Origin: an uncultured Acidimicrobiales bacterium
Lineage (GTDB): Bacteria; Actinomycetota; Acidimicrobiia; Acidimicrobiales; CADCSY01
Assembly: GCA_902805555.1 (NCBI GenBank)
Contig: CADCSY010000035.1
Coordinates: 1-64,000, forward strand
Length of the DNA: 64,000 bases
Reading direction: 5' to 3'
Shown: positions 1-64,000 of the stretch, in pieces
Position numbering within the stretch: the first letter of the stretch is position 1
Layout of the letters: the number at the start of each line of letters is the position of its first letter
Translations under genes and position numbers: made by a program
Notes under the pieces: model-generated
What the model was told of the DNA's origin: nothing
Seen by the model: the letters and a program-made list of their open reading frames with translations, nothing else
Databases searched by the model: none

Positions 1-60
1 GCAGTCGGCGAGAGAGGGTGCAATCCGGAACGAACGGTGCGGCGTCCCTTGTCGGCGGCG

Positions 61-1251
61 TCAGCGGGTGAAGAGCGCATCCGTGGCGCGCGCCGCATCA
101 TCCGGCATGCCGTGCAGGATCCCGGACTGGCGGCAGGTCAGCCACGGCAGCCCGAGGAAGCGCAGCCCAGGCACCGAGGTCGCCCCATCACGGTGCACGG
201 GCGCACCTGTCTTGTCCACGACCGGCAGCTCGAGCCAGGACAGGTCGCTGGTGAAGCCGGTGCACCAGATCACCGTGCCGACTTCCTCGCGGATCAGGTC
301 GACTGTTCCCGTCTCGGTGGCCGACACGGGCCCGAGGCCCGGGTCCGGTCCGGCGTCCGGGGCGTCGAGCCCCGCGGACACGATGTAGGCGTCCGCCAGC
401 GCTTCGAGCCGGGCGGCCACCTCATCGCCGTGCGCCACGTGCTCCGCTACCGACGTGTCGAACGACAGCACTGCGCCGTCGACGGCGCTGAGCCGACCGA
501 GCAGGACGACGCCGGCCCGCGCCAGAGCCGGCAGCCCGAGGCTGTGACCGCCGGAGCCGATGATGGGCTGCGGCAGATGCAGCACCGTACGGTCCGGCAG
601 GTCTCTCGGCCGCTGGGCCCAGTAGCCGGCGTCGACCATCCAGCCGAGCAGCTCGCGCCCGCGGTACGACCATCGGTAGCGGCCGACCCGGCTGGTCGAC
701 AGCAGGACCCGGCGGCCGGCCAGCACGAGGTCCTCGGCCACCTGACTGCCCGACTGCCCGCTTCCGACGACCAGCACCGCCCCCTCGGGCAGGTCCGCGT
801 CGCTGCGGTAGTCAGCACCGTGCAGCTGCACCACCCACGACGGCAACCCCCCGGCGATCACCGGTGTTCGTGGGACGTTCAGCCCGCCGCTGGCGACCAC
901 CACCGCATCGGCGACGTGCTCGCGGTCGGGTGTCCGAACGGCGAACCCGTCCCCCTGCTTGCGGACCGACAGCACCGGGCTGTTCGCCTGCACCGGCAGT
1001 CCGGCAGCGACGCCCTGCAACCGCTCGACCACCTCGTCGCGCCCGGGGAAGGCACCGTCCGGCAGCTCACCGAGCAGTCGGTTCATCCAGGGCGGGGTGT
1101 TGAGCCGGAAGCTGTCCCACCGCTGCGTCGCCCAGGTGTCGCCAACCTCGCGCCGCTCCAGCACCAGGTGCTCCACGCCCCGCTCGACCAAGCACTGGCT
1201 CATCGCGAGCCCGGCCGGACCAGCTCCCACCACGACGCACGGCCACCGCAT
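61..1251 (-). CDS. FAD/NAD(P)-binding flavin monooxygenase-like oxidoreductase
   Basis: VVVGAGPAGLAMSQCL dinucleotide-binding motif, VLVVGSGQSGSQVAEDL second Rossmann motif; ORF can extend to 1344. Confidence 0.85.
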   Translation of the reverse strand: MRWPCVVVGAGPAGLAMSQCLVERGVEHLVLERREVGDTWATQRWDSFRLNTPPWMNRLLGELPDGAFPGRDEVVERLQGVAAGLPVQANSPVLSVRKQGDGFAVRTPDREHVADAVVVASGGLNVPRTPVIAGGLPSWVVQLHGADYRSDADLPEGAVLVVGSGQSGSQVAEDLVLAGRRVLLSTSRVGRYRWSYRGRELLGWMVDAGYWAQRPRDLPDRTVLHLPQPIIGSGGHSLGLPALARAGVVLLGRLSAVDGAVLSFDTSVAEHVAHGDEVAARLEALADAYIVSAGLDAPDAGPDPGLGPVSATETGTVDLIREEVGTVIWCTGFTSDLSWLELPVVDKTGAPVHRDGATSVPGLRFLGLPWLTCRQSGILHGMPDDAARATDALFTR

Positions 1252-1493
1252 GCCCCGCAGCATCTCATGAGCGAGCGTCGAGGCCGATTGCGTCCCGGCG
1301 CCGACGATGATGGGGGCCTCTTGCACAGGCGTCTCTTCGGCCACGGATGCCGACCGGTGCGTGCAGAACGGAGGCTCACCGCCGGCTGGGCCGCATCATC
1401 GCTCGAGGGCACCGCATGCAGACCTGACCGAGAGGTGGGTCAGACCGAACGAGGTGAGTCTGCACTCACTTGCGACACGGGACCCGGTCACCG

Positions 1494-2114
1494 TCAGGGG
1501 TGCGGCGGTCGCAGCGGAGCGAGCGCGGCTGGGATGGCCACGTCGAGCCACGCCCGGGCGTCGACCGAACCACCTTCGGTCACCGTCCGGCCGAGGGTCA
1601 TCCCGTGGAACCAGGCGCTGTACGCCCGACAGTCGAGCGCAGGGTCGATGAGCCCACGCGCCTTCGCATCCTCGAACATCACGACGATGGCATCGAGCAT
1701 CGACTCCTGGACAGCCAACGTGTGGGCAGCCAGCTCCGGGGACGAGAGCGACCGCGCCGCCGTCTGCAGACGGCCGCGGCGAACGGCACAGTTGGCGGGG
1801 TCGGTCACGATCCGCTCGAGCTGGCAGGCGACGTAGCCCAGGAACTCTTCGGTGGTGGTCGCGTCGAGCCCGCCCTGGAGGTTGCGGCGATCCTCTCGCC
1901 GCAGGTGACGGCGGTAGCTCTCCTCCTGTGCGGCGGCGAGCAAGCCCTGCCGGCTCCCGAAGTGGTGGTAGAGGGAGCTCGACGACGTCCCCGACTCGAT
2001 GAGGACGTCGTCGACGGTGAAGCCGTCAGGGCCCCGTTCGTCGAGCATCGTCACGGCCGTGTCGAGCAGCGCCTGCCTCGAGGGGTTCCTCCCGGCCGTG
2101 GCGGTCATCGGCAC
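1494..2114 (-). CDS. TetR/AcrR family transcriptional regulator
   Basis: N-terminal HTH: RQALLDTAVTMLDERGPDGFTVDDVLIESGTSSSSLYHHFGSRQGLL. Confidence 0.9.
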   Translation of the reverse strand: MPMTATAGRNPSRQALLDTAVTMLDERGPDGFTVDDVLIESGTSSSSLYHHFGSRQGLLAAAQEESYRRHLRREDRRNLQGGLDATTTEEFLGYVACQLERIVTDPANCAVRRGRLQTAARSLSSPELAAHTLAVQESMLDAIVVMFEDAKARGLIDPALDCRAYSAWFHGMTLGRTVTEGGSVDARAWLDVAIPAALAPLRPPHP

Positions 2115-2525
2115 CTCACGTGCCGGTGATCGTGCTCAACGGACGCCCCGCCAGCCACACCCTGGCGACGCACGTGGCCCGGTGCGTGCCCAGCGGGCCC
2201 CCCGAGTCCCGGCACTGGTGCCGTGGACCACGGCACTGTCGCCGAAGCGCACGCAGGTCGACTGACGTCCACGACTCGTCGAGGGTATCCCGTCCCGACG
2301 GGCCGCTCCCGTCGGCGCACGAGCGGTGGGCGGCGGGATCTGCCGAACCGAGCCCGCGGCGCAGGGCTGCTCGGGCTGCGTTCCTGGGAGGCAACGCGCG
2401 GAGGGTGTTCCGCCTGTGATGGCTGCCCGCCACCCCGAGCCGGACCCGTGCGCCCTGCCCGACATCGGGTTCCACTGGAGGGTGTGCAGAGAGCGAGGAC
2501 CGGTGCCGACGGGTATCGCGGTGCC

Positions 2526-3653
2526 ATGCCGTCCGTGCCGCCCGCCCGCCGACGGCCGCTCCTCCTGCTCGGCGTCGGTCTCGTCGGTCTGCTCGGCGTC
2601 GTCCTCCTGCTCGAACGGGGCAGCGGGGAGCTGCCTCGCTCCCCGACCTGTGACGACGTGGACCCGGGGGGGACACGGCTGCGCTCGGTCCTGCCTCCCG
2701 GAGCGCCTGAGGCGCCGCCGGGGGCACCGGCGCAGGACCAGGAGGACGTCGAGGCGGCGTTCCGGCCCGCGAGCGCCGAGGCTGTGTACTGCGAGGACCT
2801 CGCCGACCCCTACGTCCTGAGCGTCGACCGGCCGATCGGGCAACGCCTCTTCGTCTACGGGACCCAGACGGCGGAGGCCAACCTCCCCGTCCTGACCTCT
2901 CGAGGCGTGCTGCGGAGCGAGGAGATCGGCGATGCCCTGCCGCAGCTCCCGTCCTGGTCGACGCCCGGCGGGGTGTGGGCCCCGGCCGTCCACCCCGTCG
3001 ACGGCAGGCACCTCCTCTACTACACCACCACCGACGCTGCCTCCGGGCTGCAGTGCATCTCGGTCGCCGTCGCCGACGACGCACGAGGCCCGTTCGTGGA
3101 TCGCTCGACCCAGCCCCTCGTCTGTCCGGTGGACCTGGGCGGCGCCATCGACCCGAGCCCGTTCGTCGACACCGACGGCACCGCCTACCTGCTGTGGAAG
3201 AACGACGGGAACTGCTGCGGTGTGCCCACCCGGATCTTCTCCCAGGCGCTGAGCGAGGACGGCCTGACGCTCACCGGCCCGCCGGCCGAGCTCCTCGCCA
3301 GCGACCAGCCGTGGGAGGGCTCGGTGATCGAGGCGCCGGCGATGGTGGAGCACGAGGGCTCCTACTACCTCTTCTACTCGGGCAACGCCTGGAACACCTC
3401 CGGCTACGCGATCGGCTACGCCACCTGCGCAGGTGTCCAGAGCCCGTGCGTCAAGCCCCTCGGCCAACCCTGGTTGGCATCGAGCGAGGGTGTCGCCGGT
3501 CCCGGTGGGCTCGAGCTCTTCAGGAACGGCGACGAGCTCCGGGCGGTCTTCCACGGGTGGGCCGGACCCGTCGGCTACGACGACGGTGGGGTGCGAAGCC
3601 TGTTCACCGTCGGCGTCGGCTTCGTCGCCGGCAGCCCGATCACCATCGAGTGA
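2526..3653 (+). CDS. Glycoside hydrolase family 43-like, secreted or membrane-anchored
   Basis: N-terminal hydrophobic anchor; beta-propeller motifs ADPYVL, IDPSPFVDTDGTAYLLWKND, IEAPAMVEHEGSYYLFYSGN. Confidence 0.85.
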   Translation: MPSVPPARRRPLLLLGVGLVGLLGVVLLLERGSGELPRSPTCDDVDPGGTRLRSVLPPGAPEAPPGAPAQDQEDVEAAFRPASAEAVYCEDLADPYVLSVDRPIGQRLFVYGTQTAEANLPVLTSRGVLRSEEIGDALPQLPSWSTPGGVWAPAVHPVDGRHLLYYTTTDAASGLQCISVAVADDARGPFVDRSTQPLVCPVDLGGAIDPSPFVDTDGTAYLLWKNDGNCCGVPTRIFSQALSEDGLTLTGPPAELLASDQPWEGSVIEAPAMVEHEGSYYLFYSGNAWNTSGYAIGYATCAGVQSPCVKPLGQPWLASSEGVAGPGGLELFRNGDELRAVFHGWAGPVGYDDGGVRSLFTVGVGFVAGSPITIE

Positions 3654-3738
3654 GCGCGCAAGAGCAGCCCTGGTGCATGCCAGGCGCGCCCGGAAGGGCG
3701 CACGCTGCTCAGCGGTCGTGTCGTGAAGGACCGGAGGG

Positions 3739-4467
3739 ATGGCGTCCGGGACCGCCTACGGTCACGTCGTGCGGCCGGAGGTGGGAGGTCCGCGCGAGGG
3801 AGGGGATCGGACCCCGGGTGAGCCGCTCGAGCGGCTCGACCGGTCCGCCCCCAGGGTTCCGGGCTCACCCGGCTGGCTGTTCCACCTCGTGCTCGCCCTC
3901 GTCGGGGCGCTGTGCCTCTCGGCGGCGAGCATCCCCGGAGGGGTCGGGGCGCTCCTCTTCATGTTCTCGGGCGCGGTGTTCGTCGCCGCTGCCCTGGCCT
4001 GGGGTGCATGGCTGTTGCGATGGGCGGTGGCACGGGCGCGGCACGAGGCGACGCAGCCTGTGCGGTGGTTCCTCGTGGCACCCGTGTGCGGCGCGATGTT
4101 CGTCGGCACCCTCGTGCTGGACCTGCCGCTCCGAGCCCGGTGGTCGCTGGCCCAGCCGTCCTTCGACCGCATCGTCGAGACGGCGCCGCCGGCCCCCGAA
4201 CCAGGCCAGGCGTTGCAGTTCGAGGTGCCTGACGTGGCAGGCACCTACCGCCTCGAAGGAGCGCAACGCGTCGGCGACGACGTGTTCGTGTCCGTCAGGT
4301 CGGACCTGGTGGATGGCGCCGTCTTGAACGCCGGCTTCCTCAGCGCCTCCGGCTTCGCCTACCTCCCGACCGGTCAGCTGCCGTCGCCGGAGCTCTTCGC
4401 CGGCGGGTTCGAGGTGCACCACCGGCACGTGCGTGGGCGCTGGTACGCCTGGTCGTCCCACTGGTGA
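3739..4467 (+). CDS. Hypothetical membrane protein
   Basis: 242-aa ORF with two or more hydrophobic segments; no family recognised. Confidence 0.55.
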   Translation: MASGTAYGHVVRPEVGGPREGGDRTPGEPLERLDRSAPRVPGSPGWLFHLVLALVGALCLSAASIPGGVGALLFMFSGAVFVAAALAWGAWLLRWAVARARHEATQPVRWFLVAPVCGAMFVGTLVLDLPLRARWSLAQPSFDRIVETAPPAPEPGQALQFEVPDVAGTYRLEGAQRVGDDVFVSVRSDLVDGAVLNAGFLSASGFAYLPTGQLPSPELFAGGFEVHHRHVRGRWYAWSSHW

Positions 4468-4582
4468 GCTCCCGAGGCGACTTCTACGATGGACGCCGGT
4501 CCTCGGATCGGTGTTCGACTCGTGGCGATGCGCCGGTCCTGCGCTCGATGCCACCTGTCACCGGATGCGAGAGCGGGCTCGA

Positions 4583-5857
4583 TCAGCCGCCTGTGGCCGG
4601 AACGGCCTTCGGGGCGCGTCGCAGCACCAGCGCGATGACGACGCCTGCGGCGACCTCGATGGTGCCGCCGATCACGAGGGCAACGCGGACGTTCGTCGCA
4701 GTTGCGACGACCCCGGCGCCGAGGGCCCCGACGATGATGATCCCGCGGGTGAAGATCCTGGAGGTCACGTTGACCCGCCCGAGCAGGTGGTTCGGGGTGA
4801 GGCGCTGCTGCATGCTGCGGGCAACGGGGCGCTGCGCGCCGGCGCCGACGCCGTTGAGGAACCAGAGGGCGACGACGAGCAGGGGAGCGGTGGCCGTGGC
4901 GGTCGCGGCCAGGGTCGCGCCTTGGGCGAGGACGGCCCCGGAGAGGATGGCTCGGGTACCGACGGCACGCACGGCCCGAGCTCCTGCCAGCGCGCCTGCG
5001 ACTGCGCCGGCGGCTCCGGCTGCGAGCACGATCCCGAAGGTGAGGTCGGATGCGTCCAGCTCGATCGTGACGAAGACGACGAGCAGGCTGAGGCCGGCTG
5101 AGGCGCCGAAGTAGTAGAGGACCTGCGCGGCGGTGAAGGGGCCGAGGGTCGGGTGGCGGCGCAGCCACCCGAGGGCCTCGAGGGCTTCGGATCGGAGGCT
5201 CGGCGGCCCAGGCACCGGGTGGCGGGCGCGGTGGCCGCTCGGCCGCCCGGGTGGCAGGCACCGGAGGGGCAGGAGCGACCCGAGGTAGCTGGCGGCGTCG
5301 ATGAGGAACGGGAGCCACGGCGCCAGGCTGAAGACGACTGCGCCGATGGGTCCTCCCGCGAAGTCGTTCGTGACGATCTCTGCGCTGGCGATGCGCCCGT
5401 TCGCACGATCCAGGTCCTCGTCGTGGACCAGGGTGGGGACGAACGCGACGATCGACGGGTCGACGAGGATCTCCCCGGCGGTGATGAGGAACGCCACGAC
5501 GCAGAGCTGCCAGATCGCCACGAGGTCCATCCACACCAGTGCCGCGAGCACGACCATGACCAGTCCCCGCCAGGCCTGGGTGATGAGGATCGTCTGCCGC
5601 CGGTCTCGCCTGTCGACGAGCGCCCCGCCGATGGGGGCGAAGGTCGCCCACGGCAGGTACTGGGCGGCGGTGACGGTGCTGATGAGCAACGGGGAGGAGG
5701 TCAGCGATGCCGCCAGCAACGGCAGCGCTGCGAGCCGGATGCCGTCGCCCGTGTTGGTGATCAACGTCCCGAGGTAGAGGGCGTCGAAGCCCGGGCCGAG
5801 AGGTCGGCGCCGGACGCGCCTCTCCCACCGCTGTGACCCGCGATCGACCGCCATCAT
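4583..5857 (-). CDS. MFS transporter
   Basis: Multiple TM segments, FDALYLGTLITNTGDGIRLAALPLLAASLTSSP, GGALVDRRDRR loop. Confidence 0.85.
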   Translation of the reverse strand: MMAVDRGSQRWERRVRRRPLGPGFDALYLGTLITNTGDGIRLAALPLLAASLTSSPLLISTVTAAQYLPWATFAPIGGALVDRRDRRQTILITQAWRGLVMVVLAALVWMDLVAIWQLCVVAFLITAGEILVDPSIVAFVPTLVHDEDLDRANGRIASAEIVTNDFAGGPIGAVVFSLAPWLPFLIDAASYLGSLLPLRCLPPGRPSGHRARHPVPGPPSLRSEALEALGWLRRHPTLGPFTAAQVLYYFGASAGLSLLVVFVTIELDASDLTFGIVLAAGAAGAVAGALAGARAVRAVGTRAILSGAVLAQGATLAATATATAPLLVVALWFLNGVGAGAQRPVARSMQQRLTPNHLLGRVNVTSRIFTRGIIIVGALGAGVVATATNVRVALVIGGTIEVAAGVVIALVLRRAPKAVPATGG

Positions 5858-6176
5858 CGCTGCACACCTCAACGGAGATCTCGTCGGCATGGCGCTCCTG
5901 TCTGTCTGCACGACCCTGAAGGGTCAGTTCGGACTCGTCGAGGAGGTGGCAGTCGATGGGGCGGCGCGGCAGCCACGTCGGCGTCCACCTCATGGTCGCG
6001 CTCCTCGAACATGCCGGCGCGCTCGAGCTGGACTTCGTCGAGCTGACGTCGAGGCCTTCGCGCTACGAGACCGGAGGAACGTCTGCGGACCTCAGCCGTC
6101 GGTCCGCGCCAGTCGCTGGCGGGCGACCCGGTGATGTCGCCGAGGCCCGGGCGCGAGCTCGGTCCAGGATGTCGTC

Positions 6177-6359
6177 GTGCGGCGTGGCGACCGAGCTGCT
6201 GAGGTCGACACGCTGGCTGCCGCGCTCCGTGATGTCGGCCACGTCGTGGTGCCCGAGCTCCTGACCGTGAGCGCGGTCGAGGAGCTCCGCGCTGCCTTCG
6301 GGCTGGCCACGCCCGGCTCGACGTCGCACGCGGCGGTCGATCCGTCCCCGGCTCGGTGA
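6177..6359 (+). pseudogene. Possible truncated phytanoyl-CoA dioxygenase-like N-terminus
   Basis: LAAALRDVGHVVVPELLTVSAVEELRAAF resembles the PhyH N-terminal helix; only about 60 aa and no catalytic part. Confidence 0.3.
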
Positions 6360-6379
6360 GCCCGGAGCGGGACTCGCTG

Positions 6380-6871
6380 CTAGGCCCGCTCGACTGTCCG
6401 CAACCCGCCGCCCGGCGTCCACGACTCGACGACGAGCTTGGTGGCCTCGACGTCGAGCCTGGTGATGACGACCTCCGTGATGTCGGCGACGAACATCTCG
6501 CCCTCCGGTTGGTCGTGCCCTTCCTCCGTGGCCACCGGGCCGGCGGGGATCGCCCGTCCGGCGACCTTGGCCTCGCCCGGCCAGTCGCTCTCCATGCCGT
6601 CCTGCGGGTGGAAGGTCGGACCGTGCAGGGCGAAGCGCGGATCGCGCCTGAGGTCCGCCCCCTTGCGTGCGCCGGACATCGAACCGAACCTGAGCTCACC
6701 GTCTGTGAGCTCGCACTCGATGCCGGAGATGCGGGGCGACCCGTCGGCTCGCAGCGTCGCGATCGTCTTGTGGCGACCGGCGTCGAACAGCTGCCGCACC
6801 CGCTCGGCGAACCCCGGCTCCGCCTGCTCGATCACCTTCCACGCCGGCACGGCGGCGGAGCGTATCGGCAC
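6380..6871 (-). CDS. Pyridoxamine 5'-phosphate oxidase-like (FMN/F420-binding split-barrel) protein
   Basis: KTIATLRADGSPRISGIECELTDGELRFGSMSGARKGADLRRDPRFALH. Confidence 0.85.
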   Translation of the reverse strand: MPIRSAAVPAWKVIEQAEPGFAERVRQLFDAGRHKTIATLRADGSPRISGIECELTDGELRFGSMSGARKGADLRRDPRFALHGPTFHPQDGMESDWPGEAKVAGRAIPAGPVATEEGHDQPEGEMFVADITEVVITRLDVEATKLVVESWTPGGGLRTVERA

Positions 6872-6904
6872 ATCGGCACCGGTGTGGCGTGGTCCCCGGG
6901 GAGA

Positions 6905-7771
6905 TCAGGCCTGTGCGATGACCTCGTCGCCGTACCGCTTGAGCGCGTCGGCGGTGTCCCTCCAGAACGCGAAGGCCGGCACCGCGACCCGGTCGACGCC
7001 GACGTCAGCCAGCTCCCGGACCGCTTGCAGCGCACCGTCTCCGATGGTGGCGCCGCCGGCGGTCAGCTCGATGGCATCGGGATCCCGGTCGTGCTCGCGA
7101 GCGGTCTGGCGCACGAGGTCGAAGCTGCGGACCAGGTCCTGGGGCTTGCCCCTGCCCGGGAAGAACCCGTCACCGAGGCGCCCGGCACGCCGAGCGGCGA
7201 TGTCGGTGTGACCGCCCACGTGCACCGGGATGGCCCCGTTCACCGGCCGGGGGCGGGAGATGCACTCGTCGAAGCTCGTGAACTCGCCGTGGAAGGTGGC
7301 CTTCTCCTGGCTCCACAGCGCCCGCATCGCAGCGATGTTGTCGTCGGTGCGACTGCCACGCTCGGAGAACGGCACGCCGATGGCGTCGAACTCCTCCTCG
7401 AGCCAGCCGACCCCGATGCCGAGCTCCATGCGGCCACCGGAGAGGTGGTCGAGGGTGGCGAGCTCCTTGGCCAGGACGACGGGGTTGCGCTGGGGGACGA
7501 TGAGGATGCCCGTGGCGAGGCGGATCGTCGAGGTGGCGGAGGCGACCCAGGCCAGCCAGATCAGCGGGTCGGGGATGTCGACGTCCTCGCCGCCGGGCAT
7601 CTTCCCTGACGGGTCGTAGGGGTAGGCGGACTCGTAGCCCGACGGGACGACGACGTGCTCGACCGTCCACAGCGACTCGAACCCGGCCTCCTCGGCCGCC
7701 ACGGCCATCTCGGCGGCGGCGTCGCCGCTGGCGAAGGGCCCGGTGTTGGCGAAGATGACCCCGAACTTCAT
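6905..7771 (-). CDS. LLM-class (luciferase-like) F420-dependent oxidoreductase
   Basis: MKFGVIFANTGPFASGDAAAEMAVAAEEAGFESLWTVEHVVVP; RMELGIGVGWLEEEFDAIGVPFSERG. Confidence 0.93.
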   Translation of the reverse strand: MKFGVIFANTGPFASGDAAAEMAVAAEEAGFESLWTVEHVVVPSGYESAYPYDPSGKMPGGEDVDIPDPLIWLAWVASATSTIRLATGILIVPQRNPVVLAKELATLDHLSGGRMELGIGVGWLEEEFDAIGVPFSERGSRTDDNIAAMRALWSQEKATFHGEFTSFDECISRPRPVNGAIPVHVGGHTDIAARRAGRLGDGFFPGRGKPQDLVRSFDLVRQTAREHDRDPDAIELTAGGATIGDGALQAVRELADVGVDRVAVPAFAFWRDTADALKRYGDEVIAQA

Positions 7772-7824
7772 GGAGCGGGACCGTAACCGAGTGCGACCGC
7801 TGGGTGAGGTGGCGGTCCCCGGAC

Positions 7825-8352
7825 CTACTCGACTGCGAGGAAGGCGCGCACGAACGCCTCCTGCGCAGGTGTCTCGACGGCGCGGTCGCAGTACGCCGAG
7901 CGGACCCACCCCACCGCTGCTCCCGGCTCGTGCCCGCAGAGGACGCTGAGGCAGGCGAGGACCGTTCCGGTCCGGCCGTGACCGCCGAGGCACCCGACCT
8001 CGACGCGTCGTCCACCACGACTGCGGGCGAGCAGGTCCTCGAGCTGTGCTCGGAGCGCCGACGGGTCCGAGGGCAGGCCGAAGTCCGGCCAGGCGACGTG
8101 CTCGTGCCGCCAGGGCGGTGACCAGCGGGCGTCGAGGTACAAGCCGAAGTCCGGCCGGAGACGGCGCTCGTAGCCCCCGTCATGGGAGGCAGCCATGATC
8201 GTGACGCCACCCGGCAGCACCACCTCGTCCTCGTGGACGTGGAGGACGTGCCTGGTCGTCGTGTGCGACGAGTCGGCGCAGGTCGGCGCCTCTCCTTCGA
8301 CCCAGTAGGTCCCGCACGCTGGACAAGCGGTGATCTGCTTCGTCCCCTTCAT
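7825..8352 (-). CDS. Protein-tyrosine phosphatase-like protein with N-terminal Cys-rich segment
   Basis: P-loop-like VEVGCLGGHGRTGTVLACL; N-terminal CPACGTYW. Confidence 0.7.
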   Translation of the reverse strand: MKGTKQITACPACGTYWVEGEAPTCADSSHTTTRHVLHVHEDEVVLPGGVTIMAASHDGGYERRLRPDFGLYLDARWSPPWRHEHVAWPDFGLPSDPSALRAQLEDLLARSRGGRRVEVGCLGGHGRTGTVLACLSVLCGHEPGAAVGWVRSAYCDRAVETPAQEAFVRAFLAVE

Positions 8353-8399
8353 CGCGCCCGGACGGTAGACCCCGCCCCGTGGACGCAGCTCCCCTACCC

Positions 8400-8882
8400 T
8401 CAGACGGCGTGCTCGCGAGCGGCGTCCTGCAGGGCGGTCACCTGGGACCGCAGGGTGTCGGAGGGCACCGGCGCGCTTCGTGCCCACACGGAGTCCCGGA
8501 GAGGCATCTCGGGGTCCGCGTCGTCCACGTAGCGCGGGACGACGTGGACGTGCACGTGGGGGACGGCGTTCCCGAGCAGCTGGTAGTTCAGGTGGCACGG
8601 TCCGAAGACGGCACCGATCGCCCTGGCCGCGACCCGGACGTCCGACCAGAACCTCACCGTCTCATCGGGCGTGAGGTCCACCGGGTCCGCCACGTGTCGT
8701 CCTCGGAACATCACGGTGGAGTAGCCGTCCACCGGCGTGACGCGCTGCAGGTAGGCGTCGGCGACCTCCCCGGCGAAGAAGCGGACGCCGTGGTCGTCCT
8801 CGTCTGGTCGACCCTGCTCACACCCCACGCAGGCGGCGCCAGCGCGTCGCTCCTCCCAGTCCTGCGGCCACGTCCGTGTCAT
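8400..8882 (-). CDS. HIT family protein
   Basis: NYQLLGNAVPHVHVHVVPRY histidine triad. Confidence 0.88.
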   Translation of the reverse strand: MTRTWPQDWEERRAGAACVGCEQGRPDEDDHGVRFFAGEVADAYLQRVTPVDGYSTVMFRGRHVADPVDLTPDETVRFWSDVRVAARAIGAVFGPCHLNYQLLGNAVPHVHVHVVPRYVDDADPEMPLRDSVWARSAPVPSDTLRSQVTALQDAAREHAV

Positions 8883-8968
8883 GGCGGCAGCCTCGCACCC
8901 GGGCGCTGCGGGGCGCTCTGGGTCGTGCCGCGCCAGGACCGCTCCGGACGGAGTACCTACGCTCGCGC

Positions 8969-9427
8969 ATGCCTCGGAGGACCCTCGTGCCCGAGCTCGA
9001 TGTCGGCGACCTGGAGCGTGCGGTCGAGTTCTACGTCGAGCTGCTGGCGTTCCGCGTCGTGTTCCGACGGCAGGAGGAGCGGTTCGCCTACCTCGTCCAT
9101 GACGATGCGGAGCTGATGGTGCAGGAGGCGTCGGGCCCGGGGCGGCGGTTCCGCACGGCACCGCTCGAGGCGCCCTTCGGCCGCGGCATCAACTTCCAGC
9201 TGGCGGTGGCCGACGTCGACGCCGTGCTCGAGAGGTTCCGCATCGCAGGACGGGAGCTGGTCGTCGGGATCGAGGAGCGGTGGTACCGCGTCGACGTCGA
9301 GTCGCCGGGCGGGAGGTGGGTGCGCGCCGGTCCGACGGAGGCCGGGAACAGGCAGTTCGTCGTCGCCGACCCCGACGGCTACCTCTGGCGCCCGTACCAG
9401 GACCTGGGTCTCCGACCCCAGGCATGA
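8969..9427 (+). CDS. VOC/glyoxalase-bleomycin resistance family protein
   Basis: VPELDVGDLERAVEFYVELLAFRVVFRRQEERFAYL; DPDGYLWRPYQDL. Confidence 0.88.
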   Translation: MPRRTLVPELDVGDLERAVEFYVELLAFRVVFRRQEERFAYLVHDDAELMVQEASGPGRRFRTAPLEAPFGRGINFQLAVADVDAVLERFRIAGRELVVGIEERWYRVDVESPGGRWVRAGPTEAGNRQFVVADPDGYLWRPYQDLGLRPQA

Positions 9428-9612
9428 CCTCCGGCGCGCTGCAGCTCCCGTCCGGCGGGCGGTCGACCCACCTGCTGCCCTCCTGAGGCCGGCCGTCGGC
9501 TCCTCTCCTGCGGACCCGCCCGCAAGCACAGGACGTGTGACGTCCTCCTCCTCCACGGCACCCGCGCTGCCGAGGTCGACGTCTCATCGGCGCCAGCGGC
9601 TATCATCGGTAC

Positions 9613-9948
9613 GTGCCGATCAGAGCCGATGAGGACCTCACCGCCGCCGTCTGCCTCTTCAAGAGCCTGGGCGACCCGACGAGGTTGGCCATCGTCCGCC
9701 ACCTCGCCCTCGGTGAGCACCGGGTGGTCGACCTCACCGAGCACCTGCAGCTCGCCCAGTCCACCGTCTCGGGCCACGTCGCCTGCCTGCGTGACTGCGG
9801 GCTCGTCGCCGCCAGGGCCGAGGGTCGCTCCACCTTCTACTCCCTGGCGCAGCCCGAGATCCTCGACCTGCTGGAAGCCGCCGAGGCCGTCCTCCTGGTG
9901 ACGGGCGCGAGCGTGTCGCTGTGCCCGAGGTACGGGACGAGCGCATGA
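9613..9948 (+). CDS. ArsR family transcriptional regulator
   Basis: FKSLGDPTRLAIVRHLALGEHRVVDLTEHLQLAQSTVSGHVACLRDCGLV winged-helix. Confidence 0.9.
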   Translation: MPIRADEDLTAAVCLFKSLGDPTRLAIVRHLALGEHRVVDLTEHLQLAQSTVSGHVACLRDCGLVAARAEGRSTFYSLAQPEILDLLEAAEAVLLVTGASVSLCPRYGTSA

Positions 9949-10574
9949 CCGCTCCGGTGCTGTCCTCCCAGCTCCGACGAGGTGTGCGCCTCGAGCAGGC
10001 GACGATCGCCTACAACGCGCTCGAGGGCATCATCGCCGTCGGTGCCGGGCTGGCCGCAGGGCTGGTGTCGCTCGTCGGGTTCGGCATCGACAGCGCCATC
10101 GAGGTCGCCGCGGCCGCCGTGGTCCTCGCCCGACTGACGGCCGCCGCCCGCGGGAGGGGGGTCGACCACGTCAAGGAGCGACGGGCCCTCCGGTTCATCG
10201 CCCTGACCTTCTTCGCGCTGGCGGCCTACGTGGTGTTCGAGGGGATGAGGAACCTGCTCACGGGGGAGACGCCGGACACCAGCCGCGTCGGCATCGCCCT
10301 GACCGGCGCGTCGATGGTGCTCATGCCGTTGCTGGCCCGGAGCAAGCAGCGCGCCGGCGAGGCGATCGGTTCCCGCCTGCTCGTCGCCGACGCTGCAGAG
10401 ACCCGGCTGTGCGCGTGGCTGTCGGTGTCGACGTTCGTCGGCTTGACGACCTTCTGGCTGTTCGGGTGGACGTGGCTCGACTCGGCGGCGGGCTTCGTCA
10501 TCGCCCTCTTCGCGGTCGCAGAGGGCCGGGAGGCGTGGGCCGGCGAGATCGTGTGTGAGGACGGCTGCTCCTGA
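9945..10574 (+). CDS. Cation efflux (CDF-like) transporter
   Basis: ATGA overlap with upstream ArsR; NALEGIIAVGAGLAAGLVSLVGFGIDSAIEV and further TM helices. Confidence 0.8.
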   Translation: MTAPVLSSQLRRGVRLEQATIAYNALEGIIAVGAGLAAGLVSLVGFGIDSAIEVAAAAVVLARLTAAARGRGVDHVKERRALRFIALTFFALAAYVVFEGMRNLLTGETPDTSRVGIALTGASMVLMPLLARSKQRAGEAIGSRLLVADAAETRLCAWLSVSTFVGLTTFWLFGWTWLDSAAGFVIALFAVAEGREAWAGEIVCEDGCS

Positions 10575-10634
10575 CGTGGCGAGCGCTCGGGGGTGACGGA
10601 CGTCGCATCCGCGGCCTTTGGCCATACTGACCGC

Positions 10635-10760
10635 ATGCCGGGCGCGACGAGGCCGTCACCGCTGATGCCTGCGACGAGGCCCGATCGGAAGGTGGTGCGC
10701 CGCCAGGCAGACCTCGGTTCCCTGCTGGCGCCCCGCCAGCGTCCCGGGGGCGGCGGCTGA
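10635..10760 (+). CDS. Possible 41-aa leader ORF coupled to downstream glycosyltransferase
   Basis: ATG...TGATG: stop overlaps the ATG at 10760; MPGATRPSPLMPATRPDRKVVRRQADLGSLLAPRQRPGGGG. Confidence 0.3.
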   Translation: MPGATRPSPLMPATRPDRKVVRRQADLGSLLAPRQRPGGGG

Positions 10761-12508
10761 TGCTGCTCAGCGTGGTCCTGCCCTGCTTCAACGAGTCCGA
10801 CGGCATCGCCGCGGCCGTGGCCACCGCGCTTGAGGCGGCACGGACGGCGGCGGACGCCGGCGACGTCACGGCGTGGGAGATCGTCGTGGTGGACGACGGG
10901 TCGATCGACGACACCGCTGCGATCCTCGCATCGCTGGCGTCCCAGGACCCGGCCGTGCGGGTGGTCACCCATCCGGTGAACCGCGGGCTGGGCGCGACGA
11001 TCCGCTCGGGCCTGGCCGCAACGGACGGCGACGTCGTGCTCTACACCGACGCCGACCTGCCCTGCGACCTCGTCGAGGACCTCGCCAAGGCCCTGCGCCT
11101 CATGCGGGTGTACGACGCCGACGTGGTGGCCGCCTACCGCCACGACCGGACGAGCGAGGGGCCAAGGCGGGCGATCTACTCGGTCGTCTACAACGTCTTC
11201 GTCCGCACAGCGTTCGGCCTGCGCGTCCGGGACGTCAACTTCGCGTTCAAGCTCATGCGGAGGCGGGTCGTCGACGCGGCCGCCCTCACCAGCGAGGGCT
11301 CGTTCATCGACGTCGAGATGCTGGTGCAGGCGCATCGGGCCGGCTTCAAGACCATCCAGTTCGGCGTGGACTACTTCCCCCGCACGCGCGGGATCTCGAC
11401 CCTCTCGTCGGCGGGCACCGTCGCCACGATCCTGCGGGAGATGGTGACGGTCGGACGCCGGATGCGCCCGCCGCGCCAGGACGGCCCAGTGCGCCCGGAG
11501 GGCGATGTGGGGACAGCGCGCCCGGAGGACGGAGTGGGGACAGCGAGCACGGAGGGCGATGTGGGGACAGCGCGCCCGGAGGGCCGGATGACGGTCGGGC
11601 GCCTCCGGCGGCAGGGGGTGGCACGGCGGGCACCGGGCGAGGCGAGGGCGGCGGCCGACATCCCCGAGCGCCGGCCGCTGGTCGTGAACGCCGACGACTA
11701 CGGGCTCACAGCCGGCGTGTCGCGGGGGATCCTGGAGGCGCACGCCCGGGGGATCGTGACCTCCACGTCGGTGCTGGTGCTCGGCGGCGGCTTCGCCCAG
11801 GCGGCGGGATGGCTGGCCGAGGTGGGTTCGCTCGACGTCGGGATCCACCTGGCGGCGGTGGGCGAGGACCCTCCCCTGCTCTCGGCACGGGAGGTCCCGT
11901 CGCTCGTCGACCGTCGTGGCCGCCTGCGCACCTCGTGGCGGTCGTTCCTCCCAGCCGCGAGCCGCGGCGCGATCGACGTGGAGGACCTGGAACGCGAGTT
12001 CGCCGCCCAGATCGAGGCTGCCCGGGACCGGGGGCTCGTGCTCTCCCACGTCGACACCCACCAGCACCTCCACCTGTGGCCGCTGGTCAGTCAGGTGGTG
12101 GTGCGGCTGGCCCAGGTGGAGGGCATCCGGGCGATGCGGGTGCCCAGGTCGGCTGCGCCGCTCAAGCGGGTGGGGATCAACCGGCTCGCCGACCGGCTGG
12201 CGACGCAGGCGTCGGCGGCCGGCCTGGCCTCGCCCGACTGGGCCGCTGGGCTCGACGAGGCCGGGAGGATGCACGGTCGCCGCTTCGTCGACGCCCTGCA
12301 GGTGGTGTCTGCGGCGGGCCACGGCTCGGCCGAGCTCGGGTGCCACCCCGGCCGGGCGGCCGACGCCCGCGCCACCTACACCTGGGGCTACGAGTGGGAG
12401 CGCGAGCTCGAGTGGCTGACCTCTCGCGAAGCCAGGGACGCTGTGGAGCGAGCCGGCTTCCACCTCACCGGGTACCGGTCGCTGCCCTCCCCGGTCCCCG
12501 TCGCGTGA
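10760..12508 (+). CDS. Bifunctional GT2 glycosyltransferase / ChbG-HpnK (YdjC)-like carbohydrate deacetylase
   Basis: N-term LSVVLPCFNESDGIAAAV...VVDDGSIDDT GT2; C-term PLVVNADDYGLTAGVSRGILEAHARGIVTSTSVL...LSHVDTHQHLHLWP deacetylase. Confidence 0.9.
   Translation: MLLSVVLPCFNESDGIAAAVATALEAARTAADAGDVTAWEIVVVDDGSIDDTAAILASLASQDPAVRVVTHPVNRGLGATIRSGLAATDGDVVLYTDADLPCDLVEDLAKALRLMRVYDADVVAAYRHDRTSEGPRRAIYSVVYNVFVRTAFGLRVRDVNFAFKLMRRRVVDAAALTSEGSFIDVEMLVQAHRAGFKTIQFGVDYFPRTRGISTLSSAGTVATILREMVTVGRRMRPPRQDGPVRPEGDVGTARPEDGVGTASTEGDVGTARPEGRMTVGRLRRQGVARRAPGEARAAADIPERRPLVVNADDYGLTAGVSRGILEAHARGIVTSTSVLVLGGGFAQAAGWLAEVGSLDVGIHLAAVGEDPPLLSAREVPSLVDRRGRLRTSWRSFLPAASRGAIDVEDLEREFAAQIEAARDRGLVLSHVDTHQHLHLWPLVSQVVVRLAQVEGIRAMRVPRSAAPLKRVGINRLADRLATQASAAGLASPDWAAGLDEAGRMHGRRFVDALQVVSAAGHGSAELGCHPGRAADARATYTWGYEWERELEWLTSREARDAVERAGFHLTGYRSLPSPVPVA
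11491..11587 (+). repeat. 27-bp in-frame tandem repeat (about 3.6 copies) in the interdomain linker
   Basis: Units at 11491, 11518, 11545 and partial 11572: gcgcccggagggcgatgtggggacagc and variants; encodes (RPEGDVGTA)n. Confidence 0.9.
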
Positions 12509-13146
12509 TCGTCGAGACCGTCCGACGCTTCGCCGGCGAGCCGCTCGACGTGCGCCTGCACACGGCGCTCCGCGTGCTGTCGTGCCCGTTCGGGGAGCTC
12601 CTCGCCGAGGTCCCCCACGGCGCCAGCCTCCTCGACTACGGCTGCGGGCACGGCGTGCTCGCCTCACTCGCAGCCGAGCACGCGGCCGCCCGTGTGACGG
12701 GGGTCGACATCGACGAGCGGAAGGTGGCGGTCGCCCGTCGGACCGGTCCGACCGACGCCTCGTTCGCCGTCGTGGAACCCGGCTCGGTCCCCCCGGGCCC
12801 CTGGGACGTGATCACCCTCGTCGACGTGCTCTACCTCCTCCCCCGACCGGCGCAGCGCGACCTGCTCCTCGCCCTGGCCGCCGAGCTGGCGCCTGGGGGG
12901 AAGCTCCTGGTCAAGGAGATGCACACCTGCTCCCCGCTCAAGTCCCGGTGGATGCGGGCGCAGGAGCGGGTCATGGTGGATGTCCTCGAGCGGACGAAGG
13001 GCGCGCAGCTCACGTTCACCGAGCCTGACCACCTCCTGCGGGCGATGGCGGACGCCGGCCTGTCCACCACCGCCCGCGCCGTCGACCGCTGGTACCCCCA
13101 CCCGCACCACCTCGTCGTCGGCACCCGCGGGGCGGTCCCGTGCTGA
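12505..13146 (+). CDS. Class I SAM-dependent methyltransferase
   Basis: SLLDYGCGHGVLASLAAEHAAARVTGVDID; DVITLVDVLYLLP; GTGA overlap with upstream gene. Confidence 0.9.
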   Translation: MIVETVRRFAGEPLDVRLHTALRVLSCPFGELLAEVPHGASLLDYGCGHGVLASLAAEHAAARVTGVDIDERKVAVARRTGPTDASFAVVEPGSVPPGPWDVITLVDVLYLLPRPAQRDLLLALAAELAPGGKLLVKEMHTCSPLKSRWMRAQERVMVDVLERTKGAQLTFTEPDHLLRAMADAGLSTTARAVDRWYPHPHHLVVGTRGAVPC

Positions 13147-14333
13147 TGCGCCTGCGGGCATCGTGGCTGTGGCCGGCGGGGCTCGTCGCCGGGGTCGGCG
13201 CGGCGTACTACGTGCTGTCCCGGCTCGTGGTCCGCACGCTGTCCTTCACGCCCATCACGAGGTTCGGGTTCCCCGCTCGCTTCCACTTCGAGGCGTACGC
13301 CCGCTGGGATGCAGCCTGGTACCACCTGATCGCCACTCGCGGGTACTTCTACGACGGCCCCGGCAAGCAGTCGGCCGTGTCCTTCTTCCCCGCCTACCCC
13401 TCGATGATGAGGGGCGTGGGCTCACTCGTCGGCGACCCGATGCTCGCCGGGGTGCTCGTCACGCTCGGGGCCACCGCCGTCGCCGCCGTGGTCCTCAACC
13501 GCTGGGCCAGGGACCTGTTCGACGACAGGGTGGCGGCCCTCTCGGTGCTGCTGCTCGTCGCCTCGCCCTACGCCTACTACCTGTTCGGCGTGCTGTACTC
13601 CGACGCCCTGTTCCTCGCCACGACGCTCGTGGCCTTCCTGCTGCTCGAGCGGCGGCACCCGTGGCTGGCGGCCGGGGTTGCCGCCGTCGCGACCGCCGAG
13701 CGCCCGGTCGGCCTGGCCGTCACCGCGGGGCTCCTCCTCCGGTCCCTCGAGCTCGACGGGGTGCTCCTCACGAGGTGGGCCAACCCCGAGGTCGGAGGCC
13801 GGCGCTTCCGCATCGACCGCTCGAAGGTCCGGCTGTCCACCCTCGCCCCGGTGGCCAGCGTCGCCGGCATGGCGAGCTACTGCACCTACCTCTGGGTGCG
13901 ATTCGACGAGCCCTTCGCGTTCGTCAAGACGGGCGACGCAGCCGGGTGGAACCGCGACTTCTCCCCCCGCACCATCGCGAAGCTCGACTGGTTCGAGCTG
14001 GTGCTGTCGGGTCAGGTCGGCATCCAGCTGCTGACCACCACCGTCTCGGCGCTGTTGACCCTCACGGCGCTCGCGCTCCTGCCCAGGGTCCTGCGCCGGC
14101 TCGGTCCTGGCTACTTCGCGTACGCCCTGGTGGTGGTGGCCCTGCCGGCGCTCACCGCCCCCGAGTTCGTCGGCATGGGCCGCTACCTGCTCGTGGCCTT
14201 CCCGGTGTACGCCGTGGCCGCCGAGGCACTGGCCCCTCGTCGTTGGCCGGCCACGGCCGCCGTCGCCTGCTCCATCGCGCTGCTCGTGGTGCTCGCGACG
14301 CACTTCGTGCGCGGCCACGTGCTCATCGCGTGA
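13140..14333 (+). CDS. PIG-V-like membrane mannosyltransferase family protein
   Basis: YARWDAAWYHLIATRGYFYDGPGKQSAVSFFPAYPSMMR, many TM helices. Confidence 0.85.
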   Translation: MLMRLRASWLWPAGLVAGVGAAYYVLSRLVVRTLSFTPITRFGFPARFHFEAYARWDAAWYHLIATRGYFYDGPGKQSAVSFFPAYPSMMRGVGSLVGDPMLAGVLVTLGATAVAAVVLNRWARDLFDDRVAALSVLLLVASPYAYYLFGVLYSDALFLATTLVAFLLLERRHPWLAAGVAAVATAERPVGLAVTAGLLLRSLELDGVLLTRWANPEVGGRRFRIDRSKVRLSTLAPVASVAGMASYCTYLWVRFDEPFAFVKTGDAAGWNRDFSPRTIAKLDWFELVLSGQVGIQLLTTTVSALLTLTALALLPRVLRRLGPGYFAYALVVVALPALTAPEFVGMGRYLLVAFPVYAVAAEALAPRRWPATAAVACSIALLVVLATHFVRGHVLIA

Positions 14334-14511
14334 CGATCGAGGACCAGCCGGGCGGCCGTCCTCCCCTCCCGCCACGCGTCGAGGCAGCCGGCTCGGGTGG
14401 CTAGGGTGACGCCGCCGACGTAGCGGGGCTGGAACCGCGTCGGCCGCGGGTGCGCCCGTGGGGACGAGGCACGGGGACGCCGTGCCTCCCGGAAGCAGAG
14501 GTGAGCAACCC

Positions 14512-16878
<2,367 letters not shown>

Positions 16879-16879
16879 G

Positions 16880-18871
16880 GTGTCCCGGCGGGGAGCGGTG
16901 GCCGGATCGGCGACAGACCCCGCCACGGACGACGCTCCGGTGAGGGGGCAGGCCGACGGGCACGGGGGCGGCGGCGGCCACGTCGTCCACGGCTCGTTGG
17001 CGGCCCTGACCTTCGGCGCGCTCGGCATCGTCTTCGGTGACATCGGGACGAGCCCGCTGTACGCGATGCGCGAGACGTTCCGTGGCCACGGCCACGAGAT
17101 CGCCGTCAACAGCGACAACGTCCTCGGCGTGCTGTCGCTCATCGTCTGGTCGCTGGTGGTCATCATCAGCCTGAAGTACGTGTTGTTCGTCATGAGGGCC
17201 GACAACGGCGGTGAGGGCGGCATCCTCGCCCTGACCTCGCTCGTCCGCCCGGACCGCGGCCCGGACGGCGAGGCGCGCAAGGGCGGCCGACGCTGGATGC
17301 TGATCCTCCTCGGGCTGTTCGGGACGGCACTGCTGTACGGCGACGGGGTGATCACGCCTGCGATCAGCGTGCTCGCCGCCGTCGAGGGCACCGGGGAGGT
17401 GACCGAGAGCCTCGAGGGCTACGCGGTGCCGATCGCGCTGGTGATCCTCGTCGGGCTCTTCGCCATCCAGCGCCGGGGGACGGCCTCGATCGGCAGGCTC
17501 TTCGGTCCGATCATGCTGGCCTGGTTCGCGGTCCTCGCCCTGCTCGGCGTCGTCCACATGCTCGACGAGCCGAGCGTCGTGCGGGCGGTCAACCCGCTCT
17601 ACGGCTTCCGCTTCTTCGTGGAGAACGGCTTCGACAGCTTCCTGGCGCTCGGGTCGGTGTTCCTCGTCGTCACCGGGGGGGAGGCGCTGTACGCCGACAT
17701 GGGCCACTTCGGCCGCCGTCCGATCGCCCGAGGGTGGTTCCTGGTCGCGCTCCCGGCCCTGGCGCTGAACTACTTCGGTCAGGGGGCGATGCTGCTCGGC
17801 GAGCCGTCCGCCATCGAGTCGCCCTTCTACCGGCTGGCGCCGACGTGGGGGCTGGTGCCGCTCGTCGTCCTCGCCACCTGCGCCACGGTGATCGCGTCCC
17901 AGGCACTGATCTCCGGGGTGTTCTCCCTCACGATGCAGGCCATCCAGCTCGGCTACGCGCCGCGGCACAAGATCGCGCACACCTCGGCGGCGTCCTTCGG
18001 CCAGATCTACATCCCGGCGGTGAACTGGGCGCTCATGGCCGCCTGCCTGGCGGTGGTGATCGGCTTCGGCTCGTCGACCAACCTGGCCGCTGCGTACGGC
18101 GTTGCCGTCACGTCGACGATGGTCGTCACCACGATGCTGCTCTACGTCGTGCTGGTTGAGCGCTTCGGGTGGACGGCGTGGAAGGCGAAGCTGCTGTGCG
18201 GGGCCTTCCTGATCGTCGACGTGGCGTTCTTCGGCGCCAACATCCTCAAGATCCCCGCCGGCGGCTGGTTCCCGCTCGTCATCGCCGCCGGCGTGTTCAC
18301 GATGATGACGACGTGGCGCACGGGCAGGAGCTTGCTGGGCGAGCGGATGAAGCGTGGCCAGGTGCCGCTCGACCGGTTCTTCGCCAGCATCGCTCGCGCC
18401 CCTGTCAAGCCGCAGATCGTGCCGGGCACGGCCGTGTACCTGTTCTCGACGCCCGGCGTCACCCCTTCGGCACTGCTCTCCAACGTCCGGCACAACAACG
18501 TGCTGCACCGCCAGGTGGTCATGCTGGCCATCAAGACCGACCAGGTGCCGCGGGTCCTGCCTGCGCGCCGGGCGGAGGTCACGCCCATCGCCGAAGGCGT
18601 CGACCAGGTGATCCTGCACTACGGCTTCATGGAGGAGCCCCGGGTGCTCCTCGGCCTGACCCAGGGCGCAGCGGGGAAGCTGGGCATCGACCCGACCACC
18701 GCCTCGTTCTTCCTGGGGGCGGAGTCGCTGGTGGTCACCCGGGCGCCGGGGATGGCGGTCTGGCGTGAGCACCTCTTCGCCGCCCTGAGCCGGAACGCGA
18801 CGCCCGCAGTCCGCTCCTTCGGGTTGCCGCCGGAGCGGACAGTCACCCTCGGCCAGCAGGTCCTCCTCTAG
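16880..18871 (+). CDS. kup: KUP family potassium transporter
   Basis: [54 protein letters not shown]. Confidence 0.97.
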
Positions 18872-18907
18872 GACGGCGCCCGACCGCCCGCCGGTCACAG
18901 GTCACGC

Positions 18908-19843
18908 ATGCAGGTGTGCGAGTCCACGATCTCCAGTAACTTGGTGGAGGTGTCGGACCTGCTCGTCTTCTTCGTCGCAGGGTTCGCCGCATCGCTCGTC
19001 GACGGTGCCCTCGGGATGGGCTTCGGTCCGACCTCGGCCAGCATCCTGCTCGGGGGAGGGCTGTCGCCATCGGCGATCTCGACGACCGTCAACCTCGCCA
19101 AGGTCGCAACCGGGCTCACCGCTGCGCTGTCCCACTGGCGGTTCGACAACATCGACCGCCGGCTCGTCCGCCGGCTGGCCGCACCCGGCTGTGTCGGGGC
19201 GCTGCTCGGGGTGACCGTGCTGGCCAGCGTCGACGGCGACCGGCTGAAGCCGGTCCTGTCGCTGCTCCTGCTGGTGATGGCCGGGCGGATCCTGCTCCGG
19301 TTCAGCCGGCCCGTCGGCACCCGCGTCGAGGTCGACGGCGGTCCTGCGCAGCCGCCGGAGCTGCGGGGCACCGCAGCGGTGGGGTTGGTGGGCGGGGTCA
19401 CCAACGGCCTCGTCGGCGCATGGGGTCCGGTCGTGACCCCGTTCCTGCTGCAGCGAGGCGTGGCGCCCCGCTACGCCATCGGCTCCGTCAACACCGCCGA
19501 GGTGGCGGTGGCGGTGGTGGCGTCTGGTTCGCTGCTCGTGTCGGTCGGCGGTGGGGGCATCGACGTCGGCGTGATCGCAGCGATGCTGCTCGGCGGCGTG
19601 CTCGCTGCGCCGCTCGCGGCGTGGTCCATCCGCCTCCTCCCTGCCCGGGCTATGGGTGTCGGGGTCGGAGGGCTGCTGTTCGTCACCAACATCCGGGAGC
19701 TCGTGTCGGCCGCCGGCGTCGGACCTGTGCGGTGGCTGGCCTACGGGGCCGTCGCCGTGGCGTGCGCACTGGCCGCTGCACGGCCACATCTCCCGCACGC
19801 CCGGGTGGCACCGCCGGCGGCACCACCGCTGCCCTCGTCGTAG
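18908..19843 (+). CDS. TauE/SafE family sulfite exporter/permease
   Basis: FFVAGFAASLVDGALGMGFGPTSASILLGGGLSPSAISTTVNLAKVATGL. Confidence 0.9.
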   Translation: MQVCESTISSNLVEVSDLLVFFVAGFAASLVDGALGMGFGPTSASILLGGGLSPSAISTTVNLAKVATGLTAALSHWRFDNIDRRLVRRLAAPGCVGALLGVTVLASVDGDRLKPVLSLLLLVMAGRILLRFSRPVGTRVEVDGGPAQPPELRGTAAVGLVGGVTNGLVGAWGPVVTPFLLQRGVAPRYAIGSVNTAEVAVAVVASGSLLVSVGGGGIDVGVIAAMLLGGVLAAPLAAWSIRLLPARAMGVGVGGLLFVTNIRELVSAAGVGPVRWLAYGAVAVACALAAARPHLPHARVAPPAAPPLPSS

Positions 19844-19916
19844 CGGGTCCCTCCCGCCCCATCGGACGCGGGCGCAGGAGGTCAGCCGCCGTCGAACGGA
19901 TGGTGCTCGTCCGGGC

Positions 19917-21749
19917 TCAGGTGGGCGCAGGAGCAGCAGCAGGGGTGGCGGCGTCCGAGGGCCTCGGCGGCGTGGCCGGGTCCGAGCGGGAGAGGAGGGC
20001 GACGACGCCGTACAGGCCGGCGACGAGCACGGCTGCACCGGCCACGCCCACGCCGACCCTGGTCCCGACCAGGGCGCCGAGGAACCCTGCTGCCACGGCG
20101 CCGACCAGGTAGGTGAGGTCGAGCACGGCCTCGGCTGCGCCGAAGACACGACCGCGCAGGTGGTCGGGGGTGCGTTGCTGGAGGAGCGACTCGTACGCCA
20201 CCGACCCGAGGGCGTTGGCCGAGCCTGCGACCAGCCACAGGGCGGCCACCGGCGCCAGGAGGGCGAGCCACGAGGCGCTGAGGATGCAGACGGCGAGGAC
20301 GGTGACGCTCGCCACCAGGACCTTCTCGAGCGACCACCGCCTGCCGGCGGAGGCGCCGACGGCGGATCCCAGCACCATGCCGAGGCCCCACAGGCTGGCG
20401 AGGGCCCCGATGGCGCCGGCGCTCCCGCCCAGCGCGTCCACGACGAACCGCGGCTCGACGGGCGCGCGGAGCGCAGCGCCGAGGACCACGAACGCCATCA
20501 GCACGAGCAGGCCGTGGAGCGGTGGGCGCCGGGAGATGTGGCGCAGCCCGGCGGTCGCGGCGACGAACCAGCCGTCGCCGTTGCCGCCGGCGTGCTGCGC
20601 GCCCGGCACGTGGCGCCGCCGGATGCGGGCGACGAGGGTCGCCGACAGCAGGAACGAGACCGTGTTGAGGAGGAACGCCGGCCGGGCCCCCCAGGTGGAC
20701 ACCATGCCGGCGCCGATCACGGGCCCCAGCGACACGGCCACGTTGAACGCAGCGGCCACGTACCCGTTGGCGACGACGCACTCCTCGTCGCGCACCAGGT
20801 TCGGGATCGAGGCCATGGTCGCGGGGCGGACCAGCGCCCCCAGGCCCCCGAGGATGCCGCCCACCAGGACCAGGTGCGCGACGCCCGGCTCCTGGGGGAC
20901 GAGCAGGGTGCACACGGTGGCGGCCTGCGCCACGTTGACGAGCGTGAGCAACCGGACGCGGTCGACGCGGTCCACCACCGAGGTGCCGACGACGCCCACG
21001 ACGGACGACGCCAGCATCTGCACGGCGATCAGCACGGCGAACACCGTCGGGGAGGCCCCCTGCAGCGCCAGCACCGCGATCACGGCGAGGGAGTAGGTCC
21101 AGTCGCCGATGTCGGAGGAGGCGCCCGCCAGCCACAGCCTCCGGAAGTCGGCGTTGTCCCGGAGGAGCGCCAGGCGACCAGCCGACGGTGCCGCCGTGTC
21201 GTCGACGAGGCGTCGTGAGCGGCCTGGGGGGCGCGACCCGGACACCCGGTGGACGAGCAGTGCCCCCCCGACCAGCAGGATCACGTCGCCCACGCTGAAC
21301 ACGTTGGCCAGGGGCCATGAGGCCGGCACCGCGAAGACGTCGCCCAGGAACGAGAGCCGGGGGGACTCGACCAGGGCGGAGTTGGCGAAGTCGGCCCCGG
21401 TCCCCGACTGCCCGGCGAGGGACAGCGCCTCGGCCGATGCGGGCATCACCCCCTTGTTGGCGACGATCACCACGAAGTTCGACGCACCACCGAGCGCGGC
21501 GAGCCACAGCCAGGGAAGCCGTCGGTTGGCCCAGACGAACGCGCCCGCCATGACGTACGACGCCAGGTGGGCAGCGCCGGTGACCTCGCGCGGCACGTCG
21601 ATGGCGAGCTGCGTGATCACGGCCTGCACCACGGTGGCCCCGAGCAGCAGGGGCGTCCCCCGGAGCTCGACCGTCGCCAGGCGGGTGAGGTGGCCACCGA
21701 GGAGCGGCACGGCGGCCACGACGAGGAGGAAGGCGACGAGGAGGATCAC
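19917..21749 (-). CDS. DUF5317-like N-terminal membrane domain fused to MFS transporter
   Basis: N-term VQAVITQLAIDVPREVTGAAHLASYVMAGAFVWANRRLPWLWLAALGGASNFVVIVANKGVMPAS; C-term LLRDNADFRRLWLAGASSDIGDWTYSLAVIAV MFS. Confidence 0.85.
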   Translation of the reverse strand: MILLVAFLLVVAAVPLLGGHLTRLATVELRGTPLLLGATVVQAVITQLAIDVPREVTGAAHLASYVMAGAFVWANRRLPWLWLAALGGASNFVVIVANKGVMPASAEALSLAGQSGTGADFANSALVESPRLSFLGDVFAVPASWPLANVFSVGDVILLVGGALLVHRVSGSRPPGRSRRLVDDTAAPSAGRLALLRDNADFRRLWLAGASSDIGDWTYSLAVIAVLALQGASPTVFAVLIAVQMLASSVVGVVGTSVVDRVDRVRLLTLVNVAQAATVCTLLVPQEPGVAHLVLVGGILGGLGALVRPATMASIPNLVRDEECVVANGYVAAAFNVAVSLGPVIGAGMVSTWGARPAFLLNTVSFLLSATLVARIRRRHVPGAQHAGGNGDGWFVAATAGLRHISRRPPLHGLLVLMAFVVLGAALRAPVEPRFVVDALGGSAGAIGALASLWGLGMVLGSAVGASAGRRWSLEKVLVASVTVLAVCILSASWLALLAPVAALWLVAGSANALGSVAYESLLQQRTPDHLRGRVFGAAEAVLDLTYLVGAVAAGFLGALVGTRVGVGVAGAAVLVAGLYGVVALLSRSDPATPPRPSDAATPAAAPAPT

Positions 21750-23875
21750 CCGTCATCCGCCTGCGCGTCGGGCTTCCACACCCCGCACGGCAGCGCCTGC
21801 ACCCACGCCGTCATCTCGGCTGCGGGCAGGGGACGGGCGATGAGGTAGCCCTGGCCGTACCCGCAGCCGAGCGCCTTGAGCTCGTCCCAGGCGTCGACGG
21901 TCTCGATCCCCTCGGCCACGGTCACGACGCCCAGGTTCCGGGCGAGGTCGATGATCGCCTGCGCGATCGCCCGGTCCGGGGGGTTGTGGGACATGTCGGT
22001 GATGAACGACTTGTCGATCTTCACGGAGTCGACGGTGAGATCCCTGAGGTGCGCCAGCGACGAGTAGCCGGTCCCGAAGTCGTCGACGGCGATCCGGACG
22101 CCCAGCGCCCGCAGCTCGCCGAGCACGGTGGTGGACCGGACGGGGTCAGCCGTCACCGTGTTCTCGGTGATCTCGATCTCGAGGGTCCCCGGTGAGACGC
22201 CGGCCTCGGCCAGGAGCCCGGCCACCGTCGTCGGGAAGTGGAGGTCGTGGAGGTTGCGGGTCGACGCGTTGACCGCCATGTCGAGGCGGATGCCGAGTCG
22301 CTCCCACCTCGCGCTCTGGGTCAGGGCCACTCGCAGGACGTGCTCGGTGAAGCGGTGGATCAGCTCGGTGTTCTCGGCGAAGGGCATGAAGCGCGCGGGG
22401 GGGATGAGTCCGAGCCTGGGGTGGATCCAGCGGACGAGCCCCTCGCAGCCGGCGAGGCGGCCGGTGGCGAGGTCGAGCTTCGGCTGGTAGTAGAGCGTGA
22501 GCTGCCCGGTCTCGATCGCCGAGCCCAGCTCTGCGAGCAGGTCCCACCGGTTGTTGCGGCGCTCGTCCTTGGCCGCCTCGTAGGTGGCGATGTTGGTCAG
22601 CTCCGACTTCGCCGCGTACACGGCGTGGTCGGCGTTGCGCAGCAGGGCCTCGGGGTCGTCGCCGTGCTCCGGGTAGACGACGATGCCGAAGCTGGCGGCC
22701 ACCGCCACGGGCACACCGCCGATGAGGCACGGCTCGAGCAGCGACGCCCGCAGCCGGTCGACGAGGGCGGCGGTGCCCGGGCCGGCCCCCGACCCGGTGA
22801 CCAGGACGGCGAAGTCGTCACCGCCGATGCGAGCCACCAGGTCGGAGGTGCGCTTGGCCGCCTGCAGGCGGTCGGCCACCTCCTGGAGGCAGCGGTCCCC
22901 CACGTGGTGGCCGAGGTGGTCGTTGATCGCCGTGAAGCGGTCGAGGTCGACGAGCACCACCGCCAGCTCCTGGCCGCGCTCACCGGCGGCCCGGCACGCC
23001 GCCGCCGCCTGCTCGAGGAAGAGCCGCTGGTTCGGGAGGCCGGTGAGGGCGTCGTGGGTGATCTCGTGCTGGCGGTCCAGCGCCAGCTCGACGCTCCGGT
23101 AGACGGCCCAGGTGGTGAGCACCAGGAGCGGGACGAAGGTGAGGCTCCTCTGGGCCACCACCACGAACACCGGAGCCAGGGCCAGCAGCATGGCGTCCGT
23201 GGCCAGGTTGAGGGCGACGCCCTGGCGGATCATCGGCCAGGGCGGACGGTTCTGGACGAGGGCCAGGACCGCCGACGTCAGCACGCTGTTGAGGACCAGC
23301 ACAGCCGCCGCCGTCAGGAGGAAGGCGACGAACAGGAGGATGCCGGGATGGTCGTCGAACAACGCCGTGCGCTGGCCGGTGATGCCGAGGATCACGCTTC
23401 CGAAGCCGAGGGACAGGCTGTAGTTCGCCGCGTTGAAGAGGCCCCGGACCACGGGCTTGCGGTGCAGCGCGTCGCTGAGGAGGCACGCGCAGGCGACGCC
23501 CAGGAGGGCGCTGCCGGGTGGTGCCACGAGGAGCAGGGCCAAGGCGAAGGTCCACGAGGCGGTGACCTCACCGCCCTCGTCCCGCCGCAGCCAGGCCATG
23601 GGCCTCGCCTCGGCGAAGGCGAACAGGACGAGGAACAGCCAGAACAGGTCGGGGCGGGGACCCGTCGGCTCGTCCCACCCGCTCAGCCAGACCGTCGTCA
23701 AGACGACGAGGGCGCCGGCCGCGACCACCATCCCCACGTACAGGTTCAGCGCGTGGTTGGCTGGAGCAATCGTGGAAGCACCCGCCAGCGGAACCGTCTC
23801 CCCCGCCCGGCGGGGGACGTCAGGGTCGCGGTCGAGCACGACCTGCGCCCTCGGGCCCGATGTTGCTCGGACCAC
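21746..23875 (-). CDS. Multi-TM GGDEF/EAL-domain c-di-GMP signalling protein
   Basis: THDALTGLPNQRLF...ARIGGDDFAVLV; GCEGLVRWIHP, EITENTV, VDDFGTGYSSLAHLRDLTVDSVKIDKSFI, VAEGIET; stop overlaps downstream start (ATGA). Confidence 0.95.
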   Translation of the reverse strand: MVRATSGPRAQVVLDRDPDVPRRAGETVPLAGASTIAPANHALNLYVGMVVAAGALVVLTTVWLSGWDEPTGPRPDLFWLFLVLFAFAEARPMAWLRRDEGGEVTASWTFALALLLVAPPGSALLGVACACLLSDALHRKPVVRGLFNAANYSLSLGFGSVILGITGQRTALFDDHPGILLFVAFLLTAAAVLVLNSVLTSAVLALVQNRPPWPMIRQGVALNLATDAMLLALAPVFVVVAQRSLTFVPLLVLTTWAVYRSVELALDRQHEITHDALTGLPNQRLFLEQAAAACRAAGERGQELAVVLVDLDRFTAINDHLGHHVGDRCLQEVADRLQAAKRTSDLVARIGGDDFAVLVTGSGAGPGTAALVDRLRASLLEPCLIGGVPVAVAASFGIVVYPEHGDDPEALLRNADHAVYAAKSELTNIATYEAAKDERRNNRWDLLAELGSAIETGQLTLYYQPKLDLATGRLAGCEGLVRWIHPRLGLIPPARFMPFAENTELIHRFTEHVLRVALTQSARWERLGIRLDMAVNASTRNLHDLHFPTTVAGLLAEAGVSPGTLEIEITENTVTADPVRSTTVLGELRALGVRIAVDDFGTGYSSLAHLRDLTVDSVKIDKSFITDMSHNPPDRAIAQAIIDLARNLGVVTVAEGIETVDAWDELKALGCGYGQGYLIARPLPAAEMTAWVQALPCGVWKPDAQADDG

Positions 23876-23916
23876 GCTGGTTCGCCGGCAGGCGCTTCAC
23901 GGAGTGCGACCTGCGG

Positions 23917-24009
23917 CTACCACTTCTTCGGCGCACCCAGGGCTGCGATCGTCGCCAGCAGGATGGTGACCCGGGTGGCCGTCTTGCCGTAGACCAGGCG
24001 GTTCTTCAT
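23917..24009 (-). CDS. Putative 30-aa cationic/hydrophobic peptide
   Basis: MKNRLVYGKTATRVTILLATIAALGAPKKW with TAGGAG Shine-Dalgarno at 24017-24022 (minus strand); 41 nt upstream of the GGDEF/EAL ORF. Confidence 0.6.
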   Translation of the reverse strand: MKNRLVYGKTATRVTILLATIAALGAPKKW

Positions 24010-24031
24010 GGTGGGACTCCTACGTCTCATG

Positions 24032-24120
24032 GCCGGTGGACCCCGGCGCTGTGCTCGTTCTACGGCTGGAAGCACCCCGTACTTGAGCACAGATCGGGGG
24101 GCCGCGCCCCTTTGTGGGGT
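24032..24120 (-). ncRNA. Structured 5' leader (candidate cis-regulatory RNA) of the small peptide gene
   Basis: Three hairpins in RNA sense: CCCC-ACAAA-GGGG; CTGTGCTC-AAG-TACGG-(11 nt)-CCGTA-GAAC-GAGCACAG; GCCGG-GGTCCA-CCGGC. Confidence 0.45.
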
Positions 24121-24371
24121 TTCGAGCAAGTCCACGGGCAGCGCGCGTGCCACCGCACTACGTGATGTTAGACGGTGCTCGCGGTGCCGGGCGGCGCGCG
24201 CTGCGTGTTCTCCAAGGGTTGCGGAGGAGCCCACGCGACCGCCGCGGACCCGCGGCGTGGAGGCGGGATCAGGAACCCGTGCTGCCCGGCCGACCTGCAC
24301 GGTCGTCGACGAACGGGAGGCGTTCACGGACGGGGCGCGGCACCCGCACCCCGAGGACCGGCGGAGGCTCG

Positions 24372-24824
24372 TCAGCCCCCGGTGCTGCGACGGACCGCCA
24401 AGCGCACCACGACGCCGTCGCCGGCGGCGGTCGTGTAGGCGACCTCGTCCACGAGGGCGCGGATGAGCTGGAGGCTCCAACCCTGCTCAGCGGCTTCCCC
24501 GAGGTCGTCGCCTTCACGGGGCGTCGGGGCAGGTCGCGGCCGGGGGCCGCTGTCCTCGACGTGGACCTCGAGGACGTCACCGGCCAGCACGCAGCGCAGG
24601 ACCACCCGCTGGTCGGCCCCGTCGGCGTCGTGGGCCTCGACTGCGTTGGTGCACGCTTCGGAGACAGCGAGGCGCAGGTCCTCGAGCTGGTCGTCGTCGA
24701 TGCCGTCGACGGTGCTCGACACCGACGCCACCACCACCCGTGCGACGCCGACGAAAGCGGGCAGCGCCGGGATCTCCAAGCGGACGAGCTCCGTCGAGGG
24801 TGTGGCGCCCGCAGTCGCGCTCAC
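24372..24824 (-). CDS. RsbW-like anti-sigma regulatory factor (GHKL ATPase)
   Basis: LEDLRLAVSEACTNAVEAHDADGADQRVVLRC N-box; LQLIRALVDEV. Confidence 0.8.
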   Translation of the reverse strand: MSATAGATPSTELVRLEIPALPAFVGVARVVVASVSSTVDGIDDDQLEDLRLAVSEACTNAVEAHDADGADQRVVLRCVLAGDVLEVHVEDSGPRPRPAPTPREGDDLGEAAEQGWSLQLIRALVDEVAYTTAAGDGVVVRLAVRRSTGG

Positions 24825-25071
24825 CCCGAGCCGTCCACCGGCCGCCCGACCGTGGTGGCGGGGACGGCCCCATGAGCCCGCTCGATGATCCGGCTCGGCC
24901 CGGGAACGGCCCTCCCGGCCCGGCCCGACCCGGCCCAACGCTTCGCCACGCCTCGTCCTCCCGTGCTGCCCCCGGCGGGCGGCGACAACCTATCCCGGGT
25001 GGGGGAACCGCCAACCGGGGTGCAGAACCTCGGGTGTTAGGTTCCCACGCCTCGGCGCCGAGGCTCGATGC

Positions 25072-25476
25072 ATGGGAGGCACACGCGTGATCGAGGTCCA
25101 CGGCGAGCAGGTGCGGCTCACGCTGCCGACGACGCCCCAGCTGCTGCGGGTCGCCCGCCTCACCGCCGCCGGCCTGGCCGGCCGCCTCGGCTTCAGCTTC
25201 GACGAGATCGAGGACGTGAAGATCGCCGTGGACGAGCTGTGCTTCGCACTCGTCGGCGCTCGCGGGCGGCCGGGGAGCCTCTCGCTGCTCTACACCCTCG
25301 ACCTCGGGCGGCTCGTCATCGAGGGCACTGCGACGTACGAGGGCGCCCCGCCGGAGGTGGCTCCCACGGAGCTGTCGTCACAGATCCTGGCGGCTGTCGT
25401 CGACGAGCACGAGCTCTCCACCGACGGGGGTGGGCTTCGCTTCCGCCTTCTCAAGCGGCGGACGGAGGGGGGGTGA
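25072..25476 (+). CDS. RsbW-like anti-sigma factor, degenerate ATP-binding motifs
   Basis: FDEIEDVKIAVDELCFALVGARG; stop overlaps sigma factor ATG. Confidence 0.75.
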   Translation: MGGTRVIEVHGEQVRLTLPTTPQLLRVARLTAAGLAGRLGFSFDEIEDVKIAVDELCFALVGARGRPGSLSLLYTLDLGRLVIEGTATYEGAPPEVAPTELSSQILAAVVDEHELSTDGGGLRFRLLKRRTEGG

Positions 25477-26228
25477 TGGCGTTGGACCGGGCCGACAAGA
25501 AGGCCCTCATGATCGTGTTCAACGACTACGCCACGACCCGCGACAGCGCTCTGCGGGACCAGCTGATCGAGGCCCACATCGGCCTGGCCGAGTACCTGGC
25601 CCGGAGGTTCGCCAACCGGGGGGAGCCGCTGGACGACCTCGTGCAGGTCGCCTCCCTCGGCCTCGTGAAGGCGGTCGAGCGCTTCGATCCGGCCCGAGGC
25701 CTCGAGTTCACGACGTTCGCGACGCCCACGATCGTCGGCGAGCTCAAGCGCCACTTCCGAGACAAGGGGTGGGCGGTGCGGGTGCCGCGGCGGGTGCAGG
25801 AGCTGCACCTGCGAATCACCCGGGTCATCGACGACCTCTCGAACGAGCTCGGTCGCTCTCCCAACGTCGACGAGATCGCACTGCGGGCCGGCACCACGGA
25901 GGACGAGGTCATCGAGGCGATCGACGCCGGCTCGGCCTACCGGTCGACCTCGCTCGACGCCGGCCGCAGCGACGACGACGAGAGCCCGGGGTTGCTGGGC
26001 CAGCTCGGTGACCTGGATCCCGAGCTCGCCCGCTCGGAGCTGCGCACGACGCTCGGTCCACTGATCGCGGCGCTCCCCGAGCGCGAGCAGGTGATGCTCT
26101 ACCTGCGCTTCTACGAGGGCCTCACACAGTCGGAGATCGCCAAGCGCCTCGGCATCAGCCAGATGCACGTGTCGCGCCTGCTGGCCCGGAGCCTGCAGCA
26201 GCTCCGCGAGCTCGGGGATCCGCAGTGA
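25476..26228 (+). CDS. SigB/SigF/SigG-type RNA polymerase sigma factor
   Basis: EYLARRFANRGEPLDDLVQVASLGLVKAVERFDPARGLEFTTFATPTIVGELKRHFRDKGWAVRVPRRVQEL; SEIAKRLGISQMHVSRLLARSLQQLR. Confidence 0.96.
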   Translation: MALDRADKKALMIVFNDYATTRDSALRDQLIEAHIGLAEYLARRFANRGEPLDDLVQVASLGLVKAVERFDPARGLEFTTFATPTIVGELKRHFRDKGWAVRVPRRVQELHLRITRVIDDLSNELGRSPNVDEIALRAGTTEDEVIEAIDAGSAYRSTSLDAGRSDDDESPGLLGQLGDLDPELARSELRTTLGPLIAALPEREQVMLYLRFYEGLTQSEIAKRLGISQMHVSRLLARSLQQLRELGDPQ

Positions 26229-26289
26229 CCCTTGCGGTCGTGACCCCTACGTGTGCCCCGCCGCCGGCAGCGTCGAGCCCTGAGATCCC

Positions 26290-26326
26290 GACGGCGGGGC
26301 GGCAGATCGTCCGCCGCCCCGCCGTC
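26290..26326. terminator. Candidate bidirectional terminator
   Basis: Perfect 14-bp stem GACGGCGGGGCGGC-agatcgtcc-GCCGCCCCGCCGTC between convergent genes; no T-tract. Confidence 0.55.
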
Positions 26327-26383
26327 TGAGCACCTCGCCGCCGTCCGGAAGCAGCGCTCACCCCGGCGAACCGGGGATGCACC

Positions 26384-26554
26384 TCACTTCTTGAAGACGT
26401 CCTTGACCTTGTCGACCGCGTCGCTGGCCTTGTCCTTCACGTCGGCCGAGACCTGGTCGGTCTTGCCCTCGCGCTCCATGTCCTTGTCGCCGGTGAGGTC
26501 GCCGGCGGCCTCCTTGATGCGTCCCTTGAGGTCCTCGCCCTTGTTGTTGTCCAT
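26384..26554 (-). CDS. CsbD family stress protein
   Basis: MDNNKGEDLKGRIKEAAGDLTGDKDMEREGKTDQ...DKVKDVFKK. Confidence 0.9.
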   Translation of the reverse strand: MDNNKGEDLKGRIKEAAGDLTGDKDMEREGKTDQVSADVKDKASDAVDKVKDVFKK

Positions 26555-26616
26555 GGGGCGTTCATCCCCCGAGCCAGGGGGGTGCGAAACGGCGGGAGCG
26601 CGCGTGCCAGCCCCGG

Positions 26617-27108
26617 TCAGCCGTTGACGAACCCGGCGTCGGGACCGAGGTCGTCGACGCCGAGCACCTCGACGGCCTGAGCGGCGCCGAGGACGGTGAA
26701 GGTGGCGGCAGCGGTGACGCAGGGCCGCTGGCGGTCGTCGAGGACGGTGGCCGTGGTCGTCATCGTCGTGCCGTCGTTCGACGCGACCGTGGCCTCCACC
26801 GTGTAGGCGCGCCCTACACGCACCGGGTGCCCGAAGGTCGTCTTCGTCTCGCTGGTCACCGCGAACTTGCCGCCGATGGCGATCGCGGCCCACGCCATCG
26901 CCTCGTCCAGCACGGCCAGCGTGACACCGCCGTGGACGTAGGTGGGTGCACCGGAGAAGCGGTCGTCGAGGGTGAACGCGGCTCGCACCACGCCTGCGTC
27001 GTCGTCGTGGTCGAACGGGATGCGCAGGCCGGCTGCGTTCTTCGGCTCGCAGACGAAGCAGTTGGAGGTGAAGCCCCACTGCTCGTTGGTCAGGCGGTGG
27101 GTGGCCAT
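26617..27108 (-). CDS. PaaI-like hotdog thioesterase
   Basis: FSGAPTYVHGGVTLAVLDEAMAWAA hotdog motif. Confidence 0.88.
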   Translation of the reverse strand: MATHRLTNEQWGFTSNCFVCEPKNAAGLRIPFDHDDDAGVVRAAFTLDDRFSGAPTYVHGGVTLAVLDEAMAWAAIAIGGKFAVTSETKTTFGHPVRVGRAYTVEATVASNDGTTMTTTATVLDDRQRPCVTAAATFTVLGAAQAVEVLGVDDLGPDAGFVNG

Positions 27109-27213
27109 GCGCGCACCCTAGTGAGGGCGCACGCCGGGGATGACGGGGTCGGCGACGCTGCTGGTGCATCGTTGCCCCGTGCGCTCCCGTCCCGCCTCCG
27201 GTGGCCGACGCTG

Positions 27214-28605
27214 ATGGCTCCTGGGCACGGCCATGGTGGGGGGACGGGTGCGTCCTCGCCCCGGACCCGGGTGGTGCTCGCGGCGGCGCTGCTGCCCTTC
27301 GTCGTCGCCACGGTGGTCGGCTTGGTCGTTCTCTGGCCGGGCGACCCGTCTGGGGACGCGCTCCAGGGGGCGGCGCCCGACGACCTCGTGCGGGCGGTCG
27401 TGCTCGAGGCCGACCGGGGTCCCTGCGCCGGGACGCCCGAGGGCGCCGGCATCACGTGCAACGAGGTGGTCGTCCGCCTGCTCGAAGCGGCGGTCGACGT
27501 GGTTCGCCGGAGCTGTCCCGAGCCTGCGGCTGAAGGAGGCTGCGCCGTGGAGGAGGTGGAGGAGACGGTCCGGGGGCCGGAGGCGGGCGAGGTGATCACC
27601 CTGCCGGAGCAGTCCGAGGCGGGGGCCTCGGCGCGGCTCGACGTCGGGGACGAGGTGGTGCTCGGCTACGTCGCCGGCGCCGGGGAGGGCTTCGAGCTCA
27701 GCTTCGCCGACCTCGAGCGACGTCGCCCCCTCGCCGTGCTCGCCATCGCCTTCGTGCTCGCGGTCGTGGCCCTCGGCCGGTGGAAGGGCGTGCGGGCGCT
27801 CGTCGGGCTCGCGCTCAGCCTCCTCGTGCTCACGATCTTCGTCCTGCCGGCGGTGCTCGAGGGCTCCGACCCCCTCGCCGTCGCCCTCGTCGGCTCCGCC
27901 GCGATCGCCCTCACGGCGCTGTACCTGGCGCACGGGCTGAGCGCCAGGACCACCGCAGCCGTGCTCGGCACCCTCCTCAGCCTCGGCCTCGTGGGAGCGC
28001 TCGCCGCCGTGTTCGTCGATCTCAGCCGCTTCACCGGGCTCGCCGACGAGGAGGCCACCTTCCTCCAGGTCTTCGCCGGACAGATCGACCTGCGTGGCCT
28101 CCTCCTCGGGGGCGTCGTGATCGGGGCCCTCGGGGTCCTCGACGACGTCACCGTGACCCAGGTCTCGGCGGTGTGGGAGCTGAAGCACGCCAACCCCGGC
28201 CTCGGGTTCCGCGAGCTGTACGGCTCGGCCGTGCGGATCGGGCGGGACCACATCGCCTCCACCGTCAACACGCTCGTCCTCGCCTACGCCGGTGCCTCGC
28301 TGCCCCTGCTCCTGCTCTTCACGCAGGCCGGGCAGGGCCTGTCCGACGTGGTCAACGGCGAGGCCGTCGCCGTGGAGGTCGTCAGGACCCTGTGCGGCAG
28401 CATCGGGCTGGTGGCCGCCGTCCCCTTCACCACGGCCGTCGCGGCGCTCGTGGTGGCCGGGGACCCCGTCCTGTCGGCGGGCGGTCCGACGGCGGGCTCC
28501 CACCAGGTCGAGGGTCCAGCCCCGCCCGGCGCCGGCGAGGGGGCGTCGACCGGGCGGCGCGTCGGACGCAGCCGGGGGGAGCGCCGGTTCTGGAAGGACG
28601 CCTAG
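27214..28605 (+). CDS. YibE/F family membrane protein
   Basis: VGDEVVLGYVAGAGEGFELSFADLERRRPLAVLAIAFVLAVVALGRWKGVRALVGLALSLLVL; GVLDDVTVTQVSAVWEL. Confidence 0.9.
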   Translation: MAPGHGHGGGTGASSPRTRVVLAAALLPFVVATVVGLVVLWPGDPSGDALQGAAPDDLVRAVVLEADRGPCAGTPEGAGITCNEVVVRLLEAAVDVVRRSCPEPAAEGGCAVEEVEETVRGPEAGEVITLPEQSEAGASARLDVGDEVVLGYVAGAGEGFELSFADLERRRPLAVLAIAFVLAVVALGRWKGVRALVGLALSLLVLTIFVLPAVLEGSDPLAVALVGSAAIALTALYLAHGLSARTTAAVLGTLLSLGLVGALAAVFVDLSRFTGLADEEATFLQVFAGQIDLRGLLLGGVVIGALGVLDDVTVTQVSAVWELKHANPGLGFRELYGSAVRIGRDHIASTVNTLVLAYAGASLPLLLLFTQAGQGLSDVVNGEAVAVEVVRTLCGSIGLVAAVPFTTAVAALVVAGDPVLSAGGPTAGSHQVEGPAPPGAGEGASTGRRVGRSRGERRFWKDA

Positions 28606-28952
28606 GTCGACCCGTCGACGGACGGGCCCGGGTCGAGGTGGGCCCGGAGGCGCTCGATGCGGTCGTCCCAGGCGCCGCCGACGTGGCGGAGCCAGGTGGC
28701 GGCGTCGTCCAGCGGCGCCGGTACCAGGTGGTAGCGGACCTCCCGCCCGGTCCGCTCGGGCGCGACCAGCCCCGCGCCGGCGAGCGCCCCCAGGTGCTTC
28801 ACGACGGCCTGGCGGCTGACCGGGAAGCGGCGGGCGAGCTCCGTCGCGGTGACAGGGCCTGCTGTGGCGACCGCCCCGAGCACCGCTCGTCGAGTTGGGT
28901 CGCCCAGTGCGTCGAAGACCCCCTCGGCGTCGCCGCCGCCGGCGGCGGTCAC
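28602..28952 (-). CDS. ArsR family transcriptional regulator
   Basis: VFDALGDPTRRAVLGAVATAGPVTATELARRFPVSRQAVVKHLGAL. Confidence 0.9.
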   Translation of the reverse strand: MTAAGGGDAEGVFDALGDPTRRAVLGAVATAGPVTATELARRFPVSRQAVVKHLGALAGAGLVAPERTGREVRYHLVPAPLDDAATWLRHVGGAWDDRIERLRAHLDPGPSVDGST

Positions 28953-28959
28953 GGCCGGC

Positions 28960-29511
28960 TCAGGTCCGGCAGCGAGGTCGTGCGTGGAGCCCCAGCCAGA
29001 GGCCGACGACCCGGACGTCCCAGCGCACGCCGCCAGCAGCGGTGAGGGCCGCCCGTGGCGCCGACGTCTCGACGGGCAGCTCGGTGATGACCAGCCGCGT
29101 CCCGGCGGGGAGAGGTTCGAGCTCGTAGGTGACCGCGGTGGCGTCACCGGGCCCGTCCGACGGCCACCACCGGTACCGCAGCCGACGGCCGTGCTCGACC
29201 TCGTCGACCACCCCGTGCCGAGGGGCGGCGCCGTCGTCACCCCGACCGACCCGCATCGGGCCACCCGGCTCGAGCGCCCACTCGACCGCTGCCCCGAACC
29301 AGGCACCGATCAGCGGCGGGCTGGTGAGCGCATCCCACACGTCGGCGACCTCAGCGGGGAGGTCGACCTCGCGCGTCACCGTGGGCGCCTCGGCCGGACC
29401 CGGCCCCGGCGTCACAGCGCCGACGTCGCGCCGGTCGTGCTCGTCGGTGGTCGCCGCTCCGGCGGCGGCGTCCCCTCGCGTCTGCCACTCCTCCGGCTCG
29501 TGTGCGCTCAC
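28960..29511 (-). CDS. SRPBCC/AHSA1-like protein
   Basis: TREVDLPAEVADVWDALTSPPLIGAWFG; 7-nt gap to downstream ArsR. Confidence 0.85.
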   Translation of the reverse strand: MSAHEPEEWQTRGDAAAGAATTDEHDRRDVGAVTPGPGPAEAPTVTREVDLPAEVADVWDALTSPPLIGAWFGAAVEWALEPGGPMRVGRGDDGAAPRHGVVDEVEHGRRLRYRWWPSDGPGDATAVTYELEPLPAGTRLVITELPVETSAPRAALTAAGGVRWDVRVVGLWLGLHARPRCRT

Positions 29512-29525
29512 TGGTCCTCCCTTCT

Positions 29526-29545
29526 GTGCAACCCCACAGTTGCAC
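29526..29545. promoter_or_regulatory. Palindromic operator candidate 1
   Basis: GTGCAAC-cccaca-GTTGCAC, perfect 7-6-7 palindrome 14 bp upstream of the SRPBCC start. Confidence 0.65.
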
Positions 29546-29566
29546 AACGCTCGCTGCGGCCGTAAC

Positions 29567-29586
29567 GTGCAACCGAACGGTTCCAC
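29567..29586. promoter_or_regulatory. Palindromic operator candidate 2
   Basis: GTGCAAC-cgaacg-GTTCCAC, same 7-6-7 architecture, 17 bp upstream of clpP ATG. Confidence 0.6.
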
Positions 29587-29603
29587 CTTAGACCGGAGGC
29601 CCC

Positions 29604-30266
29604 ATGACGAACGGCAGCTACCTCGTCCCCACCGTGATCGAGTCGACGAACCGGGGGGAGCGGGCGTACGACATCTACTCCCGCCTGCTCAAGGACCGGA
29701 TCGTGATCCTCGGGTCGCAGGTCGACGACAGCACGGCCGGGCTGCTGATGGCCCAGCTCCTCCACCTCGAGAGCGAGGCGCCAGACAAGGACATCTGGCT
29801 CTACATCAACAGCCCGGGTGGCTCCATGACGTCGATGTTCGCCATCTACGACACCATGCAGTACGTCACGCCCGACGTCGGCACCGTCTGCACCGGCATG
29901 GCTGCCTCGGCGGCCTCGGTGATCCTCGCCGGCGGCGCCCCCGGGAAGCGCTTCATCCTCCCCAACGCGCGCGTGCTCATCCACCAGCCGCACGGGGGTG
30001 CACAGGGCCAGTCGGCCGACATCGAGATCCAGGCCAAGGAGATCGTCTTCCTCCGCCAGCGGATGGAGCAGATCCTCGCCAGCCACACGGGGAGGGACGT
30101 GGCCCAGGTGGCCAGGGACACCGACCGCGACTTCATCATGAGCGCGGAGGAGGCGGTGGCCTACGGCATGGTCGACGACGTCCTCACCAGCCGGACCGGG
30201 CTGCCCGGCGGTGCGGACGCCGTCCCTGCGGTCCCCCTCCCCGTCGGGGCCGGCGTCGCTCCCTGA
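29604..30266 (+). CDS. clpP: ATP-dependent Clp protease proteolytic subunit
   Basis: [78 protein letters not shown]. Confidence 0.96.
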
Positions 30267-30277
30267 GGCGAGCGCCT

Positions 30278-30715
30278 TCAGGCGCCGGTGGAGCCGAAGC
30301 CGCCGAGCCCGCGCTCGGAGGCGCCGAGCTCCTCGACGGGGCGGAAGGTGCAGTGCTCGACCCTTTGGACCACGAGCTGCGCGATCCGGTCGCCCCTCTC
30401 GATCGAGAAGGCGTCGCTCGGGTCGAGGTTCACGAGCAGGACCCGCAGCTCGTCCCGGTAGCCGGCGTCGATGAGGCCGGGGGCGTTCAGCACGGTGACG
30501 CCGTGGCGCAGGGCGAGGCCGCTGCGAGGCTGCACGAACCCCGCCCACCCCTCGGGGAGGGCGAGGGCGATCCCGGTCGCGATGAGCGCCCGGCCGCCGG
30601 CGGGCGCGAGCGTCGCCCGTTCGCGGGCCACGAGGTCGGCCCCCGCGTCACCGGTCCGGGCGTAGGCGGGGAGCGCCAGGTCGGGGTCGAGCCGCAGGAC
30701 GGGGACCTCGAGCAC
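30278..30715 (-). CDS. dut: dUTP diphosphatase
   Basis: RTGDAGADLVA; PRSGLALRHGVTVLNAPGLIDAGYRDELRVLL; GGFGSTG. Confidence 0.96.
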   Translation of the reverse strand: MLEVPVLRLDPDLALPAYARTGDAGADLVARERATLAPAGGRALIATGIALALPEGWAGFVQPRSGLALRHGVTVLNAPGLIDAGYRDELRVLLVNLDPSDAFSIERGDRIAQLVVQRVEHCTFRPVEELGASERGLGGFGSTGA

Positions 30716-30775
30716 CGTCCGAGCCTAGGACCGGCGTGCCGGGGGCGACCCGGGGTGGCGCCTACGATCGCCGGG

Positions 30776-31363
30776 GTGCTGGCGTGGATGGACCTCGAGA
30801 TGACCGGGCTCGACCCGGCCCGCCACGTCATCGTCGAGATCGCCACGCTCCTCACCGACGACGACCTGACGATCGTCGCGGAGGGCCCCGACCTCGTCGT
30901 CCACCAGCCGCCCGAGGCGCTGGCGCAGATGGACCAGGTCGTCCGGGAGATGCACACGAAGAGCGGCCTCCTGCCCGCCATCGAGGCGAGCACGACGACC
31001 CTGGAGGACGCAGGTGCAGCCACCCTCGCCTTCCTGCGTGACCACGTCCCCGCTGCGGGGACCGTCCCCCTGTGCGGCAACTCCATCGGCACCGACCGCC
31101 GGTTCCTCGCCCGGTACCTGCCGGAGATCGAGGAGCACCTGCACTACCGCTCGGTCGACGTCTCGACCATCAAGGAGCTCAGTCGTCGCTGGTACCCGGG
31201 CGTCGTCACCGCTGCTCCCCGCAAGTCCGGCGGCCACCGGGCCCTCGACGACATCCGGGAGAGCGTGACCGAGCTCGCCTACTACCGGGGAGCCGTGTTC
31301 AAGCCGCCGGCGGGCGGGAGCGGACCGGCGCCGCAGGCCGTGACGCCGCCGCTCGACGGCTGA
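30776..31363 (+). CDS. orn: Oligoribonuclease
   Basis: LAWMDLEMTGLDPARHVIVEIATLLTDDDL; GNSIGTDRRFLARYLPEIEEHLHYRSVDVSTIKELSRRW; HRALDDIRES. Confidence 0.96.
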   Translation: MLAWMDLEMTGLDPARHVIVEIATLLTDDDLTIVAEGPDLVVHQPPEALAQMDQVVREMHTKSGLLPAIEASTTTLEDAGAATLAFLRDHVPAAGTVPLCGNSIGTDRRFLARYLPEIEEHLHYRSVDVSTIKELSRRWYPGVVTAAPRKSGGHRALDDIRESVTELAYYRGAVFKPPAGGSGPAPQAVTPPLDG

Positions 31364-31467
31364 GCCCGAGGTCGCGCAGGCCACCCACGGGGGGCTCCCC
31401 GGTCGACCGTGCGGAACCCCGGGTGGGCATGCCCGACGTCAGTGGCCCGGTCGCCGAAGATGGGGGC

Positions 31468-31686
31468 ATGGGCGCAGGCGGACAGGGGCCGCAGGAGGAC
31501 GGGTCGGAGGGCGGGCTCGACATGGAGCGGCTACCGGTGGTGGAGGCGGCGCTGGCTGACGTCGAGCACGCCATGGCCAGGCTGGATGCCGGCACCTGGG
31601 GCACCTGCGAGCACTGCGGCGCCCCGCTGGACCAGGCGCTGCTGGTCGAGCGGCCTGCCGCCCGAGCCTGCCCCGTGCACGCCTGA
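31468..31686 (+). CDS. TraR/DksA-type zinc finger protein
   Basis: VEAALADVEHAMARLDAGTWGTCEHCGAPL...RACPVHA. Confidence 0.8.
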   Translation: MGAGGQGPQEDGSEGGLDMERLPVVEAALADVEHAMARLDAGTWGTCEHCGAPLDQALLVERPAARACPVHA

Positions 31687-31689
31687 GCG

Positions 31690-32211
31690 TCAGCCGCCTC
31701 CGACCTCGCCGGTGCCGCCCTCCGGGCCGCCACCGTCGAGCTGCTCGCCCCTGCTCATGGCGAGGAGGAAGCCGGTGGCCCGCTCGCCGAGCGGGTGACG
31801 GGCCACCAGCGCCTGGAACGCGGGGCCGTGGCCGGGTTCGGCGAGGTGGGCGAGCTCGTGGACGATGACGTGGTCGAGCACCCAGCTCGGGAACCCGGCG
31901 AGCCGGGAGGACAGCCGGATGCTGCCGTCTGCCGGTGTGCACGACCCCCACCGCGCCTGCTGGTTGTCGACCCACCGGATCGAGCGGGCCCGGGGGAGGT
32001 CGTAGCGCTCCGCGAGCCTGGCTGCCCTCGCCTCGATGTCGATGCCGGCCGAGGTGGCGCGCCGCTCGAAGCGCCGGGTCATCTCCCCGACCCAACGCTG
32101 CTCCTCGGCCCGGGTCATCGTGGCCGGGATGCTGATGCGCAGCACCCCGTCGACCTGCCGGGCGGCGACCGTCTTGCGCCTACGGGCGCTGCGCACGACC
32201 TCGACCTCCAC
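31690..32211 (-). CDS. YgjP/M48-like metallopeptidase
   Basis: RWGSCTPADGSIRLSSRLAGFPSWVLDHVIVHELAHLAEPGHGPAFQAL (HELAH). Confidence 0.9.
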   Translation of the reverse strand: MEVEVVRSARRRKTVAARQVDGVLRISIPATMTRAEEQRWVGEMTRRFERRATSAGIDIEARAARLAERYDLPRARSIRWVDNQQARWGSCTPADGSIRLSSRLAGFPSWVLDHVIVHELAHLAEPGHGPAFQALVARHPLGERATGFLLAMSRGEQLDGGGPEGGTGEVGGG

Positions 32212-32218
32212 GCCGACC

Positions 32219-32848
32219 TCAGAGCTGACGGGGGACGGTGACCGCGACGTCGTCTGGGTCGATGAGCAGGACGCGCTCGCCGAGCACGACCTCGCCCCCG
32301 TCGTCGACCTGGACCCAGCGCGCACCGAGGTTGGGGACGGGGGCCGAGACGTCGCCGAGCGTCCGCTCGACGGCCCGGATGACGCCGCCGTGGGTGACCG
32401 CGACGGCCTCGCCGTGGGGGCCCACCAGGTCGGCGATGCGGGCCAGGGCAGCCGTCACCCGCCGGACCACGACGTCGGGAGGCTCCCCGCCAGGTGGCGT
32501 GACGGGCGCCGCCCCGCGCGCGGAGGCCAGGAGCTCGGCGTAGGCGTCGGGCCAGCGCTCGGCGATCTCGGCGCGCGTGCAGCCCGTCCACTCGCCGACG
32601 TCGCGCTCCTTCAGACCGGGCTCCACGACCACGGGACCGATGCCGATCGCCTCGCTGATGACCACGGCCGTGGCGACCGCGCGCAGGAGGTCGGACGCGA
32701 CGACGGCGTCGACGGCGCCGATCGCAGCCGCAGCCGACCGGGCCTGCTGGCGCCCCAGGGCGGTGAGGGGAGGGTCGGCCCACCCCTGCCACCTGCCGCT
32801 CTCGTTCCACGTCGACTGGCCGTGGCGCACGAGGAGGACGCGGGACAC
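32219..32848 (-). CDS. Histidine phosphatase (phosphoglycerate mutase-like) family protein
   Basis: VLLVRHGQSTWNESGRWQGWADPPLTALGRQQA; GEAVAVTHGGVIRAV. Confidence 0.93.
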   Translation of the reverse strand: MSRVLLVRHGQSTWNESGRWQGWADPPLTALGRQQARSAAAAIGAVDAVVASDLLRAVATAVVISEAIGIGPVVVEPGLKERDVGEWTGCTRAEIAERWPDAYAELLASARGAAPVTPPGGEPPDVVVRRVTAALARIADLVGPHGEAVAVTHGGVIRAVERTLGDVSAPVPNLGARWVQVDDGGEVVLGERVLLIDPDDVAVTVPRQL

Positions 32849-32964
32849 GAGCCGGACGGTAGCCGTGGCGCGGGTGCGGGCGGACGAGCACGGGGGGCAT
32901 GGGAGGGGACCGCCCGCCGCCTCCTCGCATGCACCGGACCGGCCGCGGGTACCCGGTGGCGACG

Positions 32965-33210
32965 ATGCCGGTGCTCCTGCTGTTCGCCGCGGCCCGGGAG
33001 GCGGCCGGGACCGGCCGGGAGGACGTGGACGGCTCGACCGTGGGTGAGGTGCTGGCCGAGGCGTGCGCCCGGCACGGGGAGCTCTTCGCCCGGGTCGTGG
33101 CGTCCTCGAAGGTGTGGCGCAACGGGGAGCCGGCTGCGGAGGACGAGGCGGTCGGCCCGGCCGACGAGGTCGCCGTGCTCCCGCCGGTGTCGGGCGGGTC
33201 CGGCGGCTGA
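32965..33210 (+). CDS. MoaD/ThiS family sulfur-carrier-like protein
   Basis: LLFAAAREAAGTGREDVDG...DEVAVLPPVSGGSGG (GG C-terminus). Confidence 0.8.
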   Translation: MPVLLLFAAAREAAGTGREDVDGSTVGEVLAEACARHGELFARVVASSKVWRNGEPAAEDEAVGPADEVAVLPPVSGGSGG

Positions 33211-33356
33211 CAGACGACCGTCCCGGGGGAGGCCCCTCGGGCACCGGGGCGGACGTGGGCGGTCCCGTGCGGCGCCCGCACCTCGTGCGCCACCCCGGCC
33301 CGGCTCCCGTGCGGGCGCCTGCACTCGGGCGGCCCACGTCGGTAACGTCTCTCCTG

Positions 33357-33902
33357 GTGGACCCCGCTCGGATCGCACATGTGCTCGACCCCTCGTACGT
33401 GGCCGGCCTCGAGTCGCTGCCCATGGAGGAGCTCCGGGCCAGGCGCACCGCCTGCCAGACGCTCGAGGTGGGCCTCTCGTACCAGCGCCGCATGGCCCAG
33501 GGGCGGCTCGACCTCGTTGGTGCCGAGCGGAACCAGCGGGCGGGTGGGGCCAACGCCCCCCACGTCGGCGACGACACCGAGGAGATGGTCCAGCAGCTGA
33601 GCGGCGTCCTCGCCGACCGGGGACGGGCGCCGGGCTTCGGTCGCCTGCCCCAGCTGATGGCGCCGGAGGCAGAGGACGTCGACACCGCCGCGCTCGACGC
33701 CATCGCCGGGCCCGGGGCGCTGGCCGGCCTCGCCGACCTGGACGAGGAGGCCCTGGCCGGTCTCGTCGAGCGCCTCAGCGCCTACGAGCGCTCGGTGTCC
33801 GACCAGCGCCACGAGCTGCACACGAGGATCGACGCGCTCCAGGCCGAGATCGCCAGGCGCTACCGCACCGGCGAGGCCACGGTGGAGTCGCTCCTGACCT
33901 GA
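33357..33902 (+). CDS. RsiG-like c-di-GMP-binding anti-sigma factor candidate
   Basis: EVGLSYQRRMAQGRLD matches E(X3)S(X2)R(X3)Q(X3)D exactly; second helix ERSVSDQRHELHTRID matches except Q to H. Confidence 0.75.
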   Translation: MDPARIAHVLDPSYVAGLESLPMEELRARRTACQTLEVGLSYQRRMAQGRLDLVGAERNQRAGGANAPHVGDDTEEMVQQLSGVLADRGRAPGFGRLPQLMAPEAEDVDTAALDAIAGPGALAGLADLDEEALAGLVERLSAYERSVSDQRHELHTRIDALQAEIARRYRTGEATVESLLT

Positions 33903-33999
33903 GCCGGGGACCCCGGTCTGCGCCGCGCGCGGACGCGCACCGGCGATCGTGCTCGCGCCTGACAGTGGAGTGCTCGCGACCGTTGCGTACGATCGGGCC

Positions 34000-34449
34000 A
34001 TGAACGAGCTCGAGTCACGCTGGCGGGACCTCGGTGCGTTCATCCGCGAGCAGCGCCAGCAGGGCCACGTCTCGCTTCGCAAGCTCTCGGAGTCGGCGGG
34101 GATCTCGAACCCCTACCTGAGCCAGATCGAGCGGGGGCTGCGCAAGCCGTCCGCCGAGATCCTCCAGCAGATCGCAAAGGCACTGCGCATCTCGGCAGAG
34201 ACGCTGTACGTGCAGGCGGGGATCCTCGAGGCCCGGGAGGGTGACGAGGACTTCGTGATGGCACTGCTCCGCGACCCGCTGCTGCACGAGGAGCAGAAGC
34301 AGACCCTGCTCCGGATCTACCAGTCGTTCGTCTTCGAGAACGGCCCCGCCGCCCCGGTCGGCGTCGAAGGGCCGGACGGGGTCGAGGTCGACAGCGACGC
34401 CGGTGCGGACGGCGACCAGGGGGACCACCCGATCGCCGACGCGGGCTGA
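34000..34449 (+). CDS. XRE family transcriptional regulator
   Basis: LGAFIREQRQQGHVSLRKLSESAGISNPYLSQIERGLRKPSAEILQQIAKAL. Confidence 0.92.
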   Translation: MNELESRWRDLGAFIREQRQQGHVSLRKLSESAGISNPYLSQIERGLRKPSAEILQQIAKALRISAETLYVQAGILEAREGDEDFVMALLRDPLLHEEQKQTLLRIYQSFVFENGPAAPVGVEGPDGVEVDSDAGADGDQGDHPIADAG

Positions 34450-34502
34450 CACCGCCGGCGCGGTCGCGGAATCCCCGGTCACCCGGCGGGGTTGGCCCCT
34501 CC

Positions 34503-35768
34503 GTGCGCCGCCTGGCCATCCTCTCGTTCCACACCTCGCCCCTGGCCCAGCCGGGCTCGGGCGACAGCGGCGGCATGAACGTCTACGTGCGGGAGCTGGG
34601 CTCGGCCCTGGCCCAGGCGGGCGTCGAGTGCGACATCTACACCCGGCGGTGGTCCGAGGACCTGCCTGCCGAGGTGGCCGTGGAGCCCGGCTTCACCGTC
34701 GTTCACGTGCCGGCAGGCCCTGCGTCCGACATCGCCAAGGAGGACCTCGCCGAGCTCGTCCCGGCCTTCACCGACCGCGTCATCGACCGCATCCGCTCGA
34801 GCGGTGGGGTCGACGCGGTGCACGCCAACTACTGGCTCTCGGGTGTCGCCGGCCACGCCGTCAAGCACGAGCTCGACCTCCCGCTCGTCTCCACGTTCCA
34901 CACCCTCGCCCGGGTCAAGGCGGACGGTGGCACGGTCGATGCGGTGGGCGGTGGCGACCGGGTGGCCGCCGAGGTCGAGGTCGTCGCCTGCAGCGACGCC
35001 ATCCTCGCCAACTGCTCGGAGGAGTCGCTCGACCTCCAGCACCACTACGCAGCGCCGGCCGAGCGGATCGAGATCGTGCCCCCCGGCGTCGACCACGCCT
35101 TCTTCTCGCCCGGCGACCGGGACGGGGCCCGGGCCGCGCTGGGCTGGTCGTCCCCCGGTCGCATCAGCGCCGTCGGCGGTCGCCTCGCGGACAAGCACCC
35201 CGTGCTGCTCTTCGTCGGCCGGATCCAGCCGCTCAAGGGCCTCGACGTGGCCGTGGCCGCGCTCGCCGCCCTCGATCGCCCCGACGCCGAGCTGGTGGTC
35301 GTCGGTGGCCCGAGCGGTGGCGACGGACCGGCCGAGCTCGCCAGGGTGACGGCGATGGCGCACGAGCTCGGTGTGGCCGGCCGGGTCCGCTTCGTCCCCG
35401 CCCAGCCCCACCACCTCCTCTCGACCTGGTACAGGGCGGCCGACGTGGTCCTCGTGCCGAGCCGCTCCGAGAGCTTCGGCCTGGTCGCTCTCGAAGCCGC
35501 CGCCTGCGGGGTCCCGGTGGTCGCCGCCGCGGTCGGCGGGCTGCGCACCCTCGTCGACGACGGTCGCACGGGCTTCCTCGTCGAGGGGCGCGACCCCGGT
35601 GACTTCGCGGCGTCGGTCGAGCGGCTCCTCGCCGACCCCGCCCTCGCCTCGGCCATGGGCAGCGCGGGCGCCCTCCGGGCGCAGGGCTACACCTGGTCGA
35701 CCGCGGCTGCCCGGCTCCGCCGCCTCTACACCGACGTGTCGGCTCGGAGCCTCGTCACCTGCACCTGA
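34503..35768 (+). CDS. mshA: MshA-type D-inositol-3-phosphate glycosyltransferase (GT4)
   Basis: LSFHTSPLAQPGSGDSGGMNVYVRELGSALAQAGVECDIYTRR; ESFGLVALEAAACGVPVVAAAVGGL. Confidence 0.9.
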   Translation: MRRLAILSFHTSPLAQPGSGDSGGMNVYVRELGSALAQAGVECDIYTRRWSEDLPAEVAVEPGFTVVHVPAGPASDIAKEDLAELVPAFTDRVIDRIRSSGGVDAVHANYWLSGVAGHAVKHELDLPLVSTFHTLARVKADGGTVDAVGGGDRVAAEVEVVACSDAILANCSEESLDLQHHYAAPAERIEIVPPGVDHAFFSPGDRDGARAALGWSSPGRISAVGGRLADKHPVLLFVGRIQPLKGLDVAVAALAALDRPDAELVVVGGPSGGDGPAELARVTAMAHELGVAGRVRFVPAQPHHLLSTWYRAADVVLVPSRSESFGLVALEAAACGVPVVAAAVGGLRTLVDDGRTGFLVEGRDPGDFAASVERLLADPALASAMGSAGALRAQGYTWSTAAARLRRLYTDVSARSLVTCT

Positions 35769-35808
35769 CCCATCCCGGGTCCGGCCCCGGGGCTGGCATG
35801 GTGGGGCC

Positions 35809-36303
35809 ATGAACGGCGACGACTCCGACGACCTCGCCCCACCTGCCACCCCACAGGAGCTCGACGCGCTCGAGGCCCGGCTCGACGCCTGGCTCCAGCG
35901 CGAGCTCGCGACCAGCCCGGTGCTCGTGGCGGTCGATCGTGGCGAGCCGGGGGAGCGTCGCTGGTACGTCCGCCTGGCCGGGGAGGAGAAGGAGTTCACG
36001 ACGATCTGGTTGACGCTCGGCCAGCGGGCGCTCCACCTCGAGACCTACGTGATGCCGGCGCCCGAGGAGGCCGAGGCCGCCTTCTACGCCCACCTCCTCC
36101 GGCGCAACCGCACGACCCACGGCCTCTGGTTCGCCATCGGTGAGGAGGAGGCGATCTTCCTCGTCGGCCAGCTCCCGGTCGCCGCGGTGGACGAGGCCGC
36201 TCTCGACCGGCTCATCGGCTCCACCTACGCCTACGTCGAACGGTTCTTCCGGCCGGCCCTCTCCATCGGGTTCGCGTCCCGGCTGGCGAAGGGTCGGGGT
36301 TGA
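35809..36303 (+). CDS. YbjN domain-containing protein
   Basis: RRWYVRLAGEEKEFTTIWLTLGQRALHLETYVMPAPEEAEAAFYAHLLRRN; follows mshA. Confidence 0.85.
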   Translation: MNGDDSDDLAPPATPQELDALEARLDAWLQRELATSPVLVAVDRGEPGERRWYVRLAGEEKEFTTIWLTLGQRALHLETYVMPAPEEAEAAFYAHLLRRNRTTHGLWFAIGEEEAIFLVGQLPVAAVDEAALDRLIGSTYAYVERFFRPALSIGFASRLAKGRG

Positions 36304-36812
36304 GGAAGGGCTCCTGCATCGCCTGCACCCTCTGCACGCCCGATCATCTCTTGCATCTCGTGTCATCTCGTGCCTAGGCTGCCTGCGGGGCCCGGAGGTG
36401 CCAGGTCGGTCCGAGGCGTTCGGGGAAGTACGCCGACGTCCACCTCCGCCGCCGGGCCCCACCCGATCTGAAGGCCGACGACCCTGGGCGTCCAGCGCCC
36501 GTTCAGCACGAAGCTGAACCACCCCCCCGGCCTGCGGCGCGGTCGGCCGAGCCCACGTCACCGTCGCCAGGCCCCGACGGGAACGGGGTCGACGCTCGGC
36601 CGGCTCCTGCGGCCCGGGAGCGGAGGCCGGGGGCTGATCGGCGGGTGGCCAGGGGCCCGGCCTGACCGGCGGGGAGCGGCCCGGCCGACCGGTCCGACTC
36701 GCTGACGAACCTCCCCGACATCGCCTGCTGGTCCCGGTCCCGCCGCCGCTGCGCCGGCGTCGACCGAACGTCGGGATGTGGGCGAACCGCGCGGATGTGG
36801 AGGTTCGGTGTA

Positions 36813-36856
36813 CGTGGTGTTACGGTCCGGCTACTTATTGCCGTCGTGTTACGGCC
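36813..36856 (+). promoter_or_regulatory. Direct repeat CGTSGTGTTACGGYC upstream of M23 peptidase
   Basis: cgtggtgttacggtc at 36813-36827 and cgtcgtgttacggcc at 36842-36856, 29-bp period. Confidence 0.45.
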
Positions 36857-36935
36857 AATCCGGCCGTGCTCGCCGATCCCCTCGAGCCCACGTCGTCCCG
36901 ACGCCCGACCGAGAGAGTCCCCGAGACCGGCCCTG

Positions 36936-38090
36936 ATGAACCGTCACAGCAGCACCATACGCGTCACGATCCTCGCCCTGATCGTCGCCCTGGTCACATC
37001 CCACGTCGCCCCCGCCGGCGCCGTCGGCGTCGACCCGGAGCGTGAGGACGCCCGCCGGCGCAAGGCCTCGCTCCAGGCCGACCTCGACGTGCTGACCGCG
37101 TCCGAGACCGACCTGCAAGCAGCGCTCGGCGCCCTCAGCGCCAGCGTGCTGGTGCAGACGGCGGCAGTGGACGAGGCGAAGGGTGCCGCCACCGCGGCCG
37201 AGAGCGACGTCGCCGAGCTCGAGGCCGAGCTCGCTGTCACGAGCAGCGCCATCAGCGACCTGAAGGCGGATCTGGTGACGCGAGCGGTCGACACCTTCGT
37301 GCGTCCCTCGGAGCTCAGCTTCGTCGAGATGGTCGAGTCCTCGGATCCTGCCGAGGCCGAGCGCAAGCAGGCCTTCCTCGACCTGCTCATGGCCCACGAC
37401 ACCGATGTGGTCGGGCAGCTGCAGCGGGCCGAGGAGGAGCTGACGCGCCAGCGAGGAGAGGCGGAGGCGGCTCGCGAGGCGGCCGAGGCGCTGAGGGCCG
37501 GGGCCGAGGCCGCGCTCGTCGAGCTCGAGCAGTCGATGACGGACCACGCCGCCCTCAAGGCCGGCATCGACGTCCGCCAGGCCGAGGTGCTGGCCGAGAT
37601 CGACCAGCTGTCGGCGGCCGAGGCCGAGCTCGGCGCCCTGATCGACAGCCGCGTCGCAGCCGCCGCCACGGGCGCCCCCGGCGAGCCGGTCGCCGCTGCG
37701 AGCGGAGCAGGCGCCGCCAGCAGCGGCGGGTGCGTGTGGCCCGCCCGGGGTTCGGTCACCTCGGAGTTCGGCTCTCGCTGGGGTCGGCTGCACGCCGGCC
37801 TCGACATCGCCGGACCGATCGGCACGCCGATCTGGGCGGCCAAGGCCGGCACGGTCGCGGTGGCCGGGACCCAGAACGGCTACGGCACCACCGTGGTGCT
37901 CGACCACGGGGGTGGCATGACCACGCTCTACGGGCACCAGAGCCGCCTCGCCGTGTCGGTGGGCCAGTCCGTGAGCCAGGGGCAGGTCATCGGCTACGTC
38001 GGCAACACCGGTCGCTCGACGGGGCCCCACCTGCACTTCGAGACCCGCTACGGCGGGTCGCCGCGCAGCCCCCGCGGCTGCCTCGGCTGA
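36936..38090 (+). CDS. M23 family peptidase with N-terminal coiled coil, secreted (EnvC/murein hydrolase-like)
   Basis: Signal peptide; long heptad-rich region; VTSEFGSRWGRLHAGLDIAGPIGTPIWAAKAGTV; GPHLHFETRYGG. Confidence 0.93.
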   Translation: MNRHSSTIRVTILALIVALVTSHVAPAGAVGVDPEREDARRRKASLQADLDVLTASETDLQAALGALSASVLVQTAAVDEAKGAATAAESDVAELEAELAVTSSAISDLKADLVTRAVDTFVRPSELSFVEMVESSDPAEAERKQAFLDLLMAHDTDVVGQLQRAEEELTRQRGEAEAAREAAEALRAGAEAALVELEQSMTDHAALKAGIDVRQAEVLAEIDQLSAAEAELGALIDSRVAAAATGAPGEPVAAASGAGAASSGGCVWPARGSVTSEFGSRWGRLHAGLDIAGPIGTPIWAAKAGTVAVAGTQNGYGTTVVLDHGGGMTTLYGHQSRLAVSVGQSVSQGQVIGYVGNTGRSTGPHLHFETRYGGSPRSPRGCLG

Positions 38091-38157
38091 CCCCTGGACC
38101 GTCGCCGGGCGGTGCTGGTCACCGGCGCACGGCACCTGCTCGCCTAGGTTCCGCACG

Positions 38158-38946
38158 GTGGCGCTTCGGCTGGTGATCGTGGGGGGTGGCCGGATGGGCG
38201 AGGCGCTCGTCGGCGGGCTGCTCGCCGCCGGCTGGGCCTCCGAGGAGCTCGGCGTGGTCGAGCCGCTGGACGCTCGCCGCCACGAGCTGGCTGCGAGCTT
38301 CCCCGGCGTGACCACCTCCGCCGAGGGGATGGCCGGCGCAGGCACCGTCCTCGCGGTCAAGCCGGACGCCGTCGGCGACGCCGCCAGGGAGGCCGTCGGG
38401 GCGGGCACCGAGCGGATCCTCTCCATCGCCGCAGGCGTGACCATCGGAGCCATCGAGGCCGTCTCCGGCGCCGTCCCGGTGGTGCGGGCGATGCCCAACA
38501 CGCCGGCGCTCGTCGGTGCAGGCGCAGCGGCGATCGCCCCCGGCACCTCGGCCGGTGAGGCCGACCTGGTGTGGGCCGAGGAGGTCCTCGGTGCGGTGGG
38601 GACCGTCGTGCGGGTGCCCGAGCACCTGTTGGACGCGGTGACGGGCCTGTCCGGATCGGGGCCGGCCTACGTGTTCCTGGTGGCCGAGGCCCTCGTCGAC
38701 GCGGGGGTCCTCGTCGGCCTCCCCCGCCCGACGGCGACGGCGCTCGTCGGCCAGACGCTGCTGGGTGCCGCTCGGCTCCTCGTGGAGGGGTCGGAGGGTC
38801 CGGAGGCCCTCCGTGCCGCAGTCACGTCGCCCGGCGGCACCACCGCAGCAGGGCTCCGGGTGCTCGAGGCGGCGGGCCTCCGCTCGGCGCTGCTCGAGGC
38901 CGTGGCGGCGGCTGCGGCGCGGGCCGCAGAGCTCGGGCGGGCCTGA
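38158..38946 (+). CDS. proC: Pyrroline-5-carboxylate reductase
   Basis: IVGGGRMGEALVGGLLAAGWA; VVRAMPNTPALVGAGAAAIAPG; LSGSGPAYVFLVAEALVDAGV. Confidence 0.96.
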   Translation: MALRLVIVGGGRMGEALVGGLLAAGWASEELGVVEPLDARRHELAASFPGVTTSAEGMAGAGTVLAVKPDAVGDAAREAVGAGTERILSIAAGVTIGAIEAVSGAVPVVRAMPNTPALVGAGAAAIAPGTSAGEADLVWAEEVLGAVGTVVRVPEHLLDAVTGLSGSGPAYVFLVAEALVDAGVLVGLPRPTATALVGQTLLGAARLLVEGSEGPEALRAAVTSPGGTTAAGLRVLEAAGLRSALLEAVAAAAARAAELGRA

Positions 38947-39037
38947 GGCCGAAGCCCGAACCTCACCTGCAACACCTGGCCCTCTTCCCCCAGGTGCACC
39001 GAGGTCGTACAGTGCCGCGCGGAGAAAGGGGCGGTCC

Positions 39038-39232
39038 ATGGACCGAGAGACCACGCGCGCCACGTACCTGACGGTCGCCGAGGTCGCCGGCATGCTTCGC
39101 GTGTCGACGATGACGGTGTACCGGCTCATCAAGGCCGGTGAGCTGCCGGCCGTGCGGGTGGGCAAGTCCTACCGGCTCTCCGAGGACGAGGTCGACCGCT
39201 TCGTGGCCCAGGGCTTCACCGCCGCAGGCTGA
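39038..39232 (+). CDS. Excisionase/BldC-like small HTH DNA-binding protein
   Basis: YLTVAEVAGMLRVSTMTVYRLIKAGELPAVRVGKSYRLSEDEVDRFV. Confidence 0.92.
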   Translation: MDRETTRATYLTVAEVAGMLRVSTMTVYRLIKAGELPAVRVGKSYRLSEDEVDRFVAQGFTAAG

Positions 39233-39275
39233 GCTGCGGCCCGGGCCACCCGGCGGCCGGTACGGTCGAACGGGC

Positions 39276-40133
39276 ATGCCTCGGTACGACACGATCTCGT
39301 TCCTCTCCGACTACGGCCACGAGGACGAGTTCGTTGGGGTCGTGCACTCGGTGATCCGGGACATCGCTCCCGACGCCCGCGTCATCGACCTCACCCATGG
39401 GATCCCCCCGCACGACACGCGGGCCGGTGGCCTGGCGCTCGCCCGCGCCGTGCAGTACGTGGCTCCCGGTGTGATCCTCGCGGTCGTCGACCCCGGCGTC
39501 GGCACCTCCCGTCGAGCCGTGGCGGTCGAGGTCGGTGACGGAGCCGGCGTGTTCCTCGGCCCGGACAACGGCCTGCTCGCCCCTGCGGTGGCGATGGCGG
39601 GCGGCGCCACGCGGGCCGTGGAGCTGCGCGACCCCAGCTTCCACCTGCCTGCGCCCGGTCCCACCTTCGCCGGCCGGGACGTCTTCGCGCCGGTGGCCGC
39701 CCACCTCTGCACGGGCGTCGAGCTCGACGAGCTCGGACCTGCGGTCGACACCACCACCCTCCTCCCCGGTGTCCTGCCGGTCAGCCGCAGCGAGGGCGAG
39801 GTCGTGGTCGCCGAGGTGCTCTGGGTCGACCGCTTCGGCAACGCCCAGCTCAACGTGGGTCCCGACGAGCTGCCAGGGCTCCGCCACACCCTCACCACCG
39901 GGACCGTCGTGCGGACCGCCACCGTCGCCGGCACCTACGGCGAGGTCCCCCCGGGGGGCGTGGGGCTCGTGGTCGACGCCTACGGGCTCATGTCGCTGGC
40001 CCTCGACCGCCACTCCGCAGCGGAGGAGCTGGGGCTCGAGGCCGGTGCGGAGCTGCGGCTGGCACCGCTCGCCGACGAGCCGAGCGGCAGCTCCACGCCG
40101 CTCGCGTTCCCCACCGTCCGCCGGGAGACCTGA
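39276..40133 (+). CDS. SAM hydroxide adenosyltransferase (DUF62 family)
   Basis: ISFLSDYGHEDEFVGVVHSVIRDIAPDARVIDLTHGIPPHDTRAG; FLGPDNGLL; VDRFGNAQLN. Confidence 0.92.
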   Translation: MPRYDTISFLSDYGHEDEFVGVVHSVIRDIAPDARVIDLTHGIPPHDTRAGGLALARAVQYVAPGVILAVVDPGVGTSRRAVAVEVGDGAGVFLGPDNGLLAPAVAMAGGATRAVELRDPSFHLPAPGPTFAGRDVFAPVAAHLCTGVELDELGPAVDTTTLLPGVLPVSRSEGEVVVAEVLWVDRFGNAQLNVGPDELPGLRHTLTTGTVVRTATVAGTYGEVPPGGVGLVVDAYGLMSLALDRHSAAEELGLEAGAELRLAPLADEPSGSSTPLAFPTVRRET

Positions 40134-40222
40134 TGCGACCAGCCACCACCATCGTCCTGTGCGTGCTGCTCCTCGGCCTGTTCGCGGCGGCGACGCTGCA
40201 GTTCGTGCTGCTCGCGCGCTGA
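40133..40222 (+). CDS. 29-aa single-TM microprotein candidate
   Basis: TGATG overlap with upstream gene; MRPATTIVLCVLLLGLFAAATLQFVLLAR. Confidence 0.5.
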   Translation: MRPATTIVLCVLLLGLFAAATLQFVLLAR

Positions 40223-40241
40223 GCCCGGAGCCCGTCGACGG

Positions 40242-40622
40242 TCAACGGGGCGTGGTGGTGTGGCTGACGATCTGCCGCTCCAGCGACTCGAGCCCGTCCG
40301 CCTTGGCGAGGACAGCGGTGATGCCGACCTCAGCCGCCTCCTGCTCGAGCCGGGCATGGGGGAAGGCCGTGTAGAGCAGGATCACCTGGTCGGGTCTGGC
40401 TGCCCGGACCCGGCGCGCGGTCTCGATCCCCCCGAGCCCCGGCATGCGGTCGTCGAGCACGATCACGTCGGCTCGGAGGCCGCCCTCGACCAGCTCCGCG
40501 AGCTGCGCGCCTCCCCCGACGTCGGTGACGACCTCGAACCCGTCGAGCTCGAGCATCGAGCGGAGCATGCGCCGGATGTGGCTCGTGTCGTCGGCGACCA
40601 CGACCCGGACCGGCTGCACCAC
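40242..40622 (-). CDS. Stand-alone response regulator receiver protein
   Basis: VRVVVADDTSHIRRMLRSMLELDGFEVV; VIVLDDRMPGLGG; LLYTAF; AKAD. Confidence 0.92.
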   Translation of the reverse strand: MVQPVRVVVADDTSHIRRMLRSMLELDGFEVVTDVGGGAQLAELVEGGLRADVIVLDDRMPGLGGIETARRVRAARPDQVILLYTAFPHARLEQEAAEVGITAVLAKADGLESLERQIVSHTTTPR

Positions 40623-40697
40623 GACAGGAACCGTAGTGATGCGGGTGCTGCTCGTGGGGTTCCTCCTGCACCTCCCTCCGGGAGCCAGGGCGGGTCG

Positions 40698-41510
40698 TCA
40701 GAGGCGGGTGGCCAGCTGGTCTCGCGTGAAGCGGCGGGCACCGCGCCAGCAGAGGGCCCCCGCCACGGCCCAGACGAGGCCGCCGATGGCGATGGCCACC
40801 GGCACCTCGACGAGGAGGAGCCCGGTCGACTGCCCGACCGCGAGGACGATGAGGGGCAGCACCACGACCCCGCCGATCTGGTTCGCCTCCTGGGCCGTCT
40901 TGGCGCGCGCCGACACCCGGACCATCACGCCGAGACCGAGCGCCGCCACCGCAGGACCCACCCAGACGATGACGACGAGCCACAGCCACGTCGGCACGTA
41001 GAGGCGGTGGAGGACGGGCCAGGCGACGGCGTTGGCCACCACCGCGAAGCACACGAACCCGGCCCACGACACGGCCACCGCCGGGAGGAAGGCGCCGAGG
41101 AGCTTGGCGAGGAAGAGGTCCCGACCGGTGATGGGGAGGTGGAGCAGCGTCTCGAGGGTGCGGCGCTCCTTCTCGCCGGCGAACGCGTCGGCGGCGAGGA
41201 CGCTCGAGACCATGAGGGGCACGATGAGGAACAGCGGTGCCAGCAGGTAGCCGTTGACCAGCACGACGAGCTGCTCGCGCTGCGGCAGCCGGGCGACCGG
41301 GGCGGCGAGCTCGCCCGGGAGCTGGTCGAGGAACGACGAGATGTCGGCCGTCGTGCCCCGACCCGCTCCGAGTGCCACCACCGCCGGCAGCACGACGAGC
41401 AGCAGCACCGGCACCATGAGCATCGGGAGGACCACGGCCTTCGAGCGGGTGGCGGCCAGCAGGTCCTTCCGGACCACCGCCCGCACCGCTGCGGGGTCGA
41501 CCCGGCTCAT
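40698..41510 (-). CDS. ABC transporter permease (NatB/ABC-2 type)
   Basis: VRKDLLAATRSKAVVLPMLMVPVLLLVVLP; FAGEKERRTLETLLHLPITGRDLFLAK. Confidence 0.9.
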   Translation of the reverse strand: MSRVDPAAVRAVVRKDLLAATRSKAVVLPMLMVPVLLLVVLPAVVALGAGRGTTADISSFLDQLPGELAAPVARLPQREQLVVLVNGYLLAPLFLIVPLMVSSVLAADAFAGEKERRTLETLLHLPITGRDLFLAKLLGAFLPAVAVSWAGFVCFAVVANAVAWPVLHRLYVPTWLWLVVIVWVGPAVAALGLGVMVRVSARAKTAQEANQIGGVVVLPLIVLAVGQSTGLLLVEVPVAIAIGGLVWAVAGALCWRGARRFTRDQLATRL

Positions 41511-42466
41511 CCGGTGCCATCCGGCGCTGCCGGCGACGGCTCGCCCTGGAGGGCGAAGTAGACGTCCTCGAGCGTTGCCGGGCGAGGTGTGGCGCCGTAC
41601 ACGGCGACGTCGGCGGCCACGAGCGCCGCCACCACGGCGGGGACGGCCTCCCGGTCCTCCACCCGGACCCTGGCGCCGCTCGCCGCCGCCTCCACCCCGA
41701 GCACCCCGCGGCAGCCGTGCACGACGCCGAGCACCGGCGGGGTGGCGGGGCCGCCCAGGTCGAGGTCGACCGCCAGCCCGGGCCACAGTGCGGCAGCCAG
41801 CTCGTCCGGTCGGCCGTAGGCCCGCAACCTGCCTCGATCGAGCACCGCCATCCGCGACGCCAGCCGCCCCGCCTCGGGGAGGAGGTGCGTGCAGAGCACG
41901 ACGGTGCTGCCCCGTGTGCGGGTGAGGTCGGCGATGAGGTCGATCACGTCCCTGGTGGCCGTCGGGTCGAGCCCCGACGTGGGCTCGTCGAGGAACAGGA
42001 CCTCGGGCTCGTGCAGGAGCGCCCCCGCCAGCGCGACCCGCTTGCGCTCGCCGGTCGAGGCCCCCTGCAGGGCCACGTCCGCCCGGTGGCCCATGCCGAA
42101 GCGCTCGAGGGACCCGGTGATCCGCCGCTCCGCCTCGTTCCCCCGGATGCCCCTGATCGCTGCGGCGGCGGCCAGGTTCTGGCGGGCGCTCAACCGGTCG
42201 TCGAGGCCTGCGCTCTCGGTCAGCACCCCGGTCCTCCGGCGCAGCTGGTCGCCGCTGGTGGCCGGGTCCAGGCCGAGCACCCGGCTGCACCCGCGGTCGG
42301 GCAGGAGCACGCCGTTCAGGAGGCGCACGGTGGTCGTCTTGCCAGCCCCGTTGGGCCCGAGGAGCACGACGACCTCGCCGGCGTCGGCCTCGAGGCCGAG
42401 CCCGTCGAGCGCCACCCGGCCGTCGAACGCACGGGACAGGTCGACGGCCTCGAGCACGGGTGCCAC
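41507..42466 (-). CDS. ABC transporter ATP-binding protein (NatA-like)
   Basis: Walker A LLGPNGAGKTTTVRLL; signature ASTGERKRVALAGAL; Walker B VLFLDEPTSGLD. Confidence 0.93.
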   Translation of the reverse strand: MAPVLEAVDLSRAFDGRVALDGLGLEADAGEVVVLLGPNGAGKTTTVRLLNGVLLPDRGCSRVLGLDPATSGDQLRRRTGVLTESAGLDDRLSARQNLAAAAAIRGIRGNEAERRITGSLERFGMGHRADVALQGASTGERKRVALAGALLHEPEVLFLDEPTSGLDPTATRDVIDLIADLTRTRGSTVVLCTHLLPEAGRLASRMAVLDRGRLRAYGRPDELAAALWPGLAVDLDLGGPATPPVLGVVHGCRGVLGVEAAASGARVRVEDREAVPAVVAALVAADVAVYGATPRPATLEDVYFALQGEPSPAAPDGTG

Positions 42467-42571
42467 CGGCTCAGTGTGGCGGCGCGACGGGGGCCGGGAG
42501 CCGGGACCCGGTGTGACCGCCCTGTTCCCGCACGTCCGGCCGACCCTGGCCCGGCAGTACGGTCCGTGGTC

Positions 42572-44083
42572 GTGAACCTGGCGCGCATCATCGACGGGCA
42601 CGACGAGGGAGCCACCGCGCTGATCAGCCGCGGCAGGCGGACCACCTACGGGGAGCTCGCCGACGTGGTGGCGAGGTTGCGGGGCGGTCTCGCCGGGCTG
42701 GGCCTCCAGCCCGGCGACCGGGTCGCGATCGCCGTGCCGAACAACCGCATCTTCGTTCGAACCTACCTGGCGGTGCTCGGCGCCGGGTGCGTGGCGGTGC
42801 CGCTCAACCCGACCAGCCCGGCCAAGGAGCTCCAACGGGAGCTCGGCTCGATCGGGGCGCGTGCGCTCGTCCACGGGCCGTCGGCCCAGGCCGCGGTGGC
42901 GGGGATCGACAGGGGGGCGCTGCCGGCCCTCGAGCACGTCGTCGTGGCCGGCGGCGGCGAGGGCGAGGCCGGGAGCGGGGGCGAGGCCGGTGTCGTCGCC
43001 TTCGAGGACCTCGAGCACGCCGCTCCCGCCCCCCTTGTCGACCGCCAGCCCGACGACCTCGCCGTCCTCGTCTTCACCGCCGGCACCGCCGGTTCGCCCA
43101 AGGCCGCGATGCTCAGCCACGGCAACCTGCTCGCGAACATCGAGCAGGTGCAGCAGGGAGAGCGGCCGTTCGATCCCTCCGACGTGACGCTCGGGGTGCT
43201 GCCGCTGTTCCACATCTTCGGTCTCAACGCCGCCCTCGGGGTCACCCTCGCCGCGGGCGCCTCGATGGTGCTCGCCGAGCGCTTCGACCCGGTGGGCACG
43301 CTCGACCTGATCACCTCGCACCGCTGCACGATCGTCTCGGGGGCGCCTCCCATGTGGACGGCCTGGGCGGCGATGCCCGGCGCCGCGCCGGATGCCTTCA
43401 GCTCGGTGCGCGCCGCCGTCTCCGGTGCGTCCCCCCTGGCCGACGAGACGGCGCTGGCGATGCAGGCGCGCTTCGGGCTCGCCCTCCACCAGGGCTACGG
43501 CCTCACCGAGGCGTCGCCGGTGGTGACGTCGTCCGGCATCGAGGGCGCGCCGCTCGGCTCGGTCGGCCGGCCCATCCCCGGGGTGGAGGTGCGCATCATC
43601 GACGCCGACGAGCTCGACGTCGAGCTGGGGGACCAGGGCGAGCTCTGGGTGCGGGGTCCGAACGTCTTCGCCGGCTACTGGGAGGACGCCGAGGCCACCG
43701 CTGCGGCGCTGACCCCTGACGGCTGGCTGCGCACCGGCGACGTGGCGGTGGCGGACGGGTCGTCCAACATCTGGATCGTCGACCGGGCCAAGGACCTCAT
43801 CATCGTCTCGGGGTTCAACGTGTACCCGGCCGAGGTGGAGGAGGTCCTGCTCGAGCACCCGGGGATCGAGGCGGTGGCGGTCGTCGGCACCGCCCACCCC
43901 CACGCCGGCGAGGCGGTGAAGGCCTACGTCGTGGCCACCGACGGCCACCACCTCGAGGAGGAGCAGGTCATCGAGTTCTGCGCCGACAACCTCGCCCGCT
44001 ACAAGTGCCCGAGCATCGTCACCTTCGTGGACGAGATCCCCACCGGCACCGGCGGCAAGATCCTCCGGCGCTCGTTGCGCTAG
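42572..44083 (+). CDS. AMP-dependent acyl-CoA synthetase/ligase
   Basis: VFTAGTAGSPKAAMLSHGNL; QGYGLTEASPVVT; GWLRTGDVAVADGSSNIWIVDRAKDLIIVSGFNVYPAEVE; GTGGKILRR. Confidence 0.95.
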   Translation: MNLARIIDGHDEGATALISRGRRTTYGELADVVARLRGGLAGLGLQPGDRVAIAVPNNRIFVRTYLAVLGAGCVAVPLNPTSPAKELQRELGSIGARALVHGPSAQAAVAGIDRGALPALEHVVVAGGGEGEAGSGGEAGVVAFEDLEHAAPAPLVDRQPDDLAVLVFTAGTAGSPKAAMLSHGNLLANIEQVQQGERPFDPSDVTLGVLPLFHIFGLNAALGVTLAAGASMVLAERFDPVGTLDLITSHRCTIVSGAPPMWTAWAAMPGAAPDAFSSVRAAVSGASPLADETALAMQARFGLALHQGYGLTEASPVVTSSGIEGAPLGSVGRPIPGVEVRIIDADELDVELGDQGELWVRGPNVFAGYWEDAEATAAALTPDGWLRTGDVAVADGSSNIWIVDRAKDLIIVSGFNVYPAEVEEVLLEHPGIEAVAVVGTAHPHAGEAVKAYVVATDGHHLEEEQVIEFCADNLARYKCPSIVTFVDEIPTGTGGKILRRSLR

Positions 44084-44796
44084 CGCTGCCCGGCGCTCCG
44101 GCCCGGCGGCGTGGTGACCACGAGGAAGCCGGCGAAGAGCACCGTGATGCCGACCGTGAGGGTCACGGCGAAGCCCTGCATCTCGCCGAGGACGCTGTTG
44201 AGCAGGCCACTGGCCGACAGGATCGCCGTCCCGGCTGCGATCAGGACGTTGCCCGCTGCCAGGCGTCGGGCGTTGGGCGGTCGTCCTGCCGGTCCTGACC
44301 GCCCGGCCAGCAGGCGGGCGGCGCTCCACGCGGCGCCGACGAAGACGACGGTCGCCCCCACCCCGCTCGCCACCGCAGCGAGGACCCGGGGCAGGGGGCC
44401 GAACACCTCGCTGCCGCGGGGGAGGGTCCCGGGTGCGATGGGGCCCGTCAGCGGGGCGACCGCCAGCACCCCCGCTGCGAAGGCGCAGGCGAGCGCCACC
44501 GCGACGGCGCAGCTGTCGCCCCGCCGCCGCCCCCCGAGCAGGTAGACGGTGCCGAGCGCGAGGAAGGGGACGTTGACGATCGCCCCGAACAGGTAGAAGA
44601 GGCGGAACGTGAGGCCGTCCCACCCGATGGCCGCGCCGGCCCACAGCGACAGGGCACCGCAGGTGAACAGGGCGAGGGCGATGCTCCACGCCAGCTCGTG
44701 GCGGCGCCGCCGCCGCAGCCAGCGCTCGAAGGTGGCACCTGCGAAGGCGAAGGCGACCACCGTGGCCCCGGACGCGAGGGCGAGGGTGGCGGCCAT
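44080..44796 (-). CDS. Hypothetical multi-TM membrane protein
   Basis: 238-aa ORF, about 7 hydrophobic segments, YLFGAIVNVPFLALGTVYLL. Confidence 0.65.
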   Translation of the reverse strand: MAATLALASGATVVAFAFAGATFERWLRRRRRHELAWSIALALFTCGALSLWAGAAIGWDGLTFRLFYLFGAIVNVPFLALGTVYLLGGRRRGDSCAVAVALACAFAAGVLAVAPLTGPIAPGTLPRGSEVFGPLPRVLAAVASGVGATVVFVGAAWSAARLLAGRSGPAGRPPNARRLAAGNVLIAAGTAILSASGLLNSVLGEMQGFAVTLTVGITVLFAGFLVVTTPPGRSAGQR

Positions 44797-44965
44797 GGGC
44801 AGCCGACACGATACGGGGGGTGCGGGACCTCGACGCGTGCCGGACCCCGGCCGCCGCCGGTGCAGGAGCCCGTCGGACGTGGTGCGGCGGCCCGTCCGAA
44901 GGGGTCCAGGCGGGGCGCTCGTGTCTTTGTGAAAGGAGAGGGGCCACCCCTAGGCTCGACCCGTC

Positions 44966-45655
44966 ATGGTCGACCGCACGAGCCGTCGCATCCCCGAGGC
45001 CACGGTGGCCCGCCTCCCCGTCTACCTGCGCTGCCTGGTCGACCTCGCTGACGCTCGCATCGCCACCGTCAGCTCCGAGCGCCTGGCGGAGATGGCCGGC
45101 GTCAACGCTGCCAAGGTCCGCAAGGACCTCTCGTACCTCGGCTCCTACGGCACCCGGGGGGTCGGCTACGACGTGGAGTTCCTCCTCTTCCAGATGAGCA
45201 GGGAGCTCGGCCTCACCCAGGACTGGCCGGTGGTGATCGTCGGCGTGGGCAACCTCGGGCAGGCCCTCGCCAACTACCAGGGCTTCAACGAGCGCGGCTT
45301 CCCCGTGGCGGCGCTGGTCGACGCCGACCCGGCGAAGGTGGGGGAGCGGATCGGCACCCTGACGGTCAGGGGCGTCGGCGACCTCCCCGCCATCGTCGAC
45401 GAGCTCGGGGTCACCGTGGGGGTGATGGCCACCCCGGCGTCGGCAGCCCAGGACGTCGCCGACGCGCTCGTCCGGGCCGGCGTCCGGTCGATCCTCAACT
45501 TCGCGCCGGCGGTGGTGGCGGTGCCCGAGGGGGTGTCGGTCCGCAAGGTGGACCTGGCGGTCGAGCTCCAGATCCTCAGCTTCTACCAGCAGCGTCGGGT
45601 CCCCGGCACCGACGGCTCCCGGTCGGCCCTGCCGGTGTCGGACCCGGTCCACTGA
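44966..45655 (+). CDS. rex: Redox-sensing transcriptional repressor Rex
   Basis: VARLPVYLRCLVDLADARIATVSSERLAEMAGVNAAKVRKDLSYLGSYGTRGVGYDV; VIVGVGNLGQALANY. Confidence 0.97.
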   Translation: MVDRTSRRIPEATVARLPVYLRCLVDLADARIATVSSERLAEMAGVNAAKVRKDLSYLGSYGTRGVGYDVEFLLFQMSRELGLTQDWPVVIVGVGNLGQALANYQGFNERGFPVAALVDADPAKVGERIGTLTVRGVGDLPAIVDELGVTVGVMATPASAAQDVADALVRAGVRSILNFAPAVVAVPEGVSVRKVDLAVELQILSFYQQRRVPGTDGSRSALPVSDPVH

Positions 45656-46320
45656 TGCCGGTCGAGGGCCCGCAGTACCCGGTCAACCTCGTGCTCCGGG
45701 GCCAGCGCTGCCTCGTCGTCGGCGGGGGCGTGGTCGCCCTGTCCAAGGTGCGGGGGCTGATCGCCGGTGGTGCCACCGACGTGCACGTCGTCGCCCCCGA
45801 GCTCGCACCCGAGCTGGCGGAGCTCCCGGGCGTGACCACCGAGGCCAGGCGCTACGAGGTGGGTGAGGCGGCCGGCTACCGGTTGGTGGTGACGGCCACC
45901 GACGACGCAGCGGTCAACCACCAGGTGTTCCTCGACGGCGAGGCGGCCGGCACCTGGGTCAACAGCGCCGACGACCCCGCCAACTGCTCGTTCACGCTGC
46001 CGGCGGTGGTCCGCAAGGGCCCGATCATGGTCACCGCGGCCACCGGGGGGCACAGCCCGGCCCTCGCCACCTGGCTCCGGCGCCACGTCGAGGGCCAGCT
46101 CGACGACGCCTGGGTCGAGCTGGCCACGCTCCTGGCGGAGCGGCGCGCCGAGCTCCGGGCCGAGGGTGTCCCGACGGAGGGGCTGAGTTGGCAAGACGTC
46201 CTCGACTCGGGGATGCTTGAGACCGTCAGAGCTGGCCGGCTCGACGAGGCGAGGGACCTCCTGCGCACCCGCATCGCCGCTCCCGGCGGCGCCCCGGAGC
46301 CTGGGGGAGAAGGACGTTGA
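45655..46320 (+). CDS. Precorrin-2 dehydrogenase/sirohydrochlorin ferrochelatase (CysG N-terminal type)
   Basis: NLVLRGQRCLVVGGGVVALSKVRGLIAGGATDVHVVAP; FTLPAVVRKGPIMVTAATGGHSPALATWLR. Confidence 0.92.
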   Translation: MPVEGPQYPVNLVLRGQRCLVVGGGVVALSKVRGLIAGGATDVHVVAPELAPELAELPGVTTEARRYEVGEAAGYRLVVTATDDAAVNHQVFLDGEAAGTWVNSADDPANCSFTLPAVVRKGPIMVTAATGGHSPALATWLRRHVEGQLDDAWVELATLLAERRAELRAEGVPTEGLSWQDVLDSGMLETVRAGRLDEARDLLRTRIAAPGGAPEPGGEGR

Positions 46321-46322
46321 CC

Positions 46323-47570
46323 GTGATCGTCGTCGGAGTCAACCACCGAACCGTGCCCCTCGAGGTCCTCGAGCGCATGACGGTGACCGGCGACCGGCTG
46401 CCCAAGGCCCTGCACGACCTCGTCTCCCGGGACGCCATCAGCGAGGCCGTCGTCCTCTCGACCTGCAACCGGACCGAGGTGTACGTCACCGCCGACCGGT
46501 TCCACCCGGCGGTGGGGGACGTGCGCCACGTCCTCTCGGGTCTCGCCGACCTGGCACCCGAGGACTTCTCCGACCACCTCTACACGTTCCACGACGCGGC
46601 TGCGGTGGCCCACCTGTTCTCCGTCGTCTCCGGGCTCGACTCAGCCGTCCTGGGCGAGAGCGAGATCCTCGGCCAGGTGCGCAACGCCTGGGAGCAGGCC
46701 GTCGTCGAGGGCGCCGCCGGCAGCGGCATGAACATGCTGTTCCGCCACGCGCTCGAGGTGGGCAAGCGGGTCCGCACCGAGACGTCGATCGGCCGGCACA
46801 CGGCATCGGTCAGCCAGGCGGCGGTCGAGCTGGCGGAGGCCCGCCTCGGGACGCTCGCCGGCAAGCGGGTGCTCGTGCTCGGTGCGGGTGACATGGGGGA
46901 GGGCATGGTCCACTCCCTGGTCCGCTCCGGGGTGGCCGAGGTGCTCGTGGCCAACCGGACCCGTGCCCGCGCCGACGAGCTGGCGGCTGCGGTGGGCGGT
47001 CGGTCGGTCGCGGTGGGTGAGCTGTCGGGCGCGCTGGCCGAGGTCGACGTCCTGCTCACGTCGACGGGCGCCACCTCGGTCATGGTCGACCACGGCGACC
47101 TCGAGCCGGCGGTCGCCGACCGCCAGGGTCGGCCACTGCTCGTCATCGACGTCGCCGTGCCTCGTGACGTCGACCCCTCGGCGGCCGAGCTCCCGGGCGT
47201 CGACCTGCTCGACATGGACGACCTGCGGGCCTTCGCGGACGCCGGCCTGGCCGAGCGGCGCAAGGAGGTGTCCACCGTCCGCGACCTCATCGACGAGGAG
47301 GTACAGCGGTACCGGGCACTCGTCACCCACCGCCAGGCGGCACCGCTGATCGCCGCCCTCAGGGAGCGTGCCGAAGCCGCACGCCTCGTGGAGGTCGACC
47401 GGGTGTCGGCCAGGCTCACCGAGGGTGAGCGCGCCTCGCTCGACCTCGCCAGCCGGGCGCTCGTCGCCAAGCTGCTGCACGAGCCGACGGTCCGGCTCAA
47501 GGAGGCGGCGGGCACCGCCAGGGGCGAGCGCCTGGCGGACGCACTGCGCGACCTGTTCGACCTCGACTGA
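46323..47570 (+). CDS. hemA: Glutamyl-tRNA reductase
   Basis: VVGVNHRTVPLEVLERM; AVVLSTCNRTEVYV; SGLDSAVLGESEILGQVRNAW. Confidence 0.97.
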   Translation: MIVVGVNHRTVPLEVLERMTVTGDRLPKALHDLVSRDAISEAVVLSTCNRTEVYVTADRFHPAVGDVRHVLSGLADLAPEDFSDHLYTFHDAAAVAHLFSVVSGLDSAVLGESEILGQVRNAWEQAVVEGAAGSGMNMLFRHALEVGKRVRTETSIGRHTASVSQAAVELAEARLGTLAGKRVLVLGAGDMGEGMVHSLVRSGVAEVLVANRTRARADELAAAVGGRSVAVGELSGALAEVDVLLTSTGATSVMVDHGDLEPAVADRQGRPLLVIDVAVPRDVDPSAAELPGVDLLDMDDLRAFADAGLAERRKEVSTVRDLIDEEVQRYRALVTHRQAAPLIAALRERAEAARLVEVDRVSARLTEGERASLDLASRALVAKLLHEPTVRLKEAAGTARGERLADALRDLFDLD

Positions 47571-47655
47571 GGGCCTGCCCCGTGCGCCGAGCAGCTGCCA
47601 GACGGCGCGGCCGGTCTCCTCGCCCGCGCCGCCACGCAGCGGGTGAGCGGGCGGC

Positions 47656-48600
47656 GTGAGCGGGCCTGGCGCGTTGCGCATCGCCACCCGTGGCAGCCCA
47701 CTCGCCCGCTGGCAGGCCGAGCACGTCGCCGACCTCCTCCGGAGGGCCCGCCCCGGCGAGCTCGAGGTGGACCTCGTCGTCGTGGAGACGGTGGGCGACC
47801 GGCGCCAGGACGTCTCGCTCGACCAGATCGGGGGGCGGGGCATCTTCGTGAAGGAGGTGCAGGCGGCGGTGCTCGACGGCGCCGCCGACCTGGCCGTCCA
47901 CTCGGCCAAGGACCTCCCGTCGAGCCCGGAGCTGGCGCCCGACGGCCTCGTCATCGCCGCCGTGCCGGAGCGGGGCGACCCCCGGGACGTGCTCGTGGGC
48001 GCGGCGCTCGACGACATCCCTCCGGGCGGGCTCGTGGCCACGGGGTCGGCCCGCCGCCGGGCGCTGCTCGCCGACCTCAGGCCGGACCTCACCTTCACCG
48101 GGCTGCGGGGCAACATCGACACCCGCTTGGCGAAGGCCCCCGCCTACGCCGCCATCGTCATGGCCCTGGCCCCGCTCCAGCGCCTCGACCTCGAGCACCA
48201 CGTCGCCCAGGTCCTCGAACCGCACCAGATGCTCCCGCAGGTCGGCCAGGGCGCACTGGCCATCGAGTGCCGTGAGGACGACGAGGTGACGCAGGAGGTG
48301 GCGGCCGCCATCGACCACCGCCCGTCCCGTCTGAGGGTCGACGCAGAGCGCGGCTTCCTCGCCGCGCTCGGCGGGGGCTGCGACCTGCCGGTGGCCGCCC
48401 ACGCCACGATCGGCGGGGACGGGTCGCTCCACCTCGTCGCCCTCCTGGCCTCCTTCGACGGGCACCGGGTGCTGCGCGACGAGCAGACCGGGGGGCCAGG
48501 GGACCCCGGGGCGCTCGGTGCCGACCTCGCCGCCCACCTGCTCGACCACGGCGGCGGTCGCTGGCTGCTCGCCGAGGCCGGGTTGCTGCCGGCCACCTGA
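47656..48600 (+). CDS. hemC: Porphobilinogen deaminase (hydroxymethylbilane synthase)
   Basis: LRIATRGSPLARWQAEHVADLL; GIFVKEVQAAVLDGAADLAVHSAKDLP; GTGSARRRALL; LGGGCDLPVAAHA. Confidence 0.97.
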   Translation: MSGPGALRIATRGSPLARWQAEHVADLLRRARPGELEVDLVVVETVGDRRQDVSLDQIGGRGIFVKEVQAAVLDGAADLAVHSAKDLPSSPELAPDGLVIAAVPERGDPRDVLVGAALDDIPPGGLVATGSARRRALLADLRPDLTFTGLRGNIDTRLAKAPAYAAIVMALAPLQRLDLEHHVAQVLEPHQMLPQVGQGALAIECREDDEVTQEVAAAIDHRPSRLRVDAERGFLAALGGGCDLPVAAHATIGGDGSLHLVALLASFDGHRVLRDEQTGGPGDPGALGADLAAHLLDHGGGRWLLAEAGLLPAT

Positions 48601-48659
48601 GGTCGCCGCCTCCCGCCGGGGCGCGGACCGGGCGGCAGCCGACCTGGCAACCTCGCGGC

Positions 48660-49055
48660 ATGCCGACGCTGTTCACCCGCATCATCGACCGGGAGCTCCC
48701 CGCAGCATTCGTGTGGGAGGACGATCGCTGCGTGGCCTTCATGGCCAAGGACGCCTGCCACGCCGGCCACCTCCTGGTCGTGCCGCGCGACGAGGTCGAC
48801 CACTGGCTCGACGCAGACGACGACCTGCTGGCCCACCTCCTGCGCACCTGTCGGACCATCGCCACCGCCCAGCAGGCGGCGTTCCCGTCGGAGCGGGTCG
48901 CGCTGCTGGTGGTGGGGCTCGAGGTGCCGCACCTCCACCTCCACCTGGTGCCGATCGACGGGATGGGCGACGTCGACTTCGCCCGGGCCCGACGGGACGT
49001 CCCCATGGAGGAGCTCGAGGCCAACGCCGGCGCGATCAAGGGCCGGCTTCCCTGA
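48660..49055 (+). CDS. HIT family hydrolase
   Basis: LFTRIIDRELPAAFVWEDDRCVAFM; VPHLHLHLVPI. Confidence 0.92.
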   Translation: MPTLFTRIIDRELPAAFVWEDDRCVAFMAKDACHAGHLLVVPRDEVDHWLDADDDLLAHLLRTCRTIATAQQAAFPSERVALLVVGLEVPHLHLHLVPIDGMGDVDFARARRDVPMEELEANAGAIKGRLP

Positions 49056-49101
49056 CCGCCGGGAGATCGGGCGGGGCACGGACGGCGAGGCGGTCCGGGA
49101 C

Positions 49102-50571
49102 GTGACCGTCCACCTGGTGGGCGCGGGGCCCGGTGACCCGGGGCTGCTCACGCTGCGGGGGGCCGAGGTGCTGGCGGCGGCTGAGGTGGTCGTCCACGAC
49201 CGGTTGGCCAGCTCGGCCCTGCTGGACCTGGCGCCGTCCTCGGCCGAGCGGGTCTCCGTCGGCAAGGCGCCTCGGGGCCCGAGCACGCCCCAGGACGAGA
49301 TCAACCGGTTGCTGGTCGAGCACGGCAGGGCCGGGCGCCGGGTCGTGCGGCTGAAGGGGGGCGACCCGTTCGTCTTCGCCCGGGGGGGCGAGGAGGCCCA
49401 GGCGCTGGCGGAGGCGGGGGTCTCCTTCGAGGTCGTGCCCGGCATCTCGTCGGCCATCGCCGCACCCGCCTACGCCGGCATCCCGGTGACGATGCGCAAC
49501 GTGGCCACCTCCTTCACCGTCGTCACGGGCCACGGCGACCCCTGGGCCGACACCGAGACGGACTGGGGGGCCGTCGCCGGCCTCGCCGTCAGCGGTGGGA
49601 CGGTGGTCGTGCTCATGGGTGTGGCGACCCGCTCGGACATCGCCGACCGGCTGGCAGCCGGCGGGCTCGACCCCGCCACACCGGTGGCGGCGGTGCGCTG
49701 GGGGACGCGGCCGGAGCAGCGCACGGTGCGCACCACCCTGGCTGGGCTGGGCCGGGCCGAGGTGGCCTCGCCCTCGGTCATCGTGATCGGGTCGGTGGCG
49801 GGGCTCGACCTCGCCTGGTTCGAGGCGAGGCCGCTGTTCGGGAGGACGGTGGTGGTCACCCGGGCGCGGGAGCAGGCGTCCACGCTCGTCGAGCGCCTGC
49901 GGGACCTCGGGGCCGACACCGTCGAGCTGCCGACGATCGAGGTCGTGGGCCCGGCCGACGGCGGCCGTGCCCTGGCTCGTGCCGCCGCGGGCGTCGCCGG
50001 CGCCGACTGGGTGGCCTTCACCTCGGTCAACGCCGTCGAGCGCTTCATGGCGCTGCTGCCCGACACCAGGGCGCTCGGCCCGGCCAAGGTCGCCGCCGTC
50101 GGCCCCGGCACGGCGGCCGCGCTCGCCCGCTGGCACGTCAGGGCCGACCTCGTGCCGCCGCGGGCCGTGGCGGAGGCGCTCGTCGAGGCCTTCCCCCCCG
50201 GAGCCGGCCGGGTGCTGGTGCCACAGGCGGCCGGCGCCCGAGCGGTGCTGGCCGAGGGCTTGACGGCCAGGGGCTGGGTGGTCGACGTGGTCGAGGCGTA
50301 CCGCACCGTGCCGGCCACCCCCTCCCCCGACGCCCTCGCCCACGCCATGGCCGCCGACGCCATCACCTTCACGTCCGCCTCCACGGTGCGCGGCTACCTC
50401 GACGCGGCCGGGGAGGCGGCGATGCCCGAGGTGGTCGTGTCGATCGGGCCGGTCACCTCTGCAGCCGCTCGGGCGGCGGGGGTGCCGGTCTCGGTCGAGG
50501 CGGATCCGCACACCGTCGACGGCGTCGTCGCGGCGGTCGTCGGGGCGCTCGGAGACCCGACCGGAGCCTGA
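49102..50571 (+). CDS. Fused uroporphyrinogen-III C-methyltransferase / uroporphyrinogen-III synthase
   Basis: VHLVGAGPGDPGLLTLRGAEVLAAAEVVVHDRL; GGDPFVFARGGEEAQAL; C-term VVVTRAREQASTLVERLRDLGADTVELPTIE. Confidence 0.95.
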   Translation: MTVHLVGAGPGDPGLLTLRGAEVLAAAEVVVHDRLASSALLDLAPSSAERVSVGKAPRGPSTPQDEINRLLVEHGRAGRRVVRLKGGDPFVFARGGEEAQALAEAGVSFEVVPGISSAIAAPAYAGIPVTMRNVATSFTVVTGHGDPWADTETDWGAVAGLAVSGGTVVVLMGVATRSDIADRLAAGGLDPATPVAAVRWGTRPEQRTVRTTLAGLGRAEVASPSVIVIGSVAGLDLAWFEARPLFGRTVVVTRAREQASTLVERLRDLGADTVELPTIEVVGPADGGRALARAAAGVAGADWVAFTSVNAVERFMALLPDTRALGPAKVAAVGPGTAAALARWHVRADLVPPRAVAEALVEAFPPGAGRVLVPQAAGARAVLAEGLTARGWVVDVVEAYRTVPATPSPDALAHAMAADAITFTSASTVRGYLDAAGEAAMPEVVVSIGPVTSAAARAAGVPVSVEADPHTVDGVVAAVVGALGDPTGA

Positions 50572-50586
50572 TCGTCGTCGACGGCC

Positions 50587-51093
50587 TCAGGCCCGGAACG
50601 GGACCGTCACCAGGTGCTCCCAGGGCCCGCCCCGGTACCACCAGAGGGACAGGCCCAGAGCCGTGCACGTCCAGGGCTCGAAGCTGCGGTCGAGCCCGGC
50701 CAGGAGCGCCCGGGCCTCCGCCGGCTCCACCTTGTTCTGCACGGTCACGTGGGGGCGGAAGGGGGCCCGGTCCTGGCGGGACAGGACGTCGGCCCAGCGG
50801 CGCGCGAGGTGGGCCCTGACGTCCTGGAGGGCCGGGGACGAGAGGTCGAAGGCGACGCCCCGTCCGAGCGAGCGCACCCGTGCCACCTCGATCTGCGGCG
50901 GCGGCCGGTCGGCCGCCGCCGCCACGTCCTCGACGACCTGCGCCTCGTCCTCGCCAGGCAGGGCGTGGAACAGGGTGACGTGGGCGGCCAGGTGGTTGCG
51001 GGCCGGCGGGAAGTGGGCTCGTCGCAGCTCGTCGAAGACCGACTGGCTGGCCTCGTCGAGCGCGGCGGTGAGGATCAACGGCGCGACGGCCAC
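50587..51093 (-). CDS. 2'-5' RNA ligase family protein (2H phosphoesterase)
   Basis: LAAHVTLFHALPG and FRPHVTVQNKV HxT motifs. Confidence 0.88.
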   Translation of the reverse strand: MAVAPLILTAALDEASQSVFDELRRAHFPPARNHLAAHVTLFHALPGEDEAQVVEDVAAAADRPPPQIEVARVRSLGRGVAFDLSSPALQDVRAHLARRWADVLSRQDRAPFRPHVTVQNKVEPAEARALLAGLDRSFEPWTCTALGLSLWWYRGGPWEHLVTVPFRA

Positions 51094-51244
51094 GGTCCCA
51101 TCGTGGCGTGGCGGAGGGAGCCCACGTCACCCCCCTCGCAGCGGTCTCGTCGGCCGGAGGCGGCCGGCGGTGGGCAGGACCGTGATGAGGAGCGTGCCTC
51201 GACGCCGCCTGCGGCCGCCGGCGGGACCGGCTGCTCGGCGCCCG

Positions 51245-52021
51245 TCAGGGCTGCGGTCGCGCGGCGGTCGTGCCGCAGGGGTCACCGTCCGGGTCGAGGA
51301 CCGTCGAGGTGCGGACCATCCCCCCATCCTCGAGGGCGGCGGCGACGCCTGCTGCCTGGTCGGGCCCGTGCTCGAGCACGAGGGAGCCGCCGGGCCGGAG
51401 CCACGAACGTGCCGCCGTGATGATGCGCCGGATGGTGGCGAGGCCGTCGGGCCCGCCGTCGATGGCGGCGAGGGGCTCGTGGACGAGGGTGTCCCTGGGG
51501 AGGAGGCGCAGGGCCCCGGTCGGGACGTAGGGGGCGACGGCGGTGACGACGTCGAGCTCCCCGGCGAGGGCGGCGGGCAGCGGCCCGAAAAGGTCGCCGA
51601 CCAGCGCATCGACGCCGTTCGACCGGGCGCAGCGCACCGCCTCCGGCTCGACGTCGACCGCGAGGACACGGGCTCGTGGGCGGGCGCGCTGCAGCAGCAC
51701 GGCGACGGCTCCCGAGCCGGTGCAGAGGTCGACCGCCACCCCCTCGGCGGGGAGGCGGTCCACCGCTGCGGCGGCGATCGACGGCGTCTGCCACCGACGG
51801 GGCACATAGACGCCCTCGTGCAGCGCGAGCCGCTGCCCACCGAGCTCCGCCGTCCCGCAGATCCACGCCAGGGGCTCGCCCCGGAGGCGCCGGGTGAGGG
51901 CCACGGCAAGGCCCGCAGGGTCCCCGTGGGAGGCGGCCAGCAGCTCGTCGGCCTCCTCGCCCGGCGCCACGCACCCGTTCGCGCCGAGGAGCGCGACGAG
52001 ACGGGTCCGGTCGATCGGCAC
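51245..52021 (-). CDS. PrmC/HemK-like methyltransferase with altered NPPY motif
   Basis: LRGEPLAWICGTAELGGQRLALHEGVYVPRRWQ; VDLCTGSGAVAVLL; VAPYVPTG in place of NPPY. Confidence 0.85.
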   Translation of the reverse strand: MPIDRTRLVALLGANGCVAPGEEADELLAASHGDPAGLAVALTRRLRGEPLAWICGTAELGGQRLALHEGVYVPRRWQTPSIAAAAVDRLPAEGVAVDLCTGSGAVAVLLQRARPRARVLAVDVEPEAVRCARSNGVDALVGDLFGPLPAALAGELDVVTAVAPYVPTGALRLLPRDTLVHEPLAAIDGGPDGLATIRRIITAARSWLRPGGSLVLEHGPDQAAGVAAALEDGGMVRTSTVLDPDGDPCGTTAARPQP

Positions 52022-52025
52022 CTCC

Positions 52026-52961
52026 TCAGGCGCCGAGGACACGCGGCTCCGAACCCGGGGGGGCAGGCGTGACCCCGGTCCCGCCGCCGGCCAGGCCCTC
52101 CTCCAGATCCGCCTGGTCGATGCCGTCCCCCTGGAGCCCGACCACGACGTGGGCCACCCGGCGCTCCACCTCACGGGTCTGGCCCCCGGCGTCCAGGAAG
52201 GCCCGCATGCGGGCTCGGGCGGACGGGTCTCGCAGCGCCCGTGCGAAGAGGTGGGCCTCCTCCAGGAGCGCCTCGTCGAGCGGGAGGTCCTCTGCGTTCC
52301 GCACCGACCGCTTGGCCAGGGCCAGCCCCGTCGGGGGGAACGAGGCGATGCGCCCGGCCAGGCGCTCGACGTGGCCGCGGAGGTCGGCCGCCGGCAGGGC
52401 CCGGTTCAACCACCCCCAGCGCTCGGCGGTGACGGCATCCACGTCGATCCCCCCGAGGACGATCTCCAGCGCCCGTCCGACCCCGACGAGGCGGGGGAGG
52501 CGCTGGGTCCCGGTGCCGCCGGGGATGATGCCGAGGGGGACCTCCATCTGGTTGAGCACGAACGTCTCGAGCGCCCCGAAGCGCAGGTCGCAGGAGGCCG
52601 CCAGCTCGGCGCCGCCCCCGCCGACCCGCCCTGCCACCTCGCAGATCGTCACCTTCGGCATGGTCCGCACCAGCTCGCAGAGCCGGGAGAACGAGCCGAG
52701 CTCGGGGCGGCGGACGGCCTCCTCCTCCACCGGGACGGACAGGATGACCTCGACGTCGAAGTGGGCGAGGAAGAAGTCGGGGTCGGCGCTGCGAAGGACG
52801 ACGACGGACACCTCGTCGTCCCCGGCGAGGGCCGACAGGCTGGCGCCCAGCTCGGCCAGGAGCGGGAGCGTGATCACGTTGACGGGCGGTGCGTCGATGG
52901 TGACCGATGCCACCCGTCCGTCCACCGCCACGTCGACCAGCTCGAGCTCCACCAGCAGCAC
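52026..52961 (-). CDS. Enoyl-CoA hydratase/isomerase family protein
   Basis: VDGRVASVTIDAPPVNVITLPLLAELGA; GRVGGGGAELAASCDLRFGA. Confidence 0.93.
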   Translation of the reverse strand: MLLVELELVDVAVDGRVASVTIDAPPVNVITLPLLAELGASLSALAGDDEVSVVVLRSADPDFFLAHFDVEVILSVPVEEEAVRRPELGSFSRLCELVRTMPKVTICEVAGRVGGGGAELAASCDLRFGALETFVLNQMEVPLGIIPGGTGTQRLPRLVGVGRALEIVLGGIDVDAVTAERWGWLNRALPAADLRGHVERLAGRIASFPPTGLALAKRSVRNAEDLPLDEALLEEAHLFARALRDPSARARMRAFLDAGGQTREVERRVAHVVVGLQGDGIDQADLEEGLAGGGTGVTPAPPGSEPRVLGA

Positions 52962-53083
52962 CTCCCGCAGCCCCAGGGAACCTACGACCTCCCACCGCCG
53001 CCGGCTCGGCGGCTCCCCGGGAAGCGGGATGTGCGGTCCCGGGACGTGGGCCGTGGGCCGGGGGCCGCCCTACCATCGGTGCC

Positions 53084-54073
53084 GTGAGCTTCCCCGAGCG
53101 CCGGCTCCGCCGCCTGCGGCGCACCCCCGCCCTGCGTCGCCTCGTGGCCGAGACCCGCCTCGGCGTCGACGACCTCGTCGCCCCCCTCTTCGTGCGCGAG
53201 GGGATCGACCAGCCGCAGCCGATCTCCTCGCTGCCCGGGGTCGTGCAGCACACGCGCGAGTCGCTGCGCAAGGAGCTGGCGGCGCTGGCCGGGCTCGGTG
53301 TCCCCGGCGTGATCCTGTTCGGCGTCCCTGCGGTCAAGGACCCCGAGGGCAGCGGCGCGTGGGACCCCGAGGGGATCGTGCAGCTGGCCCTGGCCGACGC
53401 CCGGGAGGAGGTGGGGGACGACCTCGTCGTGATGGCCGACCTGTGCCTCGACGAGTACACCGACCACGGCCACTGCGGCGTCGTGCGCCCCGACGGCACG
53501 GTGGACAACGACGCCACGCTCCTCCTCTACGCCAGGGCCGCCGTCGCCCAGGCGCGAGCGGGCGCGGCCGTCGTGGCTCCGAGCGGGATGATGGACGGGC
53601 AGGTCTCCGCCATCCGCACCGCCCTCGACGACGACGGTCACACCGAGGTCGCGGTCCTCGCGTACGCGGCCAAGTTCGCGTCCGCCCTCTACGGTCCGTT
53701 CCGCGACGCCGTCGACGTGACGATCGCCGGCGGAGGCGACCGCAAGGCCTACCAGCAGCACCACGGCAACCGGCGCGAGGCGCTGGCCGAGGTCCGGGCC
53801 GACGTCGCCGAGGGCGCCGACGTGGTGATGGTGAAGCCGGCCCTCGCCTACCTCGACGTGATCGCCGAGGTGGCGGCCGAGGTCGACGTCCCGGTGGCGG
53901 CGTACCACGTGTCCGGCGAGTACGCCATGATCCACGCCGCCGCCGAGCGGGGCTGGATCGACGGCCCGGCGGTCGCGATCGAGCACCTCACCGCCATCAA
54001 GCGGGCGGGGGCCGACGTGATCCTCACCTACTTCGCCCGGGACGTGGCCGAGCAGCTCGGCGCCGGCCGGTGA
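53084..54073 (+). CDS. hemB: Delta-aminolevulinic acid dehydratase (porphobilinogen synthase)
   Basis: DLCLDEYTDHGHCGVV; VAPSGMMDGQV; YAAKFASALYGPFRDA; VMVKPALAYLD. Confidence 0.97.
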   Translation: MSFPERRLRRLRRTPALRRLVAETRLGVDDLVAPLFVREGIDQPQPISSLPGVVQHTRESLRKELAALAGLGVPGVILFGVPAVKDPEGSGAWDPEGIVQLALADAREEVGDDLVVMADLCLDEYTDHGHCGVVRPDGTVDNDATLLLYARAAVAQARAGAAVVAPSGMMDGQVSAIRTALDDDGHTEVAVLAYAAKFASALYGPFRDAVDVTIAGGGDRKAYQQHHGNRREALAEVRADVAEGADVVMVKPALAYLDVIAEVAAEVDVPVAAYHVSGEYAMIHAAAERGWIDGPAVAIEHLTAIKRAGADVILTYFARDVAEQLGAGR

Positions 54074-54152
54074 GGGTCGTGGCACCGACGATCCCGGACG
54101 CGGCGCGACCCGAGTCGACGGCGGGGGTCGACGAGACGGGGGAGGCTGGCAG

Positions 54153-55436
54153 GTGACCACGAACGAGGAGCTGTTCGCCAGGGGCCTGGAGGTGATCCCC
54201 GGCGGGGTGAACTCCCCGGTCCGGGCGTTCCGCAGCGTCGGCGGCACGCCCTACTTCGTCGCCCGGGCCTCCGGCGCCTACGTGTGGGACGTCGAGGGGC
54301 GGCGCTACCTCGACTACGTGCAGAGCTACGGGGCGTCGATCCTCGGTCACGCCCACCCCGTCGTGATCGAGGCCGTGCGGGAGGCAGCCCTGCGTGGGAC
54401 CACCTACGGCGCGCCGACGGAGGGCGAGGTCCGCCTGGCCGAGGAGATCGTGGCCCGGGTGCCGGGCCTCGAGATGGTGCGCCTCACCTCGAGCGGGACG
54501 GAGGCGGCCATGTCGGCGGTGCGCCTGGCCCGGGGCGCCACCGGGCGGGAGAAGGTGGTGAAGTTCGCCGGGAACTACCACGGCCACAGCGACGCCCTCC
54601 TCGCTGCGGGTGGGAGTGCGATCGCCGAGCAGGGCATCAGCGGCTCCGCCGGCGTGACCGAGGGGGCGGTGGCGGACACGATCGTGGCTCCGTACAACGT
54701 CGTCCCCGAGCTCGACGAGCAGGTGGCCGTGGTCTGCGTCGAGCCGGTGGCCGCCAACATGGGCCTCGTGGCGCCCGCGCCCGGCTTCCTCCAGGGGTTG
54801 CGGGAGGCGTGCGACCGGGTCGGCGCGCTCCTCCTCTTCGACGAGGTGATCACCGGCTTCCGCGTCGCCCGAGGCGGTGCCACCGCCCTCTACGGGGTGA
54901 CGCCCGACGTGTGGTGCTTCGGCAAGGTCGTCGGCGGGGGGCTCCCCATCGGGGCGTTCGGCGCCTCTCGGGCGGTGATGGAGAACCTCGCCCCGCTCGG
55001 GCCCGTGTACCAGGCGGGCACGCTCTCGGGGAACCCGCTCGCCACCGCCGCCGGCCTGGCCGTGCTCGGCCAGCTCGACGAGACCGCCTACGGCATGCTC
55101 GAGGGCCGAGCCGCCGAGCTGCAGACGATGCTCGCCCCCGTCTTCGCCGAGCACGACCTGGCCGTGCAGCTCCCCAGGGTCGGACCGCTGCTCGGGCTGC
55201 ACTTCTCCGGCACGCCGGTCACGAACTTCGACGAGGCCCGCCACGCCGCCGACAACGGCATCTACCGCCGGTTCTTCCGCGCCATGCTCGACCGTGGGGT
55301 CGCCTTCGCCCCGGGCCCGTACGAGGCCGCGTTCCCGAGCCTCGCCCACACGTGGGACGACGTCGAGCGCACGGTCGACCTCGCCTCGGCGGCAGCCGCC
55401 GAGGTCGCCGAGGCGCTCGCTGCGCCCACCCGGTGA
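54153..55436 (+). CDS. hemL: Glutamate-1-semialdehyde 2,1-aminomutase
   Basis: IPGGVNSPVRAFRSVGGTPYFV; LTSSGTEAAMSAVRLARG; LLLFDEVITGFRVARGGA; GKVVGGGLPIGAFG. Confidence 0.97.
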   Translation: MTTNEELFARGLEVIPGGVNSPVRAFRSVGGTPYFVARASGAYVWDVEGRRYLDYVQSYGASILGHAHPVVIEAVREAALRGTTYGAPTEGEVRLAEEIVARVPGLEMVRLTSSGTEAAMSAVRLARGATGREKVVKFAGNYHGHSDALLAAGGSAIAEQGISGSAGVTEGAVADTIVAPYNVVPELDEQVAVVCVEPVAANMGLVAPAPGFLQGLREACDRVGALLLFDEVITGFRVARGGATALYGVTPDVWCFGKVVGGGLPIGAFGASRAVMENLAPLGPVYQAGTLSGNPLATAAGLAVLGQLDETAYGMLEGRAAELQTMLAPVFAEHDLAVQLPRVGPLLGLHFSGTPVTNFDEARHAADNGIYRRFFRAMLDRGVAFAPGPYEAAFPSLAHTWDDVERTVDLASAAAAEVAEALAAPTR

Positions 55437-55543
55437 CCGCGCCGGCTCGCAGCGGTGGTGGCCCAGCCGTCGGGCCCGGGTCCGCTGGCCCCCGCCTGCG
55501 CCGCCTGGATCGTCGCTCAGGGACGTCGGGTTAGGGTCGGCGA

Positions 55544-57106
55544 GTGCCCGGATCGAGCGACCTGATCACCGCTGAGCGGCTGGGCGCGGCGACCGGAGCG
55601 GTCGACGCCGCGGCTCGGTCCCTCCTCGAGGCGGACGGGCCCCGTCGGCTGCGCGAGGGCGACCACACCCTCTGGCAGCACGACCCGACCGAGGTGGCCG
55701 ACCGGCTGGGCTGGATCCCGGTGGTGGCGGAGGTGCAGAGCCGCATCGCCGAGCTGGAGGCCCTGGCCGAGGCGGTCGCAGCGGACGGCCTCGAGCACGC
55801 CGTCGTCCTCGGGATGGGGGGGTCGAGCCTGTTCCCGGAGGTGCTGTGGCAGACCTTCGGCGAGTCCGACGGGCACCTCGACCTGCGCGTCCTCGACACG
55901 ACCGACCCGGCTGCCATCGCCCGGGTCGAGGCCGAGGTCGACCTCGGCAGGTGCCTCTTCGTCGTGGCGTCGAAGTCGGGCACGACCGTCGAGACGACGA
56001 GCCAGCTCGCCCACTTCTGGGACCGGACCGGAGGAGACGGCTCCCGCTTCGTCGCCATCACCGATCCGGGCACCGAGCTCGCTGCGCTCGGGCGCGAGCG
56101 GGGCTTCCGCGCCGTGCTCGAGAACAGGCCCGACATCGGCGGGCGCTACTCGGCGCTGTCGCTGTTCGGGATGGTGCCGGGCGCCCTGATCGGCGCCCCC
56201 CTCGGCCCGCTGCTCGAGGGCGCGCTCGCCGTCGAGGCGGCCACGGCCGGCGACGACGCCTCGGCGGTCCGCCTGGCGGCCGCCCTCGGCGGCTGCGCCA
56301 GGGCCGGCCGGGACAAGCTCACCATCGTGCTGCCCGAGGCGGTCGGCTCCTTCGGCCTCTGGCTCGAGCAGCTCGTGGCCGAGAGCACGGGCAAGCAGGG
56401 GACGGGGATCCTGCCGGTGGTGGACGAGGACCTGGGCGGGCCCGACGTCTACGGCGACGACCGCCTGTTCGTGTCCATCGGGCCGGCGAGCGCCCACCCC
56501 GGCCTCGACGCGCTCGCCGACGCGGGCCACCCGGTGGTCGAGCTGGCCGACGGCGGGCCGCTCGGGCTCGGCGGGCTCGTGCTGCTGTGGGAGCAGGCGG
56601 TCGCCCTCGCGGGCGTCGTGCTCGGCATCAACCCGTTCGACCAGCCGGACGTGGCCTCGGCCAAGGAGGCGACGAACCGGGTCCTCGCCGACGGCCCGCC
56701 CGCCATCGACCTCGAACCCGCCGCCGAGCTGCTCGCCCAGGTGCGGCCCGGTGACTACGTGGCGGTCACGGCCTTCGTCGACCCGGGTCGCCACGACCTG
56801 CTCAACGGCCTCCAGGCCGCCCGCCTGGCCATCAGGGACCGCCACCACGTGGCCACGACGCTCGGCATCGGCCCCCGGTTCCTCCACTCGACCGGACAGC
56901 TCCACAAGGGCGGTCCGGCCACGGGCGTCTTCCTGCAGGTCGTCGGGGAGGACCCGACCGACGTCGCCATCCCGGGCCGGGACCTCACCTTCTCCGCCCT
57001 CAAGCAGGCGCAGGCCGACGGCGACCTCACCGCCCTGCGCGACCGGGGCCTGCGGGCGGGTCGGGTCGCGCTCGACGACCTCATCGACCAGGCAGGCCGG
57101 ACGTGA
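55544..57106 (+). CDS. pgi: Glucose-6-phosphate isomerase
   Basis: [50 protein letters not shown]. Confidence 0.92.
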
Positions 57107-58047
57107 AGCTCGGGATGGTCGGCCTCGGTCGGATGGGCGGCAACATGTCGCAGCGCCTCGAGCAACGGGGTCACGAGGTGGTCGGCTACGACCGCGACCC
57201 CGCCACCACCCAGGTCCCGGACCTCGCCGCCCTCGTCGAGGCGCTCGGCCCGGGCCCGCGCGCGGTGTGGGTCATGATCCCGTCGGGCTCGCCGACCGAG
57301 GACGCCATCGCCGAGCTGGCAGGGCTGCTGGCCCCGGGGGACGTCCTCGTCGACGGCGGGAACTCCAACTTCCGCGACTCGATGCGCCACGGCGAGCAGC
57401 TCGCGGCAGACGGGATCGGCTTCGTCGACGCCGGCGTGAGCGGCGGCATCTGGGGCCTGCAGGAGGGCTACGCGCTCATGGTGGGCGGGGCCCCCGAGCA
57501 CGTCGCGCTCCTCCGCCCCGCCTTCGACGCGCTCGCCCCCGACGGGGGCGGGTTCTCGCACGTGGGACCTGTCGGCGCCGGCCACTTCACCAAGATGGTG
57601 CACAACGGCATCGAGTACGGGCTCATGCAGGCCTACGCAGAGGGCTACGAGCTGCTCGCCGCCTCCGAGCTCGAGGTCGACGTCCGGGGCGCGCTCGGGG
57701 CGTGGCAGCAGGGCAGCGTCGTGCGCTCGTGGCTGCTCGACCTGCTCGTGCTCGGGCTCGACGCCGACCCGGGTCTGGCGGAGGTGCGGGGGTACGCCAG
57801 CGACTCCGGCGAGGGTCGCTGGACGGTGAACGAGGCGGTCCGGCTGGCCGTTCCCCTCCCCGTCATCTCCGCCGCCCTCTTCTCCCGCTTCGCCTCCCGG
57901 CAGGACGACTCCCCGGCCATGAAGGTGGTCGCCACGCTCCGCAACCAGTTCGGTGGTCACTCGACGGAGGCGGTCGAGCGCAGGCCGGCGGAGGCCGGCG
58001 CCGCGGACGCGGTGGTCCTCGGCGAGGGCAAGATGGAGCCGTCGTGA
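57103..58047 (+). CDS. gnd: 6-phosphogluconate dehydrogenase, decarboxylating (short form)
   Basis: [96 protein letters not shown]. Confidence 0.96.
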
Positions 58048-59447
58048 CGGCCGCAGCCGACGTGCAGCGGGCCGACGCGCTCGTGCTCTTCGGGGCGACG
58101 GGCGACCTCGCCCGCAAGAAGCTGTTCCCGGCCGTGTACCAGCTGGAGGCCCGCGACGCCCTCGACGGGATGCCCGTCATCGGCGTCGCCTCCTCCGACT
58201 GGGGCGACGGACAGCTGCGCGACCACGCCAAGGGGAGCCTCGAGGACCGCAAGGTCGAGATCGACGACGCGGTGTGGTCCCCGCTCAGCGAGCGGATCAC
58301 CTACATCAGGGGTGACTACACGGCCAAGGAGACCTACGAGGCGCTGTCGGCGAGGCTCGAGGGGACCTCGTGCCCGGTCATCTACCTGGCCATCCCGCCC
58401 TTCCTGTTCGACGACGTGATCGACGGCCTGTCAGCCGTCGGGCTCAACGAGCGGGCGAGGATCGTGGTCGAGAAGCCCTTCGGTCGTGACGTCGCCTCCG
58501 CAGCCGAGCTCGAGGCCACCCTCGGGCGGGCGTTCCCCGAGGCCCGGACGTTCAGGATCGACCACTACCTCGGCAAGGAGTCGGTCGAGAACCTGCTCGT
58601 GTTCCGCTTCGCCAACACGATGCTCGAGCCGCTCTGGAACCGGCTCTACATCGACAGCGTGCAGGTCACGATGGCGGAGTCGTTCGGGGTCGAGGGCCGG
58701 GGCCGGTTCTACGAGGGGGTCGGTGCCCTCCGCGACGTCGTGCAGAACCACCTCCTGCAGGTCGTCACCCTGCTCGCCATGGAGCCGCCCGCCTCCTCCG
58801 ACGCGGACTCCCTCCGGGACGAGAAGGCCAAGGTGCTCCGGGCCATGACCTCGCTCGACCCGACGAAGGTCGTCCGGGGCCAGTACCGGGGGTACCGGGA
58901 CGAGGACGGCGTCGACCCGTCGTCCGACGTCGAGACCTACGTCGCCCTCTGCCTCGAGATCGACTCGTGGCGCTGGGCGGGCGTGCCGTTCCTCGTGCGG
59001 GCGGGCAAGTCGCTGGCGATGACGGCGACGGAGTGCGTCATCCGCTTCAAGGCCCCGCCCCGCCTGCTCTTCAGCCAGGCCGAGTCGCAGCCCGAGCCCA
59101 ACGAGCTCGTCTTCAGGCTCGGCGGTGACGAGGGGGCCACCGTCCGCCTCCAGGCCAAGGCGCCGGGCGACGTGTTCTCCACGAAGGAGGTCGGCCTCGA
59201 CGTCAGCTTCGACGCCGCCCTCGGCCCGCGGCAGGAGCCGTACGAGCGGCTCCTCGAGGACGTCATCGAGGGCGACCCCCGGCGCTTCGCACGTGCCGAC
59301 AGCGTGGCCGAGGCGTGGCGGGTCGTGCAGCCGGTGCTCGACGCGCCGGAGCGCATCCGCCTCTACGCCGAGGGCTCGATGGGGCCGGCCTCGGCCGACT
59401 CCATGTGCGAGGCCCGCGGCGGGTGGCACGACCCCGCCGAGCGCTAG
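58044..59447 (+). CDS. zwf: Glucose-6-phosphate 1-dehydrogenase
   Basis: [60 protein letters not shown]. Confidence 0.97.
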
Positions 59448-60121
59448 TGGCAGGCCCTCCGGTGGGCGAGGTCAGGGTGGTGCCCGACGTCCCCGACGCC
59501 TTCGCGGAGCTGGTGGTGGCGGCGTCGCCCCGCACCATCGCCCTCTCCGGTGGGGGCACAGCCGAGGCGTGCTACCGGGCGCTGGCCGCCCGGGCCGACC
59601 AGCTGCCGTGGGCGGAGATCACCGTGCTCTTCGGCGACGAGCGCTGGGTGCCGACCGACGACCCGGCGTCGAACGAGCTCCTCGCCCGCACGGCCCTGGT
59701 CGACGAGGTCGGACCGGCGGTCGTGCACTCGATGAGGGGAGCCGCTGCCGAGCTGGACGACGCTGCCGCCGCCTACGCCGCCACCGTCGCCGCGGCTGCG
59801 CCCATCGACGTGATCCACCTCGGCCTGGGCGAGGACGGCCACACCGCCTCGCTGTTCCCGGGGTCGGCGGCGCTCGACGAGCAGCTGGCCCTCGTCGTCG
59901 CCACCGGCGACGACCTCCACCCCCACCCCCGCCTGACCCTCACCTACCCGGGCATCGCCACCGGCCGCCTCGTCGTCGTCACCGTCGCCGGTCCCGACAA
60001 GGCGCAGGCATGGGCCCGCCTCTGTGCCGGGGACGACGTGCCGGCGGCCCGCATCAGCGCCGAGCAGGTGGTGTGGCTCGTCGACCCCGTGGCCGCCGCC
60101 GGCACCCCCGAGCTGGTCTGA
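59447..60121 (+). CDS. pgl: 6-phosphogluconolactonase
   Basis: RTIALSGGGTAEACYRAL; LFGDERWVPTDDPASNELLARTAL; LGLGEDGHTASLFPG. Confidence 0.95.
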   Translation: MAGPPVGEVRVVPDVPDAFAELVVAASPRTIALSGGGTAEACYRALAARADQLPWAEITVLFGDERWVPTDDPASNELLARTALVDEVGPAVVHSMRGAAAELDDAAAAYAATVAAAAPIDVIHLGLGEDGHTASLFPGSAALDEQLALVVATGDDLHPHPRLTLTYPGIATGRLVVVTVAGPDKAQAWARLCAGDDVPAARISAEQVVWLVDPVAAAGTPELV

Positions 60122-60165
60122 GCCCGAGCCCACCCGGAGCCGGCGGCCCGGGGTGGCCCGTCGTG

Positions 60166-61437
60166 TCAGCGGGCGGTCGGCTCCGGGATGACCCGGGCCA
60201 GCTGCGCCACCATCTTGTAGGCGGCCTCGGCCGGCCCGAGCTCGTCGGGTCGCAGGCTGTTCGACATGATGCGCAGCGCCCACTCCATCAGCGAGTAGGA
60301 GTGCATCCCGACCCTCGTGAGCTCCCGCATGAGGGTGGGGTGGCCGAGCAGGCGCATGAACGTGCGGCCCACCTTGAAGTAGAGGCCGAACTCCGCCTCG
60401 AGCTGCCGGTCGTAGCGGCCGAGGGCCAGGCCGTCACCGGTGGTGAGCGCCTCGCCGATGACCTCGGCAGCCAGCCGGCCGGTCTCGTAGCCGTACTCGA
60501 TGCCCTCGCCGTTGAACGGGTTGATCGAGCCGGCGGCGTCGCCGACCGCCAGCCAGCCCGGTCCCCAGCGCGGCCCCACCGACGCGCCCATCGGCAGGCG
60601 ACCGCCCGTCGGCTCTCCCCGTCGTGACGCCGGGGAGATGCCCCACGACGCCGGTGCCGTGGCCGCCCACTCGTCCATGAGGTGGCTCGTGTTGACCGAC
60701 TTCCAGTCGCGGAACGTCGAGACGAGCCCGATGCCGACGTTGACCATGCCGTCGCCCAGCGGGAAGATCCAGCCGTAGCCAGGCATGGCCGCTCCGTTGC
60801 GGTCCCGCACGTCGAGGGCCGACTCGATGTAGGGGTCGTCGTGGCGGGGGCTCTCGTAGTAGCCCCTGATGGCCATCCCCTGGGGCCACGCCCTGTCGCG
60901 GGTGGTGCCGAGCGCACGGCCGAAGCGGGAGTTGGCGCCGTCGGCGACCACGACGTAGCTGGCCGTGATGTCACGGGTCGCGCCGGTCTCCCTGTCGCGG
61001 ACGGTCGCCCCGGTGACGATGCCCCGGTCGTAGGTGGGGCCGAGGACGTCGGTGCCCTGGTGCATCGTCGCCCCCGCCTTCACCGCGTTGTCGCCGGTGA
61101 GCTGGTCGAGGTCGCGGCGGCGCACCACGTACCCGTGGGAGGGCAGGTCGGGGTGGCTCGGCCACGGCAGCTCGAGGGTCATCCCGTGACCGAGGGCGCG
61201 CAGCCCCTCGGTGCGGTGGTGGGCGCCGGCGAGGACCTGCTCGAGGCCCATGTCCGTCAGCTGGCGGACGGCTCGGGGGGTGAGGCCGTCGCCGCAGGTC
61301 TTGTCGCGGGGGAAGACCTTCCGCTCGACGACCACAACGTCCCGCCCGGCCTCGGCCAGCCAGTACCCGGCCGCAGCGCCGGCCGGTCCACCGCCGACGA
61401 CCAGCACCTCGTGCTGCGGTGCGGTCACCTCGGGCAC
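60166..61437 (-). CDS. Geranylgeranyl reductase family FAD-dependent protein (possible menaquinone reductase)
   Basis: VLVVGGGPAGAAAGYWLAEAGRDVVVVERKVFPRDKTCGDGLTPRAV; GDAAGSINPFNGEGIEYGYETGRLAAEV. Confidence 0.93.
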   Translation of the reverse strand: MPEVTAPQHEVLVVGGGPAGAAAGYWLAEAGRDVVVVERKVFPRDKTCGDGLTPRAVRQLTDMGLEQVLAGAHHRTEGLRALGHGMTLELPWPSHPDLPSHGYVVRRRDLDQLTGDNAVKAGATMHQGTDVLGPTYDRGIVTGATVRDRETGATRDITASYVVVADGANSRFGRALGTTRDRAWPQGMAIRGYYESPRHDDPYIESALDVRDRNGAAMPGYGWIFPLGDGMVNVGIGLVSTFRDWKSVNTSHLMDEWAATAPASWGISPASRRGEPTGGRLPMGASVGPRWGPGWLAVGDAAGSINPFNGEGIEYGYETGRLAAEVIGEALTTGDGLALGRYDRQLEAEFGLYFKVGRTFMRLLGHPTLMRELTRVGMHSYSLMEWALRIMSNSLRPDELGPAEAAYKMVAQLARVIPEPTAR

Positions 61438-61534
61438 TCCAGGCCGTCCAGGCCACGCTCGCTCACGACCCCATCCTCACCGGGGTGGGGAGCCTCTGCC
61501 TCATCGTGGCGTGACGTCCGGGGTGGGAGCGGGG

Positions 61535-62491
61535 TCAGCCCCCGCCCTCGGTGCCGCCTTCCTCACCACCGCCGCCCTGGGAGCCGCCCTCGCCCTCGCC
61601 ACCGCCGGCGTCGGTCGCGCCGCCGCCGTCGTCGCCGCTGCCTGAGTCCTCGGCGGCGCCGTCCTCGTTGGCCGCCGCCCCGCCGTCGTCGGTGCTGCCC
61701 TCGCCGTCCCCGGCGTCGCCCCCCTCGGAGGTGTCCGCAGCGTCACCCTCGCCGCTGCCCTCGGCCGAGCCACCGCCGGAGCCCTCGGCGGTCTCGCCGC
61801 CCTCGCCGCCCCCGTCGGCGGCGCCACCGGAGAGGACCTCACGCTCGTAGCGGGAGACGGCGATGAGCTCCTCCTCGCTGAGCGCGCCACCGAAGCCCGG
61901 CATCTGCCCGTAGCCCTCGGACCCGGAGATCCGCGGGCCTCCGGGCCGGTCGGGGCTCCCGTAGGGGTTGCCTGCGCCGCCGACGAGCGCAGAGCCCTCG
62001 GCCACCCAGGCCACGTGGTCGTCGAGCTCGGGGAAGGTGAGGAGCACCTCGCCACCGTTCAGCGGCCGGCCGGCGCCGCCCTCGCCGTTGGCGCCGTGGC
62101 AACCGGAGCACTGGGCGTAGACCTGCTCGCCGAGCACGAGCACGGGGTCGCTGAGCTCCTCCTCGGGCGTCGCGAGGCTGCCTGCGTACACGAAGCCCCA
62201 CACCGGCAGCACCGCCAGCACCGGCACCGCCCAGAACGGGATCTTCCTGCGGGTCTGGGCGGCGACGACGTACGGCGGCGGGGGCGGCGCCGGGGGGGCA
62301 GCCGCAGCGACCGGTGCCGGCGCCGGGGCCGCCGCAGGGGCGACCTCCTTCGAGGGTGCGGCGGCGGCCGACTCCGCGGGTGCTGCACCTTCCGGCGGTG
62401 GTGCATCCCCGCCGCCACCGTCCCCGCCGAGGCCGAGGGCGGAGCGCCGCTCCTTGGAGCGGCGGAGCAGGTGCTCGGGGATCTCGGTCAC
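61535..62491 (-). CDS. Membrane-anchored c-type cytochrome with acidic Gly-rich C-terminal tail
   Basis: TM segment IPFWAVPVLAVLPVWGFVYAG; haem motif CSGCHG; YGQMPGFG; long Gly/Glu/Asp/Ser tail. Confidence 0.88.
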   Translation of the reverse strand: MTEIPEHLLRRSKERRSALGLGGDGGGGDAPPPEGAAPAESAAAAPSKEVAPAAAPAPAPVAAAAPPAPPPPPYVVAAQTRRKIPFWAVPVLAVLPVWGFVYAGSLATPEEELSDPVLVLGEQVYAQCSGCHGANGEGGAGRPLNGGEVLLTFPELDDHVAWVAEGSALVGGAGNPYGSPDRPGGPRISGSEGYGQMPGFGGALSEEELIAVSRYEREVLSGGAADGGGEGGETAEGSGGGSAEGSGEGDAADTSEGGDAGDGEGSTDDGGAAANEDGAAEDSGSGDDGGGATDAGGGEGEGGSQGGGGEEGGTEGGG

Positions 62492-62768
62492 GGGCGGGCT
62501 CCAGGCGGTCCGGGCCACCCTGACGTCGTCGTCAGGAGGGCTGCGACAGGCGCCTCACACTAGGGGCGCGGCCACGGCCTCCGGCAAGTCACGAGGGCGC
62601 CGAGGGATGTGCTGGCCTCGAGGGGCCCGTGGTAGACCGATCCCGTCCCGCAGGTGCCGGATGCGCCGTGCCGGCATACGATGTGAGAAGTTTCACGAGC
62701 GCTCCTCGGCGCCCGTGCCCGACAGACGAGCCAGCTGCACACGTGCAGCACGACGGAGGAGGTGCCGG

Positions 62769-63191
62769 ATGGTCGCACTCGTGCTCTCGACGGTGTTGCT
62801 CGTCCTCGGCACGGCGGCGGTGCTGGCCTACGCCCGCCGCCGACCGCCCGGCAAGGGCGTCACGTGGGGCGAGGCGATGATCGCAGCCGTCTTCGTCTAC
62901 CTGCTGATGGGCCTCGCCTACGGCATCGTGCCCCACCAGTGGCTGACCTACGCGGACAACGAGCTCGGCTGGCGCTCCGACAAGATCGTCTACGGGCCCG
63001 GCAACGTGCTGTCGAACATCCCGTTCACGATCACCTACCAGGTGATCCGCGACATCATCGCCGCCGGCATCTACATCGTGTTCCTGGGGGGCCAGATCGC
63101 GCTGTGGGCCATCTGGCAGGGCAGGGGCAAGGCCAAGCAGCGCGAGCTCGCCACCTCCTCGTTCGGCCGTCCCCTCGTCAAGGGGGCCTGA
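62769..63191 (+). CDS. Hypothetical multi-TM protein of respiratory cluster
   Basis: MVALVLSTVLLVLGTAAVLAYARRRPPGKGVTWGEAMIAAVFVYLLMGLAYGIVPHQWL. Confidence 0.8.
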   Translation: MVALVLSTVLLVLGTAAVLAYARRRPPGKGVTWGEAMIAAVFVYLLMGLAYGIVPHQWLTYADNELGWRSDKIVYGPGNVLSNIPFTITYQVIRDIIAAGIYIVFLGGQIALWAIWQGRGKAKQRELATSSFGRPLVKGA

Positions 63192-63194
63192 GCC

Positions 63195-63608
63195 GTGGCT
63201 CGCACCGACGCCAACCCGCCGATGCCGCTGTTCTCCGGCGACTACGTCCTGCAGGAGATCTCGCCCGACGCGCTGGCCAAGACGGTCAAGCCGAAGCAGT
63301 TCCTGCACATCGACCAGTCCGAGTGCATCATGTGCGAGGGCTGCGTCGACATCTGCCCGTGGAAGTGCATCCACATGCTGTCGACGAACGCCATCACGGA
63401 GGGTTCCAACACCGCTGCCCCCGGGATGGACCCGGACGACCACGTGATCTTCGTCGTCGACGAGGACGTCTGCACCCGCTGCAGCCTCTGCGTCGACCGC
63501 TGCCCCACCGGCGTCATCATCATGGGCAAGACGGGTGTGGCAGCACGCGACGGCGACCAGCACCAGCGCGACCAGAGCCACGGCTACTCCTACGGGATGC
63601 GCTTCTAG
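63195..63608 (+). CDS. Two-[4Fe-4S] ferredoxin
   Basis: SECIMCEGCVDICPWKCIHML and EDVCTRCSLCVDRCPTGVI. Confidence 0.95.
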   Translation: MARTDANPPMPLFSGDYVLQEISPDALAKTVKPKQFLHIDQSECIMCEGCVDICPWKCIHMLSTNAITEGSNTAAPGMDPDDHVIFVVDEDVCTRCSLCVDRCPTGVIIMGKTGVAARDGDQHQRDQSHGYSYGMRF

Positions 63609-63757
63609 GCGGCGCGCGCTCGTCGGCGGGCCGGCCCCCGGGCCGAGCTGCTGCGGCGCCACCCGCGACTTCTCGTTCGTCCGGACCGGTCAGTAGGTTC
63701 GGTGAGGCACCACCAGGACGGCCCCGTCGGCCCGAGCGAAACGGAAGCACGAGCGCC

Positions 63758-64000
63758 ATGGCGAGAACCATCGGAGACAAGGGGCGGGGTGCACACCTCG
63801 CAGAGCGCGTGAGCAAGCTGGGCGAGACCGTCCAGGGCTCCCAGGCGTGGAACTCGATCTTCCGGCCCGGTTCGATCTTCCGCAAGGGCTACACGGACAG
63901 CCCGAGGAACCGCTCGTACGTGATCATGAACTCGGTGCTGTACCACCTGCACCCGGTGAAGGTGAAGCGCCATGCGGTGAAGGTGAGCTACACGCTCTGC
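63758..64000 (+). CDS. Cytochrome b N-terminus (bc-type quinol oxidoreductase subunit), truncated by window end
   Basis: SQAWNSIFRPGSIFRKGYTDSPRNRSYVIMNSVLYHLHPVKVKRHAVKVSYTLC; open reading frame to last base. Confidence 0.8.
   Translation, partial: MARTIGDKGRGAHLAERVSKLGETVQGSQAWNSIFRPGSIFRKGYTDSPRNRSYVIMNSVLYHLHPVKVKRHAVKVSYTLC

Follow-up and report, generated by a model that had tools for sequence, protein, structure and literature searches.

A 64,000-nucleotide stretch of DNA from an uncultured Acidimicrobiales bacterium (GCA_902805555.1, contig CADCSY010000035.1; here called the window) contains an open reading frame (ORF) of 30 codons which, judging from its relatives, is real and represents a family of very small membrane peptides that occurs widely. 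The peptides are encoded directly upstream of the gene for a polytopic sensor, usually near DUF5317, which is often fused to an MFS transporter. This arrangement has the appearance of a peptide-sensing system, so far undescribed, with c-di-GMP and histidine-kinase signaling downstream of it. We propose, with a probability of about 0.5, that the ORF encodes a membrane-inserting peptide to which a cognate sensor responds, this sensor being related to MASE9 and, in its predicted structure, similar to the S-components of ECF transporters.

The peptide gene and its family

The peptide, MKNRLVYGKTATRVTILLATIAALGAPKKW, has a K/R-rich start, a hydrophobic middle and a GAPKKW tail, and contains no Cys or Ser. 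A Shine-Dalgarno-like taggag lies a few nucleotides 5' of its ATG (Table 1); aggaggtga-like sites are found in many homologues. The preliminary description had placed the short ORF 41 nt upstream of a 709-aa GGDEF/EAL protein that is followed by a DUF5317-like/MFS fusion. The coordinates, the spacing from the peptide stop to the GTG of the sensor ORF and the Pfam domains were all confirmed, and both DUF5317 and MFS_1 are detected in the 610-aa ORF. The sensor and fusion genes do overlap, but the overlap reads GTGA, not ATGA, the fusion starting with the GTG at 21749.

Table 1. Features of the peptide-sensor region in the window
Feature	Position	Strand	Basis or remark
Candidate sigma-28 (FliA/WhiG)-like promoter, TCAAGT-N14-GCCGTAG	24060..24086	-	77 nt upstream of peptide start
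Shine-Dalgarno-like taggag of peptide ORF	24017..24022	-	Sequence inspection
Peptide ORF, 30 aa	23917..24009	-	Translation; homologues; alignments
Polytopic sensor with GGDEF (GGDDF) and EAL, 709 aa, GTG start	21746..23875	-	Pfam
Membrane sensor domain (SENS; MASE9-related, ECF S-component-like model)	23069..23749	-	Match span, AF2, Foldseek
GGDEF domain, motif GGDDF, residues 273-426	22598..23059	-	Pfam
EAL domain, residues 449-682	21830..22531	-	Pfam
DUF5317-MFS fusion, 610 aa	19917..21749	-	Pfam DUF5317 + MFS_1
DUF5317 domain (PF17248)	21252..21671	-	Pfam E 1.7e-26
MFS (MFS_1/MFS_3) part of fusion	19989..21137	-	Pfam

The layout of peptide, sensor and, usually, DUF5317 recurs at about 60 loci identified in comparative searches. 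The family ORFs encode 23-37 aa and share a Shine-Dalgarno site, a cationic start, a hydrophobic middle and a short tail that in most cases reads [G/A]-A-[G/P/x]-x-K-W; in the aligned tails A occupies its column in 47/47 peptides, G in 42/47, K in 41/46 and W in 32/47. The small ORF is conserved as a coding sequence: 49 of 86 substitutions fall at codon position 3 (p = 6e-6), a synonymous bias. At some loci two to seven peptides form tandem arrays, mostly each with its own Shine-Dalgarno site. Modules within one genome differ in their tails, and the closest sensor in another genome goes with an identical or almost identical tail (PRKW, DRQW, ARKWGR). The family emerged from the combined neighborhood and profile approach, whereas searching with one peptide as the query, or with the pattern GAP[RK]KW-stop, returned mostly chance matches. 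ORFs of this size fall under the usual annotation length, and the 30-residue gene is overlooked by annotation. Unlisted examples occur on plasmids of Euzebya pacifica, where the peptide ORF is absent from the PLSDB gene table (itself incomplete), and of Subdoligranulum variabile, a divergent single case. In E. pacifica DY32-46, the ORF occupies about 24923-24834 (complement) of plasmid pEDY32-46I.

The preliminary description had also assigned the peptide a hairpin-rich, structured leader. This was not borne out: the upstream stretch folds no better than its shuffles (z = -1.06; 29 of 200 equally stable), the predicted 5'UTR of the peptide gene gives z = -0.65, and the window has no Rfam match. 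A riboswitch or structured leader was rejected. The stretch probably holds a sigma-28-type promoter, for which the window site has 10 of 13 consensus matches, a score of at least 10 being reached by ~9% of random windows. Family-wide, at least 11 matches precede the peptide genes in 8 of 33 cases against a background of 0.7%, and FliA/WhiG scored above the cut-off in 23 of the 25 genomes searched, including that of the window. In eight genomes, the exact sigma-28 sites found at other places revealed no clear regulon, and many of them lie within ORFs. A palindrome, GACTAGTC, is found upstream of five related loci and is restricted to those.

Linkage of the peptide to the sensor and DUF5317

The peptide co-occurs with sensor and DUF5317 genes. 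Under a fixed rule, of the 28 sensor genes that have DUF5317 within 4 kb, 25 carry the peptide, against 4 of the 24 sensor genes without DUF5317 (Fisher p = 1.3e-7); the same rule is positive in 42 of 4000 random windows (1%). A looser physico-chemical rule that omits the tail motif recovers a peptide at 30 of 69 sensor genes, compared with a background of 1.5%. In a profile search that ignored context, every place with E < 1e-5 lay upstream of an independently found sensor gene, and, among the weaker places that were followed up, most adjoin DUF5317 or a sensor; L221 and L231 do not. The distance from peptide to sensor gene varies across loci, and at some sensors the peptide is absent. DUF5317, too, can be missing from the vicinity: at some MASE9-HD-GYP loci a peptide is present and no DUF5317 lies within the 6-7 kb examined.

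Because the same peptide/sensor pair carries GGDEF-EAL, histidine-kinase (HisKA/HATPase) or HD-GYP outputs, the peptide is tracking the sensor domain rather than the output. The module of precursor-like peptide, polytopic c-di-GMP enzyme and DUF5317 postulated in the preliminary description is supported at its core by the two checks proposed there, conservation of the small ORF with a synonymous bias and its co-occurrence with sensor/DUF5317 neighbors, but it is not limited to GGDEF-EAL proteins. Nor is a transporter a constant part of it, the MFS-DUF5317 fusion being present in 9 of the loci examined.

Of 10 aligned sensor domains, 6 match Pfam MASE9 (PF20972), with a best E of 3.4e-8. The sensor encoded in the window scores below the model, and no MASE9 match was found in the genome to which the window belongs. 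A small ORF of the peptide type often precedes MASE9-HD-GYP genes. Both DUF5317 and MASE9 were found in exactly 2 of 14 control genomes, those of Thermotoga maritima and Thermus composti. The sensor sequence has no match among solved structures. Foldseek searches with its AF2 model placed RibU and FolT at the top, with probabilities of 0.99-1.00, TM scores (target length) of up to 0.70 and E values of at least 0.09, which are not significant. These ECF S-components, together with ThiT, provide the closest predicted fold; the sensor differs from them in being fused to signaling domains and in lacking sequence similarity to the solved proteins. The window protein reads GGDDF in place of the GG(D/E)EF motif of an active diguanylate cyclase, and its EAL motifs look intact on inspection, suggesting that its net activity may be that of a phosphodiesterase.

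The DUF5317 domain scores 93.5 bits against a Pfam gathering cut-off of 25. Its invariant residues (N91, N98, D137, S152, D155) are predicted from the positive-inside rule to lie on the extracytoplasmic side. The domain has no sequence match among solved structures. On account of its D-x17-D and N-x-G motifs it was considered as an LspA-like aspartyl peptidase, an idea rejected after hhalign gave a probability of 0.8% and Foldseek against the PDB no significant match. In Euzebya, a fusion of DUF5317 with EAL occurs as well; this suits a co-receptor no less than a processing enzyme. For the MFS part, similarity to exporters (EntS, for example) stays below the NCBIfam cut-offs.

Proposed mechanism and alternatives

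In the proposed mechanism, the cationic N-terminus of the peptide would remain inside while the hydrophobic stretch inserts in the membrane, so that the C-terminal tail (GAPKKW here) would be exposed on the outer side of the membrane or set free. DUF5317, with invariant polar residues predicted on the same side, would handle the peptide by processing, release or co-reception, and an MFS fused to it may export the peptide. The tail would then fill an outward-facing pocket of the sensor and switch its output, in the window GGDEF(GGDDF)-EAL and elsewhere a histidine kinase or HD-GYP.

One close comparison is the Agr system (AgrD, AgrB, AgrC), where a short cationic/hydrophobic precursor gene likewise adjoins a polytopic receptor and a membrane protein able to handle the peptide; histidine-kinase output, as at several loci here, is a further likeness. 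The resemblance to AgrD-type precursors suggested in the preliminary description did not hold, however. There is no conserved Cys/Ser column in the family alignment that could serve as a ring site, no AgrB was seen, and 26 family members gave no autoinducer-family match in NCBIfam or Pfam. The receptor domain and the partner protein match other families, and the outputs here include GGDEF-EAL and HD-GYP. Small-protein regulators of sensor kinases of the MgrB-PhoQ type share with the present system the pairing of a single-segment micro-protein with a membrane sensor; here the peptide is encoded beside the sensor, sometimes in tandem, and with DUF5317.

The main alternative is that the peptide is a single-pass micro-protein that is not exported and that either inhibits the sensor or forms a constitutive subunit of it, in principle like MgrB; DUF5317 would be another subunit, and there would be no cell-cell signal. 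The peptide's constant position beside the sensor gene, its shortness, its one hydrophobic segment and the strong K-W conservation are all compatible with this, as is the fusion of DUF5317 to output domains. Moreover, a strain-specific pheromone would be expected to vary somewhat more in its tail core than these peptides do, which counts against a signal. Arrays of up to ~7 different copies and the recurrent DUF5317-MFS fusion (9 loci) are more readily accounted for by a signal that is exported or dosed; a subunit role is considered less probable than a signal, though a serious competitor. Multiple copies at some loci, the cationic and hydrophobic composition and a Trp often near the C-terminus would also suit a role as small antimicrobials or as toxins, similar to leaderless bacteriocins or type I toxins, in which DUF5317/MFS would provide immunity or export and the sensor would act as the regulator. 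This is improbable: the parts tested had no PADLOC match, the peptides belong to no Pfam or NCBIfam family, sensors with c-di-GMP output are unusual partners, and a conserved tail motif is not expected of toxins.

A regulatory leader peptide acting on the sensor gene by attenuation or translational coupling would account for a single ORF that has a strong Shine-Dalgarno site and, in single-copy loci, shares the strand of the sensor gene it precedes. It is very improbable given that amino acids rather than codons are conserved, that peptides occur in multi-copy arrays, that the distance to the sensor gene varies, and that the window gave no significant RNA fold or Rfam match. That the ORF arose by chance and has no function can practically be dismissed: the nearest genomes lack it and GAP[RK]KW-stop is not enriched relative to its control, but conservation across ~60 loci, the linkage to sensor and DUF5317 and the codon-position bias contradict this reading.

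Implications for peptide signaling

The ligands of most membrane-embedded sensor domains of c-di-GMP enzymes are an open question, and peptide signaling in Actinobacteria is little explored; in one survey, quorum sensing was counted in only 25 of 342 genera (PMC4748050). Our literature searches found no ligand or peptide partner described for MASE9, no paper on DUF5317 and nothing relevant on peptides combined with diguanylate cyclases or ECF-S sensors. Since the peptide tails are short enough for synthesis, the idea that the peptide is the signal of its neighboring sensor is directly testable. It is possible, and suggested here tentatively, that in Actinomycetota at large, and perhaps in Clostridia, MASE9-related sensors function as receptors for peptides, each with its own genome-encoded peptide of 23-37 aa that is often handled by DUF5317. 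They would form a modular class with GGDEF-EAL, histidine-kinase or HD-GYP outputs and with parts unrelated to Agr/Com. If the pairing is functional, one family of sensor domains would gain a candidate ligand encoded next door, and DUF5317 and MASE9, both without known function, would gain a shared context.

The peptide gene in the window and its relatives

The 30-aa open reading frame (ORF) of the window (Table) belongs to a group of short, putatively membrane-inserted peptides of 23-37 aa. Among the nearest 20 genomes, matches to it at E <= 0.001 were found only in the window's own genome, and a relaxed search of 397 genomes of the phylum, which its named relatives suggest is probably Actinomycetota, gave mostly chance matches. 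Two of these, L008 and L005 (on the reverse strand), share the start, length and C-terminal tail of the window peptide. At L008/L055, the ORF lies upstream of a GGDEF-EAL membrane protein gene and adjoins a divergent gene fusing DUF5317 (Pfam PF17248) to MFS; the search was therefore switched to these neighbours. DUF5317 loci of the order were located and fetched for inspection of upstream ORFs. A short SD-led ORF precedes the sensor gene, which encodes a polytopic membrane domain, probably MASE9-related, fused to output domains, in all nine order loci where the same sensor adjoins DUF5317, including L055 and L090, the second copy that the window's genome carries. The set grew further through a sensor-domain search over 347 phylum genomes, followed by a look at 40 of the best-matching new stretches; the count of about 60 loci takes in some divergent members, for which the grounds for homology are their length, position and composition. 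Neither Pfam nor NCBIfam was found to have a model for these peptides.

Features of the peptide module in the window and of the genes upstream of it
Feature	Position	Strand
Peptide ORF, 30 aa	23917-24009	minus
Membrane GGDEF-EAL protein, 709 aa, after the peptide ORF	21746-23875	minus
DUF5317-MFS fusion, 610 aa, after the GGDEF-EAL gene	19917-21749	minus
Anti-sigma-like HATPase_c_2 gene, upstream of the module	24372-24938	minus
Second, weak HATPase_c_2 gene, upstream of the module	25072-25476	plus
Sigma factor gene, read as SigB/SigF-like, upstream of the module	about 25475-26228	plus

The preliminary description treated the small ORF as a gene, and its synonymous bias agrees with this: 49 of 86 differences among six related-locus pairs fall at codon position 3 (p = 6e-6), a somewhat favourable figure, the pairs having been picked as related peptides. 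Similarity in the 45 nt upstream of the ORF is much lower in most of the six pairs. Every one of 47 peptides has the Ala belonging to the GA motif; next most conserved are its G (42/47), then K (41/46), then W (32/47). Other details were revised: the overlap between the two large genes reads GTGA rather than ATGA, and the leader described as hairpin-rich matches no Rfam family and folds no more stably than its shuffled versions. Because the GGDEF motif of the 709-aa protein reads GGDDF on inspection, this enzyme may be mainly a phosphodiesterase.

Linkage of the peptide to the sensor and to DUF5317

When a fixed rule is applied (a hydrophobic, SD-led ORF of 24-40 aa with the tail motif, at most 420 nt from the sensor gene), a peptide is present at 25 of the 28 sensor genes that have DUF5317 no more than 4 kb away, bearing out the expected co-occurrence, versus 4 of the 24 without it; the Fisher p of 1.3e-7 is only indicative, because the rule was drawn up once the first peptides were known and each related locus counts separately. 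Random windows gave 42/4000. As for the three misses, the peptide lies farther upstream at L093 and L167, and the third, at L166, is the remaining member of two sensor genes in tandem. A looser rule without the tail motif detects peptides at 30/69 sensor genes versus 1.5% of random windows. In a context-free search with a peptide profile, every match at E < 1e-5 is upstream of a sensor gene, which for the strongest is partly expected because many of the peptides concerned went into the profile; the independent part consists of the new loci L222-L230 and L233. Two matches just above this value, in tandem at L221 (G047:C673, 2635-2816), lie on a 3.9 kb contig with no sensor or DUF5317. Most weaker matches examined adjoin DUF5317 or a sensor; L231 does not.

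The peptide goes with the sensor domain across differing outputs, one kind of sensor domain being fused to GGDEF-EAL, HisKA/HATPase or HD-GYP. Such an ORF precedes the HD-GYP sensor gene in about 12 of 20 further stretches picked by MASE9 matches rather than by the peptide. In several of these loci DUF5317 was not seen within the fetched stretch, and it is therefore a frequent, not an obligatory, neighbour; many genomes are draft assemblies, in which an absent neighbour may reflect a contig end. DUF5317 genes of the order that have no sensor mostly lack such an ORF in a strict scan; a wider profile finds divergent peptides near a few of them (L104, L105, L106; more weakly L100, L121, L122).

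Two plasmids carry the arrangement. On Euzebya pacifica plasmid pEDY32-46I (NZ_CP031166.1), the ORF MSPRTRKALMNLAALVAVILATGAPQKWG, absent from the gene table, is upstream of WP_114594418, a sensor-GGDEF-EAL protein whose gene overlaps, at its end, the gene of WP_114594417, a DUF5317-EAL fusion. On this plasmid (L234, 4950-7490), DUF5317 is joined to an EAL domain and a degenerate GGDEF domain, which suggests that DUF5317 can itself serve as an input module. In Subdoligranulum variabile (Clostridia), plasmid OY725879.1 has MKKILFALASLCSLVLASGAFFCVR upstream of a gene for a membrane HD-GYP protein, with DUF5317 coming next; this single divergent case is weaker evidence.

Possible promoters and predicted structures

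Many peptide genes are preceded, at a distance of about 70-90 nt, by the motif TCAAGT-N13/14-GCCGATA, which resembles the sigma-28 consensus: 17/33 score at least 10/13 (about 9% of background) and 8/33 at least 11/13 (0.7%). FliA/WhiG was above the curated cut-off in 23 of the 25 genomes searched. Because the window site scores 10, sigma-28 control is only suggestive for the window alone. In the window's genome, the FliA/WhiG gene and the second peptide-sensor-DUF5317 module (L090, tail GAGFKWG) share contig C104 (15101-15775 and about 41.5-43.1 kb). A palindrome-like site, [GA]ACTAG[TC]C, 97-146 nt before the peptide start at the related divergent loci L055, L088, L089, L091 and L103, is a possible shared operator.

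In the PDB, the AlphaFold sensor model (pLDDT 82.5) is matched best by S-components of ECF transporters (probability 0.99-1.00, TM up to 0.70 by target length), yet with E-values of 0.09 or more; MASE9 matches 6 of 10 sensor family members. The DUF5317 model (pLDDT 91.3) has no PDB match. Its conserved N91, N98, D137, S152 and D155 would face outward, on the side of the peptide tail, as we read the positive-inside rule. Kinship with LspA, prompted by its motifs, was ruled out on testing.

Peptide arrays and the possible role of the peptide

Tandem rows of two to about seven peptides occur at L223-L227, L271 and L273. The row of about seven at L223 (G179:C142, 2748-5050) falls into two main types, ..GAGFKNN and ..GARFKNH, and is accompanied by one sensor-GGDEF-EAL gene and two genes for DUF5317; L271 and L273 each have two near-identical peptides of 23-26 aa, ending in ..STVRW and without the GA motif, before a MASE9-HD-GYP gene. 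The tails differ between modules of one genome, and the closest sensor in a different genome is paired with an identical or almost identical tail (PRKW at L055/L103, DRQW at L088/L089, ARKWGR at L138/L143). This pattern fits insulated channels, as it would common descent alone.

We favour, at a probability of about 0.5, a displayed or exported peptide that would act as the signal of the sensor, with DUF5317 as a processing or co-receptor partner of the pair. The main alternative, that the peptide is a non-exported membrane subunit, appears less likely; the tandem arrays and the MFS fusions tilt the balance from a subunit towards a signal, although neither is decisive. Literature searches found nothing on DUF5317, nor on MASE9 as a bacterial domain. 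The way of working proposed here resembles known peptide-receptor signalling, and the peptide-sensor module would be signalling of this type built of parts unrelated to those of known systems.
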